Below, piece after piece: positions 1 to 64,000 of a DNA stretch of 64,000 bases. How positions within the stretch are numbered: position 1 is the first letter of the stretch; each line of letters starts with the position of its first letter. This DNA is from Actinomycetota bacterium (GTDB lineage Bacteria > Actinomycetota > Acidimicrobiia > Acidimicrobiales > MedAcidi-G1). A program made the translations under genes and the position numbers. The stretch is taken from assembly GCA_014381745.1 (NCBI GenBank), contig JACNLA010000032.1, positions 1 to 64,000 of the forward strand. Direction: 5' to 3'. Below the pieces are notes generated by a model. It did no database searches. It had not been told where the DNA came from and saw only the letters and a list, made by a program, of their open reading frames with translations.

Positions 1-1
1 T

Positions 2-2236
2 GTGCGTGAATACCTCAACGGTGTCACGGGCTATTCGGGTCTGATCGGCACGATGTCTTGTGACGCCTTTGGTGACTGTTCGTCATCAAAGATCACCGTC
101 ATCCAAAACATCGACATCGCCGACTACGACGCCTCAACAGCCAACGTCGTCTACGAATACGCACCCCTGGGAGCAACCCAGGTAGGCGACATCGCAGCCG
201 CAGCGGCTCCGGTAAACCTGACGCCCGGTACGGGTGTGGAGTTGACTATGTGTCGTGCGAACTGGGCTTCTGCTTACATTCAGTCTGAGATCGTGCGGCA
301 GGTCCTTCAGCAGGCTGGTTACTCGGTTTCTGATCCTTCCGTGATCGAGTTGGGCCCCTCCAACGGCTACACGGCTATGGCTGAGGGCACTTGTGACCTG
401 TGGGCCAACAGCTGGTACCCGGGTCACTTCTCGTGGTACGAGAACGAGTTGACCGATGGTTCGATCGTTGGTGATCACGTAGAGGCCGTGCCTGGCCTGT
501 TCCAGGATTCTGGTGTGCAGGGTTTCCTGATCACCAAGAGCTGGGCTGAGGCCAACAACATCTCGACCATGGATCAGATCAACCGTGATCCGGCGCTCTA
601 CGGCGCACTGGACACCGATGGTGACGGCAAGGGCGAGATTCTTGGTTGCCCGGAGTCGTGGACCTGTGACGACATCATCGAGAACCAGATTGCTTTCGGT
701 AACGGCACTGAGCCGTGGGACAACCTGGTGGAAACCAAGGCTGACTACGACGCAATGTTTGCTGAGATGGTGAACCGCGTAAACAATGATGAGCCGGGAA
801 TTATCTACACCTGGTCGCCGGCTTCTTACCTGACGATTCTGGTGCCTGGAGACAACGTTCTCTGGTTGTCCGTTGAAGCGGTGCTTGATGACTCGAACCC
901 GTTGGGCAAGGAAGGTGGCGAGAACCACCAGCAAGAAGGTGGCTTCACCGCCTTCGGCGCCGACATGTGCACGCAGCCATGTCAGCTGGGCTGGTCGGCC
1001 GCAGACATTCAGGTTTCGGCGAACACGTCGGTGCTGGATGCCAACCCGTTCATGCGCAGGTTGCTGCCGTTGGTCAAGCCGTCCATTCTGGACCTTTCGT
1101 TCCTGCAGGTCGACCAGACCGATGGTGACGGTTCAGAAGCCCATGTCGTCGAGTTGGCGACGGGTTGGATGGCCGACAACGCCGATGCTGTGGCGGGATG
1201 GATCGCCGAGGCGGCGGCTCCGGTAAACCTGACGCCCGGTACGGGTGTGGAGTTGACTATGTGTCGTGCGAACTGGGCTTCTGCTTACATTCAGTCTGAG
1301 ATCGTGCGGCAGGTCCTTCAGCAGGCTGGTTACTCGGTTTCTGATCCTTCCGTGATCGAGTTGGGCCCCTCCAACGGCTACACGGCTATGGCTGAGGGCA
1401 CTTGTGACCTGTGGGCCAACAGCTGGTACCCGGGTCACTTCTCGTGGTACGAGAACGAGTTGACCGATGGTTCGATCGTTGGTGATCACGTAGAGGCCGT
1501 GCCTGGCCTGTTCCAGGATTCTGGTGTGCAGGGTTTCCTGATCACCAAGAGCTGGGCTGAGGCCAACAACATCTCGACCATGGATCAGATCAACCGTGAT
1601 CCGGCGCTCTACGGCGCACTGGACACCGATGGTGACGGCAAGGGCGAGATTCTTGGTTGCCCGGAGTCGTGGACCTGTGACGACATCATCGAGAACCAGA
1701 TTGCTTTCGGTAACGGCACTGAGCCGTGGGACAACCTGGTGGAAACCAAGGCTGACTACGACGCAATGTTTGCTGAGATGGTGAACCGCGTAAACAATGA
1801 TGAGCCGGGAATTATCTACACCTGGTCGCCGGCTTCTTACCTGACGATTCTGGTGCCTGGAGACAACGTTCTCTGGTTGTCCGTTGAAGCGGTGCTTGAT
1901 GACTCGAACCCGTTGGGCAAGGAAGGTGGCGAGAACCACCAGCAAGAAGGTGGCTTCACCGCCTTCGGCGCCGACATGTGCACGCAGCCATGTCAGCTGG
2001 GCTGGTCGGCCGCAGACATTCAGGTTTCGGCGAACACGTCGGTGCTGGATGCCAACCCGTTCATGCGCAGGTTGCTGCCGTTGGTCAAGCCGTCCATTCT
2101 GGACCTTTCGTTCCTGCAGGTCGACCAGACCGATGGTGACGGTTCAGAAGCCCATGTCGTCGAGTTGGCGACGGGTTGGATGGCCGACAACGCCGATGCT
2201 GTGGCGGGATGGATCGCCGAGGCGGCGGCTGGTTGA
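2..2236 (+). CDS. Chimeric substrate-binding protein: LivK-type tail plus two OpuAC (glycine betaine-binding) domains, 5' partial
   Basis: The frame is open to the window edge, so the true start lies upstream. Residues 1 to about 65 look like the C-terminal end of a branched-chain amino acid (LivK/Peripla_BP_6) binding protein ([25 protein letters not shown]). An Ala-rich joint leads into two OpuAC/ProX-type domains of 337 residues each (about 69-405 and 406-742). They are recognised by the [27 protein letters not shown] and TWSPASY motifs, with Trp residues suited to caging a quaternary ammonium group. The two domains are identical. The following ATPase and permease indicate betaine, proline-betaine or a related osmolyte as ligand. 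No signal peptide precedes either OpuAC domain. A real fusion and an assembly chimera are both possible. Confidence 0.75.
203..1213 (+). repeat. Tandem direct repeat, copy 1 (1011 bp)
   Basis: First copy of an in-frame 1011-bp tandem duplication covering one whole OpuAC domain. The identity to copy 2 starts at 203 (202 differs from 1213). Confidence 0.9.
1214..2230 (+). repeat. Tandem direct repeat, copy 2
   Basis: Second copy. Its sequence from 1214 to 2230 matches 203 to 1219 with a constant offset of 1011. I saw no mismatch, and even the out-of-frame translations of both copies are identical. Confidence 0.9.
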
Positions 2237-2265
2237 TTCAGTTGAATAGTTGACTCGGTTCCCCG

Positions 2266-2280
2266 CCCCCTGATCGGGGG
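2266..2280 (+). terminator. Small C5/G5 hairpin after the binding-protein gene
   Basis: Five C, loop TGATC, five G, about 30 nt after the stop codon. It lies just before the much longer hairpin and may act with it. Confidence 0.3.
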
Positions 2281-2290
2281 TGGGTAACTG

Positions 2291-2337
2291 GATCGGTGTG
2301 GAGGCCGGGCCCGCAGGGCCCGGCCTCCACACCGATC
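2291..2337 (+). terminator. Very strong 22-bp hairpin between binding-protein and ATPase genes
   Basis: Perfect inverted repeat: arms 2291-2312 and 2316-2337, loop GCA. Only a weak T-rich stretch (TCTTT, about 2342-2346) follows. Its place after a binding-protein gene and before the ATPase gene suggests partial termination or protection of the upstream message, which gives binding protein in excess over transporter. The perfect dyad is seen; the role is inferred. Confidence 0.6.
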
Positions 2338-2472
2338 TCGGGTCTTTGCCGCCTGCCGGGAGCCTCTGGAACGGTTGAAACCGTCGTGTTACCTTGGTCC
2401 TCGCGACTGGGACATCTCGGCTCGTAGGGACGATTGGCCGTAGGCGGGTACCGCATCACCATGGGGGAACGA

Positions 2473-3693
2473 ATGTCGGACGAAGAGCCAATCATTGCAC
2501 TTGAGAACGTGTACAAGATCTTCGGCCCGAACCCGCGGGGTCGGGCGTTTGATCTGTGTTCCTCTGGTGTGGGCAAGGACGAGGTGCAGCGTCAGACCCG
2601 GCACGTGGTCGGCATGCGGGACATCTCGTTCTCGGTCAACAGGGGCGAGATCTTCGTGGTCATGGGGTTGTCCGGTTCCGGCAAATCCACAGCCATTCGA
2701 ACCGTAAACAAACTTCATGATGTGACCCATGGTCGGGTCATCGTGGAGGGGATCGACGTTCAGCAGCTGAAAGGAGCGGCGCTGCAGGCCTTCCGCCGCG
2801 AGAAGCTCTCCATGGTGTTTCAGCACTTTGCGCTCTTCCCCCACCGCAACGTGATCGACAACACCGCATACGGCCTGAAGGTTCAGGGCGTCGAGAAGGA
2901 TGATCGTCACGAGGCCGCCATAGAGGCTCTGGCCATGGTCGGTCTCGAGGCCTACGCCTTCAACTCCCCGAGGGAACTCTCGGGCGGCATGCAACAGCGT
3001 GTCGGCCTCGCTAGGGCGCTGTGCACCGATCCAGACATCCTTCTCATGGATGAGGCCTTCAGCGCCCTCGATCCTCTCATCCGACGCCAGATGCAGGATG
3101 AACTGATGGCCATCCAGTCCAAGCTCCACAAGACAATTCTCTTCATCACCCATGATCTCAATGAGGCGCTACGGCTAGGCAATCGGGTGTGCATCTTGCG
3201 CGACGGAAAGGTCATTCAGATAGGCACACCCGAGGAGATCCTCACCCAGCCGGCCGACGGTTACGTGGCGGAGTTCGTGCAGGATGTTGATCAGGGCCGT
3301 GTCATCGACGTTGGGAAGATCATGCACCCGGCGATCCTCCTCGATGAGGATCGGACCCTTACCGAGTGCCTGGACGCACTGGGGGAACGCCGGGGTGGAT
3401 TTGTATGTGACACCGACGGTCACCCGACCGGCATGCTGACCAGGACCGATGCAGCGACGGCCCTCGCCCATGGCACTACGGACCTGGCTTCGGTTCTGCG
3501 GACCGACTTCGACACGACCACTGCAGCGGCACGGTTCAATGAGAACTACGCGGCGGCAGGGAGAGGTATCCCGATCGCGGTGGTTGATGATGCAGGACTT
3601 CTCGTGGGCGAGCTCGAGCCACAGGAGATCATGGAGGAGATGGGCCGCGTCGAGCAGTTGGTAGACGGCTTCGAGAGGGAGGTCTTCCTGTGA
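2473..3693 (+). CDS. proV: Glycine betaine/proline betaine ABC transporter ATP-binding protein
   Basis: Cytoplasmic ATPase of the ProV/OpuAA family that energises uptake of compatible solutes. It has Walker A GLSGSGKST near residue 65, signature LSGGMQQR near 170, Walker B ILLMDEAF near 190 and a switch His (FITHDL). Residues from about 280 onward resemble the paired CBS module that senses ionic strength or nucleotides in this family. The start is ATG 2473 because GGGGGA lies 5-6 bases before it; TTG 2434 and ATG 2461 are in-frame alternatives. Its stop overlaps the permease GTG by 4 bp, so the two are translationally coupled. Confidence 0.92.
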   Translation: MSDEEPIIALENVYKIFGPNPRGRAFDLCSSGVGKDEVQRQTRHVVGMRDISFSVNRGEIFVVMGLSGSGKSTAIRTVNKLHDVTHGRVIVEGIDVQQLKGAALQAFRREKLSMVFQHFALFPHRNVIDNTAYGLKVQGVEKDDRHEAAIEALAMVGLEAYAFNSPRELSGGMQQRVGLARALCTDPDILLMDEAFSALDPLIRRQMQDELMAIQSKLHKTILFITHDLNEALRLGNRVCILRDGKVIQIGTPEEILTQPADGYVAEFVQDVDQGRVIDVGKIMHPAILLDEDRTLTECLDALGERRGGFVCDTDGHPTGMLTRTDAATALAHGTTDLASVLRTDFDTTTAAARFNENYAAAGRGIPIAVVDDAGLLVGELEPQEIMEEMGRVEQLVDGFEREVFL

Positions 3694-6479
3694 GCTTCGC
3701 CCATTGGATCCTTGCTGCCGAGACCGGCGACTGGACGGGCCGTGCAGAAAACGTCGGGCTGTCAGACACCAACGTCCTAGACCAGTTCCAGTTGCCCATC
3801 GGCCACTGGTTCGACCAGATGGTCGACTGGCTTGACCTCAACGCCGAGTGGTTTCTGAGCGCTGTCAAGTGGCCTTTCGACTTTCTGCTCGAGAACATGG
3901 TCAACGACTTCCTTCTGGTCATTCCCTGGTATCTGGTAGTCATCTTCACCGTTGTCCTGGGTTCACTGGTTCGCACCCCCAAGGTCGGCCTCATGTCGGG
4001 AGCAGGTCTGGTCATGTGCGGCCTTCTCGGCTCCATGTACTGGTTGGAGACCATGCGCACCATTGGCATGGTCCTCGTAGCCGTCGGGCTCTGCGCTCTT
4101 ATCGGGATACCACTTGGGGTCCTCTGCGCCCGGGTGGACTCCGCGTGGAACGTGATCAGACCGATTCTGGACGCCATGCAGACCGTGCACACCTTTGTCT
4201 ACATGGTGCCGTTTGTGTTCTTCTTCAGCATCGGCGTGGTCCCGGCAACCATGGTGACAATGATCTACGCCCTGCCCCCTCTGGTGCGCATGGTCAACCT
4301 GGGAATCAGACATGTCCCTGAGGATGTGGTGGAGGCCAGCAGGGCCTATGGGGCGACCGAACTTCGCGTCTTGACCGATGTCCAGTTGCCTCTGGCCAAG
4401 CCATCGATCATGGCGGGGCTCAACCAGACCCTCATGTTGGCGATCGCCATGGTTGGCATCGCTGCAATCATGGGAGCCTCAGGGTTGGGTCTGCTTGTGT
4501 TCCGGGCTGTCCAGAATCTCGACGTGGGGCTTGGAATCTCCTCCGGCCTCGCCCTGTGGACCGTTGCCGTTGTGCTTGACCGCCTTTCTCAGCCTGAGGA
4601 GGGCGGCGCCAGTCTCCTGACGCGGATCAGAGAGGCCATGAGCCAACGCCGTGACCCGGAGGAACTCCTTAGGAAGATCGAGGCGGCCGAGACCGAGGAC
4701 CTAAAGGCCAGCAAGGCCGTTCATGTCGAGCACGAGGTAGTTTCGACAGGACGGGAACGCATCGGCATGGCCATCGTGGGACTGGGTGGTGTGGCTGCTG
4801 TCATCTCCACCTTGATGACCTGGGGCAGCAATGCCGGCCTGCTTTCAAGCCACTCGCGTGCGGTCGACATCGACCTGGTTGGCCAGTCCTTCAACGGCTA
4901 CCAGGCCTCCGGGGGTAGTTGGGCGGGCATAGTCGTTTTGTTCATGGGCTTCTTCGCGATCATGGCAGCCGGGTCATGCCTGTTCTGGACTGGCGGGATT
5001 GGTCGTCTTCTTGGGCCTGGTGGCCTGGTGGCGGCTGCCGTCGGAGTCTTTGCCACCATATTTGTATTCCCGATCTTTGCTCAGTTCGATGGCTACGTAA
5101 CGCTTGCCAACCTTGCCGGATCCGAGGCACAGTCTGTCTGGGCAGTGGCAATAGAGTCGATTGCCGTACCAGCCATTCTGGCCCTGGTGCTTGGACTGGC
5201 AAAGACCTCGGTACCGGTCCACTGGCGTGCTGTCGGCGTCTGGGCCCTCACCGCCAGCGTCCTTGGATTCTGGTTTGAGACGCCCGCCGGGTTGGCAGCA
5301 GAGATTCTGGCTGTAGCCGTGGCGGCAATCGCTGCTGGTGCCGTGTTCGCTCTGGATCGTTACAACCTGCTTGATGCGTCCAGAAACACCTGGAACAACC
5401 TCGGCGCTGGTCTGGTCATAGCGCTGGTTGGCCTGGTCGTATCACCGGTCACCAGCCTGCTGGCTGTAAGGGGTCTCGTTGCGCTGGCTGCCGCAGCGGT
5501 CGTCTACGTGCTGGTGGGTCAGCGGTTTGACCAGAGGATCTCCCTGACAACCGGGGTTCTGTCCGGGGTTCTCATGCGGTGGCTGATCCTGGGGAGCGTC
5601 GGCGACTCCGCTGTCTTCCTTGACACGCAGATTATTGCCGCGCTGGTTATCGGCATTGTCGCGGCCGTGTCTATCAGGTCCGGCTCGCGCTGGTTCTCTG
5701 CCGATGCGATGGTGATCGCCTCGGCCTGCATGCTGGTCGCCTCGGTTACCTACTGGGTTGTTTCACCCCACATGGATGTTGAGGCCTATAGCCGCGGGCC
5801 TGGAGTGCTGGTGGCAGTTTTGGCTAGTGCCGTCATGCTTGTTGGCTCCCTGCTGGCCCTCCAGACAGCCCCCTACTCAGCGTTCCGTCCCCTTGATCGG
5901 ATTGTGGGATGGGGTCGAATGGCAACTGGGGTACTTGTCGTTGTGCTGGTGGTTGTCGGTGGCTACTCGGGCTGGACCTTTGACGAACGCCCGGGATCTG
6001 AACTTCCACCTGAAATTCTGGAGCAGATGGAGATACTTCGTGAGGAAGCCAAGCTGAACCCCGCGCTTGCGGCTACCAACACCAGCAAGGTCACCTCACT
6101 CCGTAACAAGTTCCGCAAGAACGCCAAGGTGACGACCGATGGCTTCAGCGACGATGGTGGGGGCCTGTCCAAACTGGCCATCGTCGTTTCGGTCATTGGA
6201 GCCGCCCTTACGGTGCCGGCGTCCGGCCTGTTGGGCTTGGATGAGCAGCGTCGATGGAGATGGAGTGCTGCGGTGGCTGGAGTAGGCGGTGGCCTGACAC
6301 TGATCGGAATCATCTGGATCGCGAGCCTTGCCAGGGTCTCTGACTTGAAGGTGGTTACCGGTGCCGGGGCCTTCCTGACGATGTTCGCCGGAGCCATCCT
6401 TACGGTGACCTCAAAGAAGATTCTTACCGAGTTTCGCCGGGACAAGACCTACGACGATGTTGAGGTCGCAACAGCCTGA
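3690..6479 (+). CDS. proW: Betaine-type ABC transporter permease with a large C-terminal membrane extension
   Basis: The first 320 or so residues form a ProW/OpuAB permease: an N-terminal amphipathic segment, several TM helices and the EAA loop (EASRAYGATE near 215-225) that docks on the ATPase. A charged linker (about 325-355) follows. About 570 further residues then hold many hydrophobic helices with no motif I recognise, broken by a charged segment near 770-820. ProW proteins normally have about 280-350 residues, so at 929 this one is almost three times as long. GTG start overlaps the proV stop (GTGA). The core assignment is firm; the role of the extension is unknown. Confidence 0.88.
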   Translation: MSFAHWILAAETGDWTGRAENVGLSDTNVLDQFQLPIGHWFDQMVDWLDLNAEWFLSAVKWPFDFLLENMVNDFLLVIPWYLVVIFTVVLGSLVRTPKVGLMSGAGLVMCGLLGSMYWLETMRTIGMVLVAVGLCALIGIPLGVLCARVDSAWNVIRPILDAMQTVHTFVYMVPFVFFFSIGVVPATMVTMIYALPPLVRMVNLGIRHVPEDVVEASRAYGATELRVLTDVQLPLAKPSIMAGLNQTLMLAIAMVGIAAIMGASGLGLLVFRAVQNLDVGLGISSGLALWTVAVVLDRLSQPEEGGASLLTRIREAMSQRRDPEELLRKIEAAETEDLKASKAVHVEHEVVSTGRERIGMAIVGLGGVAAVISTLMTWGSNAGLLSSHSRAVDIDLVGQSFNGYQASGGSWAGIVVLFMGFFAIMAAGSCLFWTGGIGRLLGPGGLVAAAVGVFATIFVFPIFAQFDGYVTLANLAGSEAQSVWAVAIESIAVPAILALVLGLAKTSVPVHWRAVGVWALTASVLGFWFETPAGLAAEILAVAVAAIAAGAVFALDRYNLLDASRNTWNNLGAGLVIALVGLVVSPVTSLLAVRGLVALAAAAVVYVLVGQRFDQRISLTTGVLSGVLMRWLILGSVGDSAVFLDTQIIAALVIGIVAAVSIRSGSRWFSADAMVIASACMLVASVTYWVVSPHMDVEAYSRGPGVLVAVLASAVMLVGSLLALQTAPYSAFRPLDRIVGWGRMATGVLVVVLVVVGGYSGWTFDERPGSELPPEILEQMEILREEAKLNPALAATNTSKVTSLRNKFRKNAKVTTDGFSDDGGGLSKLAIVVSVIGAALTVPASGLLGLDEQRRWRWSAAVAGVGGGLTLIGIIWIASLARVSDLKVVTGAGAFLTMFAGAILTVTSKKILTEFRRDKTYDDVEVATA

Positions 6480-6511
6480 CATTGTGCTCCTTGGCGACAT
6501 TCTGGCCGCCT

Positions 6512-6541
6512 TTGGGTCGACGCGTCGGCCGGGGCTAGGGT
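6512..6541 (+). promoter_or_regulatory. Putative leaderless promoter of the enoyl-CoA hydratase gene
   Basis: TTGGGT at 6512-6517 and TAGGGT at 6536-6541 are 18 bp apart. The ATG lies 6 nt after the second box with no Shine-Dalgarno sequence. Confidence 0.4.
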
Positions 6542-6547
6542 CCCGCC

Positions 6548-7345
6548 ATGATCGAGGGCACCGACGACCTGCTCGTTGACCGGGTCGGGTCGGTCCTGAC
6601 CGTCACCGTCAACCGGCCGAAGGTCATGAACGCCATGACATCGGAGATGTTCGTGGACTTTGGGCGTATCTGTCGGGCGGCGAACGACGACGACACCCTA
6701 CGGGTGGTGGTGATCACGGGTGCCGGCGGGAACTTCTGTTCCGGCGCCGACGTGTCAGGGCAGTCTGACCGGATTTCGGGTGAGACCCCGGTTGTCCCAT
6801 TGAGGAACATGCGCCGCATCAAGGAGGCCGCAATGGCCCTGCACGATGTGCAACACCCGGTCGTGGCAAAGGTGCGTGGCGTCGCTGCCGGCGCCGGTCT
6901 CAACATCGCGCTTGGCTGTGACCTGGTCTACGCCGCGGATACTGCGCGGTTCTCAGAGATCTTCGCCCGGCGGGGGCTGTCTCTGGACTTCGGGGGTTCC
7001 TGGCTTCTGCCCAGAAGGGTCGGCCTGCACCGCGCCAAGGAACTTGCTCTGCTCGCCGAGGTCATCGATGCCGAGGAGGCCGATCGGATCGGCCTGGTCA
7101 ACCGTGTGCTTCCCGAAGGGGAACTGGATGCACACGTGGACGACGTCGTGTCCCGAATATCGGCAGGCCCGCCTCTGGCACTCTCGATGAGCAAGGCGCT
7201 CTTGAACAACGGAGCGGCATCCTCAATGGGGCAGGCGCTGGAGGCCGAGGGGCTCTCCCAGAGCGTCAACTTCGCAACGAGCGATATCAGAGAGGCCGGC
7301 CTGGCCTGGATCGAAAAGCGCGAAGCAGACTTTAAGGGCCACTAA
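6548..7345 (+). CDS. Enoyl-CoA hydratase/isomerase family protein
   Basis: Crotonase-fold protein of 265 residues, the usual length. It carries the oxyanion-hole segments GNFCSGADVSG (near 60-70) and GVAAGAGLNIALGCDL (near 115-130) and the family hallmark ARFSEIFARRGLSLDFGGSW. It probably hydrates or isomerises an acyl-CoA in beta-oxidation or a related pathway; the substrate cannot be read from sequence. It stands alone, with a short gap from the permease and convergent with the SDR gene. Confidence 0.88.
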   Translation: MIEGTDDLLVDRVGSVLTVTVNRPKVMNAMTSEMFVDFGRICRAANDDDTLRVVVITGAGGNFCSGADVSGQSDRISGETPVVPLRNMRRIKEAAMALHDVQHPVVAKVRGVAAGAGLNIALGCDLVYAADTARFSEIFARRGLSLDFGGSWLLPRRVGLHRAKELALLAEVIDAEEADRIGLVNRVLPEGELDAHVDDVVSRISAGPPLALSMSKALLNNGAASSMGQALEAEGLSQSVNFATSDIREAGLAWIEKREADFKGH

Positions 7346-7427
7346 CCCCTATCCAGAGCAAAGCGCTGAACGCCAGTTGGTAGATCCAGACCGGAGGGGA
7401 GGTTCGGGCTGGAGACTGTGTCTACGG

Positions 7428-7456
7428 TCCTCCATCAGCCGAAAGGCTGGAGAGGA
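7428..7456. terminator. Hairpin between convergent genes
   Basis: TCCTC, CAT, CAGCC, loop GAAA, GGCTG, GA, GAGGA: two 5-bp stems with an internal loop, capped by a GNRA tetraloop. It sits in the 195-bp gap between the convergent hydratase and SDR genes. There is no T-tract, so intrinsic termination is only a suggestion. Confidence 0.4.
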
Positions 7457-7540
7457 CGGTGTCGGGTGGCGACGAGCGAGCGCAGTCTGCGAGCGAGCGC
7501 TGCCCGGCGACGTCCCGGACCGTGTCAGAAGGGTTGAGGG

Positions 7541-8476
7541 CTAGAGACTCTGGGAAGGAAAGCCGGGACCCTCATGGTCCCCGCCTGACATGTCGGCGTT
7601 CAGCCGCGCCGCCTTCATGAGGTCCTCCACGAGGGAGCCCAACTCGCCGGGTTCGTCGGGCTGTTCGGCTGTCGGCCCCAGGTGCCAGCCCTCGGCGATA
7701 CCGAGGTGCTTGCCGCGGATGTCAAACACACGGCCGGTCACGTTCTGGGCCTCTTCGCTGCAGAGCCATGTGGCGATCAGGGCGATCCAGCGGGGTGACA
7801 TGGCTTCCTTCGCCGACTCGGAGATGTTTTCCTCTCCACCCATGAGCGATTCGGTGAGCCTTGAGAGGGCGGTGGGGGCCAGGCAGTTGACGGTCACGCC
7901 GTAGCGCACCAGTTCCTGGGCTGCAATTATCGAAAAGGAGGCGATGCCGGCCTTGGCGGCGCCATAGTTGGTCTGGCCCACGTTGCCGTAGATGCCTGAC
8001 GGTGAAGCGGTGTTGATGATGCGCCCGAAGGGTTCTCCGCCACTCTTTACATGGTTGCGCCAGTAGGTGGCGGCGTGGTGGGTGGGGGCGAAGGTGCCCT
8101 TCAGGTGTACGGCGATGACAGAGTCCCAGTCATCTTCGGACATGGAGAACACCATCCGGTCCCGCAGGATGCCGGCGTTGTTGATGACGATGTCGAGCCG
8201 ACCCCAGGTGTCGAGTGCCTGTTGCACCATCTCGCCGGCAGCGGTGAAATCCGCAACGTTGCAGCCGTTGACGACGGCCTCGCCACCCATTGACGCTATG
8301 TCGTTCACGACCTCCTGGGCGGGGGTCAGGTCGGCGCCACCGCCTGCCTCGTCGCCTCCGAGGTCGTTGACGACGACCTTGGCGCCCTGCTCGGCCAGCA
8401 TCAGGGCATGTTCCCTTCCGATGCCGCGGCCTGCACCGGTGACTATTGCGACGCGACCCTCACAAAGCTTGCTCAT
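7541..8476 (-). CDS. SDR family oxidoreductase (hydroxyacyl-CoA dehydrogenase-like)
   Basis: Rossmann-fold dehydrogenase of 311 residues. It has the nucleotide-binding GAGRGIGREHA near residue 13, NNAGIL, and the Ser/Tyr/Lys active site in ASPSGIYGNVGQTNYGAAKAG. The GNVGQTNY form is typical of the 17-beta-HSD4/(3R)-hydroxyacyl-CoA dehydrogenase branch. ATG 8476 was chosen because GGAGAA precedes it; ATG 8491 is an alternative. It is the last gene of the DMSP/betaine-type operon, 73 bp after the DddP-like gene, so it may oxidise a hydroxyacyl product such as one derived from acrylate. That link is inference. Confidence 0.85.
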   Translation of the reverse strand: MSKLCEGRVAIVTGAGRGIGREHALMLAEQGAKVVVNDLGGDEAGGGADLTPAQEVVNDIASMGGEAVVNGCNVADFTAAGEMVQQALDTWGRLDIVINNAGILRDRMVFSMSEDDWDSVIAVHLKGTFAPTHHAATYWRNHVKSGGEPFGRIINTASPSGIYGNVGQTNYGAAKAGIASFSIIAAQELVRYGVTVNCLAPTALSRLTESLMGGEENISESAKEAMSPRWIALIATWLCSEEAQNVTGRVFDIRGKHLGIAEGWHLGPTAEQPDEPGELGSLVEDLMKAARLNADMSGGDHEGPGFPSQSL

Positions 8477-8549
8477 TGGGTTCTCCAGCATGGTTGAACG
8501 GACCGCATGAGGGTACCGGTAGCAATGTGTGTATCCAGAGTCGGCCGGG

Positions 8550-9863
8550 TTACAGAATGTGGAAGGAATCCAGGTCCAGCGACCAGGGGGAGAGGTTCTC
8601 GGGCCCGTTGTCGGTGACAAGAACCTGGTTCTCCAACTTGATTCCCTGTCCGCCGGTGTAGGCCCCTACGTAGGACTCGACGGTCAGGACCATCCCGGCC
8701 TCGAGCACACCGTCGTAGCCGCCGGCGTCCCAGTCCTCGGGGAACTTGATGTCTGGCCATTCGTCGCACTGGCCGACGCCGTGGTACAGGCAGGAGTAGT
8801 GCCGGTAGTCGTCTACAGAAGGCATCCACGACTTGTGCACCAGTTCGTGGAATGTGCGCCCGGGTGTGAGGAGGTCGATGTTGCGGGTGACCTGCTCAAC
8901 GGCTAGTTCGTGAACGTGTCGCTGTTGCGCTGTGGGTTTTGCATCACCGCATATCCAGGTGCGCGATATGTCCGTCATCATCCCGTAGGCGCCTACCAGA
9001 TCCGTGTCGAAGGCCACGAAGTCGCCGTCTTCGATCACGCGGCTGCTGCACTCCTGGAACCATGGGTTGGTTCGGGGCCCTGACACGAGCAGGCGGCACT
9101 CCATCCACTCACCGCCACGGGCCAGCATCTCGGCCCACAGAACCGCCCACAGCGCCTGTTCCGTCATTCCCGGCTCCATGGCCTCGAACATCTTCAGACA
9201 TGAGATCCGGGTGGCCTCGACAGAACACCGCATGGCTGCAATCTCGTCAGGGCCCTTGACGGCCCGTGCCCGCTCCATCACGGCCATTCCATCGGTAAGT
9301 ACCAGGCCCTCGGCAATGAGGGCAGATGACCCGGCGGGCGGGATCACGTCAACGGCCAGCCGGTTGTTGCCACCGCCGTGGGTGCGGACCAGGTCGGCGA
9401 TCTCGACCGCGAACTCCTCAGCACGCTCGTCCACCCGGGTGCCTGCCGGAAAGTAGGTGAATGTGGTTGTCGGGCGAACCTCATCGATCAACGGGTTGTG
9501 GGCTGAAAGGAACTCGCATGCCTGGTAGTCGAACAGGATCATCGGGCCGTCGGTCGCTACGAAGGCCCAACGGGCATGGTTGTGTGTGAACCACATCTGC
9601 ATGTTCGGCGAGTTGGTGGCGTACATCTGGTTGAGGGGGTCGAACAGGAGCACCCCGGCCACATCCTCGACCGCCAGCCTCTCCTGGATACGAGCGAGGC
9701 GGTAGCGCTGCATGGCATCCAGGTCTGGGAGTTCCAGCCCTACAGCAGCCCATTCGGAGACGGCCGGCTCTCCGGGTCCCATGACGATCCGGTTGCCGAT
9801 CGTCGCCGCACGTCGCACAAGTGGGTCGTTCGGGTTCTCCGGCTTCGTTCCGGGAGCTCCCAT
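8550..9863 (-). CDS. dddP: DddP-like DMSP lyase (M24 peptidase-fold metalloenzyme)
   Basis: Creatinase/prolidase-fold protein of 437 residues. From memory of Roseobacter DddP, it shares long blocks including SGPRTNPWFQEC, FDTDLVGAYG, TDISRTW and YHGVGQCDEWP. The expected metal ligands are present: two Asp in FDTD, Asp in TDIS, His in YHGVG, Glu in TVES and Glu in KLENQ. The Tyr five residues before that His and the Asp six residues after it match the proposed DddP catalytic residues. DddP splits dimethylsulfoniopropionate into DMS and acrylate. The start ATG 9863 avoids overlap with the upstream gene, 16 bp away. Another M24 activity (creatinase- or peptidase-like) remains possible. Confidence 0.75.
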   Translation of the reverse strand: MGAPGTKPENPNDPLVRRAATIGNRIVMGPGEPAVSEWAAVGLELPDLDAMQRYRLARIQERLAVEDVAGVLLFDPLNQMYATNSPNMQMWFTHNHARWAFVATDGPMILFDYQACEFLSAHNPLIDEVRPTTTFTYFPAGTRVDERAEEFAVEIADLVRTHGGGNNRLAVDVIPPAGSSALIAEGLVLTDGMAVMERARAVKGPDEIAAMRCSVEATRISCLKMFEAMEPGMTEQALWAVLWAEMLARGGEWMECRLLVSGPRTNPWFQECSSRVIEDGDFVAFDTDLVGAYGMMTDISRTWICGDAKPTAQQRHVHELAVEQVTRNIDLLTPGRTFHELVHKSWMPSVDDYRHYSCLYHGVGQCDEWPDIKFPEDWDAGGYDGVLEAGMVLTVESYVGAYTGGQGIKLENQVLVTDNGPENLSPWSLDLDSFHIL

Positions 9864-9879
9864 CGCCTTGCTGCGTCTC

Positions 9880-12327
9880 CTAGCTGCGCATTCTCGAACC
9901 GGTGGGATCAAACAGCGGCTCGGCAATGCGGCTGGCTGAACGTCTTACCCCTACGACCTCGATCTCAAAGCCCTCGTCAGCCTCAGCAAGAGAGGTAGGT
10001 ACGTAACCGAGGGCGCAGGAGGCCTGGGACCAGTGTGCATAGCCGCCGGACGTGACCCAGCCAACAACCTCTCCGTCGTGCCAGATCGGTTCGTTTCCGA
10101 TCACGTCTGCATCGTCGACATCAACGGTGAAGGCTGTCAGAAGCCGATCGGGGCCAGCTTCGCTGGCTGCGGCGGCAGCCTCCCTGCCAATGAAGTCGCC
10201 CTTGTCCAACTTCACGAAGACGCCCATGCGCGCCTCCCACGGCGTGTAGATGGGTCGGTACTCGGTGGCCCAACCGCCGAAGTTCTTGTCGAAGCGCATG
10301 CTGTTGAGTGCGTTCAGGCCGAAGAGCCGGAGGTCGTGTCCCGCACCTGCCTCCATGAGCATGTCGAACAGGGGAGCCTGGAGGGATGCAGGTACCCAGA
10401 TCTCATAGCCGAGGTCGCCTGTGAACGTGATGCGGCCCACAAGCGCCGGGATCATGCCGAGCGACATCGGGCGGATGTCGAGGAACCGGAACGCCTCGCC
10501 TGACACGTCCTCCTCGGCCAGTGATGCCAGCAGGTCCCGGGACGACGGTCCAGCAATGGAGAGCCCGGTCAGCTCGTTGCCAAGGGACCTGTAGGTGACA
10601 TGCCCATCGCAGCCTGGCAGGTGTTCTGTGAACCAGCGGCTGTGGTAGCCGTCGGCCACGCCGGACCCGAGCACCAGGAACCGCTCGTCATCTCCGAGAA
10701 CCGTTGGAAGTGCCGCAACTGTGAAGTCTCCGATGAGCATTCCCTTGTGGTTCAGCATCGGGGTCAGGGCCATGCGACCCTCAGCTGGGATGCGGTTGGC
10801 CATGAGATTCTCCAGTGCAGCTCTGGCACCGAGGCCGGTGAACTCGTGTTTGGCGAAGCCTGTGGTTTCGATCATTCCGACGCCCTCACGTACGGCCCTG
10901 ACCTCTTCGGCGACCACGTCAAAGGCATTGGAGCGTCGGAAGGTGACGTCCTCGACCGGGTCTTCTCCGGGCCGTTGGAACCACAGAGCGGTCTCTAGGC
11001 CGTAGTAGGCGCCCCAGACGGCGTTTGCGTCGGTGAGGCGACCGTGGATGGGGGAGGTGAACAACGGGCGACCCGCTGGGAGTTCCTCGTTTGGAAAGGA
11101 GATGCGGAAGCGTCGGCTGTAGTTCTCCTGCACCTTGGCCCGCGTGTAGGCGGGTGTGGTCCAGTCGCCGTATCGGGCTACATCCATGCCCCAGACGTCA
11201 AAGCCCGGGTCGCCGGTTGTCATCCAGTTGGCCATGGCCAGTCCCACGCCGCCACCCTGGCTGAGCCCGGCCATCACGCCGCACGCCACCCAGTGGCCCT
11301 GCTGGCCGCGGATGGGTCCGATCAGCGGGTTGCCGTCGGAGGCGAAGGTGAACGGCCCGTTGATGACCTGCTTGATTCCGACCTCGTTGAAAATCGGGAA
11401 GTGGGCGAATCCCACCTCGAGCGAGGGAGCAATCCTGTCCAGGTCGGGAGAGAGCAGTTGGGATCCGAAGTCCCATGGGGTCTCCTTGGTCTGCCAGGGG
11501 ACACCGGCCTGCTCGTAGGTGCCGAGCAGCAGGCCACCGGCTTCGGCCCTGGTGTAGATCTCGCCTCCGAAGTCGACGGCGCCGCGGCCGTGCCCGTCGG
11601 TCGCATCCAGCCATGACCTCAGCTCGGGGATCTCCTCGGTCAGCAGGTACTGGTGCTCCATTGCCAGGATCGGTAGTTCGATTCCACACATCCGCCCAAC
11701 CTCGCGGGCCCAGAGGCCGCCGCAGTTCACGATGTGCTCGGCGTTGATGGTGCCCTGTTCGGTTACCACGTCCCAGGTGCCGTCAGCGCGTTGGACGATG
11801 TCCTCGGCCCAGGTGTTCCGGTAGATCTCGGCCCCGGCCATGCGGGCGCATGCCGCATATGCGTGGGTGACGCCCGAGGGGTCCACGTGGCCGCCTACCG
11901 GGTCGAACATGGCGCCCACAAAGAACTCTTCTTCCATGTAGGGGAGGTGCTCTTTCGCCTCGGCAACCGAGATCAGCTCGGTGTCCATCCCCAGGTAGCG
12001 GCTGCGGGCATGGACCATGCGGAGCCAGTCCATACGCTCCTCATTCTCTGCGAGCATCAGCTCGCCTGTGAGGTGGATTCCACACGGCTGCCCCGAGGCC
12101 TCCTCGAGGTCCCTGTAGAGCTGGATCGTGTAGCGCTGCAGGGCTGCAACGTTCGGGTCACCGTTGATGGTGTGCATGCCACCTGCCGCATGCCAGGTGG
12201 ATCCAGCGGTCAGCTCCTTTCGCTCAACGAGTACCACGTCGGTCCAGCCGGCCTTGGTGAGGTGGTATAGAACGCTGCACCCGACGACGCCGCCGCCGAT
12301 TACCACCACCTGCGTCTGCTGCTTCAT
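9880..12327 (-). CDS. FAD-dependent dimethylglycine/sarcosine dehydrogenase-like protein with GcvT domain
   Basis: 815-residue fusion. The N-terminal DAO-type FAD domain has VVVIGGGVVGCS and ends its first module with GSTWHAAGG, whose His46 matches the covalent FAD site of dimethylglycine and sarcosine dehydrogenases. A linker domain and a GcvT/aminomethyltransferase half (from about residue 430; KLDKGDFIGRE near the end) would pass the released one-carbon unit to tetrahydrofolate. It probably demethylates dimethylglycine, sarcosine or a similar methylated amine in the cytoplasm. It lies between the MttB-like gene (29 bp upstream) and the DddP-like gene. Exact substrate unproven. Confidence 0.85.
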   Translation of the reverse strand: MKQQTQVVVIGGGVVGCSVLYHLTKAGWTDVVLVERKELTAGSTWHAAGGMHTINGDPNVAALQRYTIQLYRDLEEASGQPCGIHLTGELMLAENEERMDWLRMVHARSRYLGMDTELISVAEAKEHLPYMEEEFFVGAMFDPVGGHVDPSGVTHAYAACARMAGAEIYRNTWAEDIVQRADGTWDVVTEQGTINAEHIVNCGGLWAREVGRMCGIELPILAMEHQYLLTEEIPELRSWLDATDGHGRGAVDFGGEIYTRAEAGGLLLGTYEQAGVPWQTKETPWDFGSQLLSPDLDRIAPSLEVGFAHFPIFNEVGIKQVINGPFTFASDGNPLIGPIRGQQGHWVACGVMAGLSQGGGVGLAMANWMTTGDPGFDVWGMDVARYGDWTTPAYTRAKVQENYSRRFRISFPNEELPAGRPLFTSPIHGRLTDANAVWGAYYGLETALWFQRPGEDPVEDVTFRRSNAFDVVAEEVRAVREGVGMIETTGFAKHEFTGLGARAALENLMANRIPAEGRMALTPMLNHKGMLIGDFTVAALPTVLGDDERFLVLGSGVADGYHSRWFTEHLPGCDGHVTYRSLGNELTGLSIAGPSSRDLLASLAEEDVSGEAFRFLDIRPMSLGMIPALVGRITFTGDLGYEIWVPASLQAPLFDMLMEAGAGHDLRLFGLNALNSMRFDKNFGGWATEYRPIYTPWEARMGVFVKLDKGDFIGREAAAAASEAGPDRLLTAFTVDVDDADVIGNEPIWHDGEVVGWVTSGGYAHWSQASCALGYVPTSLAEADEGFEIEVVGVRRSASRIAEPLFDPTGSRMRS

Positions 12328-12356
12328 CTGTCTGGCTCCTTGTGGATTCGTACTGC

Positions 12357-13892
12357 TCAGTAGTCAGTCTCTACGCCGCCCTCGGCTACCCGCCGGGCGA
12401 CGAAGTCGCCGAGTTCAGCACGAACGGAGGTGTCCATGGGCGGCTCCTCGTGGGCGTCGAGAAGTTCACGGGCCAGTTTCTCTGCCCGCTGGTGCGCCTC
12501 GACACGGCCTCCTTCGTCCCAACTCTCGAAGTTGCGCCAGTCAGAGACCATCGGAGCAAAGTGTTCGGTGGTGTAGCGCTCCTGGGTGTGGGCGGTACCG
12601 AAGAAGTGGCCTGCCGGCCCTACCTCGGCGATCGCCTCAACGGCCAGCGAGGCATCGTCGACGGTGATCGGCTTGAGCATGGCAGCCACCATGTTCAGGG
12701 TGTCGGCGTCGATGACCATCTTCTCGTAGGAGGTCAGCAGGCCACCCTCCAGCCAACCGGCCCCGTGGAGCAACAGGTTTACCCCACCCATGACCGCCCC
12801 CCACAGGGAGAACACGCTCTCGTACGCGGCCTGGGCGTCGACGCTGTTGGATGCGTTCACGTTCGAGGACCGGTATGGGAGGCCGTAGCGCCGAGCCAAC
12901 TGGCCCCCGATCAGGCACGCCTGCCAGTACTCGGGAGTGCCGAATGCGGGGGCACCTGAGCGCATGTCCACGTTGGAGGTGAAGCCGCCGTAGATGACCG
13001 GCGCACCGGGCCTGACCACCTGGGTGTAGGCGATGCCGGCAAGGGCCTCGGCGTTCTGGAGGACCAGAGCGCCTGCAACGGTGATTGGTGCCATGGCGCC
13101 GGCCAGGGTGAAGGGCGTGATCACGATCACCTGGTTCCTGGCTGACATCTCCTGGATGCCGTGAAGCATGACCGTGTCGTAGCGAAGCGGTGTGCTGGCG
13201 TTGATCACCGAGATGATGCAAGCCTGCTCGTCGATGGTTGCATCATCGACGGCTCTTGCGATGCGGGTCATCTCTATGGCGTCGATGTTGCGCTGCCTGC
13301 TGAGGCTGTAGACGAAGGGCGGTTTGTCCGAGAGCGTCAACATGTCGTGGGTTGCGTGAAGGTGGCGCACCGAAGGGTGGATGTCCATGGGCTCAACCGG
13401 GTAGCCGGCCGAGGTGTGGATGATGTTGAGTACCTGACCCAACTTCAACAGGTTGCGGTAGTCGTCGCGGTTCCCGTCGCGCCGGTCGCGGCCGAGGCCG
13501 GTCACAAACGGTGGGCTGGCCACGGAGGTGTTGGTGATGAACTTTCCGCCCATGGTGAGGTTTCGTTCGGGGCGCACCCCGTGGAGGGTGAACTCTTCAG
13601 GAGCTGTCTTGACCAGGTTCAGGATCAGGTCAGGGTCGAAGCGGACCCTGTCTCCGTCGACCTCGGCACCTGCTTCGGAGAGCTGTTGGCGGGCGGTCTC
13701 GTCGAGGAAGTCAATGCCGGTGTCCGACAGGACCCGTAGGGATGCCTGGTGGATTGACTCCAGCTCGTCGTCGGAGACGGCCCTGATCGGGTCGAGGCGC
13801 ATCCGGGGCTGCTCGAACGGCGGTTGGTCTGCAGCCACGTTTCGGGTTCGTGACCGTGCACCTTCCCTTGCGCTCCTTCCGCGCCGTGTCAT
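12357..13892 (-). CDS. Trimethylamine methyltransferase (MttB) superfamily protein, non-pyrrolysine type
   Basis: 511-residue TIM-barrel methyltransferase of the MttB/MtgB family (LSDTGIDFLDE near 55, NTSVASPPFVTGLGRDRRDG, YGGFTSNVDMRSGAPAFGTPE). No in-frame TAG interrupts it, so it belongs with the MtgB-like members, one of which demethylates glycine betaine to a corrinoid protein. No corrinoid-protein gene is adjacent. The next gene has a folate-binding GcvT domain, so the methyl acceptor is an open question. ATG start overlaps the iclR stop by 4 bp (ATGA). Substrate inferred from context: glycine betaine or another quaternary amine. Confidence 0.8.
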   Translation of the reverse strand: MTRRGRSAREGARSRTRNVAADQPPFEQPRMRLDPIRAVSDDELESIHQASLRVLSDTGIDFLDETARQQLSEAGAEVDGDRVRFDPDLILNLVKTAPEEFTLHGVRPERNLTMGGKFITNTSVASPPFVTGLGRDRRDGNRDDYRNLLKLGQVLNIIHTSAGYPVEPMDIHPSVRHLHATHDMLTLSDKPPFVYSLSRQRNIDAIEMTRIARAVDDATIDEQACIISVINASTPLRYDTVMLHGIQEMSARNQVIVITPFTLAGAMAPITVAGALVLQNAEALAGIAYTQVVRPGAPVIYGGFTSNVDMRSGAPAFGTPEYWQACLIGGQLARRYGLPYRSSNVNASNSVDAQAAYESVFSLWGAVMGGVNLLLHGAGWLEGGLLTSYEKMVIDADTLNMVAAMLKPITVDDASLAVEAIAEVGPAGHFFGTAHTQERYTTEHFAPMVSDWRNFESWDEGGRVEAHQRAEKLARELLDAHEEPPMDTSVRAELGDFVARRVAEGGVETDY

Positions 13893-14656
13893 CGGGAACC
13901 ACCACCTGGGTTTCTGTAGCCGAGATCTGCCGATATCTGGTCGGCCCTTTTAAGCACCTGTGCTGCGATGTCCCCACCTGTGTCGGGTGTGGGGAACCGG
14001 TAGCTGGGCCCGTAGGTGTAGAGGGCCCCGATCGAGTTGCCGCGTGCATCCAGGATTGCTGCAGCACAACTCGAGAGACCATCCACGTACTCGCCATGGG
14101 TCCAGATGACGCGTCTGAGTCGGACCTTACTGATCAACGACCGGAGGGAATCTGGATCTACAACGGTGTTGTCGGTGAACGAGGGCAGGTTGCCTACGAG
14201 GAACTCCTCCACTTCCTCTTCGGTCCATGTTGCCAGGATCACGAAGCCGGCCGATCCGGCGTGCAGGGGAACCCGGGTGCCGGTCCAGTTCTCGGCCTGG
14301 ATGGGCTTTGGTGAGTCGACCTGGCGCACGGTCACGACGTCGTGGCCGACAACCGTCGCGATGCAGGCCGCCTCGTCGAGGTCGGCCGCCATTGCTGACA
14401 GGTGGTGTTCAGAAGCGGTAAGGAGGTCGGTTCCAAGGTCAGGAGACTCGCCCATGCTGCGCACGAGCGAGCCGATCCGGTACGAGCCGTCGCCACCGCG
14501 CTTGAGCGCCTCGGCTCCCTCGAGCGTGCCCAGGATGCGCGCTGCCGTGCTCACCGGAAGGTCGGTCCGCCGTGCCAGGTCTACGAGGCCACCGGGCTGG
14601 CGAGCGGCCTCTTCCATGAGGGATAGGGCACGTTCGATGCTCTGCACGGAGTTCAT
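13889..14656 (-). CDS. IclR family transcriptional regulator
   Basis: 255 residues: N-terminal winged helix-turn-helix (about 1-65; SIERALSLMEEAARQ, LPVSTAARILGTLE) followed by the IclR effector-binding domain. It is the first gene of the unit and overlaps the MttB-like gene by 4 bp. It therefore most likely controls this methylated-osmolyte operon in response to a pathway metabolite. A consensus-like promoter sits directly upstream. Confidence 0.9.
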   Translation of the reverse strand: MNSVQSIERALSLMEEAARQPGGLVDLARRTDLPVSTAARILGTLEGAEALKRGGDGSYRIGSLVRSMGESPDLGTDLLTASEHHLSAMAADLDEAACIATVVGHDVVTVRQVDSPKPIQAENWTGTRVPLHAGSAGFVILATWTEEEVEEFLVGNLPSFTDNTVVDPDSLRSLISKVRLRRVIWTHGEYVDGLSSCAAAILDARGNSIGALYTYGPSYRFPTPDTGGDIAAQVLKRADQISADLGYRNPGGGSR

Positions 14657-14665
14657 GTTGGCGGC

Positions 14666-14693
14666 AGAATACCGGAATGCGGGAACCTGTCAA
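14666..14693 (-). promoter_or_regulatory. Sigma70-type promoter of the iclR-mttB-dmgdh-dddP-SDR operon
   Basis: Read on the minus strand: -35 TTGACA (14688-14693, perfect), 16-bp spacer, -10 TATTCT (14666-14671). The ATG of iclR is 9 nt further on and lacks a Shine-Dalgarno sequence, so the mRNA is probably leaderless or nearly so. Confidence 0.65.
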
Positions 14694-14731
14694 CACATTA
14701 CCGTTGGGCAGCAATCGTCGCCTGAAGCGGT

Positions 14732-15958
14732 TCAGGTCGGCAGGTTCTCCGAGGCTGGTTGGGGGTCGAGGGCCGGGGTCAGGTGCAACTCGTCACCCTC
14801 ATAGGGGTGGGCCCTGGCAACGTCTTCGTTCAGCACCACGCCCAGCCCGGGGTCGCCGGACGGTATGACCATTCCGTCCTCCCACCTGATGGGGGTTTCC
14901 AGCAGGTCTGCGTGGAAGCCACCCCAGTCGTCGATGGACTCCAGGATCAGGAAGTTGGGTGAACAGGTTGCAAGCGCGATGTTCGCGGCGGCAACCACTG
15001 GCCCGCAGTAGCAGTGGGGTGCAAGCAGGGCCTGGTGCACCTCGGCCATCGAGGCGATTTTCTTTCCCTGCAGGATCCCGCCGCTCCTTCCCAGGTTGGG
15101 TTGCAGGATCGAGGCGGCACCCGCACGCAGCACCGATGCGAACTCGGAAGTGGTGGTCAGTCGTTCGCCCGTGGCTATCGGAATCGTCGTTCCGGCGGCC
15201 ACCCTTGCCATACCCTCGACATCATCTGGTGGGACAGGTTCCTCGAACCAGAGAGGGTCGTAGGACTCGAGACGTCGGGCCATGCGCAGCGCACCTGATG
15301 GGGTGAACTGTCCGTGGGTGCCGAACAGCAGGTCGGCCCGATCGCCGACGGCATCCCTGATGGCCGCCGTGTAGCGCTCTGACAGGTCTAGGCGCTCGAG
15401 GGAGGGCTGGCGGCCGTCAAACACCGTGTAGGGACCGGCCGGATCGAACTTCACCGCGGTGAAGCCGCGCTCCACCTCGCGAACCGCCTGCTCTGCCGCC
15501 AACTCAGGATCGGTGTAGAGGTTTGGTCCGTCCTTGGGTGCGTAGGCGTCCTCGCCCTGCGGGTAGAGATAGGTGTAGGAACGCAGGCCCTCGTGCACCC
15601 GCCCACCCAGAAGGTCGTGGACCGGGCGGCCGGTCTCCTTGCCGATGAGGTCCCAGCAGGCGATCTCCAGAGCACTGATCACCCCACACAGGGTGGGATC
15701 GGGTCGCAGGGAGTATCCGCTTCCCAGAGAACGGCGCCAGAAGGACTCGATGTCAAAGGGGCTCTCACCCACGAGGAAGCGCTCGGCGACATCCTCAATC
15801 ATCTCGGCGACAATGTGGGGCCCAACGGTCGCAACGTACGCCTCACCAACACCCTTGACCCCGCCATCTGTTGTGAGGGTCACGAAGATGAAATAGCGGC
15901 CACCGTGGCGTGGCGGCGGGTTGCCGACAACGAAGGTCTCTACGTCGACAACCTTCAT
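14732..15958 (-). CDS. Mandelate racemase/muconate lactonizing enzyme family protein (sugar-acid dehydratase-like)
   Basis: 408-residue enolase-superfamily enzyme starting MKVVDVETFVVGNPP. It shows the galactonate-dehydratase-like pattern WFEEPVPPDD, ATGERL and QPNLGRSGGI, with a later His in LAPHCYCGP. The first metal-ligand region reads FGTHGQ, where galactonate dehydratase has an Asp two residues before the His. Its stop is 75 bp upstream of iclR and its start overlaps the alcohol dehydrogenase stop by 4 bp, so the two are co-translated. A long in-frame upstream extension is antisense to the dehydrogenase and is not part of it. Substrate unknown, probably an acid sugar. Confidence 0.85.
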   Translation of the reverse strand: MKVVDVETFVVGNPPPRHGGRYFIFVTLTTDGGVKGVGEAYVATVGPHIVAEMIEDVAERFLVGESPFDIESFWRRSLGSGYSLRPDPTLCGVISALEIACWDLIGKETGRPVHDLLGGRVHEGLRSYTYLYPQGEDAYAPKDGPNLYTDPELAAEQAVREVERGFTAVKFDPAGPYTVFDGRQPSLERLDLSERYTAAIRDAVGDRADLLFGTHGQFTPSGALRMARRLESYDPLWFEEPVPPDDVEGMARVAAGTTIPIATGERLTTTSEFASVLRAGAASILQPNLGRSGGILQGKKIASMAEVHQALLAPHCYCGPVVAAANIALATCSPNFLILESIDDWGGFHADLLETPIRWEDGMVIPSGDPGLGVVLNEDVARAHPYEGDELHLTPALDPQPASENLPT

Positions 15959-17085
15959 CCGGAGGGGTCCTTCACGTTGTCGGCGTGGTCGAAGACGACG
16001 ACCGTTCGGATGACCTCGCCACTTCGTGCCTCGTCGAAGGCCGTGTCGATGTCGTCGAGGCTGTGCGTCGAGGTGATCATGCCGTCCAGGTCCAGGAGAC
16101 CAGCCTGGTACTGGCCGATCAGGCGGGGAACATCCTCGCAAAGGCGGGCGGTGCCCATCTTGGAACCCAGGATCCGTTGGTTTGCCACGGCAAGCACGCC
16201 CGGGTCGATCTCGACTGTCACTCCCTCGGCTGGGATCCCGACAAGCACCAGGGCCCCCATCCGGTTCAACATGCTGGTTGCCCCAGCGAAGGCTCCCGGT
16301 GCCGCAGTGGTGATGAACACGTGGTCCGCCAGATGGCCACCGGTCGCCTCGACCAACCTGTCGGTGGTGCCGTCTGGCCCGGTGGAATGGGTGGCACCGA
16401 ACCTGAGGGCCGCCTCCTGTTTGGCAGGCAGGGGGTCGACGGCGATGATCGGATCGGCACCGGCGAGCCGGGCCCCCTGCACGACGCTCAGGCCGACCCC
16501 TCCGCATCCGATTACGACCACGGAATCTCCCTTGCCGACTCGGGCTGTGTTGGTGACAGCCCCCACCCCTGTGAGGACCCCGCAGCCGAGGAGTGCTGCC
16601 GCCTCGGCCGGCACGCTGTCTGCGAACGACGCCACCTGGGAGCGGTGGACGACCACCTGCTCGGCGAAAGCCGCAGTTCCGAGGCCGTGGGTCACCGGTT
16701 TGCCGTTGAGGTCTGACAGTGGGCTCCGATTTCGGAGGGCGAGGTCGCCTGTGCAGGCGACGTCGTGACCGCGACGACAGGCCCGGCAGGCACCGCACGC
16801 ACGGATCAGTGACACGACAACCCGGTCACCGACAGCGACGTTGTCGACGCCCTCGCCAAGTTCCACGACACGGCCGGCCGCCTCGTGGCCCAGGACCACC
16901 GGGAAGTCGATTGACCAGCCACCGTCGAGGAACATGAGGTCCGAGTGGCAGACGGCGCAGGCGTCGATGGCGACACGTACCTCCCCGGGACCGGGCGCCG
17001 CCAGGAGGAGATCTTCAATTGACGTGACCATGCCCACGCCACGGCTCACAGCCGCACGTACCTTGACCTCACTATCCCCCGACAT
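15955..17085 (-). CDS. Zinc-dependent alcohol dehydrogenase (class III-like)
   Basis: 376-residue MDR dehydrogenase. Catalytic zinc ligands lie in ACAVCHSDL and LGHEAAG, structural zinc cysteines in CGACRACRRGHDVAC, and the cofactor site is VIGCGGVGLSVVQG. Such enzymes oxidise alcohols, or formaldehyde adducts in some members. That would suit a neighbourhood producing one-carbon units, but this is inference. ATG 17085 is preferred to an upstream TTG at 17103. It overlaps the MR/MLE gene by 4 bp. Confidence 0.88.
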   Translation of the reverse strand: MSGDSEVKVRAAVSRGVGMVTSIEDLLLAAPGPGEVRVAIDACAVCHSDLMFLDGGWSIDFPVVLGHEAAGRVVELGEGVDNVAVGDRVVVSLIRACGACRACRRGHDVACTGDLALRNRSPLSDLNGKPVTHGLGTAAFAEQVVVHRSQVASFADSVPAEAAALLGCGVLTGVGAVTNTARVGKGDSVVVIGCGGVGLSVVQGARLAGADPIIAVDPLPAKQEAALRFGATHSTGPDGTTDRLVEATGGHLADHVFITTAAPGAFAGATSMLNRMGALVLVGIPAEGVTVEIDPGVLAVANQRILGSKMGTARLCEDVPRLIGQYQAGLLDLDGMITSTHSLDDIDTAFDEARSGEVIRTVVVFDHADNVKDPSG

Positions 17086-17133
17086 GGCGCGCACGCTAGT
17101 CAACGGGGGTTCATCCGGACAGTGGAAACGGGC

Positions 17134-18144
17134 TCAACCCAGGACGATCTCGGCGACCTGTCCCAGGTCGTCGGGGCTGCGCGTCGACACGTTCAACATG
17201 GTGACCGGACTCTCCTCCCAGACCTGTAGCCGGTCACGAATCCTCTCGGGCGGTCCAACCAGGCTGATCTCATCGGCGAACTCGGTTGGAACCGCTGCCA
17301 CCGCCTCCTCACGCTTCCCCGCCAGGAACAGGTCCTGGATGCGGAGAGCCTCTTCCTCAAAACCCATTCTTGCCATCAGGCGTGTGTGGTAGTTCTGGCC
17401 CTTGGCCCCCATACCGCCTATGTAGAGGGCGATGCTGGTCTTGACCGGAATGAGGCCCGCCTCGACGTCGTCGGTCACCTGTAGGACCACGTAGACGGCG
17501 ATCTCGAAGTCGTCGGAACGCCCGGCAATGTCGTCGGCGTAGACCTCGGGCCGGTAGGGGGAGTAGTACAGCGGCAGCCAACCATCGGCTATTTCGCAGG
17601 TCTGGGTGACGTTCTTCGGGCCCTCGGCGCCGATGAAGATCGGAATGTCGGATCGGAGGGGGTGCGTCATCACCTTGAGCGGCTTGCCCAGACCCTGGGA
17701 ACCCTCGCCTGTGTAGGGGTGCTGGTAGAACTCGCCGTCGTAGGAGAGGTGGTTCTCCCGGGCGAATGCCGATCGCAGGACCTCGACGTACTCTCGGGTA
17801 CGGGCCAGGGGTCGATTGGAGGGTTGGCCGTACCAGCCCTCGACCACCTGGGGTCCGGACACACCGAGGCCCAGGATCAGCCTGCCGTTGGAGAGGTGGT
17901 CCAGGGTGACGGCGTGCATCGCCGTGGCGGTCGGGGTCCTGGCAGCCATCTGGATGATGCCGGTTCCCAACCTGATGCGCTCGGTGTGGGCGGCAAGGTA
18001 GACGAGGGGTGAGAAGGCGTCTGAACCCCACGACTCGGCGCTCCAAACCGTGTCGTACCCGAGCCTCTCCGCCTCCTGTGTCAATGACACCAGATCGGAT
18101 GGTGGTCGGGCACCCCAGTAGCCCCAGACAAGTCCAAGTTGCAC
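17134..18144 (-). CDS. LLM-class F420-dependent oxidoreductase
   Basis: Luciferase-like (bacterial-luciferase/F420) TIM-barrel flavoprotein of about 336 residues (QLGLVWGYWG, RLGTGIIQMAARTP, LDHLSNGRLILGLGVSGPQVVEGW). It is expected to use cofactor F420, as in many actinobacteria; substrate unknown. The start is uncertain: GTG 18144 gives the N-terminus expected for the family, while ATG 18213 is the longest option. Neither has a clear Shine-Dalgarno site. Divergent from the tryptophanase gene, 48 bp upstream of the alcohol dehydrogenase. Confidence 0.82.
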   Translation of the reverse strand: MQLGLVWGYWGARPPSDLVSLTQEAERLGYDTVWSAESWGSDAFSPLVYLAAHTERIRLGTGIIQMAARTPTATAMHAVTLDHLSNGRLILGLGVSGPQVVEGWYGQPSNRPLARTREYVEVLRSAFARENHLSYDGEFYQHPYTGEGSQGLGKPLKVMTHPLRSDIPIFIGAEGPKNVTQTCEIADGWLPLYYSPYRPEVYADDIAGRSDDFEIAVYVVLQVTDDVEAGLIPVKTSIALYIGGMGAKGQNYHTRLMARMGFEEEALRIQDLFLAGKREEAVAAVPTEFADEISLVGPPERIRDRLQVWEESPVTMLNVSTRSPDDLGQVAEIVLG

Positions 18145-18230
18145 GGCTGGATTCTGGTTCAAGCCGCGTTCCTGAACCAACCCGGCCCTGTACCGTTCGC
18201 CCCGGTGGGGCATTACAGGGGAGAACAGCA

Positions 18231-19622
18231 GTGGGCAAGCGACCGATCATCGAACCGTTCCGGGTTCACACCGTCCAAGCAATCTCGATGCCCTCAAGAG
18301 ATGAGCGTGAAGAGGCCCTGAGGAGGGTCGACTTCAATCTCTTCGGGTTGAGGGCCGAGGAGGTCATAATCGACCTTCTCACCGACTCCGGCACTGGCGC
18401 TATGTCCACGAAGCAGTGGGCCGGGATGATGCTGGGCGACGAGTCGTATGCCGGGAGTCGGTCGTTTTTCAGGTTTGAGGAGGTGGTGAAGGACATCACG
18501 GGCTTTGGCCACGTGATTCCCACCCACCAGGGGCGTGCCGCTGAGAAGATCCTCTTTTCGGCAATGGTCGATGAGGGACAGGTCGTCGTCAATAACAGCC
18601 ACTTCGACACGACGAGGGCCAACGTCGAGTACCGAGGTGCCGAAGCCAGGGATCTTGTTCATGCCGACGGGTTGGTGCCGTCCCACGTTGCGCCCTTCAA
18701 GGGCAACATGGACCTGGATGCGCTGCGTGATTCGCTTGAGGCCGACGCCGACCGGATACCGCTTGTAATGGTGACGGTCACCAACAACGCTGCTGGCGGA
18801 CAGCCTGTCTCGATGGCGAACCTGAAGGGCGTTCGCGGCATCTGCGATGAGTATGAGATCCCGTTCTTCCTGGATGCCTGCCGTTTCGCCGAGAACGCCT
18901 GGTTCATCAAGACCCGCGAGGAGGGCTACGCGGACCGGACGCCGAAGCAGATCGCACAGGAAATGTTCTCGTTGGCCGACGGGTGCACGATGTCGGCAAA
19001 GAAGGACGGTCTGGCCAACATCGGTGGCTTCCTTGCACTCAACGACGAACGCCTGGCAGTCGAGTCCCGCAACCTCCTCATTCTCACCGAGGGCTTTCCG
19101 ACCTACGGGGGGATGGCCGGCTATGACCTCGAGGCCGTGGCCCAGGGGCTCGAGGAGGTGCTTGACGAGGACTACCTCCGCTACCGGACGCGGTCGGTGG
19201 AGTACCTGGCCGAGAAGGTCCTGGCAGGTGGGGTACCGACCGTTCAGCCGGCTGGCGGCCATGCCGTGTACGTAGATGCCAGAGCACTTCTTCCACACAT
19301 CCCACCCCACGAGTACCCGGCGCACTCCCTGGCTGTGGAGTTCTACCGTGAGGGTGGCGTGCGCGGAGTCGAACTGGGGTCGCTCGCATTCGGCGTTCCC
19401 ATGGAGGACGGCACCGAGAAGGCTGCAGGCATGGAGTTGGTGCGCCTCGCTATTCCCCGCCGGATGTACACCCAGAGCCACATTGACTACGTGGCCGAGG
19501 TGGTGCTCGACGTGGCCGCCAGGGCGGGATCGATCGGTGGATACCGCATCGTGGAGCAGGCACCATGGTTGAGGCACTTCACGGCAAGGCTGGAGCCGGT
19601 TGAAGCGGGCCCGGGTGGGTGA
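18231..19622 (+). CDS. tnaA: Tryptophanase (tryptophan indole-lyase)
   Basis: 463-residue PLP enzyme of the beta-eliminating lyase family, colinear with TnaA (about 470). The PLP Lys is in MSAKKDG near 255; GGQPVSMANLK, LDACRFAEN and EGFPTYGGM are family blocks. The C-terminal LRHFTARL carries the His found in tryptophanases, where tyrosine phenol-lyases have Phe. It would cleave tryptophan to indole, pyruvate and ammonia. GTG 18231 is the start, with AGGGGAGA 7 bases upstream. No TnaC-like leader was seen. Confidence 0.88.
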   Translation: MGKRPIIEPFRVHTVQAISMPSRDEREEALRRVDFNLFGLRAEEVIIDLLTDSGTGAMSTKQWAGMMLGDESYAGSRSFFRFEEVVKDITGFGHVIPTHQGRAAEKILFSAMVDEGQVVVNNSHFDTTRANVEYRGAEARDLVHADGLVPSHVAPFKGNMDLDALRDSLEADADRIPLVMVTVTNNAAGGQPVSMANLKGVRGICDEYEIPFFLDACRFAENAWFIKTREEGYADRTPKQIAQEMFSLADGCTMSAKKDGLANIGGFLALNDERLAVESRNLLILTEGFPTYGGMAGYDLEAVAQGLEEVLDEDYLRYRTRSVEYLAEKVLAGGVPTVQPAGGHAVYVDARALLPHIPPHEYPAHSLAVEFYREGGVRGVELGSLAFGVPMEDGTEKAAGMELVRLAIPRRMYTQSHIDYVAEVVLDVAARAGSIGGYRIVEQAPWLRHFTARLEPVEAGPGG

Positions 19623-21672
19623 CACCTTTCCGAGGCAGTCGGCGCGTACGCGTCGGTTCACCTGTGGCTCGCCGCGCAGTGTTTCCGTCTCCGGTAATGG
19701 CGACCGGGTTCTGTTCCTTCGCTCAGCCGGTGGCGACGATCCGGTCAACTGTCTCTGGTCGCTGGACCCGGCCACAGGAGTCGAGCGGCTGGTGGCGGAC
19801 CCGGAGGTGTTGCTTTCGGGCGACCCACAAGGGGTGCCCGACGCCGAGCAGGCGCGCAGGGAGCGGGCACGCGAGACAGGTTCAGGGATTGTTGCCTACG
19901 ACACGCTGCCCGATCTTTCGCGTGCCTGCTTCGCTCTAGGTGGCCGGGTCTTCCTCGTAGACCTGGCCGGCGACGGCCGCGTGGTGGAGATGTCATCCTC
20001 AGGCGACGCATACGACCCGCGGATCTCACCTGACGGCATGTCGGTTGCCTATGTCTCAGGTCGGGGAATCAGGACAACCGGACCGGTCGGGGACCATCGT
20101 CTCATCGGCGGAGCGACCGACACGGTCTCGTGGGGATCGGCGGAGTTCGTGGCCGCCGAGGAGATGGGCCGCACCCGGGGCCACTGGTGGTCTCCGGACA
20201 GCGAGCAGATCCTGGCGGCACGTGTCGATGTTGCGGGAGTCGACCGGTGGTGGATCGCATCGCCGGTGGATCCGGGTTCGCCGCCACGTCAGGTTCGCTA
20301 TCCGGCTGCAGGGAGCACCAACGCCGAGGTGACGCTGTCCCTGGTCTCCCTCGACGGATCAGCCACCGATGTCGACTGGGGCGGTGGACCGGATGCAGAG
20401 TTCGAGTACCTGGCCGGCGTGCGTTGGGTTTCGGGCGAACCTCTGACCCTCACGGTGCAGACCCGCGACCAGCGCACCCTGGTGGTTCTGACGGTGGATC
20501 AGGTGACGGGCCAGGTCACAGAGCGTTACAGGGTCACCGACGATCACTGGGTTGAGCTTGTTCCCGGAACCCCTCGGTGGTGGGACGGTTCGCTTCTGAC
20601 CGTCGAGGATCGTGGTGACACACGCTGCCTGGTCATCAACGGTGAGACGCTCTCGTCCGATGGTCTCCAGATCAGGTCCGTTCTGGGCATTCAAGACGAT
20701 GGTGTGCTGGTCTCAGCCTCAACCGATCCGGTCGACGTGGATGTCGTCAGGGTGGGACGTGACGGTTCGGTTGAGGTTGTGTCAGGTGGCGGTGGCGTGC
20801 ATTCGGCTGTTGTCGGCGGTGGCGTCGTGGCTGTGTCGCGGTCAGGCATGGGCGGGACGTCGCTTGAGGTCTCAGGTCACCTGGTGGCCTCGCTGGCCGA
20901 GGAGTCTCTCGTGACACCCACCCCCGACTTTCACGTCGTCGGTGAGCGTGGCATCAGGTCAGCCGTGCTGTTTCCCACCGACCACGACGGTTCGCCCCTG
21001 CCGGTTCTGGTCGACCCCTACGGTGGGCCCCACGCACAGCGTGTTCAGCGGACCCGTTCCCAGTTCCTGACATCACAGTGGTTTGCCGACATGGGTTTCG
21101 CCGTGGTGGTCGCTGACGGACGGGGCACGCCGGGGCGCGGTCCGGTCTGGGAACGGGCCGTGGCCGGTGATCTTGCCGGGCCGGTGCTCGACGATCAGGT
21201 GGAGGCCCTCGAGGCTCTCGCAGTTGAGGACAACCGGTTGGACCTGTCGCGGGTCGCGATCAGGGGGTGGTCGTTCGGCGGCTACCTGGCGGCACTTGCG
21301 GTTCTGCGACGCCCTGACGTGTTCCACGTCGCGGTGGCGGGGGCTCCCGTTACGGACTGGCGTCTGTACGACACGCACTACACCGAGCGCTACCTGGGCC
21401 ACCCGGAGGCCCACCCCGAGGCCTACGAGTTGACGGACCTGTGCGCCGGGGCAGCGTCGCTCACCCGGCCGCTGCTCCTCATCCACGGCATGGCTGACGA
21501 CAACGTGGTGGCGGCCCACACCCTCGCCCTGTCACGGGCCCTGCTGGAGGCCGGTCGGCCTCACAGCGTGTTGCCGCTCTCGGGCGTGACCCATATGACG
21601 CCCCAGGAAGAGGTCGCCGAGAACCTCCTGCTGGTTCAGTTGGCTTTTCTGAAAGACGCCCTCGGGCTCTAG
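19600..21672 (+). CDS. S9 family peptidase (dipeptidyl peptidase IV-like)
   Basis: 690-residue serine peptidase: an N-terminal beta-propeller-like region (about 1-430) and a C-terminal alpha/beta-hydrolase domain. The triad is Ser in GWSFGGY (near 558), Asp in HGMADDN (near 633) and His in GVTHMTP (near 663). No signal peptide is visible, so it is probably intracellular and releases dipeptides. TTG 19600 has GGAG six bases before it; GTG 19615 is an alternative. It overlaps the tnaA end by about 23 bp, so the two probably share a message. Confidence 0.88.
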   Translation: MKRARVGDTFPRQSARTRRFTCGSPRSVSVSGNGDRVLFLRSAGGDDPVNCLWSLDPATGVERLVADPEVLLSGDPQGVPDAEQARRERARETGSGIVAYDTLPDLSRACFALGGRVFLVDLAGDGRVVEMSSSGDAYDPRISPDGMSVAYVSGRGIRTTGPVGDHRLIGGATDTVSWGSAEFVAAEEMGRTRGHWWSPDSEQILAARVDVAGVDRWWIASPVDPGSPPRQVRYPAAGSTNAEVTLSLVSLDGSATDVDWGGGPDAEFEYLAGVRWVSGEPLTLTVQTRDQRTLVVLTVDQVTGQVTERYRVTDDHWVELVPGTPRWWDGSLLTVEDRGDTRCLVINGETLSSDGLQIRSVLGIQDDGVLVSASTDPVDVDVVRVGRDGSVEVVSGGGGVHSAVVGGGVVAVSRSGMGGTSLEVSGHLVASLAEESLVTPTPDFHVVGERGIRSAVLFPTDHDGSPLPVLVDPYGGPHAQRVQRTRSQFLTSQWFADMGFAVVVADGRGTPGRGPVWERAVAGDLAGPVLDDQVEALEALAVEDNRLDLSRVAIRGWSFGGYLAALAVLRRPDVFHVAVAGAPVTDWRLYDTHYTERYLGHPEAHPEAYELTDLCAGAASLTRPLLLIHGMADDNVVAAHTLALSRALLEAGRPHSVLPLSGVTHMTPQEEVAENLLLVQLAFLKDALGL

Positions 21673-22138
21673 CCGGGCTTCTGGTCGGCCCTCTCCACCG
21701 GGGCCATCGCCGGGTACGGCCGTCGAGGCGAGCTCGACGGTCCGCACCCTTGGCAAAACGGAGAGGGGGTTGGTGACTTCCGTTGTGTGGGGCAGGCCAG
21801 CGTCGGGTTTTGATCCTGGTAAAACGGAGAGGGGGTTGGTGACTGCCCCTTGTGTCGGAGAGGCCAGTGTCGGGTCTCGACCTTGGCAAAACGGAGAGGG
21901 GGTTGGTGACTTCCGTTGTGTGGGGCAGGCCAGCGTCGGGTTTTGATCCTGGTAAAACGGAGAGGGGGTTGGTGACTGCCCCTTGTGTCGGAGAGGCCAG
22001 TGTCGGGTCTCGACCTTGGCAAAACGGAGAGGGGGTTGGTGACTTCCGTTGTGTGGGGCAGGCCAGCGTCGGGTCTTGATGAGCGAGCATCTAGCGAGCG
22101 AACAAGGCCCGGCGGTGGCCTAGCTGGTGAGGAGATGG
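21673..22138. other. 466-bp intergenic region between convergent genes
   Basis: The only gene-free stretch above 300 bp in the window. It contains the 66/67-bp tandem repeat array and, after it, a GAGCGAGC-rich segment at about 22080-22100. Short open frames here just follow the repeat period and have no recognisable product. Confidence 0.7.
21751..22079. repeat. Tandem repeat array, five units of 66/67 bp in A-B-A-B-A order
   Basis: Units start at 21751, 21817, 21884, 21950 and 22017. All share the core AAAACGGAGAGGGGGTTGGT. A units continue with CTTCCGTTGTG and B units with CTGCCCCTTGTG, giving a higher-order period of 133 bp. Copies of the same type appear almost or fully identical. Function unknown. 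Confidence 0.9.
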
Positions 22139-22927
22139 TTAGACAGAAGTCCAGCCCCCGTCGACCAGCAGTATGTGCCCCGTCATGTAGGAGCCGGCGT
22201 CTGAGGCCAGCAGCAGCAGCGCACCGTCCAGCTCGTGGGCCATGCCGCCCCGACCCATCGGGGTTCCGGACTCAACGTATGCGATGCCTGACTCGTCGTG
22301 GAACATGTCGTCGCTGTTCATTTCGGTTTCGAACCAGGCCGGAGCCAGCGCGTTGACCCGGATGCCCTTGCGGGCCCACTGGGTCGCCAGCTCACGGGTC
22401 AGGTTGTGGAGGCCGCCCTTGGCAGCCGTATAGCCGGGTACCCGTAGCCTGCCGCCTGATCCCTCGCCGAGGATCGAACCCAGGTTCACCACAACGCCCG
22501 GGTGGTCGTTGGCAATCCACCAGCGTGCGGCCCGTCGGGCCAGCTCGTAGGGGGCGATCAGGTCGACCTCGAGCTCACGGCGGAAGCCTTCGATGTCATC
22601 GTCGACAGCGGGCAGTACCCGTGAGATGCCGGCGTTGTTGACGAGCACGTCGAGGCGTCCGTAGTGGTCGATGGTCGTGTCGATGAGGTGCTGGGGTCCG
22701 TCGGGGTCGGCTACGTCGACGGCCACGACGAGCGAATCCGGCAGGTCGGCGGCGAGCGCCTCGAGGCGGTCAGCGCGACGTGCGGTCAGGACCACCCTGG
22801 CTCCGACGCCGGCAAGTACCTTCGCAAACCGCTCGCCGAGGCCGGAGCTTGCTCCGGTGACGATGGCGACCCTGTCGTCCAGTCGGAAGCGGTCGAGGGC
22901 TGATCCGGGAGCGTTCTCGTCTGTCAT
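22139..22927 (-). CDS. SDR family oxidoreductase
   Basis: 262-residue Rossmann dehydrogenase: TGASSGLGE near residue 25, NNAGISR, Ser in LGSILGEG and the Tyr/Lys pair in GYTAAKGG. The C-terminus MTGHILLVDGG is typical of the 3-oxoacyl-ACP-reductase/gluconate-dehydrogenase-like branch. Substrate unknown. ATG 22927 follows a TAGCCT box by 7 nt; the longer in-frame extension overlaps modC and is unlikely. It starts 10 bp after modC, so it may also be reached by mod read-through. Confidence 0.87.
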   Translation of the reverse strand: MTDENAPGSALDRFRLDDRVAIVTGASSGLGERFAKVLAGVGARVVLTARRADRLEALAADLPDSLVVAVDVADPDGPQHLIDTTIDHYGRLDVLVNNAGISRVLPAVDDDIEGFRRELEVDLIAPYELARRAARWWIANDHPGVVVNLGSILGEGSGGRLRVPGYTAAKGGLHNLTRELATQWARKGIRVNALAPAWFETEMNSDDMFHDESGIAYVESGTPMGRGGMAHELDGALLLLASDAGSYMTGHILLVDGGWTSV

Positions 22928-22934
22928 GAACCTG

Positions 22935-22940
22935 AGGCTA
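22935..22940 (-). promoter_or_regulatory. Putative leaderless -10 box (TAGCCT)
   Basis: Ends 7 nt before the SDR ATG at 22927, with no Shine-Dalgarno sequence between. It overlaps the 3' end of modC. Confidence 0.3.
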
Positions 22941-23963
22941 CGCCGGGTGCGCGCTGATCTCGGTTGCCTTGACTGCGGCCCACACGGTGACACCGGGAGC
23001 CAGTGAGAGCGCATCGACGGATGCCGGGGTTACCTCGGCCACGATGGGGAGGGGGCCGGTCAGCACGACGCGCACCCGGTCGAAGGCTGGCTGGAGTTCG
23101 GTGACGGTCGCCTCCCACACATTTCGGGGGCTGCCATCGGGCGCAGAGCGATGGAGGGCCACGGCAACGGGTGGAACGACCAGTTGGACCGGTCCGCTGG
23201 CTGGCTCGCCGAGAACCACCACGACACCGTCTTCTGTCGTGGCCGTGTTCCCAGTGGCTCTGGCGGCGATCGTGTTCAACCCTGCAAGGGAGGCCGCGTA
23301 GCGGGTTAGCGGCCTGGTTCGTACGTCAGCCAGGTTTCCCGACTGGGTTACCCGGCCGTTTTCGAGGATGACGATCCGGTCGGCCATGGTGGCTGCTTCG
23401 ACAGGGTCGTGTGTCACCAGCAGGGTGGCCCGGTCGCCATGGTCCTCCAGGAGGCTGTTGATCAGGTGCTTTGAGTCGATGTCCAGGGCGGCTGAGGGCT
23501 CGTCAAGCAGAAGAATCTCTGGTTCGGCGGCAATAGCCCGCGCCAGCGCCACCCGCTGGGCCTGGCCGCCGGAGCACTCATCGGGCCTCTTCGCAGCCAG
23601 GTCGGAGATGCTAAGCGACTCGAGGAGCTGCCCGACGCGCTCCGGTGTGGAGCGCGGGCTGAAACCGACGTTCTGTCTGACGGTGAGGTGTGGGAACAAG
23701 AGTCGGTCCTGGGGGACCCATCCGATGGGTCGCCTGTGTGGTTCCACGAACACCCCTGCTTCGGGTATGTCTGTTGCATGGTTGGACAGATTCAGGTGCC
23801 CGCTGCTCAGCGGCAGCAGGCCCGTGAGGACGCGTAGCAGGCTCGTCTTGCCTGCGCCGTTGGGACCCAGGAGGGCGACCGTCTCACCTGGTTCGACGCT
23901 CAGGCCCACCTCAAGTTCCAGATCGCCCGTGTGTGCCGTGCCGGCAAGGTGGATTGCGCTCAC
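22938..23963 (-). CDS. modC: Molybdate ABC transporter ATP-binding protein
   Basis: 341 residues: ATPase domain with Walker A LLGPNGAGKTS near 33-43, signature ECSGGQAQR, Walker B ILLLDEPSAALD, then a C-terminal TOBE/Mop-type domain (about 280-341) as in ModC. It powers molybdate (possibly tungstate) import. The GTG start overlaps the modB stop (GTGA), so it is translationally coupled. Imported molybdenum would serve Moco enzymes such as the CoxL-type hydroxylase at 48.2-50.5 kb. Confidence 0.92.
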   Translation of the reverse strand: MSAIHLAGTAHTGDLELEVGLSVEPGETVALLGPNGAGKTSLLRVLTGLLPLSSGHLNLSNHATDIPEAGVFVEPHRRPIGWVPQDRLLFPHLTVRQNVGFSPRSTPERVGQLLESLSISDLAAKRPDECSGGQAQRVALARAIAAEPEILLLDEPSAALDIDSKHLINSLLEDHGDRATLLVTHDPVEAATMADRIVILENGRVTQSGNLADVRTRPLTRYAASLAGLNTIAARATGNTATTEDGVVVVLGEPASGPVQLVVPPVAVALHRSAPDGSPRNVWEATVTELQPAFDRVRVVLTGPLPIVAEVTPASVDALSLAPGVTVWAAVKATEISAHPA

Positions 23964-24748
23964 TGCTCCGGCCTTCTACCTGGAAGCCACCGGTCACGCA
24001 TTGGAATGAGCACTGCCAGCGACACGACGAGCATCACAAGGCTGAGGGCAAGGGCCTCCTCGGGGTCTGACTCGAGGGCCAGAAAGGTGGCCAACGGGAG
24101 GGTCTGGGTGCGACCAGGCAGGTTGCCTGCAAAGGTGATGGTGGCGCCGAACTCGCCCAGGGCCCGTGCCCAGGCCAGCGCCATTCCGGCTCCCATGGCG
24201 GGAAGGAGCCGGGGAAGCGTGATCCGGCGCAGCACCCTCATGGGCTCGGCTCCCAGGGTGCCTGCCATCTGCTCCAGGTCGTCGGTGCTCGACTCGAGGG
24301 CGGTCTCGACGGCGATCACGTAGAACGGCAGCGACACGAACACGGCAGCCACGACCGCTCCGGCGGTTGTGAACGGAAGGGTCAGGCCGAACCACCGTTC
24401 AAGCCACTGGCCGACGAGGCCACGTCGACCGAGTGCGAACAGCAGGGCGGTGCCTCCGACAACGGGTGGCAGCACCATGGGGAGGAGGATCAATGCCCTG
24501 ATGATGCGCCGGCCGGGCATGTCGACCCTGGCGAGGGTCCAGGCCAGCGGAGTCCCGAGCAGCACCGTGACCAGTGCTGCGATGACGCTCACAAGTAGCG
24601 ACAGCAGGAGGGGCCGGATGACGCTCTCGCGGCTCAACAGGTCGTCAAGCGATGACCAGGGGGTGCGTTGGAGCAGGCCGACCACCGGAAGGGCGATGAA
24701 TCCAACGCCGAGCGTTGCGGTGGCCAGGACCGGGCGTGGAGCGCGCAT
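23960..24748 (-). CDS. modB: Molybdate ABC transporter permease
   Basis: 262-residue inner-membrane permease with about five or six TM helices and the EAA-type loop TLGAEPMRVLRRITLPRLLP. LGEFGATITFAGN is a ModB hallmark. It overlaps modA by 1 bp and modC by 4 bp, so the three subunits are made together. Confidence 0.93.
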   Translation of the reverse strand: MRAPRPVLATATLGVGFIALPVVGLLQRTPWSSLDDLLSRESVIRPLLLSLLVSVIAALVTVLLGTPLAWTLARVDMPGRRIIRALILLPMVLPPVVGGTALLFALGRRGLVGQWLERWFGLTLPFTTAGAVVAAVFVSLPFYVIAVETALESSTDDLEQMAGTLGAEPMRVLRRITLPRLLPAMGAGMALAWARALGEFGATITFAGNLPGRTQTLPLATFLALESDPEEALALSLVMLVVSLAVLIPMRDRWLPGRRPEQ

Positions 24749-25446
24749 CAGCCAGGCGCCTCGGTGGCGAACCCGTGCATGGAGAGGATCTCCTGAGAGG
24801 AAGGCGATTCCAGAAACGCCAGGAACGGAAGTGCCCGGTAGGTCATGGCGCCCGCCGTGTAGGTCACGCAGGGGCAGGTTTCCGGCTGGTTCCAGGCGCT
24901 CTGGACATCATGTCTCGAGGCCACATCTGTGGCGTAGACGATGCCCACGTCGGCTTCGCCCAGGGAGAGTCGGGAGAGCACCGCCCGGACGCTGGTCTCG
25001 TGTGAGTCGGCGTTGATGATCGTATTCATCTCCGAGGTGGCGGCTCCACAGGGAACGGTCGCAGCACAGATGACCACCCGCAGGTCGCCTCGAGTCAGGT
25101 CTACGAGGCTTGAAACCCCTGCCGGATTTCCCCTTGGCACAGCCACAACAAGCCGGTTGGCGGCGAAGGCGAGCGGTCGCTCCCTAGCTTCGACCTGCTC
25201 GAGTAGTTGGGCGTCGGCCGTCAGGAACGCGTCGGCGGGCGCACCGTCGCGCAGCTGGGCAGCCAGGTGGTTTGAGCCTGCGAACACTGCGGTGATCGTG
25301 GTTCCAGTCTGGTTCTCGAACTCCGCAGCCAGATCGGGGAGCACGTCGGCCAGCGATGAGGCGGCGAAGACGGTGAGGTCGTCTCCCGTCCGCCCTCCAC
25401 ACGAGAGAGTCGAGGCGAACAGGAGAGCCACGAACAGACCCCTCAC
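24748..25446 (-). CDS. modA: Molybdate ABC transporter substrate-binding lipoprotein
   Basis: 232 residues. It has a short hydrophobic signal with a lipobox-like LSC, whose Cys16 would be lipidated and anchor the protein outside the membrane. The mature part begins with the family motif LTVFAASSLADVLPDLA and contains FAGSNHLAAQL, as expected for ModA. The GTG start overlaps the upstream regulator stop by 4 bp. Confidence 0.92.
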   Translation of the reverse strand: MRGLFVALLFASTLSCGGRTGDDLTVFAASSLADVLPDLAAEFENQTGTTITAVFAGSNHLAAQLRDGAPADAFLTADAQLLEQVEARERPLAFAANRLVVAVPRGNPAGVSSLVDLTRGDLRVVICAATVPCGAATSEMNTIINADSHETSVRAVLSRLSLGEADVGIVYATDVASRHDVQSAWNQPETCPCVTYTAGAMTYRALPFLAFLESPSSQEILSMHGFATEAPG

Positions 25447-25835
25447 CGGGGCCGTTCCACGACCACGTTGGTTGCCTTCACCATGGCAACGGCCAGCACA
25501 CCGGGTTCGAGGCCCAGGTCATCGACCGCCTCGGCGGAGATGAGCGACACGATGCGGTGCGGGCCGGCCTGGATCTCGACCTGTGCCATGACGCCGTCAC
25601 GCTGCACCTTCGTGACGAGCCCGGTGAAGCGGTTGCGTGCCGACAGGGTGGCGCCGGTCCCTCCGGAATCCTCAGCTTGTTCCTGTGCCAGTCGGGCCAG
25701 GTCGGCGCCGTCCACGAGGCGGTGGCCGCCTTCGGTCCGGTTTGCGGTGAGGCGGCCTGCGTCGACCCAGCGCCTGATCGTGTCAGGGCTGACTCCTAGC
25801 AGGTGCGCTGCTTCTCCCATCTTGAACGTGTGCAT
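25443..25835 (-). CDS. MerR-type HTH plus TOBE/Mop domain protein, probable molybdate-responsive regulator
   Basis: 130 residues. Residues 1 to about 50 form a MerR/excisionase-like helix-turn-helix (GEAAHLLGVSPDTIRRWVDAGRL). About 65-128 is a single Mop/TOBE oxyanion-binding domain (ARNRFTGLVTKVQRDGVMAQVEI). Classic ModE has a LysR-like HTH and paired Mop domains, so this is a different architecture with an analogous role. First gene of the mod operon, overlapping modA by 4 bp. Confidence 0.8.
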   Translation of the reverse strand: MHTFKMGEAAHLLGVSPDTIRRWVDAGRLTANRTEGGHRLVDGADLARLAQEQAEDSGGTGATLSARNRFTGLVTKVQRDGVMAQVEIQAGPHRIVSLISAEAVDDLGLEPGVLAVAMVKATNVVVERPR

Positions 25836-25908
25836 GCAGGGAAATCTAGTGAAAAAACGTGCACATAGTCCAGTTCCGGTTGATTTTCGCAGGTCACCTG
25901 TCGGCGGT

Positions 25909-25914
25909 TAGTGT
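25909..25914 (+). promoter_or_regulatory. Putative leaderless -10 box (TAGTGT)
   Basis: Ends 6 nt before ATG 25921, with no Shine-Dalgarno sequence. It lies in the 85-bp divergent gap with the mod regulator. Confidence 0.35.
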
Positions 25915-25920
25915 TCGACC

Positions 25921-26265
25921 ATGAGTCATCCAGTCGATTCTGAAGAACTTCCCGAGCGGCTCGTCGAGTACGGCAACGCGGCGTTCGTGGTGACCGTGGG
26001 TGGTGACAGAACCCCGAAGATCGTCCACGTTCCCGTGGTCTGGGACGGCGAGGCGATCCGCTGCACACCCGGCACAGGCACCCTGGCCAACCTGGCTACC
26101 CCTGCACCGTTGACCCTGGTGTTTCCGGCGCCCGAGCCCGGTGACTACAGCATGCTCCTCGATGGCGAGGGGGTTGCCGACGGCGAGGTGGCGGTAATCA
26201 CCCTCACCGGTGCCGTGCTTCACCGTCCGGCACCTGACAAGCCCGGCGACCAGATCCGCTGCTGA
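25921..26265 (+). CDS. Pyridoxamine 5'-phosphate oxidase-like flavin-binding protein
   Basis: 114-residue split-barrel protein (AAFVVTVGGDRTPKIVHVPVVWDG, then ALTLVFPAPEPGDYS-type strands), compact for the family. Such proteins bind FMN, F420 or haem, and no specific activity can be assigned. Divergent from the mod operon and convergent with the amidohydrolase (4-bp gap). Confidence 0.65.
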   Translation: MSHPVDSEELPERLVEYGNAAFVVTVGGDRTPKIVHVPVVWDGEAIRCTPGTGTLANLATPAPLTLVFPAPEPGDYSMLLDGEGVADGEVAVITLTGAVLHRPAPDKPGDQIRC

Positions 26266-26269
26266 ACTG

Positions 26270-27859
26270 TCAGGCAGAGAACTCGATGGAGCCACCAACG
26301 ACGGTCGCTTGAACCGGAATGTCCCTGATTGCGTCTGGCTCAACCGTGAAGGGGTCGTCGCCGAGCACCACGAGGTCTGCCAGTTTGCCGACCCCGAGGG
26401 TTCCCTTTTCGTGTTCCTCCATGTTCAGGTAGGCCGCTGAGCTGGTGTAGCCGGCAACGGCGGCCTCGATGCTTGCTCGCTGCTGTGGACCCAGCACGTC
26501 GCCATCGCGGGTGGTCCTGGTAACCGCTGTCCAGATCGTGAACAGCGGATCTATCGGGGTGACCGGGGCGTCGCAGTGCAACGCATGGGGGATGCCGTGT
26601 TCTGCAAAGCTGGCCAGGGGATCGATGCGCTCGGCCCGCTCCGGGCCGAGGAAGCGGTCGCGGTGGCGGTCGCCCCAGTACCAGACGTGGTTGGCAAAGA
26701 CCGATGCCAGCACACCCAGCCTGGCCATGCGCTCGAGTTGGTCCTCTCTGGCCATCTGTACGTGCTCCAGGCGGTGACGGTGGTCGGCTCTGGGTGTGTT
26801 CTCAAGGGCAGCCTCGATGGCATCCAGTGCGTTGTCGATCGCCTGGTCGCCGTTGGTGTGGATGGCAACCTGCCAGCCCTTCAGGTGTGCATCCGTGACG
26901 AGGTCGATCAGCTCGGAGGCGGAGATGACCTCGGTTCCCATGACGTCGGGGCGGTCGTAGTACCCCTTGCAGAGACAGGCCGTGTACCCCTGGATTGACC
27001 CGTCGCTGATGAACTTCATCGCCCCCAGCGAGAGCCGGTCACCACCGAGGCCCGTACGGAACGGGATCTGGTCGGCTGTACTCCACATCGGGAACAGCCG
27101 TGCCCGTATGCGAAGGTCACCTGACTCGATTGCCTGCTGGTAGGCGCTGTACATGGTCGGGTACATGACAGCGGCGTCGGTGGTGCTGGTGACGCCGCGC
27201 TCAAGGCAGCGGTTCGAGATGGCCTTCGCCCCGGCAATCAACTCGTCAACGGTGGCCGGCGGGATCGAGGACGCCACGTTGAAGTTGGCCGTCTCGTGCA
27301 TTTCGCCGGTTAGGTGACCCTCTGCATCGCGGATGAACGCACCGCCGGGTGGATCATCGACAGAGTCGTCAACACCGGCTCTTGCCAGCATCGCCGAGTT
27401 TGCGTACGAGAGGTGCCCGGAGATGTGGCGGATGAGAACAGGGTGGTTGGTGGTCGCCTCGTCCAGATCGTGGTGCGTCAGGTGTCGGTTGTCGTCGATG
27501 AGGCTGTCGTCGTAACCCCACGCCTGAATCGGCTCACCCATAGGTGTCTTGTCGGCCCATTCCCGCAGGGCGACGACAACCTCCGCGATCGACCGGCACG
27601 GCGGCGTGCCGATCTGCGGGGCCGTCATCTGCACTCCGGCAAGGAGGGGGTGCATGTGGGTCTCGATGAACCCCGGAAGAACGGTTGCCCCACCGAGGTC
27701 GACGGTCTCTGTTCCCGATCCGGAGAAGGCCTCGACATCGTGCCTGTCGCCGACGGCCAGGATTCGGCCCTGCCACGAGGCGAGCGCCTCGGCGGTGGGG
27801 TGGGCCGGGTCGAGCGTGTTGAAGCCGGCGTTGACGAAGATGCGGTCGGCGACGGTCAC
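26270..27859 (-). CDS. Amidohydrolase family protein (YtcJ-like)
   Basis: 529-residue metal-dependent hydrolase. It has the HxH metal motif in GFIETHMHP (near 70), later His residues in VAIHTNGDQAID and RHRLEHVQM, and Asp in HALHCDAPVTP. The C-terminal composite domain ends KLADLVVLGDDPF. These YtcJ-like enzymes hydrolyse amides such as N-acyl compounds. GTG start at 27859. Downstream of the enoyl-CoA hydratase gene by 14 bp, so probably co-transcribed. Confidence 0.85.
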   Translation of the reverse strand: MTVADRIFVNAGFNTLDPAHPTAEALASWQGRILAVGDRHDVEAFSGSGTETVDLGGATVLPGFIETHMHPLLAGVQMTAPQIGTPPCRSIAEVVVALREWADKTPMGEPIQAWGYDDSLIDDNRHLTHHDLDEATTNHPVLIRHISGHLSYANSAMLARAGVDDSVDDPPGGAFIRDAEGHLTGEMHETANFNVASSIPPATVDELIAGAKAISNRCLERGVTSTTDAAVMYPTMYSAYQQAIESGDLRIRARLFPMWSTADQIPFRTGLGGDRLSLGAMKFISDGSIQGYTACLCKGYYDRPDVMGTEVISASELIDLVTDAHLKGWQVAIHTNGDQAIDNALDAIEAALENTPRADHRHRLEHVQMAREDQLERMARLGVLASVFANHVWYWGDRHRDRFLGPERAERIDPLASFAEHGIPHALHCDAPVTPIDPLFTIWTAVTRTTRDGDVLGPQQRASIEAAVAGYTSSAAYLNMEEHEKGTLGVGKLADLVVLGDDPFTVEPDAIRDIPVQATVVGGSIEFSA

Positions 27860-27873
27860 TGGTCTGTCAGCCC

Positions 27874-28671
27874 CTATGAGCGTTTGGCGCCCTGTATTTT
27901 CCCCAGGTAGGCGGCCTGGGCTGCCCGTGCCTCTGGATCACGTAGTGCAGCACCGAGACCGTCACCGTCGGACCACGCCCGGCCGGTGCCGACCATCTGG
28001 CTGGTGACAGCGTTTACGTGGGCCTTTGTAGCGAGGACCGCCAGGCGTGGCCGGGAGGCAACCTCTTCAGCCAGGTAGTCGACCGCTGCGTCCAGCTCGG
28101 CTGCGGGCACCACCCGGTTCACAAAGCCGGCCGCCTTCGCCTCGGCGGCGTCGAAGGGGCGACAGGTCATAACGAGTTCCTTTGTGAGGGCCGGTCCGAT
28201 TTCACGGACCAGACGCGGGATGCCTCCCCACGCCAGCGGAATGCCCAGGTCCACCTCGGGTATGAAGAAGTTGGAGTCATCAGCCGCGACGCGGAGGTCA
28301 CATGCCGCTGCCAGCACCAGGCCACCACCTACCACGTGGCCGTGGAGTCGGGCGATGAGCACAGGTGTCGTGCGTTCCAGGGCGTCGGCCATGAGGCGAC
28401 CAGTGTCGGCGGGAATGCGGCCCCCGGCCGGAGACTGCGGCATGTCGTCCCTGAACTCGTTCACGTTGAAGCCGGCGCAGAAGGCACGACCGGCACCGTC
28501 CACCACGACCACGCGCAGGTCCGGCTGATGGTCGAACCAGTCGGCAGCGGCGACTATCTCGGCCATCACCTCGTTGGTGAGGGAGTTGAGGCTGTCGGGG
28601 CGGTTCAGGGTGAGGGTGGCGCGTCTGCCGTCACAGGTGATCAGCAGGTGTTCAAATGCGGGAGTGTCCAT
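27874..28671 (-). CDS. Enoyl-CoA hydratase/isomerase family protein
   Basis: 265-residue crotonase-fold protein with NRPDSLNSLT, the oxyanion-hole segment GRAFCAGFNVNEF, HGHVVGGGLVLAAACDL and the acidic PEVDLGIPLAWGG. ATG 28671 gives the family N-terminus (MDTPAFEHLLITCDG); a longer in-frame extension overlaps valS and is rejected. It lies 34 bp after valS and 14 bp before the amidohydrolase. Confidence 0.88.
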   Translation of the reverse strand: MDTPAFEHLLITCDGRRATLTLNRPDSLNSLTNEVMAEIVAAADWFDHQPDLRVVVVDGAGRAFCAGFNVNEFRDDMPQSPAGGRIPADTGRLMADALERTTPVLIARLHGHVVGGGLVLAAACDLRVAADDSNFFIPEVDLGIPLAWGGIPRLVREIGPALTKELVMTCRPFDAAEAKAAGFVNRVVPAAELDAAVDYLAEEVASRPRLAVLATKAHVNAVTSQMVGTGRAWSDGDGLGAALRDPEARAAQAAYLGKIQGAKRS

Positions 28672-28705
28672 GGCGGCAGTCTGACAGCGCGCCGCCCGGC
28701 AGGTG

Positions 28706-31309
28706 CTATTCGGGCGCCGCTTCCAATTCGACCTCGGCCGAGAGCGACGGTCCTTCGGCCAGGTCAAGGTGTTCGGCACGTGCGGCGGCAGCCACGTCGG
28801 CCAGAACCGGTCGCAACACGTCCAACCTCTCGGTGGTGTCGGTGATCGTGGCAGCCACGACAGGGGTGACGAGCGAGCGCTTGGCATTGGTCTTGTGCTT
28901 GCGTAGCTCGGCCAGTGCAGCCGCGGCGACGTCGGCTGTCACCTTGTCTGCACCTGCAGCCGCGGTACGGATCTCGTCGGCGTCGGGCCAGGACTGTCGG
29001 TGGATGGAGCCCTCCTGCCACCAGGCCCAGACCTCTTCGGTGACGAAAGGAAGGATCGGGGCGAACAGGCGCAGCATCGTGGACAGCGCCATGCGGAGGG
29101 CGTTGCGGGCGGACTGAGCACCTTCCTCGTCACCTTCGTAGGCACGGTTCTTCACGAGCTCGACGTAGTCGTCGGTGAAGGACCAGAAGAAGGTCTCGGT
29201 GCGCTCCAGCGAGCGGGCGTAGTCGAATCCATCGAAGGCCGATGTGGCCTCGTCGACGAGATCTGCCAGTCCGGCCAGCATCGCCCGGTCCAACGGGTTG
29301 GTGATGAGGGAAGGGTCGATTGTGACGGGCTGGTCGGAGTCGGTGCCGAAGCCCAGCACGAACCGGCTGGCGTTGAGGATCTTGATGGCCAGACGCCGCC
29401 CGATCTTCATCTTTCCGTCGTCGAACGCTGTGTCGGTTCCGGGCCGCCCGCTGGCCGCCCAGTAGCGCACGGCATCTGAGCCGTACTGCTCCAGCAGGCC
29501 CATCGGTGTCACCACGTTGCCCTTGGACTTGGACATCTTCTTTCGGTCCGGGTCTAGGACCCAGCCGCTCAGGGCGCAGTGGCGCCAGGGGGCGACGTCC
29601 TCCTCGAGGTGGGATCTCACAGCGGTCGAGAAAAGCCAGGTCCTGATGATGTCGTGGGCCTGAGGGCGCATGTCCATCGGGTAGGTCCGGGCAAAGAGGT
29701 CGTCGTCGCCGTCCCAGCCACAGGCGATCTGGGGGGAGAGCGACGAGGTGGCCCAGGTGTCCATCACGTCGGGGTCGCCCATGAAGCCACCGGGTTGGCC
29801 TCGCTGTTCCTCGCTGTAGCCGGGAGCGGTGTCGCTGGACGGGTCGATGGGGAGGTCGGTCGTATCGGGGGTGATCGGCTCGTCGTAGACCGGTTCTCCC
29901 GATTCGTCGAGGGCATACCAGAGCGGCAACGGCACCCCGAAGAAGCGTTGCCTGCTGATAAGCCAGTCGCCGTTGAGGCCCTCGATCCAGTTGGTGTAGC
30001 GGGCCTGCATGTAGGGCGGGTGCCAGGTGATCTCGTCGCCACGGGCGATGAGGGCGGCCTGGAGGTCGGGGTTTCGGCCGCCGTTGGTTATATACCACTG
30101 GCGGCTCGTCACGATCTCGAGCGGCCTGTCTCCCTTTTCGAAGAACTTGACCGGGTGGGTGATCGGTTCCGGCTCGCCGACGACCTCGCCGGTCTCGTTC
30201 AAGATGGCGACCATCTCCTCCTGTGCGGAGAAGACGGTCTTTCCCGCTAGTCGTTCGTATGCAGCCAGGCCTGCCTCGGTCTCGACACAGGCCGGGGCTT
30301 CGGCCGTGAAGCGGCCCGACCGGTCGATGACCGCCGACACCGGTAGGTCAAGCTCGCGCCACCAGATGACGTCTGTCGTGTCGCCAAAGGTGCAGATCAT
30401 GGCGATGCCGGTTCCCTTTTCGGGATCGGCCAGCTCGTGGGCATGTACGGGTACCTCCACACCGAACACCGGGGTGGTGACCGTCTGGCCAAAGAGTGGC
30501 TTGTAGCGGTCGTCGTCGGGGTGGGCGACAAGGGCCACACACGAGACCAGCAGCTCGGGGCGGGTGGTTGCAATGTGCAGGTCAGAACCGTCGGGCCTGT
30601 GGAAGGCCAGCCGGTGGTAGGCGGCCGGCCTGTCGCGGTCCTCCAGCTCGGCCTGGGCCACTGCCGTTCGGAACGTGACGTCCCAGAGCGACGGTGCCTC
30701 CATCTGGTAGGCCTCGCCGCGTGCCAGGTTTCCGAGGAAGGCCCGTTGTGCCAGGCGCTGGCTGCGCTCGTCGATCGTGGCATAGGTCTGGGACCAGTCC
30801 ACCGAGAGGCCAAGGTGGCGCCAGAGTTCCTCGAAGGCCTTTTCGTCCTCGGCGGTGAGCCTGTGGCACAGATCCACAAAGTTGCGACGGCTGATGTTGA
30901 TCTCGCGGCGCTTCTTGATGGCCTTCGGGTCACCGGCATCAGATGGCGGCTCAAAGGCCGGGTCGTGGGGGAGCGACGGGTCGCAGCGGACCCCGTAGTA
31001 GTTCTGGACCCGGCGTTCGGTCGGCAGGCCGTTGTCGTCCCAACCCATCGGGTAGAAGACCTCGTCGCCGCGCATGCGTCGGTAGCGGGCGACGGTGTCG
31101 GTGTGGGTGTAGGAGAACACGTGGCCCACGTGTAGCGAGCCGCTCACCGTCGGGGGTGGCGTGTCGATCGAGAAGACCTGGTTGCGGTCCTTAGTGCGGT
31201 CGAACGTGTAGGTGCCAGATGCCTCCCAGACGGCATCCCAGCGTGCCTCAAGACCCTCCAGGGTCGGCTTGTCGGGGATCGCTCTCTTTGATCCGGATGG
31301 GTCAGTCAT
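28706..31309 (-). CDS. valS: Valyl-tRNA synthetase
   Basis: 867-residue class I synthetase. HIGH-type motif GSLHVGHVF near residue 58, CP1 editing domain with TTRPELL, and KMSKS loop KKMSKSKGN near 593. It charges tRNA-Val and edits misactivated threonine. Unlike E. coli ValRS (about 950) the C-terminal coiled-coil arm is short. Divergent from the MFS exporter; a TAGCCT box lies 9 nt before the ATG. Confidence 0.95.
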   Translation of the reverse strand: MTDPSGSKRAIPDKPTLEGLEARWDAVWEASGTYTFDRTKDRNQVFSIDTPPPTVSGSLHVGHVFSYTHTDTVARYRRMRGDEVFYPMGWDDNGLPTERRVQNYYGVRCDPSLPHDPAFEPPSDAGDPKAIKKRREINISRRNFVDLCHRLTAEDEKAFEELWRHLGLSVDWSQTYATIDERSQRLAQRAFLGNLARGEAYQMEAPSLWDVTFRTAVAQAELEDRDRPAAYHRLAFHRPDGSDLHIATTRPELLVSCVALVAHPDDDRYKPLFGQTVTTPVFGVEVPVHAHELADPEKGTGIAMICTFGDTTDVIWWRELDLPVSAVIDRSGRFTAEAPACVETEAGLAAYERLAGKTVFSAQEEMVAILNETGEVVGEPEPITHPVKFFEKGDRPLEIVTSRQWYITNGGRNPDLQAALIARGDEITWHPPYMQARYTNWIEGLNGDWLISRQRFFGVPLPLWYALDESGEPVYDEPITPDTTDLPIDPSSDTAPGYSEEQRGQPGGFMGDPDVMDTWATSSLSPQIACGWDGDDDLFARTYPMDMRPQAHDIIRTWLFSTAVRSHLEEDVAPWRHCALSGWVLDPDRKKMSKSKGNVVTPMGLLEQYGSDAVRYWAASGRPGTDTAFDDGKMKIGRRLAIKILNASRFVLGFGTDSDQPVTIDPSLITNPLDRAMLAGLADLVDEATSAFDGFDYARSLERTETFFWSFTDDYVELVKNRAYEGDEEGAQSARNALRMALSTMLRLFAPILPFVTEEVWAWWQEGSIHRQSWPDADEIRTAAAGADKVTADVAAAALAELRKHKTNAKRSLVTPVVAATITDTTERLDVLRPVLADVAAAARAEHLDLAEGPSLSAEVELEAAPE

Positions 31310-31383
31310 GGCGGTCAGAGGCTAGCGGTGTACCCCGGGCCTCCTGCAGACCAACGGGGAGGAGCAGGCCGTCAACCGACAGG

Positions 31384-31389
31384 TAGCCT
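31384..31389 (+). promoter_or_regulatory. Putative leaderless -10 box (TAGCCT)
   Basis: Ends 8 nt before the GTG at 31398 of the MFS gene, with no Shine-Dalgarno sequence. Confidence 0.3.
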
Positions 31390-31397
31390 GCGCCGCC

Positions 31398-32597
31398 GTG
31401 GGGAAGCGCTCCGATCATCGAGGCAGGCGACCGCCGGGATTCTGGGTCGTGTGGACCACGGTCGCCATGGATCTCGTCGGTTTTGGAATTGTGATACCTG
31501 TCCTACCTCTCTATGCGGAGGACTTTGGTGCTTCCCCAGCTGTCGCCACAGCGGTGTTGGCTACCTTCTCGGCTGCCCAGATGGCTGCGGCCCCGCTCTG
31601 GGGTCGCCTCTCTGACAGGATCGGGCGCAAGCCCGTACTTATCGTCGCCCTAGTCGGGTCGGCGGCCGGGAGCCTCGTTACCGGCCTGGCCGGAGCACTG
31701 TGGGTCCTTTTCCTTGGGCGGGCTCTCGACGGGGCGTCGGGGTCCTCATACGCGGTCGGTCAGGCCGCGGTGGCCGACCTGGCCGAGCCGGCGGACCGTC
31801 CGCGACTGCTCGGCCTGCTGGCGGCGGCGTTCGGCCTCGGGTTTGTGATCGGGCCGCTGATCGGATCTCTGGCGGCATTGGGGAGCCGGGAGCTTCCGTT
31901 CTACGTGGCGGCCGGCCTTGCAGCGTTGAACGCCCTGGTGGCGTTGGTGCGCCTGCCGTCCGGGTCCCGGGTCGGTGCTGTGTCTGACGCCCACCATCTG
32001 GGACCGCTGGCAGCGCTGGGCGGTGCCGGCCCGGCGATGAGGCGACTGGCCCTGTTGGCATTCGTCGGGATGGCCGGCTTCGCCGGCTTCGAGTCGACCT
32101 TCGCCATGCTGGTGGATCGGCGCTTCCCGCAACTGGACGACCCATCCATCTACGGGCTGTTCGCCTCGATCGGTCTGGTCATGGTTGTGGTTCACACGCG
32201 ACTTGTCGGGCCTGCAAATGATCGCCTCGGTACCAGCGGTGCCCTACGGATCTCGCTCTTGTTCGTGTCGTGCGGGATGCTCGTGCTGGCACTCGGTGGG
32301 GCGTGGGTCGGCCTGACGGTGGCCCTGTTGTTGCTGGTCCTTGGCCAGGGACTGTTCGGCCCGACATTGTCGGCAGCCACGGTCGAAACCGTCGGAGAAG
32401 ATGCAAGGGGCGCTGCGCTGGGCCTCCAGCAGAGCGCCGGTGCTCTCGGACGGATTGTGGGGCCTCTCGGCGCCGGTGTCCTCTTCGGACAGGTCGCGAC
32501 GGGTGCGCCATATCTGGTCGGTGCTCTCCTTGCAGCGACGGCCATCTTGTTGGTAGGACAGCCGGCCGGTGAGGAAGCCACGGTTACCGGTCGGTAG
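31398..32597 (+). CDS. MFS transporter (TetA-like drug exporter family)
   Basis: 399 residues with about 12 hydrophobic helices. It has the major-facilitator motif A in WGRLSDRIGRKPVL near 70, the antiporter-like GFGLGFVIGPLIGS in helix 5, and a second half repeating the fold. The closest resemblance is to proton-driven tetracycline or multidrug exporters; the substrate is not deducible. Alone between divergent valS and a downstream acyl-CoA dehydrogenase. Confidence 0.88.
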   Translation: MGKRSDHRGRRPPGFWVVWTTVAMDLVGFGIVIPVLPLYAEDFGASPAVATAVLATFSAAQMAAAPLWGRLSDRIGRKPVLIVALVGSAAGSLVTGLAGALWVLFLGRALDGASGSSYAVGQAAVADLAEPADRPRLLGLLAAAFGLGFVIGPLIGSLAALGSRELPFYVAAGLAALNALVALVRLPSGSRVGAVSDAHHLGPLAALGGAGPAMRRLALLAFVGMAGFAGFESTFAMLVDRRFPQLDDPSIYGLFASIGLVMVVVHTRLVGPANDRLGTSGALRISLLFVSCGMLVLALGGAWVGLTVALLLLVLGQGLFGPTLSAATVETVGEDARGAALGLQQSAGALGRIVGPLGAGVLFGQVATGAPYLVGALLAATAILLVGQPAGEEATVTGR

Positions 32598-32638
32598 CGT
32601 CTGCGGACAATCAATCTCCTACCTGCGAGGATCCCGGG

Positions 32639-33853
32639 ATGGCCGACTTCTCCCTTGAGCTGAACGAAGACCAGGTCCAGTTGCGCGACTGGGTTCATGA
32701 GTTCGCCGTCGACGTGATTCGTCCGGCTGCCGAGGAGTGGGATCGCCGCGAGGAGGTCCCCTGGCCGATAATTCAGGAGGCAGCCAAGATCGGCCTCTAC
32801 GGGTGGGAGTTTCTGGCTGACGGCATGTTCAACGACGACACCGGCCTGAACCTGATCGTGGCCATCGAGGAGCTCTTCTGGGGCGACGCTGGTATCGGTA
32901 TGGCCATCATGGGATCCGGCCTGGCCGCCGCGGGAATAGCCGCTGCCGGAACCCAGGAGCAGGTGATGGAGTGGGTGCCGCAGTGCTACGGCAGCGCCGA
33001 TGACGTCAAGTTGGGGGCGTTCGCCGCCTCGGAGCCGGACGCAGGGTCAGATGTGTCTGCCATTCGCACCCGGGCGGTGTACGACGAGGCTGCCGACGAG
33101 TGGGTCATCAACGGTGTAAAGACCTGGATCAGCAATGGTGGCATCGCCGACGTCCACGTGGTCGTGGCGGTGGTCGACCCTGAACTGAAGAGCCGGGGCC
33201 ATGCCTCGTTCGTCATTCCACCGGGGACCTCCGGCCTCTCTCAGGGCCAGAAGTTCTCCAAGCACGGCATTCGGGCCAGCCACACAGCCGAGGTCATCCT
33301 GGATGATGTGAGGGTGCCCGGCAGTTGCCTGCTTGGCGGAAAGGAAAAGCTGGACGCTCGTCTGGCTCGGGTCAGGGAGGGCAAACGAGGCAACTCACAG
33401 GCGGCCATGCAGACCTTCGAGTCGACAAGGCCATCGGTCGGCGCACAGGCCGTTGGTGTGGCACGGGCGGCATTTGAGTACTCGCGCGACTACGCCAAGG
33501 AGCGGGTGCAGTTCGGTCGGCCGATTATCCAGAATCAGGCAATCTCGTTCATGTTGGCTGACATGGCAACCGAGATCGACGCTGCCCGCATGCTCGTCTG
33601 GCGTGCCGCGTGGTTGGCAAGGCAGGGTGGTTTCGTCGAGGCCGAGGGTTCCAAGGCCAAGCTGAAGGCGGGCCGGGTGGCGGTCTGGACAACCGAGAGG
33701 GCAATGCAGATACTGGGTGGCGCCGGTTACGTAACCGACCACCCGGTGGAGCGCTGGCACCGGGACGCCAAGATCTACGACATCTTCGAGGGCACCGAGC
33801 AGATCCAGCAGTTGGTGATTGCCCGTGCCCTCTCGGGCCTGCGCATCGAATAA
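32639..33853 (+). CDS. Acyl-CoA dehydrogenase
   Basis: 404-residue flavoprotein: the N-terminal helical domain, the middle segment AFAASEPDAGSDVSAIRTRA (FAD contact), the signature EGTEQIQQLVIARAL with catalytic-type Glu near 382, and LGGAGYVTDHPVERWHRDAK. It would oxidise an acyl-CoA to the enoyl-CoA and pass electrons to ETF. Its 3' end abuts and overlaps a truncated dehydratase gene on the other strand. Confidence 0.93.
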   Translation: MADFSLELNEDQVQLRDWVHEFAVDVIRPAAEEWDRREEVPWPIIQEAAKIGLYGWEFLADGMFNDDTGLNLIVAIEELFWGDAGIGMAIMGSGLAAAGIAAAGTQEQVMEWVPQCYGSADDVKLGAFAASEPDAGSDVSAIRTRAVYDEAADEWVINGVKTWISNGGIADVHVVVAVVDPELKSRGHASFVIPPGTSGLSQGQKFSKHGIRASHTAEVILDDVRVPGSCLLGGKEKLDARLARVREGKRGNSQAAMQTFESTRPSVGAQAVGVARAAFEYSRDYAKERVQFGRPIIQNQAISFMLADMATEIDAARMLVWRAAWLARQGGFVEAEGSKAKLKAGRVAVWTTERAMQILGGAGYVTDHPVERWHRDAKIYDIFEGTEQIQQLVIARALSGLRIE

Positions 33854-34428
33854 GGCGTCTCTAACTGACGGCGAACCTCAGTTGCGGCGTCGGTGATTGC
33901 CCTACCGGATACGTCTTCGGCGATCTTCCTCATCCTGTCGTACTCGTGGCGCAGGTACTCGACGCTTCCGGCCGAGTTCGGGTTCTGGGGGAGGTAGAGG
34001 ATCTGGCACGGATAGTCGAAATTGCGTCCCCATATTGTTGCCAGGTTGCGGGCGGTGTCGCAGATGGGATGGGAGACGAACATGTCCAGGTGGATCCTCT
34101 CGTCGAGGACCAGTTCGAGTGAGGTCTTGAGGATCGAGCAGAGGTAGGAACCGAAGCGCGAGTCGGCGAGGTTTGGTTCCAGCGGGGCGCCTCGCATCTT
34201 GAAGGGGAGCATTCCGGCGGCGTGCACGACCTCTTCCGGGAAGGCCACCTGGAAGTGGCCGACCACCTTGCCGCCGGACTCGCGCCAGCGTGCAACCGTC
34301 TCGAAATCAGGGGATTCGACCATGTAGCAACACTCCAGGAGTGCGTCGTCGAGCGACTTGTCGCGCCATTCGTGAAATACCGGCAACGTTGTCGCCAAGT
34401 TGCTACCGGGCCTAGGTTGCCCCGGCAT
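33775..34428 (-). pseudogene. Truncated 2-hydroxyacyl-CoA dehydratase/benzoyl-CoA reductase-type subunit (HgdB/FldB-like)
   Basis: Residues about 40-180 resemble the N-terminal half of HgdB/FldB/BcrB-type subunits: KVVGHFQVAFPEEVVHAAGMLP, SYLCSILKTSLEL and SHPICDTARN. The two Cys there are candidate [4Fe-4S] ligands. Intact members have about 380-430 residues. Here recognisable similarity ends near residue 180 (nt 33889). The last 37 residues run antisense into the acyl-CoA dehydrogenase 3' end, stopping at 33775. The C-terminal half is therefore missing. Neither a partner subunit nor an ATP-dependent activase is nearby. Probably a remnant left by a deletion; start codon uncertain. Confidence 0.65.
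34413..34418 (+). promoter_or_regulatory. Putative leaderless -10 box (TAGGTT)
   Basis: Ends 8 nt before ATG 34427 of the hemerythrin-like gene. The region is also the 5' end of the opposite truncated gene. Confidence 0.35.
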
Positions 34429-34993
34429 GCCTTCTGACCGACCCCCTTCACCGACTGCCCTGCTCCGTGAGGAGCATCAGCTCATCCTGTCGGTGGCAGA
34501 TGCCCTCAGCAGGGTGCTCGCGATCGACTCGCCCGGTGGGCCGCCTGCGGTTGACACCGTGGAGGGGTGCACGACCTTCTTTCGACTCTTTGCCGATGCC
34601 TGCCACCACTCCAAGGAGGAGAACCTCCTTTTCCCCGCGCTGGAGGCCCACGGTATGTCCCGTGACGCCGGACCGATAGCGGTGATGCTCTACGAGCACG
34701 AACAGGGCCGTGCGCTGGTACAGGCCATGGTGGAACTGCTTGAACAGGTACGAGCGGGCATCCGCGGGTCGGAGCCGGATCTCCGGACGGCGTCTTCGAA
34801 CTTCGTCGCCCTGATCACATCCCACATAGCCAAGGAGGACGGGATCCTCTTCGACATGGCCGATCATCTGATTCAGGGGCCTGCCTGCGACACCCTCTGT
34901 GCGGCCTATGCGGAGCTCGCCGACGAGCGATATGAGGGCCACTCGAAGCAGGACCTTGTGGATCTGGCTGCGGAGATACTGGAAGCCGGGTAG
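34427..34993 (+). CDS. Hemerythrin-like (HHE) domain protein
   Basis: 188-residue four-helix protein with the spaced His/Glu diiron pattern: LREEHQLI, ACHHSKEENLLFP, YEHEQGRALV and SHIAKEDGILF. It probably binds a non-haem diiron centre and may sense or store O2, NO or iron. ATG 34427 was chosen; the in-frame upstream codons from 34400 lack family similarity. Confidence 0.85.
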   Translation: MPSDRPPSPTALLREEHQLILSVADALSRVLAIDSPGGPPAVDTVEGCTTFFRLFADACHHSKEENLLFPALEAHGMSRDAGPIAVMLYEHEQGRALVQAMVELLEQVRAGIRGSEPDLRTASSNFVALITSHIAKEDGILFDMADHLIQGPACDTLCAAYAELADERYEGHSKQDLVDLAAEILEAG

Positions 34994-35071
34994 GGCCCGT
35001 ATCCTTGGTTGAAGTGACTTCCCTCTGACCCGGGTGCCAATGGCGCCACGCACAGGACAGGAGTTCCCGAG

Positions 35072-35587
35072 ATGACCGATTTCAACCCCGCCCCACCTTC
35101 AACCCCCGCCGCCGACCCGGCATCCCTTGTTCCCGCCGGATGGTGGTGTCGTGCCAAGGCGCTGATCCTCGACATTCTTATCTTTCTCCTGGCTGCCCTT
35201 ATACCCATGGTGATGGTCACCGTCGGGTTGGTGTTCGCGTTGGTCGATGAGGCCGACAGCGGATCGTCCGGTGTCGGCTGGCTGCTCTTCGCCGTCGGGG
35301 TGGGAGCCAGCGTCGCTGTGATGGTGTGGGCCGGCTGGAAGTTTGGCTGGCGCCAGGGCATCACCGGTACGACACCCGGCAAGAACAGGCTGGGCATCAG
35401 GCTGGTAGACATCGGAACGGGCGAGGCCCCTGGCGGGGCAAAGGGCCTAGGTCGCTGGATCGTTCCAGGTCTCATCAACAGCGTCATCAACGTCTTCCAG
35501 TTGATCGACTACCTGTGGCCTCTCTGGGACGACGAGAACCAGCGGGTCACCGACAAGATGTTCAAGACCCAGGTGGTCGAGGCCTGA
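35072..35587 (+). CDS. RDD family membrane protein
   Basis: 171 residues: a Pro/Ala-rich N-terminus, then three hydrophobic helices (about 30-55, 70-90, 130-155). The family features are an R-x-x-D-like AKALILDILIF segment and GTTPGKNRLGIRLVD before the last helix. Function unknown for most RDD proteins; some act in ion transport. Convergent with clpB (26-bp gap). Confidence 0.82.
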   Translation: MTDFNPAPPSTPAADPASLVPAGWWCRAKALILDILIFLLAALIPMVMVTVGLVFALVDEADSGSSGVGWLLFAVGVGASVAVMVWAGWKFGWRQGITGTTPGKNRLGIRLVDIGTGEAPGGAKGLGRWIVPGLINSVINVFQLIDYLWPLWDDENQRVTDKMFKTQVVEA

Positions 35588-35613
35588 CAACAGGCGGCGG
35601 CTGCACCTGACGG

Positions 35614-37686
35614 CTAGTTCAGGACGAGTTCATCCTCGGCCACCCCGACGATGACGGTGTCTCCCTCGCCGTAGCCGCCGTCAAGGAGGCGTATCGCCAG
35701 CGGGTCGGCCACCCGGCGCTGGATGACGCGCCTCAGTGGGCGGGCACCAAATGCGGGGTCGAAGCCCTCCTCGGCGAGCAGGTCCCGGGCCTCGGCATCC
35801 ACGTCAAGGGTGATGCGTTGCTCGGTGAGCCTCTCGGCTAGGACGTCCAGCTGGCGGTCAACTATGAGGCGAAGGTCCGCTGGTCGGAGTTCGTTGAAGC
35901 GCACGATCTCGTCGATCCGGTTCACGAACTCGGGCTTGAACACGTCCAGCGGATCTCCGACCAGATTGGAGGTCATTACCACCACGGTGTTGGAGAAGTC
36001 CACGGTCCGGCCCTGACCGTCGGTGAGGCGGCCGTCGTCCAGCAGTGCCAGCAGCACGTCGAACACGTCAGGGTGGGCCTTTTCCACCTCGTCCAGGAGC
36101 AGTACCGAGTAGGGGCGACGCCGGACAGCCTCTGTCAGTTGTCCGCCGTCCTCGTGGCCGACGTAGCCGGGAGGGGCACCTATGAGGCGGGAGACCGAGT
36201 GGCGCTCGAGGTATTCGCTCATGTCGATGCGCACGAGGGACCGTTCGTCGTCGAACAGGAAGTCGGCGAGGGTGCGGGCCAGCTCGGTCTTGCCGACACC
36301 GGTGGGTCCAAGGAAGAGGAAGCTGCCGAGGGGCCTGCCCGGATCCGCAAGGCCTGACCTGCTCCGGCGCAGGGCATTGGACACTACTGAGACGGCATCG
36401 CTCTGGCCGATTACACGCTCTGAGAGCACGCCTTCGAGGTGTACGAGGCGGTCGGCTTCGCTGGCCAGCAGCCGGGTGGTCGGGATGCCGGTCCAGGCTC
36501 CTACGACCCGGGCGATGTCCTCAGCCTGTACCTCTTCGCGGAGCATCGGGTCGTCGCCCTGGCAGGCTGCAAGGGTCTCGCCGGCCTCCAGTATCTGTTG
36601 TTCAAGTTCTGGGATGCGTCCGTAGCGGAGAGCGGCCGCCTGTTCCAGGTCAGCCTCGCGTTCGACAAGTTGGGCAAGTCCCTCGAGGTCCTCCTTCAGG
36701 CATCGGAGGTCGTCGATGGCCGACTTCTCGGTCTGCCACTTGTCTCTCAGGGTCGAGAGCTGCTGTTCCAGGTCGGTCAACTCGGCGTCGAGCACCTCGA
36801 GACGTGCCTTTGACTCGTCGTTTGACTCGTCGGCCAGCGCCAGGCGCTCGATCTCAAGCTGGCGGTGGCGCCGGTCGATGATGTCAATATCGGTCGGCAC
36901 CGAGTCGATCTCGATGCGCAGCTGGCTGGCCGCCTCGTCCATCAGGTCGATGGCCTTGTCGGGCAGGAAGCGGTCTGTGATGTAGCGGTCCGAGAGGATG
37001 GAGGCGGCGATGAGGGCGCCGTCCTGGATGCGCACACCGTGGTGGACCTCGTAGCGCTCCTTGAGGCCGCGCAGGATTGCGATCGTCTCGTCGGTGTCGG
37101 GCGGTTCGACCATGACCTTTTGGAAGCGACGCTCGAGCGCCGGGTCGGATTCGACGTGTCTGCGGTACTCGTCGAGGGTGGTGGCTCCGATCATGCGGAG
37201 GCGGCCACGGGCCAGCATCGGCTTGAGCATGTTTCCGGCGTCCATGGCCCCCTCGGCTGCGCCCGCTCCGACAACGGTGTGTAGTTCATCCAGGAAGGTG
37301 ATGATCTCGCCGTCGGATTCGTCGACCTCGGTCAGCACGGCCTTCAGCCGTTCCTCGAACTCGCCGCGGTGTGAGGTGCCGGCGATGAGGGAGGGGAGGT
37401 CCAGCGCGATTACGCGACGGTCGCGGAGCGAGCCCGGCACGTCGCCTTCGATGATGCGTGAGGCGAGGCCCTCGGCTATCGCTGTCTTGCCGACGCCGGG
37501 TTGACCGATGAGGACGGGGTTGTTCTTGCGTCGGCGCGACAGGACCTGGATGACCCGACGGATCTCGTCGTCGCGGCCGATCACGGGGTCGAGGCTTCCC
37601 TGGCGGGCTTCAGCGGTGAGGTCTCGACCCCAGACATCGAGGGGTGTGGGGGTGTTTTCGGGAGTCTGGTCGACCGGTTGGGGCAT
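35614..37686 (-). CDS. clpB: ClpB-type ATP-dependent disaggregase lacking the N-terminal domain
   Basis: 690-residue Hsp100 chaperone with two AAA+ modules: Walker [10 protein letters not shown] near 62 with Walker B TFLDELHT, then Walker [10 protein letters not shown] near 462 with [15 protein letters not shown] coiled-coil middle domain (about 260-380) sets ClpB apart from ClpA/ClpC. The 150-residue Clp_N substrate-binding domain of typical ClpB (about 860) is absent. The protein begins [10 protein letters not shown], near the normal start of the first AAA+ module. ATG 37686 is preferred to GTG 37695, because AGAGG lies 8 bases before it. Promoter and operator-like dyads lie upstream. Confidence 0.88.
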
Positions 37687-37709
37687 TCGTTGCACCTCTC
37701 ATCTTGATA

Positions 37710-37732
37710 TTCTCAGCGTATGTCACTGAGAA
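37710..37732 (-). promoter_or_regulatory. Operator-like inverted repeat upstream of clpB
   Basis: TTCTCAG, 9-nt spacer, CTGAGAA: perfect 7-bp arms just downstream of the predicted transcription start. Position suits a heat-shock repressor. The sequence does not match the HspR HAIR consensus (CTTGAGT-N7-ACTCAAG) or CIRCE. Confidence 0.5.
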
Positions 37733-37741
37733 ATCCTGATA

Positions 37742-37759
37742 AGAAGTGTATCAACTTCT
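37742..37759 (-). promoter_or_regulatory. Second dyad overlapping the clpB promoter
   Basis: AGAAGT, GTATCA, ACTTCT: perfect 6-bp arms. It covers the -10 box and part of the spacer. Confidence 0.35.
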
Positions 37760-37773
37760 GAGGACCATGTAAA
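37745..37773 (-). promoter_or_regulatory. Sigma70-type promoter of clpB
   Basis: Minus strand: -35 TTTACA (37768-37773), 17-bp spacer, -10 TACACT (37745-37750). Predicted start near 37738, giving a leader of about 50 nt that contains the inverted repeat. Confidence 0.55.
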
Positions 37774-37806
37774 CAGGCCTCAACCGGTGTTTCAGCAGGT
37801 CCCGCC

Positions 37807-39120
37807 TCAGCCGTTCACCGAAAATGAGGAGTTGGGGTTGATCTCACGGTTGCGCCTGTAGAAGCCCATGTTCATGTCGAGGCCCGTGAACAGGCCGGTG
37901 ACCACCAGCGGGTCGGCATCGTGGTCATGGCCCTTTTCGACAGCGTCGATCAACTCGGCCATGCAGTAGCCGGCAACCGGTGCGTTCTTGAACTGGTTCC
38001 CACTCGAGCCGATGGCCACGTAGAAGCCATCCAGATCCGTCCGGTCATAGATGGGGATCCAGTCGTCGGACACGTCGTAGAGGTCAACGATGCCCTTCTT
38101 TTCGTTGGGCACCCCGAGGCTCGGCATCCGCCGGGCAAGGCGTAGCACCTGGGCGTTCCACTGGTCGTCTGAGACGACGTTGTCGTAGTCGTCGGGATCG
38201 TCCACCCAGACCTGCGGATCGCACGGCGGATCCTCGGAGCCGATGAGGATGTTGTTGCCCGACTCGGGTCGAACGTAGATGGCCAGGTCCGAGTCGGAGG
38301 TGTGGAGGCCCTCACTCTCGAAGTCGATTCCCGCCGGTGACGGCACATGGTGCACCTCGTGGCGTAGTGCCTTTGTCTTGATGTTCATCGAGTCGTAGAC
38401 ACCGGCCATCTTGTTGATGACGAACGAGTGCGGTCCGGCAACGTTCACGACGATGGGGGCATCGACCTCGGTTCCGTCGGCGAGCGTGATACCGGCGACC
38501 CGGCCGTCGACCTGGCGGACAGCCGTCACCTCGGCGTTGAAGATGAAGTTTCCACCCTTGGCCTCGGCTGCCCGTTGCAGGTTGTGGGTCGCCAACTGCG
38601 GGTCGCTCACGTAGCCCGAGTCAGGGGTGAAGAGGCCGCCGACCAGCTCGCCTTCTGGCTCGGCCCAGAAGCGGTCGTCCTCGGGCCGTGTCGGTTCACC
38701 GTGGGTGCCGTGTTCGAAGAACGGCACCCGTTCGGCCATGGTGGCGTTGTCCCAGACCTCGTAGGGAACACCGACATCGTCGAAGAGGGGCAGCACCTTT
38801 TCGTGGTGGCCTCCCTCGAGCATGAACAACACGGTTCCCGACTGCATGTAGATGGCGTGGCCCCGCTCATCGTCGGAGTCCAGATAGCCCGACCAGTCCT
38901 TCCAGTAGCCGAAGCCCTCGTAGGCCATCGCCACACCGTCATAGGTCGAGTAGTGGGCTCTCACGATGGCGCAGGAGTTGCTTGTGGAGCCGTAACCCGA
39001 GGTTGGCAGCTTGTCCACGTTGAGCGTCCGGTAGCCCTTCTTGGCCAACTCGAATGCCACTGCCGCACCGATAATTCCTGCGCCGATGATCACGGCGTCG
39101 TACTGCTTGTTCTCACTCAT
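37807..39120 (-). CDS. FAD-dependent oxidoreductase of the DAO/sarcosine oxidase beta family
   Basis: 437-residue flavoprotein beginning AVIIGAGIIGAAVAFELAKKG (dinucleotide-binding fold). SYVSDPQLATHNLQRAA and FYVAIGSSGNQFKNAPVAGYCMAELI are typical of sarcosine/glycine-oxidase-like enzymes. It may oxidise an N-methylated or other amino acid; the substrate is not deducible. ATG 39120 has AGGAG 11 bases upstream. Lies 120 bp after lhgO on the same strand. Confidence 0.83.
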   Translation of the reverse strand: MSENKQYDAVIIGAGIIGAAVAFELAKKGYRTLNVDKLPTSGYGSTSNSCAIVRAHYSTYDGVAMAYEGFGYWKDWSGYLDSDDERGHAIYMQSGTVLFMLEGGHHEKVLPLFDDVGVPYEVWDNATMAERVPFFEHGTHGEPTRPEDDRFWAEPEGELVGGLFTPDSGYVSDPQLATHNLQRAAEAKGGNFIFNAEVTAVRQVDGRVAGITLADGTEVDAPIVVNVAGPHSFVINKMAGVYDSMNIKTKALRHEVHHVPSPAGIDFESEGLHTSDSDLAIYVRPESGNNILIGSEDPPCDPQVWVDDPDDYDNVVSDDQWNAQVLRLARRMPSLGVPNEKKGIVDLYDVSDDWIPIYDRTDLDGFYVAIGSSGNQFKNAPVAGYCMAELIDAVEKGHDHDADPLVVTGLFTGLDMNMGFYRRNREINPNSSFSVNG

Positions 39121-39240
39121 GGATGTGTCTGCTCCTGGAGTTTCCGGGTGGCGCTCAGCCACGCATCCGATTGCGCGCGGGAGCGTACATGGGGGCGCCT
39201 GAAGCTGGGCCATGACGTCCCAAGTTCTTGGCCTGTCAGA

Positions 39241-40458
39241 TCATGTGGAGCGTCTGGGCAGTTCGGAGGCCACCCTGGATGCCACCAACTGACCAATTTC
39301 GAGCGAGGCCGTGGCAGCCGGAGACGGAGCGTTGACCACGTGCAGCGACATGTCTCCACCGACCAGGTGAAAGTCGTCGAGGAGGTTCCCACCGACGTCG
39401 ACGGCCTGGGCCCTGACCCCGGCTTCGGTCCTGTGCAGGTCGTGTGGGTCCAATCCGGGAACCAGTGCCTGGGCCGATGCAGCGAATCGTCGCCTGCTGA
39501 GCGACCTGGCTGACTCCGCCAGCCCGACACGCAAGTAGCGGCGGGCCAGCCTGAGAGAACCCGGCCATGACAGGGTCGATGCCAGGTCGCGGGGGGAAAT
39601 GTCACGCCAGCGGTAGCCCTCCCGGGACAGTGCGACGACGGCGTTTGGTCCTGCATGGACATGACCGTCAAGCCCGCGTGTCAGGTGGACCCCCAGGAAC
39701 GGGAGGCGTGGGTCCGCCACCGGGTAGATGAGGCCCCTCACGAGATCGGCCGAGGTGCCGGTCACGTCGAGGTACTCGCCCCGGAAGGGAACGATCCTTG
39801 CGCCCGGATTCGTTCCAGACCCGAGGGCGACCCTGTCGCTTTGCAGGCCTGCACAGCCGACCAGATACCTGGAACCTAAGGATCCACCTGAGGTTTCGAT
39901 ATTCCAAGTGCCACCTGTGCGTGTAGCCCTCCGGTACCCGGTGCCGGTCATGATCGACCCACCTCGTGAGATGACCCGGCGAGCCAACTCGTTTGCCACG
40001 CCTACAAAGTCGGCCCGCCCCGTCGAGGGCACATGAAGTGCAGCGACGCACGTTACGTGCGGCTCCAGTTCACGTGCTGCATCAGGGGAGAGTCGAGACA
40101 CCGGTACTCCGTTGGCGGCTGCCCGTGCGGCCAGGGCATCCAGACGCGGGACCTCCTCGTCAGCGGTCGCCACGATCAGCTTTCCGCAGCGGTCGTGGGG
40201 GATGGCGTTGTCGACACAGAAGTCGACCATGCTGTCGATGCCCCGGACTGCCAGGTCCGCTTTACGGGTGCCCGGCGTGTAGTAGATCCCGGCGTGGAGG
40301 ATCCCGCTGTTGTGGCCGGTCTGGTGCGAGGCCACCCGGGGTTCCTTCTCGAGAACCGTGACGCCGATACCTCGCAGGCGCAACTGCAGTGCGTCGGCGG
40401 TCGCCAGGCCGATGATTCCACCACCCACGACAACCACGTCGCTTGGGGGATCAGCCAT
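39241..40458 (-). CDS. lhgO: L-2-hydroxyglutarate oxidase
   Basis: 405-residue DAO-family flavoprotein. VVVVGGGIIGLATADAL binds FAD. HQTGHNSGILHAGIYYTPGT near 45-65 and PFRGEYLDV followed by GLIYPV and HAGPNAV are LhgO-specific blocks. It returns L-2-hydroxyglutarate to 2-oxoglutarate, a metabolite-repair or lysine-catabolism step, with electrons to oxygen or quinone. Only 46 bp separate it from ald upstream, so they may be co-transcribed. Confidence 0.88.
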   Translation of the reverse strand: MADPPSDVVVVGGGIIGLATADALQLRLRGIGVTVLEKEPRVASHQTGHNSGILHAGIYYTPGTRKADLAVRGIDSMVDFCVDNAIPHDRCGKLIVATADEEVPRLDALAARAAANGVPVSRLSPDAARELEPHVTCVAALHVPSTGRADFVGVANELARRVISRGGSIMTGTGYRRATRTGGTWNIETSGGSLGSRYLVGCAGLQSDRVALGSGTNPGARIVPFRGEYLDVTGTSADLVRGLIYPVADPRLPFLGVHLTRGLDGHVHAGPNAVVALSREGYRWRDISPRDLASTLSWPGSLRLARRYLRVGLAESARSLSRRRFAASAQALVPGLDPHDLHRTEAGVRAQAVDVGGNLLDDFHLVGGDMSLHVVNAPSPAATASLEIGQLVASRVASELPRRST

Positions 40459-40504
40459 GTGTCGACGCTACCGGTGGTCGACCCACCGGTAGACCCGGGT
40501 GCAG

Positions 40505-41626
40505 CTAGCGGAGGTTGAGGGCCTCGAGGGGAGCAACGAAGTCGAGGTCGAACGTGTCGGCGACCGCCCTGTCGGTTATGACGCCGGCGCAGACGTTGAG
40601 GCCGTTCAGCAGGTGCGGGTTGCCACGCAGGGCGGCATCGGTTCCCTGTTCGGCAAGCGCCAGCGTGAACGGGAGCGTGGCGTTTGAGAGCGCCAGCGTC
40701 GAGGTCCGGGGTACTCCGCCGGGCATGTTGGCGACGCAGTAGTGGACGATGCCGTCGACGACGAAGGTTGGGTCGGTGTGGGTTGTGGCCCGGGTGGTCT
40801 CAAAGCAGCCGCCCTGGTCCACTGCGACGTCGACCAGCACAGAGCCGTCGCGCATGCGGGAGAGCATCTCGCGTGTTACCAGCCGTGGCGCCTTGGCTCC
40901 CTTTACGAGGACTGCGCCGATCACGAGGTCTGCGTCAAGGACGGAGGCCTCAAGTTCGGCGCCGGTTGAGAAGACGGTTCGGACCCGGCTGCCGAAGCGC
41001 TTGGAGAGTGCGTCGAGCACGGCAGGGCTTCGGTCCAGCACGGTCACATCGGCACCCATGCCGACCGCCATCTCGGCTGCGTTTTCACCGACGACGCCTC
41101 CGCCGATGATCACCACCTTCCCGGGTCGTACACCGGGAACCCCACCGAGCAGAAGACCGGCGCCACCCTGGGTGGCCTCGAGGGCGTGGGCGCCGGCCTG
41201 GATGGACATGCGCCCGGCTATCGCCGACATCGGCGCCAGCAGCGGCAGGCGTCCGGCATCATCGGTGACGGTTTCGTAGGCGATGCACGTGGCACCACTG
41301 GCCAGAAGGTCGTCGGTCTGGGGCCGGTCAGCAGCCAGGTGAAGGTAGGTGAAAAGCGTGTGGTGGGGCTTCAGGCGTGCGCGCTCCACTGCCTGTGGCT
41401 CCTTCACCTTGACGATCATCTCCGCAGTGTCGAAGACCTCGTCTGCGCTTCCCGCAATGGCTGCTCCGGCCTCTTTGTACTCGGCGTCACCAAATCCTGC
41501 GCCGAGCCCGGCATCGCTCTCGACGACGACGTTGTGGCCTCGGGAGGTCAGCTCGCCTACGACGCCAGGTGTGAGGCTGACCCGTCGCTCAGCCGTCTTG
41601 ATCTCTGCGGGTACTCCGATATCCAT
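40505..41626 (-). CDS. ald: Alanine dehydrogenase
   Basis: 373 residues, the standard length. The N-terminus [20 protein letters not shown] carries the pyruvate-binding Arg/Lys region; YLHLAAD holds the active-site His; [13 protein letters not shown] binds [14 protein letters not shown] is a family signature. It interconverts L-alanine and pyruvate plus ammonia. A longer in-frame start lacks family similarity. Divergent from an Lrp/AsnC regulator, the usual partner of ald in actinobacteria. Confidence 0.94.
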
Positions 41627-41744
41627 CGCACCTATCCCATGTGAGTGGTTGTGGAAGCAGGCTGTCTGGCCTCCTGATCGGAGGAACGCTAGGGGAGAAT
41701 TGACGCTGTCGGATTGCGGAGATGGGCGCAAGTAGTCATATGAG

Positions 41745-41759
41745 CACAATATGGTTGTG
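41745..41759. promoter_or_regulatory. Dyad in the ald/lrp divergent region
   Basis: CACAA-TATGG-TTGTG, perfect 5-bp arms, 14 bp before the regulator start. It is a candidate binding site for the Lrp-like regulator controlling itself and ald. Confidence 0.35.
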
Positions 41760-41772
41760 TGAAACTAGGCTG

Positions 41773-42258
41773 ATGAGCATGGAACATGCAGAGAAAGCTC
41801 TTGATGGTGTGGATCGTGCCATCCTGGACCTGTTGCAACAGGACGGCCGGATCGCCAACGTGGACCTTGCCGAAGAGGTCCACCTCTCCCCGTCAGCCTG
41901 CCTGCGCCGTGTCCGGCGCCTCGAGGAGGGCGGCTACATAGACCGCTACGTGGCCCTTGTGGATCCCTCGGCTGTCGGTCTCGGAACCGATGTATTCGTC
42001 GAGATAACCCTCGTCGGTCAGGCCGAGGCCACGCTCGACGCGTTCGAGGCGGCTGTAGCAGACCGACCAGAGGTCATGAGATGTCACCTCATGGCCGGGG
42101 ACTTCGACTACCTCGTGCACGTGGTCGTCAGCGACGTATCTGATTACGAAGCGCTGCACAGGACGCACCTCGCCCAGCTACCCGGTGTGGCCCGCATGGT
42201 CTCCAGCTTCGCCCTGCGACCTATCTGTGACCGGACCGCCTACCCGATCGGCCGGTAG
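41773..42258 (+). CDS. Lrp/AsnC family transcriptional regulator
   Basis: 161 residues: N-terminal HTH (LDGVDRAILDLLQQDGRI, LSPSACLRRVRRLEEGGYI) and C-terminal RAM ligand-binding domain (MAGDFDYLVHVVV). Feast/famine regulators next to ald normally activate it in response to alanine. ATG 41773 or 41779 are both possible starts. Ends 21 bp before a convergent F420 oxidoreductase. Confidence 0.92.
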   Translation: MSMEHAEKALDGVDRAILDLLQQDGRIANVDLAEEVHLSPSACLRRVRRLEEGGYIDRYVALVDPSAVGLGTDVFVEITLVGQAEATLDAFEAAVADRPEVMRCHLMAGDFDYLVHVVVSDVSDYEALHRTHLAQLPGVARMVSSFALRPICDRTAYPIGR

Positions 42259-42279
42259 CCGGTTCGGTTACCCAGTTGG

Positions 42280-43191
42280 TCAGAGGAGGCTCTTGAGTAG
42301 CGCTCTCGTCCTGGCGAACTCATCGGTGGAACGCCCGAACTCGAGGGCGGTGAAGTCCGTGGCCCCGGCCCGCTCCAGTTCGGCGATCTGTGAGGTCACC
42401 TCGTCCTCGGAGCCGATCACGGCTACCTGGCCGGGGTTGTCGACACCCTCCCGGTCGAGCATCGCCCGGTAGGAGGGAAGTTCCCCGTAGATGGAGAAGA
42501 TCTGAGCTGCCGCCTCACGGACGGCGTCGGCGTCGTCTGTTACGCACACGGGGAGGCTGCAGACAATCCGCGGCTCAGGTTTGCCGGCATCGGCCGCCGC
42601 TTCGTTCATTCGGGGCCGGATGTGTTCCTCGATGGTGCGCGGACCGACCATCCAGAGAATCGTCCCGTCGGTTCGCCGACCGGTAACGCGCAGCGCCTGT
42701 TCGCCAAGGGCCGCGACCATCACAGAAGGAGCGCGTTCGGTGGGGCGGGTCGATTCGAAGTGCGCCGTGAAGGCCTCACCGTCGTAGTCGGCGCGGCCGT
42801 CGGCGAGGATCGGCATCAGCACCTCCAGGTAGTCGATGAGGTGGCGGATTGGCTTGTCGAACGACAGCCCCAGGTAGCCCTCGATGACCGGCTTGTGGGA
42901 CAGCCCGATTCCGAGCACGAGGTTGCGATCGCCCAGCACCGCCTGGGTGGTCAGAGCCTGGCCGGCCAGCATGGTCGGGTGTCGGGGGAAGGTGGGGATG
43001 ACTGCTGTACCGAACTCCAGCCCCGGAGCCGCATCAGCGACCGCAGGAAAGACCGTGAGGGCGTCGATGAGGCCGGTCTGGGCCAGCCACCACCCCGAGA
43101 AACCGTCCTCGGCGGCCGCTGCCGCATGCTCTCTGAGCCGACCCACGTCGGCGTGCAGCAGTTCTGCTGAGGCGTTGATGGCGATCTTCAT
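42280..43191 (-). CDS. LLM-class F420-dependent oxidoreductase
   Basis: 303-residue luciferase-like flavin/F420 enzyme (GFSGWWLAQTGLIDALTVFP; GTAVIPTFPRHPTMLAGQAL; LVLGIGLSHKPVIEGYLG). This resembles the actinobacterial TIGR03564-type family, whose members are predicted to bind F420. Substrate unknown. The second F420-type enzyme in the window, supporting an F420-using host. Followed upstream by an SRPBCC gene 15 bp away on the same strand. Confidence 0.87.
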   Translation of the reverse strand: MKIAINASAELLHADVGRLREHAAAAAEDGFSGWWLAQTGLIDALTVFPAVADAAPGLEFGTAVIPTFPRHPTMLAGQALTTQAVLGDRNLVLGIGLSHKPVIEGYLGLSFDKPIRHLIDYLEVLMPILADGRADYDGEAFTAHFESTRPTERAPSVMVAALGEQALRVTGRRTDGTILWMVGPRTIEEHIRPRMNEAAADAGKPEPRIVCSLPVCVTDDADAVREAAAQIFSIYGELPSYRAMLDREGVDNPGQVAVIGSEDEVTSQIAELERAGATDFTALEFGRSTDEFARTRALLKSLL

Positions 43192-43206
43192 CCGGTCCTC
43201 CGTCGT

Positions 43207-43641
43207 CTATCGGTTCCCAGATTCGACCACGGCTGCCAGCCGGTCGACGAACCCGGTGATGAAGCGTTCTGCGTCGGCGATGAAGGCGTCGCCGGAGCCG
43301 TCGGCCGGCGGGTCGATGACGAGTGACCAGGACATGAGACAGGCGTCGCCCTCGTCAACGAAGGCCGTCGTGCCCTGGTACAGGCCAACCGGTGCACCAG
43401 AGAGTTCGTACACACGTCGCCAGGGTGGCTCAAAGGAGATGACCGTCTCTGTCAGATCAAGGCCACCCAGTCGGAACTCGAGAACTGCATCCAGGCCGTG
43501 TGGGGCTGGGGTCCCGTCGGCTGTGTATTCGCCGATTCCAGCCAGGATCATCTCGTGGAGCGTGTCCCACGCCACCTGGCGGGTGACCGCCAGCCGACGT
43601 TCGACCACGAAGGTCCGGTAGGTCTTCCTCTCAGCGCTCAC
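43207..43641 (-). CDS. SRPBCC family protein
   Basis: About 144 residues with a START/Bet v1-like pattern (TFVVERRLAVTRQVAWDTL at the N-terminus, SFEPPWRRVYELSG in the middle, a long C-terminal helix FITGFVDRLAAVVE). These small hydrophobic-ligand-binding domains have no fixed function. GTG 43641 is preferred; GTG 43668 is the longest frame. Lies between the F420 oxidoreductase and the gamma-glutamyltransferase-like gene, all on the minus strand with short gaps. Confidence 0.65.
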   Translation of the reverse strand: MSAERKTYRTFVVERRLAVTRQVAWDTLHEMILAGIGEYTADGTPAPHGLDAVLEFRLGGLDLTETVISFEPPWRRVYELSGAPVGLYQGTTAFVDEGDACLMSWSLVIDPPADGSGDAFIADAERFITGFVDRLAAVVESGNR

Positions 43642-43688
43642 CCGTTGATCATGCCCCGTCGGCGGCACCGGTGCCCGATTCAGACGGA

Positions 43689-45251
43689 TCAGAAACCGGC
43701 AGCCTCGCCAACGACAGAGCGCGGATCGGCTGCACCGCTGAGACCGCCGTCGACCACCTCGATGCAGTGGGCATGACCGAAGTTGGCCCTTCCGACCCGT
43801 GCACGATGGCCTCTGTCAGCCAGGCCGCTAGCCCAGCCGGCGGGTGCATGCTCTTCGACCACGACCTCCACCGAGTCGACATCGTCCCACGTGCCGAATC
43901 CGGACCCGCCAGCCAGGATCCATCGGCCACCACCGACCACGTGTCCGGCGTCGGCTCCATCGAACAGCAGCCTCACCAGCATCTGAAGGACCACCTGAGG
44001 TTGGGCGTCGGCACCCATGGTTCCCAGCACGGCCCGAAGACGACCGTCGGGGTGTGCGACCAGCGCTGGAGCCAGCGTGTGGGGTGGACGCCGTCCGGGC
44101 CCGTAGCCGGCTGGATGGTCGGGGTCCACGTTGAAGCCCAGACCGCGGTTGTGGAGAAATATCCCCAAACCCGGCAGGGTCAGGTGGCTGCCAAATCCGT
44201 CTGCATTCGACTGGATGAGCGATACGGCCATGCCCTTGCCGTCGACTGCGCACATGTACATGGTGTCGCCCTCGTGCCAGGAATCGCCCAGGGCCGCCGC
44301 CCGGTCCGGTGTGATCGCCTCGCGGCGTGGGACCAACCGGTCATCGCCGACGAGACAGGGACCATCGGCGTGCTCGTGCAGGACGTCGGGTCGGTCAAAG
44401 CCGGCTTGGCGTGCCGATTCAACCAAAAGGTGTGCACGCAGTGGGTCGTCCTCCGGGGGAAGGTCCAGCCCCTCAGCTATCCGGGCAGCAGCCAGGGACA
44501 GGTAGCCCTGCGAGTTGGGTGGAACCGTCCAGACCCGGTGCCCCCAGACATCGGTACCGAGTGGGTCCACCCAGGTGGCACCCGGGGAATCAAGGTCGGC
44601 GATTGAATACTCACCGTCGCCGACGGCAAGCAACTCGTCTCCGAACCGCCCCTTGTAGACGGCGTCTCGCCCGCCCGAGCCGAAGGCGCGGAGCACCGAG
44701 GCGACACCGGGGCGTGTCACGACATCCCGGGCGGTGGACAACCCCGCGAAGTCGTCACCACCCGGTATGTCCTGCACCGCCCGTGCCGCCTCCACAAGCA
44801 GTGGCGAGGCGGTGAAGCCCTTCTCAGCAAGGCTGACGGCCCGGGCCACAAGGTCCGGCAGGGGCACGGACCCGAACCGCTGGTGGAGCGCCCACCATCC
44901 GTCCACGCACCCGGGAACTGGAACCGACCGGATGTCGCCGCGGTGGGGCATGGAGGTAAGGCCGTCGGCCAGGAGCCCATCAAGGTCCGCACCTGATCCA
45001 GCCCTTCCGGATGCGTTGAGACATGCTGGCGGGCCTGAGCCGGTGTGGATCAGGGCGAACAGGTCTCCTCCCAGCCCGCACATGTGCTGTGCAGTTACCG
45101 ACAGCACGGCGTTTGTGGCGATAGCTGCGTCGACGGCGTTTCCACCAGCAGCAATGACGTCTACTCCGGCCCGGGTGGCCAGCGAGTCGATGCTTGCCAC
45201 CATTGCGGTTTCGGTTCGCCGGAGTTGGCTTCCCCAGGGGGCCCTCGTCAT
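43689..45251 (-). CDS. Gamma-glutamyltransferase family protein
   Basis: 520-residue Ntn-hydrolase. It has ATRAGVDVIAAGGNAVDAAI near the start, GLGGDLFALIH, and the autocleavage site in GDTMYMCAVDGKGMAVSLIQS, where Thr near 329 would become the nucleophile. GRRPPHTLAPALV is conserved C-terminally. No signal peptide is visible, unlike classic periplasmic GGT, so a cytoplasmic acylase-type role is possible. It might transfer or hydrolyse gamma-glutamyl groups; substrate unproven. Confidence 0.85.
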   Translation of the reverse strand: MTRAPWGSQLRRTETAMVASIDSLATRAGVDVIAAGGNAVDAAIATNAVLSVTAQHMCGLGGDLFALIHTGSGPPACLNASGRAGSGADLDGLLADGLTSMPHRGDIRSVPVPGCVDGWWALHQRFGSVPLPDLVARAVSLAEKGFTASPLLVEAARAVQDIPGGDDFAGLSTARDVVTRPGVASVLRAFGSGGRDAVYKGRFGDELLAVGDGEYSIADLDSPGATWVDPLGTDVWGHRVWTVPPNSQGYLSLAAARIAEGLDLPPEDDPLRAHLLVESARQAGFDRPDVLHEHADGPCLVGDDRLVPRREAITPDRAAALGDSWHEGDTMYMCAVDGKGMAVSLIQSNADGFGSHLTLPGLGIFLHNRGLGFNVDPDHPAGYGPGRRPPHTLAPALVAHPDGRLRAVLGTMGADAQPQVVLQMLVRLLFDGADAGHVVGGGRWILAGGSGFGTWDDVDSVEVVVEEHAPAGWASGLADRGHRARVGRANFGHAHCIEVVDGGLSGAADPRSVVGEAAGF

Positions 45252-45313
45252 CCTCGCAGTCTTACAGGTGTTCGAAGAGCAGATCGCCGGCCTCGTTCAC
45301 GGTGTTGCCAGCC

Positions 45314-45322
45314 TGTGATAAT
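45314..45322 (+). promoter_or_regulatory. Extended -10 promoter of the selenoprotein gene
   Basis: TGTGATAAT, a TGn plus GATAAT box, 27 bp before the ATG. GAGGAG at about 45336-45341 could serve as ribosome-binding site, followed by a further GGAG near 45343. Confidence 0.45.
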
Positions 45323-45349
45323 CGCCGCAGATACGAGGAGACGGAGTCC

Positions 45350-46525
45350 ATGGGCGACGAGCTGATCAGACGGGAGCTGGCCGATCTGGAGGGCTACGTC
45401 TTCGACGAGGTTCCATGGACCGCCCCGCGCCCGCTTTCAGAAAGCCGCGTGGCCGTGGTCACCACGGCTGGGCTGAGGTCTGAGGGTGACCCGGACTGGA
45501 ATCCCGGCGACCAGTCGTTCACCGTCCTGTCGGGCGACCGAGATGACCTCGTGCTGTCGCACTACAGCCCCAACTTCGACAGGACAGGCTGGATCGTCGA
45601 CCCCAACGTCGTGTTGCCGATCGACCGCCTCGACGAGATGGCCGCTGAGGGCGTTGTCGGTTCGGTGGCCGACGTCCACATCTCGTTCATGGGTGCACAA
45701 ATCGACCACACCCTCGAGACCATCAGGCTGGATACAGGGCCAGCCGCCGCCCGTGCCCTGCTGGACGACGGCGTCGACGTGGTCCTGCTCACACCCGTTT
45801 GACCTCTGTGCACGCGTACCGTGGGTACGCTCGCATCGGTCCTTGAAGAAGCCGGAATCGCCACGGTTGCACTGTCGCTCATCCGCCAGCAGGCGGAGAC
45901 CACGAGGCCGCCCCGTGCACTCCACTGCGAGTTCCCCCTGGGACGACCGCTGGGACACCCCGGCGATCCGGCATTCCAGCGAAGCGTCCTTGACGCCGCG
46001 TTCGCCCTGTTGGATGAACCGGAGGGGCCGGTTCTCGTTGACTTTCCCGAGGAGATCACCGACGACTCTGACGCACCTCTGGTGTGCACGATTCCCCCCG
46101 CCGACAGCGGCGACGTTCACCCCGCCGAGGCTGAGGCCAGGGGCCTGCTCCCGGCATGGAAGCGGAGCACCGACACCTACGGTCGCTCAACCGTCGGAAA
46201 GGTCGTGACCGCCGAGGATGTTCCCGGGGTCGTAGGGCTCTTTGCCCGAGTCGCCGCCGGGGAACCGTGGCAGGAGGTCGGCCTTCCCGGAGACCCCACC
46301 AAGGCCGCGGCGGACGTACGCAACTACTACGAGGAGGCGGCTCTGTCGCTCACCGAGGCGGTTCCCGGAGCCCGTCAGGCCGAATCCTGGTTCGTGGGTC
46401 ACACAGCTGCCGGCGACGTCATCCAGCGTGCCCGGGTGGTCATGAAGGAACAGGGTGCCAACTTCTACTTCTGGTACTACCTGCTACCCGCCACCCAGCA
46501 CCACGACCCTGGGGACGAATCATGA
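45350..46525 (+). CDS. GrdB/PrdB-family selenoprotein (glycine/sarcosine/betaine/proline reductase selenoprotein B-like), UGA read as Sec151
   Basis: One continuous frame of 391 residues interrupted only by TGA at 45800-45802. Before it are family blocks VAVVTTAGL, SPNFDRTGW, VLPIDRLDEMAAEG, HISFMGAQ and DDGVDVVLLTPV. After it, in the same frame, are PLCTRTVGTLASVLEEAGIA and RPPRALHCEFPLGRPLG. Read through, the site is TPV-U-PLC, a U-x-x-C redox motif at the catalytic position of GrdB/PrdB proteins (Cys in many homologues). A matching stem-loop follows the TGA. The classic enzymes reductively cleave glycine, betaine or D-proline; the substrate of this lone B-like subunit is unknown, and no A/C or proprotein partners are nearby. 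The stop overlaps the DUF1330 gene (ATGA). selA, selB, selC and selD would have to lie elsewhere. Confidence 0.82.
45800..45802 (+). other. In-frame UGA, probable selenocysteine codon
   Basis: Codon 151 of the frame starting at 45350. Conserved protein sequence continues on both sides, and the next Cys is three codons downstream (U-P-L-C). Confidence 0.8.
45809..45835 (+). promoter_or_regulatory. Bacterial SECIS-like stem-loop
   Basis: TGC, internal loop AC/TC, GCGTACC, loop GTG (45821-45823), GGTACGC, GCA. The upper 7-bp stem is perfect. The apical loop begins 18 nt after the UGA and starts with G, within the range described for bacterial SECIS elements read by SelB. Confidence 0.75.
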
Positions 46526-46974
46526 ACGACCTTCTTTCCCATGCAGGCGACGGTGACACGTCGCCGATCGAGCCCAGCCGGGAACAACTCAGGGTCCTGT
46601 TGGAGCTTGGCCATGAGGGCCCAGTTCACATGGTGAACCTGCTCCGGTTCAGGGAGGTTGCGGAATACCCGGAGGGTTGGGACGGACCGACCGGGACGGG
46701 CGAGGAGGCGTATGCCCGCTACGGGCTGGTAGCCGTCGCACGGGTAGCGGACCTCGGCGGGTGTGTGGTCACGTTCGGTCCGGTAGAGGCCCTCGCCATC
46801 GGCCCCTCCGACTGTCGTTGGGACCAGGTCGCCGTTATCGAGTATCCGGACATGAGGAGCTTCCTCGCGCTTACTGAGGATCCTGTCTACGTGGATGCGC
46901 TGGTCCACCGCAATGCCGGACTTGCCGAAACCCAGGTGCTCGCCGTGAACCCGATAGTCGGTAGGGCAACCTGA
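46522..46974 (+). CDS. DUF1330-like protein coupled to the selenoprotein
   Basis: 150 residues with a dimeric alpha-beta barrel pattern typical of DUF1330 (GPVHMVNLLRFRE, YARYG, WDQVAVIEYPDMRSFLALTEDPVY). These proteins are small and mostly uncharacterised. ATG 46522 overlaps the selenoprotein stop as ATGA, so both are translated together and probably act in one process. Confidence 0.75.
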   Translation: MNDLLSHAGDGDTSPIEPSREQLRVLLELGHEGPVHMVNLLRFREVAEYPEGWDGPTGTGEEAYARYGLVAVARVADLGGCVVTFGPVEALAIGPSDCRWDQVAVIEYPDMRSFLALTEDPVYVDALVHRNAGLAETQVLAVNPIVGRAT

Positions 46975-47066
46975 GGTTGGCCGTCCTTCCCTGCGTTCGT
47001 GCTCGGGAGCGTGTCGGGTGGTCGGCGACGGTACTGTTCGCGGGTTGCGACGAAGGAGGGGAGAGC

Positions 47067-48224
47067 ATGGCGACTGACCGGGAGTTGGCCGACGAGATAG
47101 TCGGGACCATCAGGGCCTGGATAGAACGCGATGTGGTTCCCAACGTGGCCCAGTTCGAGGCCGCCGATGAGTTCCCGCAGGCCATGTTCGACCAGATGTG
47201 CGAGTTCGGGCTGTTCGGTGCGACCATCGCCGAGGAGTACGGCGGCCTGGGCCTCGACATAACCACCTACACGCGGATCATCGAGGAACTGTCCCGCGGC
47301 TACATGTCCCTGGCCGGCATCCTCAACACCCACAAGATCGCCGCAACCATGATCGGTCGTTTCGGTACCGACGAGCAGCGGCGACGCTTCCTGCCCCGGA
47401 TGTGTGACGGCAGCTTCCGGGCGGCGTTCTCGCTCTCGGAACCGGATGCCGGAAGCGACACGGGCGCCATCCGTTGCCGGGCCGAACGTGACGGTGACGA
47501 GTGGGTCATCAACGGAACCAAGATGTGGGTCACCAACGGCATGCGCTCATCTCTGGTGATGCTGTTGGCACGCACGCCCGACGACCGCATCACCTGCTTC
47601 CTCGTCGAGAAGGACCCCGGCGAGTCCTTCGAGGGCATCACCGTTTCAAAAAAAATCGACAAGCTCGGCTACCGCGGCCTCGAGACGGTCGAGATGTCCT
47701 ACGTCGACCACCGTGTTCCGCACACCAATCTGCTCGGCGGAGACGAGGGCCTCGGCCACGGGCGCGGCTACGCCCTCTCTGCCCTTGAACTTGGGCGCAT
47801 CAACGTGGCCGCCCGTGCGGTCGGCGTCGCCCAGGCGGCATTCGAGGCCGCCATCGCCTATGCCCAGCAGCGAGAGACATTTGGCAAGCCGATAGTTCAA
47901 CATCAGGCCATCTCGTTCATGCTGGCCGAGATGGCCACCAAGTTGCAGGCTGCACGCCTGTTGACCTACGACGCTGCCCGCCTGGCCGACGCGGGGGAGC
48001 GCGTCGACGTCGAGGCCGGTATGGCCAAGCTGTTCGCCTCCGAGGCAGCATTCGAGATAGCCACCGACGCCATGCGCATCCACGGCGGCAACGGCTACAC
48101 GACAGAGTTCCCCGTGGAGCGGTACTTCCGCGACACACCCCTGATGATCATCGGTGAGGGGACAAGTGAGATCCAGAAAATGGTGATAGCGCGTAACCTC
48201 GTCGACCGATACCCCGTGGAGTGA
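47067..48224 (+). CDS. Acyl-CoA dehydrogenase
   Basis: 385-residue flavoprotein, full length. AEEYGGLGLDITTYTRIIEEL, AFSLSEPDAGSDTGAIRCRA and IHGGNGYTTEFPVERYFRDT are family signatures. Its C-terminal IGEGTSEIQKMVIARNL carries the usual catalytic-type Glu near 362. GAAGGAGGGG gives an unusually strong ribosome-binding site before ATG 47067. Overlaps the following molybdenum hydroxylase gene by 1-4 bp, depending on its start, and so is probably in the same unit. Confidence 0.93.
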   Translation: MATDRELADEIVGTIRAWIERDVVPNVAQFEAADEFPQAMFDQMCEFGLFGATIAEEYGGLGLDITTYTRIIEELSRGYMSLAGILNTHKIAATMIGRFGTDEQRRRFLPRMCDGSFRAAFSLSEPDAGSDTGAIRCRAERDGDEWVINGTKMWVTNGMRSSLVMLLARTPDDRITCFLVEKDPGESFEGITVSKKIDKLGYRGLETVEMSYVDHRVPHTNLLGGDEGLGHGRGYALSALELGRINVAARAVGVAQAAFEAAIAYAQQRETFGKPIVQHQAISFMLAEMATKLQAARLLTYDAARLADAGERVDVEAGMAKLFASEAAFEIATDAMRIHGGNGYTTEFPVERYFRDTPLMIIGEGTSEIQKMVIARNLVDRYPVE

Positions 48225-50482
48225 TGATGAACCAGACCCAGACCGGCACCTCGATTCTCGGCAACGCCGTACTAAGACGCGAGGACGACACGCTGTTGCG
48301 CGGCAGGGGCGAATACGTCGGGAACGTGGCTCTCGAGGGAGCCCTCCACGCCCACTTTGTCCGTTCGACTGCGGCCCATGGCGAGATCCTCTCGGTGGAC
48401 GTGTCCGACGCCCTTTCAATGCCCGGCGTGGTTGCCGTCTACACGGCAGCCGACATCGGCCTTGACGATCGTCAGCCACCAAAGGGCTTCTACCCGTCCG
48501 AGATGGCACGTCCCTACATGGCACGGGACCGGGTCCGTTTCGTCGGAGAACCGGTGGCTGTGGTACTGGCCGAAACCGCCTATCAGGCGGCCGATGCGGC
48601 CGAGGCGATCTGGGCCGACATTCAGCCGCTGCCCGCCGTGGTCGACCTGGACGATGCCCTGGCCGGCGACACCGTCCTGTTCCCCGAGCTGGGTCACAAC
48701 CTGGTCTGGGAGATCCCCGCCGCCGAGTCCGTCGACTTCTCCACCTGCGAAGCGGTCGTGGAGGCCGACCTGGTCAACAGCCGTGTGGCGGCCGTGTCCA
48801 TCGAGCCACGTGTCGCCGCAGCCGTGTTCGAAGATGGTCGTGTCACCTGCTGGGCCAGCTCACAGGGAGGCCACAACTACCGTGATGACGTAGCCAGGGC
48901 TCTTGGACTCGAGCAGTCAGACGTGAGGGTCCAGGTGAAGGACATCGGCGGTGGCTTCGGTGCCAAGGGAATGGTCTCCGAGGAGGAGATCATGGTGGCG
49001 CAGTTGGCGCGCCTCACAGACCGGCCGGTTCGCTGGACCGAGAGCCGCACCGAGAACCTGATTGGCTACGTCCACGGACGGGCCCAGAACCAGCGGGTCA
49101 CCATGGGCGGAACCCGCGACGGACGCATCACCTCGTACCGGCTCGAGGTGGTTCAGGACTGTGGCGCCTACCCCAAGTGGGGGCCGTTCCTGCCCGAGTT
49201 CACACGGCAGCTGGCCTGTGGGGTCTATGACATCGCAGAGGTGGAGTTCTCGGCCAGGTCGGTTGCGACCACAACCGCACCTCTGTGCGCCTACCGCGGA
49301 GCCGGTCGTCCAGAGGCGACCGCTGCGGTGGAGCGTGCGGTCGACATGTTTGCAGCCGAGATCGGCATGGATCCGGCCGAGGTGCGGCGCATCAACCTGA
49401 TTCCCGCCGATGCCTTCCCGTTCACCACCAGAACCGGTACGTCTTATGACTCAGGTGAGTACGAGGCGGCTCTGGATGCCGCTCTTGAGGCCGCCGACTA
49501 CGACTCGCTGAGGGCCGAACAGCAGCGTCGCCGCGCGGTTGGTGACCGCCACCAGATGGGAATAGGTGTCGCCACCTACGTCGAGATCACCGGCTTCGGC
49601 GGAAGCGAGTACGGCGAGGTCCGTCTGCGGCCCGACGGGACCTTCCTTGCAATCACGGGCTCCACGCCGATCGGGACCGGCCACGTCACAACGTGGGCGA
49701 TGCTTGTCGCCGACCGACTGGGTGTCCCGATGGACCAGGTTGAGGTCTTCCACGGCGATACCGACATCGTCCCCTCGGGGGACACCACCGGCGGGTCAAG
49801 GTCGGTGCAGTTGGCCGGTTCGGCAATGGCCGACGCCTCCGAGAAGCTTGTCGAGGTTGCCCGCCAGGCCGCCGCCGACCAGTTGGAGGCGGCGGTGGCC
49901 GACATCGTCCTGGACGACGGAACCTTCCACGTGGCCGGCACCCCGGCAGTCGGCAGATCATGGACCGACCTGGCAGGTGCCTCAGACCAGGTACTCACCG
50001 GAGTCTCTGACCACGAGCAGCAGGGTGCGACGTTCCCGTTTGGAACCCACATCGTTGTCGCCGAGGTAGACACCGAAACGGGCCATGTCGTCATTGACCG
50101 CATCGTCGCCGTCGACGACGCCGGCACCCTGGTCAACCCGCTTCTGGCGGCCGGCCAGATCCACGGCGGCCTAGCCCAGGGGGTCGCCCAGGCCCTTATG
50201 GAGGAGTTCAGCTACGACGAGGACGGCAACCCCCAGACCACCAACCTGGCCGACTACTCGGCTGTGTCGATGATGGAGGTACCCAGCTACGAGCGGACCT
50301 TCACGCAGACGCCGTCACCTCGCAACCCGCTGGGCGCCAAGGGCATAGGCGAGTCCGGAAGCATCGGATCAACAGCTGCTGTGCAGAGCGCGGTCGTCGA
50401 CGCCGTGTCGCATCTGGGCATCAGGCACATCGACATGCCGCTCACACCCGAGAGGGTCTGGCGGGCCATCCAGACGGCCTGA
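48221..50482 (+). CDS. Molybdopterin-dependent hydroxylase large subunit (CoxL form II-like/xanthine dehydrogenase family)
   Basis: 753 residues. The substrate-channel domain (about 20-130) precedes the Moco-binding region with [14 protein letters not shown] near 245, the active-site loop [11 protein letters not shown] near 358 and the catalytic Glu in [10 protein letters not shown] near 710. AYRGAGR marks form II/other hydroxylases; true CO dehydrogenase (form I) has AYxCSFR. It should hydroxylate an aldehyde or N-heterocycle. The FAD (medium) and 2Fe-2S (small) partner genes are not next to it. Starts at GTG 48221, ATG 48224 or ATG 48227 are possible. Confidence 0.88.
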
Positions 50483-50518
50483 CCCGTTGAGGTCGGTAGC
50501 AGGACAGGCACCAACCCT

Positions 50519-51694
50519 GTGAACGAGCCGCGACGGTTCCTGGTCGAGCGTCTTCGCGAATTCGGGATCACCGTCTTTGCCGAGATGTCGGCCCTTGCGG
50601 ACCGGACCGGTGCCATCAACCTTGGTCAGGGGTTTCCCGACTCCGACGGACCTGAGGAGGTCCGCGAGGCAGCCGTGGCTGCCATCCGAGCAGGCCACAA
50701 CCAGTACCCGCCGGGTCGCGGAATCCTGTCTCTGCGTCAGGCGGTCGCCGACCACCAGAGGCGCTTCTATGGCATCGACCTGGACCCCGAGGCCGAGGTG
50801 CTCATCACCGCCGGAGCGTCAGAGGCGATAGCCGCAGCGATGCTTGCCCTCGTCGAACCCGGCGACGAGGTCATCATGTTCGAGCCCTACTTCGACCACT
50901 ACGCCACGTCGGTCGTACTGGCAGGCGGGCACCGTCACGTGGTTGCGCTGCGCGAGCCGGATCTCTCGTTCGACGTGGCCGAGCTGGAAGCCGCGGTCGG
51001 GCCACGCACCCGCCTGATCCTCGTCAACACCCCCCACAATCCTTCCGGCAAGGTGTTCAGTGCCCACGAAATGGAACAGATTGCACGGGTGGCCGTCGAG
51101 CACAACCTGCTTGTCATCACCGACGAGGTGTACGAGCACCTCATCTACGACGGAGGCAGCCACATCCCGTTGGCGACCCTGCCGGGAATGTGGGAGCGCA
51201 CCCTCACCATCTCGTCGGCAGGTAAGTCCTTCGGTTTCACCGGCTGGAAGGTCGGCTGGGCGAGCGGACCCGAGGCGATGGTGTCGGCCCTGCTGACGGC
51301 CAAGCAGTCGCTCACCTATGTGAGCGGGGGGCCCTTCCAGCACGCCCTCGTAACGGCGCTGGAACTGGGCGACGACTACTTCACACAACTTGCTGACGAC
51401 CTCGAGGCAAAGCGTGACCTTCTCAGCGAGGGACTGCGCAGTGCGGGCTTCGGGGTCTTTCCAACGGCGGGCACCTACTTCGTGACGGCCGACATCCGAC
51501 CCCTTGGTGCCGAGGACGGGGTGGAATTCTGCATGTCGATGCCGGAACGTTGTGGCGTTGTGGCTGTTCCCAGCGTCGTGTTCTATGACAACGAGGATGC
51601 CGGCCGACATCTCATCCGGTTCGCCTTCTGCAAGAGGCCTGAGGTGCTCGCCGAGGCTGCAGAACGGCTGGCAGGCATGGGAGGGTCCTCCTGA
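50519..51694 (+). CDS. Class I aminotransferase (kynurenine/glutamine/methionine aminotransferase-like)
   Basis: 391-residue PLP enzyme: [15 protein letters not shown] near 35, [28 protein letters not shown] and the PLP Lys in [16 protein letters not shown] near 238. This pattern matches the YbdL/KAT/glutamine transaminase K branch. A GTG start is used at 50519. The stop overlaps the next gene by 1 bp. That gene encodes an omega-amidase-like enzyme, and pairs of this kind remove the 2-oxo-acid amide left after transamination with glutamine. Confidence 0.88.
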
Positions 51695-52461
51695 TGAAGG
51701 TTGCAGCAGTCCAACACGACGTGGTCTGGGAGGATCGTGTCGCCAACCACGCGCACCTCGCGGACCTGATCGCAGGCGCGGCAGCCGAGGGCGCCAACCT
51801 CGTTGTCCTGACCGAGATGTTCCCTGTCGGGTTCTCGATGGCCGCCGAACGCATTGCGGAACCGCCGGACGGACCGAGCATCGGGTTCCTTGTCCAACAG
51901 GCCGAGGAGCACGGTCTCTGGGCCGCCGGATCGGTGCCTGTGAGGGACGAGCCTGAGTTGATGCCGGTGAACCGGTTCGTCCTGGCCGGCCCCGATGGCA
52001 CCCTCCACCACTACGACAAGATGTATCCGTTCACCTATGCCGGAGAGCGTGACCACTACCGGCCGGGTGACAGGCCGGTAACCGTGACCATCGAGGGCGT
52101 CCGTGTAAGCCTCTTCGTCTGCTACGACCTGCGCTTCTCTGAGGCTTTCTGGGACGTCGCCGAAACGACGGATCTGTACCTGGTTCCAGCCAACTGGCCT
52201 TCAAGTCGACGTGAGCACTGGATGACGCTGTTGCGTGCGAGGGCTATCGAGAACCAGGCCTATGTGGTTGGGGTGAACCGTGTCGGAGAGGACCCACGGT
52301 TCTCCTATTCCGGTGACAGCCTCATCGTTGACCCTTTGGGAGAGGTTCTGGCTGACGCAGAACCGGGCGAAGAGGCCGTGCTCCTGGCCGATGTGGATCC
52401 GTCACTGGTTGCAGAGGTACGCGCCGAGTTTCCGTTCCTCCAGGATCGTCGGGGGAGATGA
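51694..52461 (+). CDS. Carbon-nitrogen hydrolase (omega-amidase/Nit2-like)
   Basis: 255-residue nitrilase-superfamily amidase with the complete Glu-Lys-Cys triad: Glu in LTEMFPVGFS near 41, Lys in YDKMYPF near 109 and Cys in VCYDLRFSEAF near 143. The closest pattern is omega-amidase (YafV/Nit2), which hydrolyses 2-oxoglutaramate or 2-oxosuccinamate. Coupling to the aminotransferase upstream (1-bp overlap) supports this. It overlaps the polyprenyl synthase start by 4 bp. Confidence 0.88.
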   Translation: MKVAAVQHDVVWEDRVANHAHLADLIAGAAAEGANLVVLTEMFPVGFSMAAERIAEPPDGPSIGFLVQQAEEHGLWAAGSVPVRDEPELMPVNRFVLAGPDGTLHHYDKMYPFTYAGERDHYRPGDRPVTVTIEGVRVSLFVCYDLRFSEAFWDVAETTDLYLVPANWPSSRREHWMTLLRARAIENQAYVVGVNRVGEDPRFSYSGDSLIVDPLGEVLADAEPGEEAVLLADVDPSLVAEVRAEFPFLQDRRGR

Positions 52462-53468
52462 GCGGCCCCGAAATCCTGAAGCGGGCACGGCTCCTGGTGG
52501 AGCCGGTCATGGAAGGGGCTGTCGATGGTCTCTGTTCCGAGTTGGGTCTGCCGGCCCGGTATCACCTCGGCTGGGCGGAGGCCGACGGCTCTCCGTCGGC
52601 GGTAGGGGCCGGAAAGGGGCTCCGGCCCGCCTTGGCGGTGCTGTCCGCCGAGGCCGTTGGTGCCCCGGGCGAGGTCGCCGTTCCGGGGGCTGTAGCCGTC
52701 GAGCTGGTCCACAATTTCTCGTTGATCCACGACGACATCATCGATGGCGACGTGGAGCGGCGGCACAGGGCCACCGTCTGGGCGGCATTCGGCACCGACG
52801 ACGCCATCATCTCCGGTGACGCACTCCACAACCTGGCCTTCCAGGTCCTGCTGGCGGATCCCACCTCTGAGCGGGTCGCCGCAACTGTCCGCCTGGCTCG
52901 GGCCACCTCGGCGATGCTGGCCGGGCAGGCCGCCGACATGGCCTTCGACGACCTGCCGGTTGTCGGCTTTGATGACTGCCTGTCAATGGAGGCAGACAAG
53001 ACGGGTGCCCTCCTGGGTTGTGCAGCGTCAATCGGTGCCGTGCTGGCCGGCGCAACGGAGACAACCGTTGAGGCACTCGACTCCTTTGGACAAGAGCTCG
53101 GTGTGGCCTTCCAGGCCGTCGATGACGTCCTCGGCATCTGGGGTAATCCGGAGGTGACGGGTAAGGCAGCAGGAAACGATCTGAGGGAGCGCAAGAAGTC
53201 GATGCCGGTTGCAGTGGTTCTTTCCGGCGGTGCGACCGGGGCGGCCGACCTTGCCGACATCTACAACAAGCCCGGCGATCTCACCGATGACGACGTTGCC
53301 AGGGCGACTGCGATCATCGAGGCTGCCGGTGGCAGGGAGCGCACCGAGGCCGAGGCGGCCAGCCGGCTTGAATCCGCCCTCGACTCGCTGGACGCCCTGG
53401 CGATGCCTTCTGAGGTTGACGCCGAGATACGTGGCCTTGCCTGCTTCGCCGTGGAGCGCAGCTTCTAG
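52458..53468 (+). CDS. Polyprenyl (geranylgeranyl-type) diphosphate synthase
   Basis: 336-residue all-alpha prenyltransferase. First Asp-rich motif LIHDDIIDGD near 93, second in FQAVDDVLGIWGN near 223, and GKGLRPAL at the IPP-binding end. It extends allylic diphosphates with isopentenyl diphosphate for quinone, carotenoid or lipid synthesis; chain length cannot be read reliably. Overlaps the omega-amidase gene by 4 bp (ATGA) and is convergent with the helicase gene, 14 bp away. Confidence 0.9.
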   Translation: MSGPEILKRARLLVEPVMEGAVDGLCSELGLPARYHLGWAEADGSPSAVGAGKGLRPALAVLSAEAVGAPGEVAVPGAVAVELVHNFSLIHDDIIDGDVERRHRATVWAAFGTDDAIISGDALHNLAFQVLLADPTSERVAATVRLARATSAMLAGQAADMAFDDLPVVGFDDCLSMEADKTGALLGCAASIGAVLAGATETTVEALDSFGQELGVAFQAVDDVLGIWGNPEVTGKAAGNDLRERKKSMPVAVVLSGGATGAADLADIYNKPGDLTDDDVARATAIIEAAGGRERTEAEAASRLESALDSLDALAMPSEVDAEIRGLACFAVERSF

Positions 53469-53482
53469 GAGTCAGGACAGGG

Positions 53483-56032
53483 TCAGAGGCGCCGGATGGT
53501 GGCAAGCGCGACCACCGCCCGCCCCTCTTCACGCGATGCGGCGAGGTCAACCCGGCCTTCCAGCACCCACTCGTTGAAGCCGTCGGGGTCTGCGATGGTC
53601 TGTGTGACAGCCCAGCCATCGTTGCCGGAATCGTCAAGCACGAAGAACTCGCCACCCCTTGCGTGGCTGTCTGTCGGCATCACCGGGTGGTCGTCCCAGT
53701 AGGGGCCGATCGCCTCCCTTATGGCATCAGGAGTCCAGGAGGCATCACCCGCTGAGGGCACCTCGGCAAGGTTCTCGGTGGCCTCGCCGCTGCGTCGGGA
53801 CAGCAGCTGCACCCACCGGAAGACCTCGTTGCGGACCATCACGCGAAAGGCCCTCACCGACGTGGTCACGTCGGGGCGTTCGGGTTCGGCGCCCTCAACC
53901 GGAGCGGTGTCATCGGGGTCGGGGTTGCGCAGCTTCTCCCACTCGTCGATGAGGCTGGAGTCGACCTGGCGCACGGTTTCTCCCAGCCAGGCCTCCAGAT
54001 CCCTCAGGGCCTCGGTCTTCTCCTCGTCTGGAACGTTCTGGACGACCGCCTTGTAGGCCTGGGTCAGGTAGCGCAGCACGACCCCCTCGGAGCGCTTGAG
54101 CCCGTGGTGCTCCACGTACTGCCTGAAGTTGAAACCCAGCTCGTACATCTCGCGGGCGATCGACTTGGGCTGGACGTTCTCGTCGCCGACCCACGGGTGG
54201 TGGCTGCGGAACACGTCGAACGTGCCGTAGAGGAACTCGGCCAGGGGGCGGGGAGGCCTCACCTCGTTGAGGCGCTCCATGCGCTCCTCGTACTCGACGC
54301 CCTCCATCTTGAGCCGGTTCACCAGCTCCGTCTTGAGCCGATTCACCTGAGCGGCCAGGATCACCCCGGGGTTCTCGAGCACCGACTCGACCACGGAAAG
54401 GACATCCAGGGCGTGCTGTTCGGGTGACGAGTCGGGCCCGTCGTCCCCAAGTTCGGGGATCACCTCGAGGGCGAACAGTGAGAGCGGCTGGTGGAGGGCG
54501 AAGTCATCCTGAAGGTCAACGCCGATGCGGACCAGTCGGCCCTCATCGTCAGGTTCATCCAGTTCCTCGACGATGCCGGCATCCCGCAGCGAGCGGTATA
54601 CGCCGATCGCCCGGCGTATGTGCTGGCGTTGACGCTTGCGCGGTTCGTGATTGTCGGTGAGCAGCCGTCGCAGGTCGGCGCCACCGTTGCCGGGCCGTGA
54701 CAGCACGTTTAGGACCATCTGGTGGGTCACGTCGAAGCTGGAGTCGAGGGGCTCCGGGTCGCCCGTCAGCATCTTCTGGAAGGTCTCCTCATTCCAGTGC
54801 GCGTAGCCGCGTTCCGGTGGCTTTTTCTTTACCAACTTCTTCTTGCGGGACGGGTCGGCCGCCACCTTGGCTTCGGCTCGGCGGTTCTCGATCCAGTGGA
54901 TGGGTGCCTGGGCCCAGACGTGCCCTTCGTCGTCAAAACCACGGCGTCCCGCCCGCCCGGCGACCTGAGCGAACTCACGGTTTGAGAGCAGACGGGTGGT
55001 GGAGCCGTCGTACTTGCACAGCTGGGTGAACAGGACCGTCCGGATCGGCACGTTCACTCCGACGCCGAGCGTGTCGGTTCCACAGATCAGCTTCAGCAAG
55101 CCTGCCTGGGCCAACTTCTCGATGAGCAGCCTGTAGCGGGGGAGCAGGCCGGCATGGTGCAGGCCTATCCCGTGGCCGATGAAACGACGCAGGTCCTTGC
55201 CGATTGGCGTGTCGAAGCGAAATCCGCCCACTGCCTCACGGATCTGGACCTTTTCCTCCTTGGTTACAACGTCCAGACTGCACAGGTCCTGGGCCTTGTC
55301 GGTGGCGGCCTTCTGTGTGAAGTGCACGATGTAGATCGGTGCCCGGTCCGAGTCCACCAACTCGGTGATGGACTCGTGCAGGGGGGTCTCCCGGTACTCG
55401 AACGTGAGGGGTACCGGTCGTTGTGAGCCGGCGACGGTAACCGTGGGTCTGCCGGTTCGTTCTGACAGGTCCGTCTCGAACCGGGTGGTGGGTCCCAGGG
55501 TCGCTGACATGAGCAGGAACTGCGTGTCGGTCAACTCCAGCAGGGGGACCTGCCATGCCCAGCCACGTTGCGGGTCGGCGTAGTAGTGGAACTCGTCGGC
55601 GACGACGAGGCCGACATCGCACGACGGGCCTTCTCGCAGCGCCCTGTGGGCCAGGATCTCGGCGGTGCAGGCGATGATCGGCGCCCCCGGGTTGACCGAG
55701 GCGTCGCCGGTGACCATTCCGACGTTATCTGAGCCGAAGTCGCGGGCCAGAGCGAAGAACTTCTCGCTCACGAGGGCCTTGATGGGTGCCGTGTAGACGC
55801 TGCGTTCACCCCGTGCCAGGGCAGCTGCGTGGGCTGCGGTTGCCACCAGCGACTTCCCCGAGCCGGTGGGGGTGGCCAGGATTACGTGGTTTCCGGCCAG
55901 CAACTCCAGGATCGCCTCTTCCTGGGCCGGGTACAGCTCAAGCCCTGCCTCGGTGGTCCATGCCACGAACCCCTCCAGCAACTCGTCGGGGTCAGGGCCC
56001 CCAGGCAACCGATCAAGAAGACTGGCGCTCAT
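53483..56032 (-). CDS. DEAD/DEAH-box helicase with C-terminal DUF3516-type region
   Basis: 849-residue superfamily II (Ski2-like) helicase. Walker A ATPTGSGKS near 56, motif Ia TAPIKAL, Walker B VADEFHYY near 145, SAT in LLMSATLG, and motif VI VAGRAGRRGFD. The long C-terminal part (about 470-849) matches the DUF3516-type actinobacterial helicases. It probably unwinds structured RNA. ATG 56032 is the start; a longer in-frame extension lies antisense to tag and was rejected. Overlaps tag by 4 bp. Confidence 0.88.
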   Translation of the reverse strand: MSASLLDRLPGGPDPDELLEGFVAWTTEAGLELYPAQEEAILELLAGNHVILATPTGSGKSLVATAAHAAALARGERSVYTAPIKALVSEKFFALARDFGSDNVGMVTGDASVNPGAPIIACTAEILAHRALREGPSCDVGLVVADEFHYYADPQRGWAWQVPLLELTDTQFLLMSATLGPTTRFETDLSERTGRPTVTVAGSQRPVPLTFEYRETPLHESITELVDSDRAPIYIVHFTQKAATDKAQDLCSLDVVTKEEKVQIREAVGGFRFDTPIGKDLRRFIGHGIGLHHAGLLPRYRLLIEKLAQAGLLKLICGTDTLGVGVNVPIRTVLFTQLCKYDGSTTRLLSNREFAQVAGRAGRRGFDDEGHVWAQAPIHWIENRRAEAKVAADPSRKKKLVKKKPPERGYAHWNEETFQKMLTGDPEPLDSSFDVTHQMVLNVLSRPGNGGADLRRLLTDNHEPRKRQRQHIRRAIGVYRSLRDAGIVEELDEPDDEGRLVRIGVDLQDDFALHQPLSLFALEVIPELGDDGPDSSPEQHALDVLSVVESVLENPGVILAAQVNRLKTELVNRLKMEGVEYEERMERLNEVRPPRPLAEFLYGTFDVFRSHHPWVGDENVQPKSIAREMYELGFNFRQYVEHHGLKRSEGVVLRYLTQAYKAVVQNVPDEEKTEALRDLEAWLGETVRQVDSSLIDEWEKLRNPDPDDTAPVEGAEPERPDVTTSVRAFRVMVRNEVFRWVQLLSRRSGEATENLAEVPSAGDASWTPDAIREAIGPYWDDHPVMPTDSHARGGEFFVLDDSGNDGWAVTQTIADPDGFNEWVLEGRVDLAASREEGRAVVALATIRRL

Positions 56033-56646
56033 GAGGTTGGGCGGGTGAGGGCGGCGCGCTCGGTCTCCACGACGGCGTGGAAGGCACACCCGGGCAGGTG
56101 GTCGTTGACCATGCCCATTGCCTGCATGAAGGCATACGCGGTGGTGGGTCCCACGAACGACCACCCCCTTTTCTTGAGGTCCCTGCTGAGGGCCGTGGAT
56201 TCGGACGTGGTGGCCGGGATCGGGTCGTTGGCCCCCCGACCGTCGTCGGTCGGCTCCCACGACCAGACGTAGGCGGCCAGGGAGCCGAACTCGTCGGCCA
56301 CCTCAAGGGCCCTTGCGGCGTTGTTGATAGTGGACTGGATCTTGCCGCGGTGGCGCACGATGCCGGCGTCACCCAGCAGTCGCTCCACGTCGCTATCGCC
56401 GAACCCGGCCACGATCGCCGGGTCGAACCCGGCGAACCCGGCCCGGAACGCCTCGCGTTTGCGCAGGATTGTCAGCCATGACAGCCCCGCCTGGAATCCC
56501 TCCAGACAGATTTTTTCGAACAGGCGGGTGTCGTCGGTCGTGGGCCGACCCCACTCGTCGTCGTGGTAGGCGAGGTAGTCGGCGTGCCCACCGGGCCACC
56601 AGCAGCGCACGACACCGTCAGCACCGGCTACGAGGTTCTCGGTCAT
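56029..56646 (-). CDS. tag: DNA-3-methyladenine glycosylase I
   Basis: 205 residues, colinear with E. coli Tag: RCWWPG, YHDDEWGRPT, FEKICLEGFQAGLSWLTILRKRE and RHRGKIQS. The zinc ligands Cys, His, His, Cys (RCWW, YHDD, VNDHLPGC) are all present. It excises 3-methyladenine from alkylated DNA. Start ATG 56646. Its stop overlaps the helicase start, so repair enzyme and helicase are co-translated. Confidence 0.95.
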   Translation of the reverse strand: MTENLVAGADGVVRCWWPGGHADYLAYHDDEWGRPTTDDTRLFEKICLEGFQAGLSWLTILRKREAFRAGFAGFDPAIVAGFGDSDVERLLGDAGIVRHRGKIQSTINNAARALEVADEFGSLAAYVWSWEPTDDGRGANDPIPATTSESTALSRDLKKRGWSFVGPTTAYAFMQAMGMVNDHLPGCAFHAVVETERAALTRPTS

Positions 56647-56730
56647 CTGGGTGTTCGTCCGCTTCTGTGTTCCACTGGGACCGACGTTACGCTCCGGCGA
56701 CCCTTCACCCGACCCGACAGAGGTTTGACG

Positions 56731-57033
56731 ATGATCGTGATTGCAGGAACCATCAACATCGACCCGGCCAGCAGCGACGATGCCGTGGCTGCGATCGTGC
56801 CGATGATGACCGCGACGCATGCCGAGGAGGGTTGCATCGACTACGTGCTCAGCATTGACCCGGTGCAGGCGGGCCTTATCCGGATCTTTGAGAAGTGGGA
56901 CAGCGACGAGGCGCTCAGCGCCCACATGGGGTCTGCGCACATGGCCGAGTTTCAGGGGGCGATGGCCGGCTTCGGTGTGACCGGTATGTCCGTGGAGCGC
57001 TTCGACGGCGCCACTGTCTCCAAGCTGATCTGA
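56731..57033 (+). CDS. Antibiotic biosynthesis monooxygenase (ABM) domain protein
   Basis: 100-residue ferredoxin-like dimeric barrel protein (MIVIAGTINIDP; EEGCIDYVLSIDPVQAGLIRIFEKWDSDEALSAHM). The family includes small quinone-forming or haem-degrading monooxygenases and many of unknown role. AGAGG 9 bases before ATG 56731 is a fair ribosome-binding site. Convergent with the toxin gene, with both stop codons inside one palindrome. Confidence 0.85.
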   Translation: MIVIAGTINIDPASSDDAVAAIVPMMTATHAEEGCIDYVLSIDPVQAGLIRIFEKWDSDEALSAHMGSAHMAEFQGAMAGFGVTGMSVERFDGATVSKLI

Positions 57034-57047
57034 GAGGATCCTCTCAG
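57030..57047. terminator. 18-bp perfect palindrome holding both convergent stop codons
   Basis: CTGAGAGGATCCTCTCAG. The TGA of the ABM gene (57031-57033) and the TGA of mazF on the other strand (57044-57046) sit symmetrically in it. It may act as a weak bidirectional hairpin. Confidence 0.35.
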
Positions 57048-57352
57048 CAGCCCATTGCGGCTTCGAGGGTCCAGCAGGCCTGCTTCATCCGGGCAGCCGA
57101 CAGGGATGTCACACGTCGTCTGAAGGCGTCCCGTGCGACCGTGTGGATGTTGTCGAAGTTGACGACGCAGTCGGTGGGAATGCCGTCGATGTCGGTGCGA
57201 AGGGGGAGTTCGGAGACCAGGCCCCGCCTCGTTCTGGTGATAAGCGCAACGACCACGTGACCGATCCGGTCGGCGACCGGGTCGCGTGTGAGCACCAGGA
57301 CGGGACGGTCACCGCCCGGCGTTGCGGTGAACCAGACCTCACCCCGCTGCAT
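57044..57352 (-). CDS. mazF: MazF/PemK-family toxin (endoribonuclease)
   Basis: 102-residue PemK-fold toxin: MQRGEVWF at the start, GGDRPVLVLTRD with the catalytic-type Arg, VALITRTRRG with the Thr of the active site, and VVNFDNIHTV. It is expected to cleave single-stranded mRNA. ATG 57352 lies inside the 3' end of the antitoxin gene (14-bp overlap), the normal antitoxin-first order. Confidence 0.88.
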   Translation of the reverse strand: MQRGEVWFTATPGGDRPVLVLTRDPVADRIGHVVVALITRTRRGLVSELPLRTDIDGIPTDCVVNFDNIHTVARDAFRRRVTSLSAARMKQACWTLEAAMGC

Positions 57353-57590
57353 CGTGCCAGTCCGACCAGTCCTCGGTCGGTCCGAGGTCCGCAATATCGG
57401 AGAGCTGAAGATCGTTCTCGTCCAGCGGGTGTTCCTCCCAGATTTCCGAGTCCCGCTCGCCGGTCAGGGTTACGAGGTGGTGGCGCAGGGCATCGCGGAC
57501 CAGGTCGGATCTTGAAACACCGAGGTAGTGGGACCAGGTGTCGATCTCGTCTGATACCTCGTCGTCCAGCCTGACGCTCAGGAGTGTCAT
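57339..57590 (-). CDS. Ribbon-helix-helix antitoxin of the MazF-type toxin
   Basis: 83 residues. The N-terminal RHH DNA-binding motif (LLSVRLDDEVSDEIDTWSHYLG, SRSDLVRDAL) is followed by an acidic tail (WEEHPLDENDLQLSDIADLG) suited to wrap the basic toxin. It should neutralise the toxin and repress its own promoter. ATG 57590 lies in the left arm of a perfect inverted repeat and no Shine-Dalgarno site precedes it. Confidence 0.85.
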   Translation of the reverse strand: MTLLSVRLDDEVSDEIDTWSHYLGVSRSDLVRDALRHHLVTLTGERDSEIWEEHPLDENDLQLSDIADLGPTEDWSDWHDAAG

Positions 57591-57615
57591 ACAGTAAATA
57601 TTATCATGTATGACA
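57585..57615 (-). promoter_or_regulatory. Autoregulatory operator over the antitoxin start
   Basis: TGTCATACA, 13-nt A/T-rich spacer, TGTATGACA: perfect 9-bp arms at 57585-57593 and 57607-57615. The spacer contains the -10 box TAATAT (minus strand, 57598-57603), 7 nt before the ATG. Binding of the antitoxin here would block both transcription and the start of a leaderless message. Confidence 0.65.
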
Positions 57616-57627
57616 GAGAAGCGGAAC

Positions 57628-58659
57628 CTACGAAACTGCACCCACGGGGAGGCCCTCGACCATCTGGTCCAGGTACTCGGACAGTCCCCAGCCCACGTGG
57701 CCGTCGCAGGTGAACCGGGTGAGGCCCTCGGTGATACGGGTCAGCAACTCGTCGCCGTCGGGGGTGGTGCGGCGGTTTCGTAGCGGGATCAGAGAGGCCA
57801 CGTCACCGACCACCTCGTAGGTGCGCTCGTCGGTCGTGACCGTGGCGATCAGCCCGGTCTGATACCAGTTGTCGTCCCAGTTGGTGTCGATCGTGACATC
57901 GGTGATCTCGTGGTACCTGTCGCCGTGCAGCACCATGCCGCCGGGTCGGGCGGCAGCGCCGTCACGGCTGATGAGCGAAATGACCATGGCGAAGTCCTCG
58001 TCAAACACAAGCGGCAGCCAGCGGTACCAGGCAAGGGCCTGCCAGTAGCGGGCTCCCCAGGACTTGTCCCGTAGGCCCAGACCCTTGACCTCGAAGCGCT
58101 CATCGTTGATCTGAATGAAGCCGGTAGCCGCCATGTGCTGTTCGTAGTGGGCCTTGGCAAAGGACTGCGTTGCCTCCTGTGACGGTTCTTCGCCGGTCAC
58201 GGCGTCGACCGGCTTGCCGCCAAGCATCGGTGAGATTCCGCGGTAGGCGAGGTCGATGCTGCAGTCCACGATCGGGTTTGTCGAAAAGGCCAACTTCGGT
58301 TCGGCCATCTCGGCGGGGTTCTCAAGAAGACATACGGGCCCCTCGTAGCGCACCCGCAGGCGGTTGAACGGCTCCTCCACATCGAAGCGCATGCCGGCGG
58401 CGTCAAATACCTCGTTGGTCTCTATCCGTGGTCGCTTGAACATGAACCCCACCCGGCCGTCGGGTAGGTACACGCAGCACGACATCTCTGCGTAGCCCTC
58501 GTTCACCCGGTTGCCCAGGCGGAACCAGCCGCCGACGCCCGTCAGGTGGTCGACCACGTTGAAATACATCGACTCGTTGTAGTTGGAGACCGGGTCGGGC
58601 TCGTGGTTGTACTCGTCGCCGGGTTCTAGGACCAGACGGATTCCGGACTCCTCAGCCAT
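57628..58659 (-). CDS. Uncharacterised protein, DUF7064/7065-like (lipocalin/CrtC-like fold suspected)
   Basis: 343 residues, no signal peptide or membrane segment. Rich in Trp/Tyr/Asn and beta-prone stretches (YNESMYFNVVDHLTGVGGWFRLGNRVNEGYAE; LGLRDKSWGARYWQALAWYRWLPLVF). This resembles two-domain lipocalin-like proteins of the hydroxyneurosporene-hydratase/Svf1 type found next to lipid-metabolism genes. Function not known. ATG 58659 is divergent from the acyl-CoA ligase gene (63-bp gap). Confidence 0.6.
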   Translation of the reverse strand: MAEESGIRLVLEPGDEYNHEPDPVSNYNESMYFNVVDHLTGVGGWFRLGNRVNEGYAEMSCCVYLPDGRVGFMFKRPRIETNEVFDAAGMRFDVEEPFNRLRVRYEGPVCLLENPAEMAEPKLAFSTNPIVDCSIDLAYRGISPMLGGKPVDAVTGEEPSQEATQSFAKAHYEQHMAATGFIQINDERFEVKGLGLRDKSWGARYWQALAWYRWLPLVFDEDFAMVISLISRDGAAARPGGMVLHGDRYHEITDVTIDTNWDDNWYQTGLIATVTTDERTYEVVGDVASLIPLRNRRTTPDGDELLTRITEGLTRFTCDGHVGWGLSEYLDQMVEGLPVGAVS

Positions 58660-58708
58660 GTGGCCGAGTGTGGCAGCCCCGGCCCGTGACTGCACAATCA
58701 GTCGGGTG

Positions 58709-58714
58709 TAGGTT
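58709..58714 (+). promoter_or_regulatory. Putative leaderless -10 box (TAGGTT)
   Basis: Ends 8 nt before ATG 58723, with no Shine-Dalgarno sequence. Confidence 0.35.
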
Positions 58715-58722
58715 CGACTGCC

Positions 58723-60282
58723 ATGGACATTCGAGAACTCACATGTATTGCTGACATCATCCTTACCGGAGCGGCCGAGAAGCCCGACGACGACATGATC
58801 GTCTACGGCGACGAACACATCAGCTGGTCCCAGATGAAGGACCGATCAGGGCAGGTGGCCAACGCCCTGCGAGCCGAGGGTGTCGGGTCCGGGGACCGCA
58901 TCGCCTACATCGACAAGAACGGGCCCGAGTACTTCGAGTTGGCGTTCGGCTGCGGCTTCATCAACGCCGTGACCGTGGCCGTCAACTGGCGCCTGGCTCC
59001 ACCCGAGATGGCCTACATCGTCAACGACGCCGAGGCCGGTGTATTGGTCATCCACGAGGACCTGGCCGAGCACCTTGCTGCGTTCGAGGCCGACCTGGTG
59101 AGCGTGCGACGGATAGTCGTTATCGGATCCCACGAGACCCACATCTCATATGACGAGTGGCGCAACGCCCATTCGGCTGAGACAGACGTCCATGACCCCC
59201 AGCCCGACGACGTGTCGATGCAGCTCTACACCTCCGGAACCACGGGAATGCCCAAGGGCGCCCAACTGACCAACTCCAACTTCAACGCAGCGTTCAACAA
59301 CGTGGACTGGGAGATGGACGAGGATGCCAGGAGCATGGTCATGATGCCGTTGTTCCACATCGGCGGCAGCGGCTGGGCGTTCTTCGGTATGGGCAGCGGT
59401 GCCACCTCGATTCTGGTGCGCGAGTTCGACCCGGTGGCAGGCCTTCAGCTCATTGAATCGGAGCGCATTTCCCACGCCTTTTTCGTACCGGCCGTTCTGG
59501 CCTTCTTCTGCATGGTCCCGAGCGAGGGAGTCGACCTCTCCTCGATGCATACGATCGCCTACGGGGCCTCACCCATCACCGAGGACGTGCTCGTCAACTC
59601 CATGAAGATGTTCGGCTGCGAGTACTCGCAGGTGTACGGCCTCACCGAGACCACCGGGGTCGTCACCCAGCTCCTTCCCGAGGATCACGACCCGGGTGGC
59701 CCCCGACAGAACCTCCTGCGGTCTGCCGGCAAGCCGATTGCCGGTACCGAGATCCACATCATCGACCCCGACACCGGTGACCGCCTGCCCGATGGTGAGG
59801 TCGGCGAGGTCTGGATCCGGTCAGGGCAGATCATGTCCGGGTACTGGCAGATGCCCGAGGAGTCGGCAAAGGCCCTCCCCGGCGATGGCTGGTTCCGCTC
59901 CGGTGACGCCGCCTACATGGAGGACGGCTACCTGTTCATCTACGACCGGGTGAAGGACATGATTATTTCGGGGGGCGAGAACGTCTACCCGGCCGAGATA
60001 GAGAACGCCCTCATGGCACACGAGGGCGTCGCCGACATTGCGGTCATCGGGGTGCCCGACGAGAAGTGGGGCGAGGTCGGTAAGGCCCTCGTGATACCGG
60101 TCCCAGACAGCGGCGTTACCGACGGTGACATTTTGGCCTTCGCCCGGGAGCGGCTGGCCGGCTTCAAGTGCCCCAAGTCCGTCGACTTCGTCGAGGCGAT
60201 CCCAAGGAATCCGTCGGGCAAGATCCTCAAGCGCGAGCTGCGTGACCCCTTCTGGGAGGGCCACGAGCGTCAGGTCAACTGA
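58723..60282 (+). CDS. Acyl-CoA synthetase (AMP-forming fatty acid-CoA ligase)
   Basis: 519 residues of the ANL superfamily: P-loop LYTSGTTGMPKG near 167, YGLTETTG, the hinge region GDAAYMEDGYLFIYDRVKDMI, and the C-terminal Lys in NPSGKILKREL for adenylate formation. It activates a carboxylic acid to its CoA thioester, feeding the acyl-CoA enzymes nearby. Chain specificity not deducible. Confidence 0.92.
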   Translation: MDIRELTCIADIILTGAAEKPDDDMIVYGDEHISWSQMKDRSGQVANALRAEGVGSGDRIAYIDKNGPEYFELAFGCGFINAVTVAVNWRLAPPEMAYIVNDAEAGVLVIHEDLAEHLAAFEADLVSVRRIVVIGSHETHISYDEWRNAHSAETDVHDPQPDDVSMQLYTSGTTGMPKGAQLTNSNFNAAFNNVDWEMDEDARSMVMMPLFHIGGSGWAFFGMGSGATSILVREFDPVAGLQLIESERISHAFFVPAVLAFFCMVPSEGVDLSSMHTIAYGASPITEDVLVNSMKMFGCEYSQVYGLTETTGVVTQLLPEDHDPGGPRQNLLRSAGKPIAGTEIHIIDPDTGDRLPDGEVGEVWIRSGQIMSGYWQMPEESAKALPGDGWFRSGDAAYMEDGYLFIYDRVKDMIISGGENVYPAEIENALMAHEGVADIAVIGVPDEKWGEVGKALVIPVPDSGVTDGDILAFARERLAGFKCPKSVDFVEAIPRNPSGKILKRELRDPFWEGHERQVN

Positions 60283-60328
60283 GTTTGTTCCGGGGTCTCT
60301 GACTGCCGGGTCGACCGTGCAGGCTGGC

Positions 60329-60334
60329 TAGGGT
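60329..60334 (+). promoter_or_regulatory. Putative leaderless -10 box (TAGGGT)
   Basis: Ends 8 nt before ATG 60343, with no Shine-Dalgarno sequence. Confidence 0.35.
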
Positions 60335-60342
60335 CGCCGCCC

Positions 60343-61113
60343 ATGGACATACGAGTTGACGGCAAGGTAGCGATAGTCACGGGTGGCTCCAGAGGCATTG
60401 GGCGTTCAATCGCCGGCACCCTGGCTGCGGCTGGTGCGAGGGTCATGATCACCAGCCGCAAGGCAGACGCCTGTGAGGCGGCGGTGGCCGAGCTGACCGA
60501 GGAGACCGGTGGAGACCTGGCTTTTGAGGCTGGCAACGTCGGGTTGGCCGAGGATGCCGAGCGGGTTGTGGAAGCGAGCATTTCAACGTTCGGCGCAGTC
60601 GACATCCTGGTGAACAACGCAGCGACGAACCCGTACGCCGGTCCGGTCATAGATGCCGACATTCCCCGTTGGGAGAAGACCTTTCAGGTGAACGTCACGG
60701 CACCCCTTGTCTGGACACAGTTGTGCTGGAACTCCTGGATGAAGGAACACGGTGGCGACGTGATCAACATCTCGTCGGTAGGCGCCTTTGCCACCAGCCC
60801 GATCCTCGGCACCTACGACATCACAAAGCTGGCTCTTGTGCAGTTGACCCGTCAGCTGGCTGCTGAGATGGCGCCGGGTGTACGCGTCAACGCCGTCTGT
60901 CCGGGCCTCATCAAGACCGACTTCGCCAGGGCTCTCTGGGACGAGGGCCGTGGCGAGCAGGTGGCACAGGCGTATCCGCTGAAGCGCCTCGGTGAGCCCG
61001 AGGACATAGCCAACGCTGCCCTCTACCTCGCCTCTGAGGCCTCGGGTTGGATGACCGGCCAGGCCCTCGTTGTCGACGGCGGCGGCCTCATCGGTTTCAC
61101 GAAGGTCGGTTAG
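60343..61113 (+). CDS. SDR family oxidoreductase
   Basis: 256 residues: TGGSRGIGRSIAGTL near 13, NNAATNPYAGP, Ser in NISSVGAFA and Tyr/Lys in TYDITKLAL near 158-162, and the C-terminal GQALVVDGGGL. A classical NAD(P)-dependent dehydrogenase, perhaps acting on a 3-hydroxyacyl compound given the ligase upstream (60-bp gap). Convergent with the nitronate monooxygenase gene. Confidence 0.9.
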   Translation: MDIRVDGKVAIVTGGSRGIGRSIAGTLAAAGARVMITSRKADACEAAVAELTEETGGDLAFEAGNVGLAEDAERVVEASISTFGAVDILVNNAATNPYAGPVIDADIPRWEKTFQVNVTAPLVWTQLCWNSWMKEHGGDVINISSVGAFATSPILGTYDITKLALVQLTRQLAAEMAPGVRVNAVCPGLIKTDFARALWDEGRGEQVAQAYPLKRLGEPEDIANAALYLASEASGWMTGQALVVDGGGLIGFTKVG

Positions 61114-61138
61114 GCGCCGGTCCAGATACCCAGCCGGT

Positions 61139-62275
61139 TCAGACCTCCAGCTGGCGGGCGAGGCTCTCGGTTGCCTCGATGAACTCCTCGATGATGTCGA
61201 TTACCACCTGACCTGCCGGTCGTGACCTGTTCATGGTCCCGACAATCTGACCCACGAAGTAGGTGGCCAGCTTCTCGGCGCCTGACCCCTCTATGTGGGC
61301 GGCCCTGTTGATTCGCTGTTGGGCCTCGTTTGTGAGGATCGGCTGGAGGGGCATGCCCAGGGGGTCCGGGGTGTCCTCCCTGTCCCATTCGTCGCTCCAG
61401 GCGGTTCGCAGCATGCGGGCTGGTTTTCCGGTAAGTGAGCGTGACCGGAGCGTGTCGCTGGAACCGGCATCAAGCATCTTCTTCTTTACGGTGGGGTCGG
61501 TCTCGGCCTCCTCGGTGGTGAGCCAGACCGAGCCGCACCAGACGCCGGCCGCCCCGAGGGCCATGGCTGCTGCCATCTGCCGGCCTCGGCCGATGCCGCC
61601 GGCTCCCAGAACGGGAACCGGTGCGATGGCGTCCACGATCTCGGGAATCAGGACCATCGTTCCGATCTCGCCGGTGTGGCCACCCGCCTCGGCTCCCTGG
61701 GCGATGATGATGTCGGCCCCGGCGTTGACGTTCCGTTCGGCGTGAGCCCGGGTTCCAGCCAGGGCTGCAACCTTCATCCCGGCCTCGTGGCAGCGTTCGA
61801 TCATGTCCGGCGGTGGTGGGCCAAGGGCGTTGGCCATCAGCGAGGGCCTGTGGGCGAGGGCGATGTCGACCTGCCGAGCAGCCCGGTTTGCCGAAAAGGG
61901 TGCGTCCACGGAGCGGCCCGCCCATCCCTCGGGCAGGTCATCGAGGTTTTCGGCAACCCCGTACCTTTCCAGCAGGTCGGTAAGGAAGTCGCGGTGGCCG
62001 TCGGGGATGAGGGCGAACACGTCTTCCATGCTGAAGCCGCCGTCGCCGTCGCCTGCGTATCTGGCTGGCACGATCAGGTCGACACCGTAGGGAAGGTCAC
62101 CGATCTCCTCCTCGATCCAGGCCAGGTCCACTTCCAGGCCCTCGTCGCTGTGTCCGACTGCGCCGAGTACGCCCAGCCCGCCGGCCTTTGATACTGCGGC
62201 CACCACGTCGCGGCAGTGGCTGAACGCCATCAGGGGGAACTCGATGTCGAACATGTCGGTGATGGGCGTCTGCAC
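61139..62275 (-). CDS. Nitronate monooxygenase family protein
   Basis: 378-residue FMN TIM-barrel protein (TDMFDIEFPLMAFSHCRDVVAAVSKAGGLGVLGA; IIAQGAEAGGHTGEIGTMVLIPEIVD; VLGAGGIGRGRQMAAAMALGAAGVWCGS). The QGxEAGGH segment is the family's FMN/active-site signature. It may detoxify alkyl nitronates or act as an enoyl reductase-like flavoprotein. GTG 62275 follows GGAAGAGG; a long in-frame upstream extension is antisense to the thiolase gene and rejected. Confidence 0.88.
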   Translation of the reverse strand: MQTPITDMFDIEFPLMAFSHCRDVVAAVSKAGGLGVLGAVGHSDEGLEVDLAWIEEEIGDLPYGVDLIVPARYAGDGDGGFSMEDVFALIPDGHRDFLTDLLERYGVAENLDDLPEGWAGRSVDAPFSANRAARQVDIALAHRPSLMANALGPPPPDMIERCHEAGMKVAALAGTRAHAERNVNAGADIIIAQGAEAGGHTGEIGTMVLIPEIVDAIAPVPVLGAGGIGRGRQMAAAMALGAAGVWCGSVWLTTEEAETDPTVKKKMLDAGSSDTLRSRSLTGKPARMLRTAWSDEWDREDTPDPLGMPLQPILTNEAQQRINRAAHIEGSGAEKLATYFVGQIVGTMNRSRPAGQVVIDIIEEFIEATESLARQLEV

Positions 62276-62298
62276 TGGTCGACCTCTTCCGGGCTGTT

Positions 62299-63771
62299 TC
62301 AGACGGAGACCACGCCGTCGGGTGACAGCTCGGCGATCCTGCCTATGTGTTCCTCGATGAGCATGGCACCCATGAGCGTCGAATCTCTTGTCGTGCCCCA
62401 TACGCGGGCGTCGGCTCCGGTACGCAGTGCGACCAGCGCATGGGTCGGAACCCCTTCCCGTCCATGAAGCACCGAGTAGGCCTCGATCGTTGCCTTCCCC
62501 GAGAAACTCGGGTCGGTCGGCCGTTTGGGAAGGGAACGCGTCTCGTCGTTCACGTCCAGGTTCCGGTAGGGCTCTCCATGCGGCCGGTCGCCGTACACGC
62601 CGAAGGCGTGCTTGGTCACGTAGCCGCCGTTGGCGTGGACGAGGCCCATCCCGGGTTGTTCCCGAATGCGGTCCACCATGGCAGCGATGGCCTGGCCGCT
62701 GTAGTTGTTGTAGGGCGCACCGGCAAACGTGAGGCCACCTGTGACCGTGAGGGTCCGGTCCTGATCTATCCCCAGTTCTGTTGCTGAGATCTGTACCGCG
62801 GAAGGGAAGCATGAGTAGAGGTCCACGTGGGCCAGATCATCCACGTCTACATCAGCGGCTTCCAGAACGCGTTCTCCGGCCAGGGCCAGGACCGGTGCCC
62901 TGTGAAGTTCCCACCTTTCGCTGATCCATTCCGTGTCGAGGCCGCTGCTGCCCGACATGGGGAACACCCAGCGGTCCCTCGGGACGCCGGCCGCTGAGGC
63001 TCGCTCCGCTGACATGAGGAGCACTGCCGAGGCCTGGTCCACGTTGTTGTGGGCGTTCATGGCGACGGTGTAGGGAGCGCCAACCAGGCGGTTGGCATCG
63101 GTGGGGGTGACGATCCGTTTGGCTGTCATTGGTGTCCGGACGGCAGCATGAGGGTTGTTCACGGCGACCCGGTTGAAGCCGGCCCAGAGGACGCCAAGGC
63201 GGGAGCGGTGCTCGGCGATAGTTTCGCCGCGCGAGTAGCGGATGGCCGAATCCAACAACGGGTAGATGGATACGGGGGCGTCCACGCCGCGCTCTTCTTC
63301 ATGGTCGGTGGCCATCACCAGCGGATCTCCGAACGGTTCTGCCGGCGCAAGCGTCGTGTCATAGTCGCGCCGATATTCCAGCCCTCTGGTTCTGGCCATC
63401 CGTCGACTGCGGTTCGTCTCACCACCCAGCACAGCGGCCGATTCGATGTCGCCCGCCTGGATGCGGGCAGCCAGGTGGTTGAGGAGCATCTGGGGGCTGT
63501 GGCCGGACCATGAGGTGAGCAGGGTCACCTTCGGGTCGGCTCCAACCCGTGCCGCCAACTGCCTTCCCGGGTCGGTGTATCTCCAGAGGCCGCCAACCAC
63601 CCCGATGGCGTTGAGGTGTTGAACGGCCTCGGCACCACCAGCGTCTGTCTCGGCAGAGCGAAGTGCCTCCTCCATGAGGTCAAGAGAGGACCGTGCCACG
63701 GTCGGATCGTCTACGCGGTCGGTTACCTGGGCTGCGCCGACGATCACCGGGGAGCGCGGGTCGAGGGCCAT
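62299..63771 (-). CDS. Thiolase-like acetyl-CoA acetyltransferase family protein without the usual nucleophilic Cys
   Basis: 490 residues with thiolase fold features: SPVIVGAAQVTDR at the start, AAVLGGETNRSRRMAR, and NANGGYVTKHAFGVYGDRP near the second active site with its His. Where thiolases have the Cys nucleophile, this reads TSWSGHSPQMLLNHLAARI, with no Cys. A C-terminal extra domain ends the protein. It may be a non-condensing SCP2-type relative. Adjacent to the nitronate monooxygenase (23-bp gap). Confidence 0.8.
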   Translation of the reverse strand: MALDPRSPVIVGAAQVTDRVDDPTVARSSLDLMEEALRSAETDAGGAEAVQHLNAIGVVGGLWRYTDPGRQLAARVGADPKVTLLTSWSGHSPQMLLNHLAARIQAGDIESAAVLGGETNRSRRMARTRGLEYRRDYDTTLAPAEPFGDPLVMATDHEEERGVDAPVSIYPLLDSAIRYSRGETIAEHRSRLGVLWAGFNRVAVNNPHAAVRTPMTAKRIVTPTDANRLVGAPYTVAMNAHNNVDQASAVLLMSAERASAAGVPRDRWVFPMSGSSGLDTEWISERWELHRAPVLALAGERVLEAADVDVDDLAHVDLYSCFPSAVQISATELGIDQDRTLTVTGGLTFAGAPYNNYSGQAIAAMVDRIREQPGMGLVHANGGYVTKHAFGVYGDRPHGEPYRNLDVNDETRSLPKRPTDPSFSGKATIEAYSVLHGREGVPTHALVALRTGADARVWGTTRDSTLMGAMLIEEHIGRIAELSPDGVVSV

Positions 63772-63847
63772 GCCCGAAGTGTGTCCCACGAGGAGTGTCG
63801 GAAGCGAGGCGGACAGCCGCCATCGTTAGGCAACCCTCACACGGACA

Positions 63848-63853
63848 TACACT
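63848..63853 (+). promoter_or_regulatory. Putative leaderless -10 box (TACACT)
   Basis: Ends 7 nt before ATG 63861. Upstream TTAGGCAACCCTCA (63826-63839) is only loosely like a DtxR/IdeR site. Confidence 0.35.
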
Positions 63854-63860
63854 GGGGTAC

Positions 63861-64000
63861 ATGGCCTACAGCACACCTGAGTACCACCCAGCCTTCGAGG
63901 AGTACTGCGAGACCATCTACGAACTGGCAGAGGACGACTTTGACGTCATTCAGGCCCGCATTGCCGACCGCCTCGAAATCAGCCGACCGGCGGTCTCCGA
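63861..64000 (+). CDS. DtxR/IdeR-family metal-dependent regulator, 3' partial
   Basis: The first 46 residues are in the window: ATG at 63861, then EEYCETIYELAEDDFDVIQA and RIADRLEISRPAVS. This is the N-terminal winged helix-turn-helix of the DtxR/MntR family, which represses iron or manganese genes when loaded with metal. The gene runs off the window end. Divergent from the thiolase-like gene. Confidence 0.8.
   Translation, partial: MAYSTPEYHPAFEEYCETIYELAEDDFDVIQARIADRLEISRPAVS

Follow-up and report, generated by a model that had tools for sequence, protein, structure and literature searches.

A long PrdB-like selenoprotein with an added helical domain in an actinobacterium, a probable stand-alone selenol reductase

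We analysed a 64,000-nucleotide stretch of a contig from an Acidimicrobiales genome (hereafter the window) and found that positions 45350–46525 almost certainly constitute a single selenoprotein gene in which UGA 45800–45802 is decoded as selenocysteine (Sec). The explanation that we judge best overall, and likely correct, is that of a Sec-decoded PrdB-like protein that carries an extra helical domain and would work as a stand-alone selenol reductase. The features of the locus, with the evidence behind each, are as follows.

45335–45340, plus strand: likely ribosome-binding site GAGGAG, 9 nt before ATG 45350 (sequence; inference)
45350–46525, plus strand: PrdB-like selenoprotein gene, 391 residues including Sec151 (translation; PF07355 and TIGR04483 matches; read-through homologues)
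45410–46054, plus strand: PrdB-like core, residues 21–235, Rossmann-like alpha/beta (AlphaFold2; tblastn to annotated PrdB)
45800–45802, plus strand: UGA codon, Sec151 in UPLC (alignment with the PrdB TGA and with homologue Cys; TGA in 80/80 loci)
45801–45841, plus strand: bacterial SECIS element, with a lower helix, a 7-bp upper stem 45814–45820/45824–45830 and apical loop GUG 45821–45823 (fold, covariation, synonymous constraint)
46061–46522, plus strand: C-terminal helical domain, residues 238–391, missing from PrdB (alignments; separate structure prediction)
46522–46974, plus strand: DUF1330-family gene (PF07045), its start overlapping the selenoprotein stop as ATGA (Pfam match)

The frame that starts at ATG 45350 is open up to TGA 45800–45802 and then continues in phase to TGA 46523–46525. 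The sequence-only reading had described two same-phase frames parted by a TGA, and translation agrees: read-through yields a 391-residue product with U151 within TPV-U-PLC. A plain ORF list splits this gene and assigns the second half a GTG start at 45821, precisely the false start foreseen for standard gene calling. A codon-composition scan of the window for other genes split by a TGA was set aside, since it did not detect this one. In annotated PrdB genes (Terrisporobacter L156 and Peptoclostridium L157) an in-frame TGA occupies the same alignment column as this UGA, and the column is Cys in two alphaproteobacterial homologues (L158, L159), which places the TGA where Cys or Sec had been expected. 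The UxxC site, with Sec at the PrdB position, is therefore present in the alignment. One full-length homologue also has Cys at the site (TPACPMC).

The codon is highly conserved. Matches occur in 139 of 397 genomes from the host's order, and about 100 genomes contain the long form of the protein, nearly all with one in-frame TGA; codon 151 is TGA in 30/30 aligned homologues from the order (49–91% identical). Named genomes provided 373 relatives, mostly from Acidimicrobiia and other Actinomycetota, and TGA occupies codon 151 in 80/80 loci representing the best 80 of them. Of the two search patterns used for relatives, one required Cys at the Sec position and the other left the position untouched; the search was therefore not biased toward TGA. 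Close homologues ending at the TGA, which would have told against decoding, were not seen, as the relatives read through. Viral contigs yielded no relatives. In a tree of the core, long forms split from all short forms with a branch support of 100, and the Cys form is nested among the long forms. By these sequence comparisons, the long form of ~390 residues is a supported clade, widespread in aquatic actinobacteria predicted to respire oxygen. In one relative (G189:C1:16536–17126, L151), a copy consists of a single open frame that matches the second half alone, as a frameshift or a fusion might leave it.

The 43 bases from the UGA onward fold at –20.3 kcal/mol (z –2.95) into a SECIS-like hairpin with a GUG apical loop and a 7-bp upper stem, 18 nt after the UGA. 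The false GTG start at 45821 coincides with this apical loop. The hairpin satisfies published bacterial SECIS constraints (PMC13188914, where PrdB/GrdB family chemistry is also reviewed), and its pair 18–28 alternates between C-G and U-A, as expected of covariation (13/29 homologues). Moreover, synonymous constraint is maximal directly after the UGA, with a codon identity of 0.63 at codons 154–165 versus a gene mean of 0.40 (79 homologues, pairs <65% identical, conserved residues only; 12-codon windows, sd 0.054). The full-length Cys homologue has no such hairpin (fold z –0.83). A Sec paralogue encoded in the same genome has a hairpin with a z of –2.28 and an apical sequence, ACCGUGGGU, identical to that of the main gene. 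An Rfam search of the 64-kb window and of the hairpin returned no credible match, an outcome that was expected because bacterial SECIS elements vary in sequence.

The host genome (2.19 Mb, 96% complete) encodes the machinery for Sec decoding. A tRNA-Sec with a UCA anticodon lies at C16:32864, selA and selB are adjacent at C16:45680 and 46851, and selD is located at C8:12185–13108 (L018); a search for selA, selB, selC and selD, proposed as a check by the sequence-only reading, thus recovers all four. The selD gene has an in-frame TGA within a GAG-U-GC motif, and its product is itself a predicted selenoprotein. Across genomes, selA is present in 94/100 of those with the long form versus 143/297 of those without it (Fisher test, P-value 2e–18, shared ancestry being ignored). 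In the 6/100 genomes with the long form in which no selA was found, completeness is 74–84% for five and 93% for one (G299). In one relative the long-form gene is located ~1.3 kb before selA (G325:C17:242000–254000, L154), an arrangement that is not general. The paralogue noted above is a second PrdB-like selenoprotein (G000:C2, ~30.3–31.1 kb; L153:8281–9096, minus strand), a shorter form with an in-frame TGA as PV-U-PVC and a SECIS hairpin. The sequence-only reading had mentioned neither this paralogue nor the SECIS element nor the C-terminal domain that PrdB lacks.

The assignment to a GrdB/PrdB-like family holds in part. Pfam GRDB (PF07355) matches residues 17–148 with 35.2 bits, above its gathering cut-off of 22, and the match is confined to profile positions 210–345 of 347. 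The best NCBIfam model is that of PrdB (TIGR04483; 107.9 bits, residues 26–222), and this score lies under the equivalog cut-off of 300 bits. PrdB is hence the closest match, but the protein does not score as a PrdB equivalog, and the GRDB profile is covered over its C-terminal part only. An AlphaFold2 model built from 45 sequences (mean pLDDT 93.2, pTM 0.92) predicts a Rossmann-like alpha/beta core up to about residue 237 followed by a helical domain, with Sec151 placed between strand 144–148 and helix 154–167. The C-terminal domain, in which Cys246, Glu262, Arg272, Glu328 and Trp347 are invariant in alignments, is predicted with a pLDDT of 89 when modelled alone. Its best match to solved structures has a Z of 3.7, with no Foldseek hit at E <0.001; none of these matches is credible, which is not proof of a new fold. 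For the whole model, Foldseek likewise gave no hit below E 0.001, and the best VIA Z, 7.8, was to generic Rossmann-like folds and is uninformative. A sequence search of the PDB returned nothing credible.

Partner subunits were sought by family. Neither GrdA (PF04723) nor GrdE/PrdA (PF09338) was found in the 96%-complete host genome, although the same searches matched 14/376 and 15/376 genomes of the phylum, respectively. The description of a lone B-type subunit therefore stands, with the caveat that family searches could miss a partner belonging to another protein family. We found no constant neighbour across 80 loci; no other family occurs within 2.6 kb in more than 15/81 loci. Immediate neighbours (n = 98) include MFS transporters (9), acyl-CoA dehydrogenases (6), enoyl-CoA hydratases (5) and luciferase-like monooxygenases (4), a neighbourhood too mixed for the substrate to be named from it. 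In the window, the upstream genes on the opposite strand encode a gamma-glutamyltranspeptidase, a polyketide-cyclase-like protein and a luciferase-like monooxygenase, and downstream lie DUF1330, acyl-CoA dehydrogenase, molybdenum hydroxylase and aminotransferase genes. The DUF1330 gene is possibly co-translated with the selenoprotein gene, but that its product is a partner is doubtful; this start recurs behind the gene in 1/3 genus relatives examined. In several marine relatives, a same-strand gene of ~270 residues is located directly 3′ of the selenoprotein gene (L063:6927–7748, L057:9177–9986, L065:9176–9973), and no Pfam family matches the copy in L063. The host genome also encodes three haem-copper oxidase subunits, and the host therefore very probably respires oxygen.

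In PrdB and GrdB, the Sec selenolate attacks a carbon of a substrate that is activated by the pyruvoyl group of the partner subunit, and the substrates are amino acids and their derivatives. Since the active-site core is kept, and neither a known partner nor a constant neighbour was found, a stand-alone selenol reductase is the simplest reading. We propose that the hairpin at 45801–45841, bound by SelB with Sec-tRNA(UCA), would direct Sec insertion at residue 151. Located where a helix begins, the Sec151 selenolate would then attack a small organic substrate at an electrophilic atom. Cys154, and perhaps the invariant Cys246 too, would form a selenenylsulfide with release of the reduced product, and thioredoxin or a low-molecular-weight thiol of the cell would reset the enzyme. 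Unlike in PrdB and GrdB, no pyruvoyl partner would activate an amino acid, and the substrate would have to be electrophilic by itself. This chemistry, including the role of the UxxC motif and the ability to work alone, we infer from sequence and regard as probable, somewhat less firmly so than the overall explanation. We would extend it tentatively: the long form may represent a class of Sec enzymes of oxygen-respiring aquatic bacteria that cleave bonds reductively, as PrdB does, in the absence of a pyruvoyl partner, with the built-in helical domain, of unsolved fold, supplying a third catalytic Cys and binding and activating the substrate. We searched the literature for Cys homologues located in gene clusters for degradation and found none.

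Other explanations of function have to be weighed against this one. The clear homology to PrdB, Sec position included, and the fact that an annotated prdB gene examined adjoins prdA could indicate that the protein belongs to an amino-acid reductase complex as its B-type subunit, in which case the pyruvoyl partner would have diverged beyond known families or be encoded elsewhere in the genome. However, the PF09338 and PF04723 searches that matched 15 and 14 other genomes were blank in the host, the 80 loci share no constant neighbour, and the added domain sits where a subunit contact could be; we consider such a complex improbable. A role in redox defence or redox sensing (the handling of peroxides, disulfides or electrophiles) rather than in catabolism is less easily set aside, yet still rather unlikely. 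UxxC is a common thiol-redox motif of marine selenoproteins (PMC2398784), the host appears to respire oxygen, and the gene is tied to no single pathway. On the other hand, the fold is not thioredoxin-like, as judged from the model and its weak fold matches, and the relatives with known chemistry, PrdB and GrdB, act on amino acids and derivatives.

The possibility that there is no selenoprotein at all fares far worse. Two separate genes, namely a PrdB-like fragment ending at the UGA and a second protein starting from GTG 45821, would match the standard ORF list. Yet conserved motifs cross the UGA, which bears out the claim that both halves belong to one family, the putative GTG start is the apical loop of the SECIS element, and the codon that is TGA in 80/80 loci is Cys in a continuous homologue. 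The probability of this arrangement is next to nil. For a pseudogene or a sequencing error we found no supporting point: independent genomes carry the same TGA, which excludes the latter, both halves are conserved, and the genome possesses the Sec decoding machinery. We regard it as practically negligible. The stand-alone selenol reductase thus remains our preferred reading.

PrdB-like selenoproteins as such are not new and have been known since 2005. Selenoproteins listed as 'Proline reductase PrdB, UxxC' rank among the most common in marine metagenomes, with 42 sequences in the Sargasso Sea data (2005, PMC1088965) and 235 in the GOS data (2008, PMC2398784), and they share with the long form the Pfam family, the UxxC motif and the marine habitat. 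The portions of the two accounts considered here mention neither a C-terminal domain nor a host group, and their sequences may include the long form. The alphaproteobacterial proteins L158 and L159, annotated as 'glycine/sarcosine/betaine reductase selenoprotein B family protein', have a homologous core and, like the long form, neither prdA nor grdA adjoining. However, they carry Cys instead of Sec (CPVC/CPIC at the Sec site), span ~300 residues and lack the C-terminal domain. With respect to GrdB/GrdF/GrdH (PF07355, TIGR01917/01918), the long form matches the C-terminal part of the profile and exceeds the Pfam cut-off, but it lacks the first ~200 profile positions, falls under the NCBIfam cut-offs and comes without a detectable GrdA or GrdE.

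The closest counterpart is PrdB itself (TIGR04483; L156, L157), with 35–36% identity over residues 21–235 (tblastn). The in-frame TGA falls in the same alignment column, UxxC is kept, and H71, D77, D84, U151, C154 and R189 are common to both. However, PrdB has ~240 residues versus 391 in the long form, and the long form scores under the curated PrdB cut-off and occurs in a host that has no PrdA-family match and is predicted to respire oxygen. What is distinct, and well supported by sequence comparison, is a long, partner-less form with an added domain that is PrdB-like over residues 21–235 only. The known chemistry of PrdB/UxxC relatives comes from anaerobic amino-acid fermenters with a partner subunit, whereas the partner-less long form belongs to actinobacteria that very probably respire oxygen, and its active site is predicted to comprise U151, C154 and C246. 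The locus also provides an example of gene callers splitting one gene by taking a SECIS loop for a start codon.
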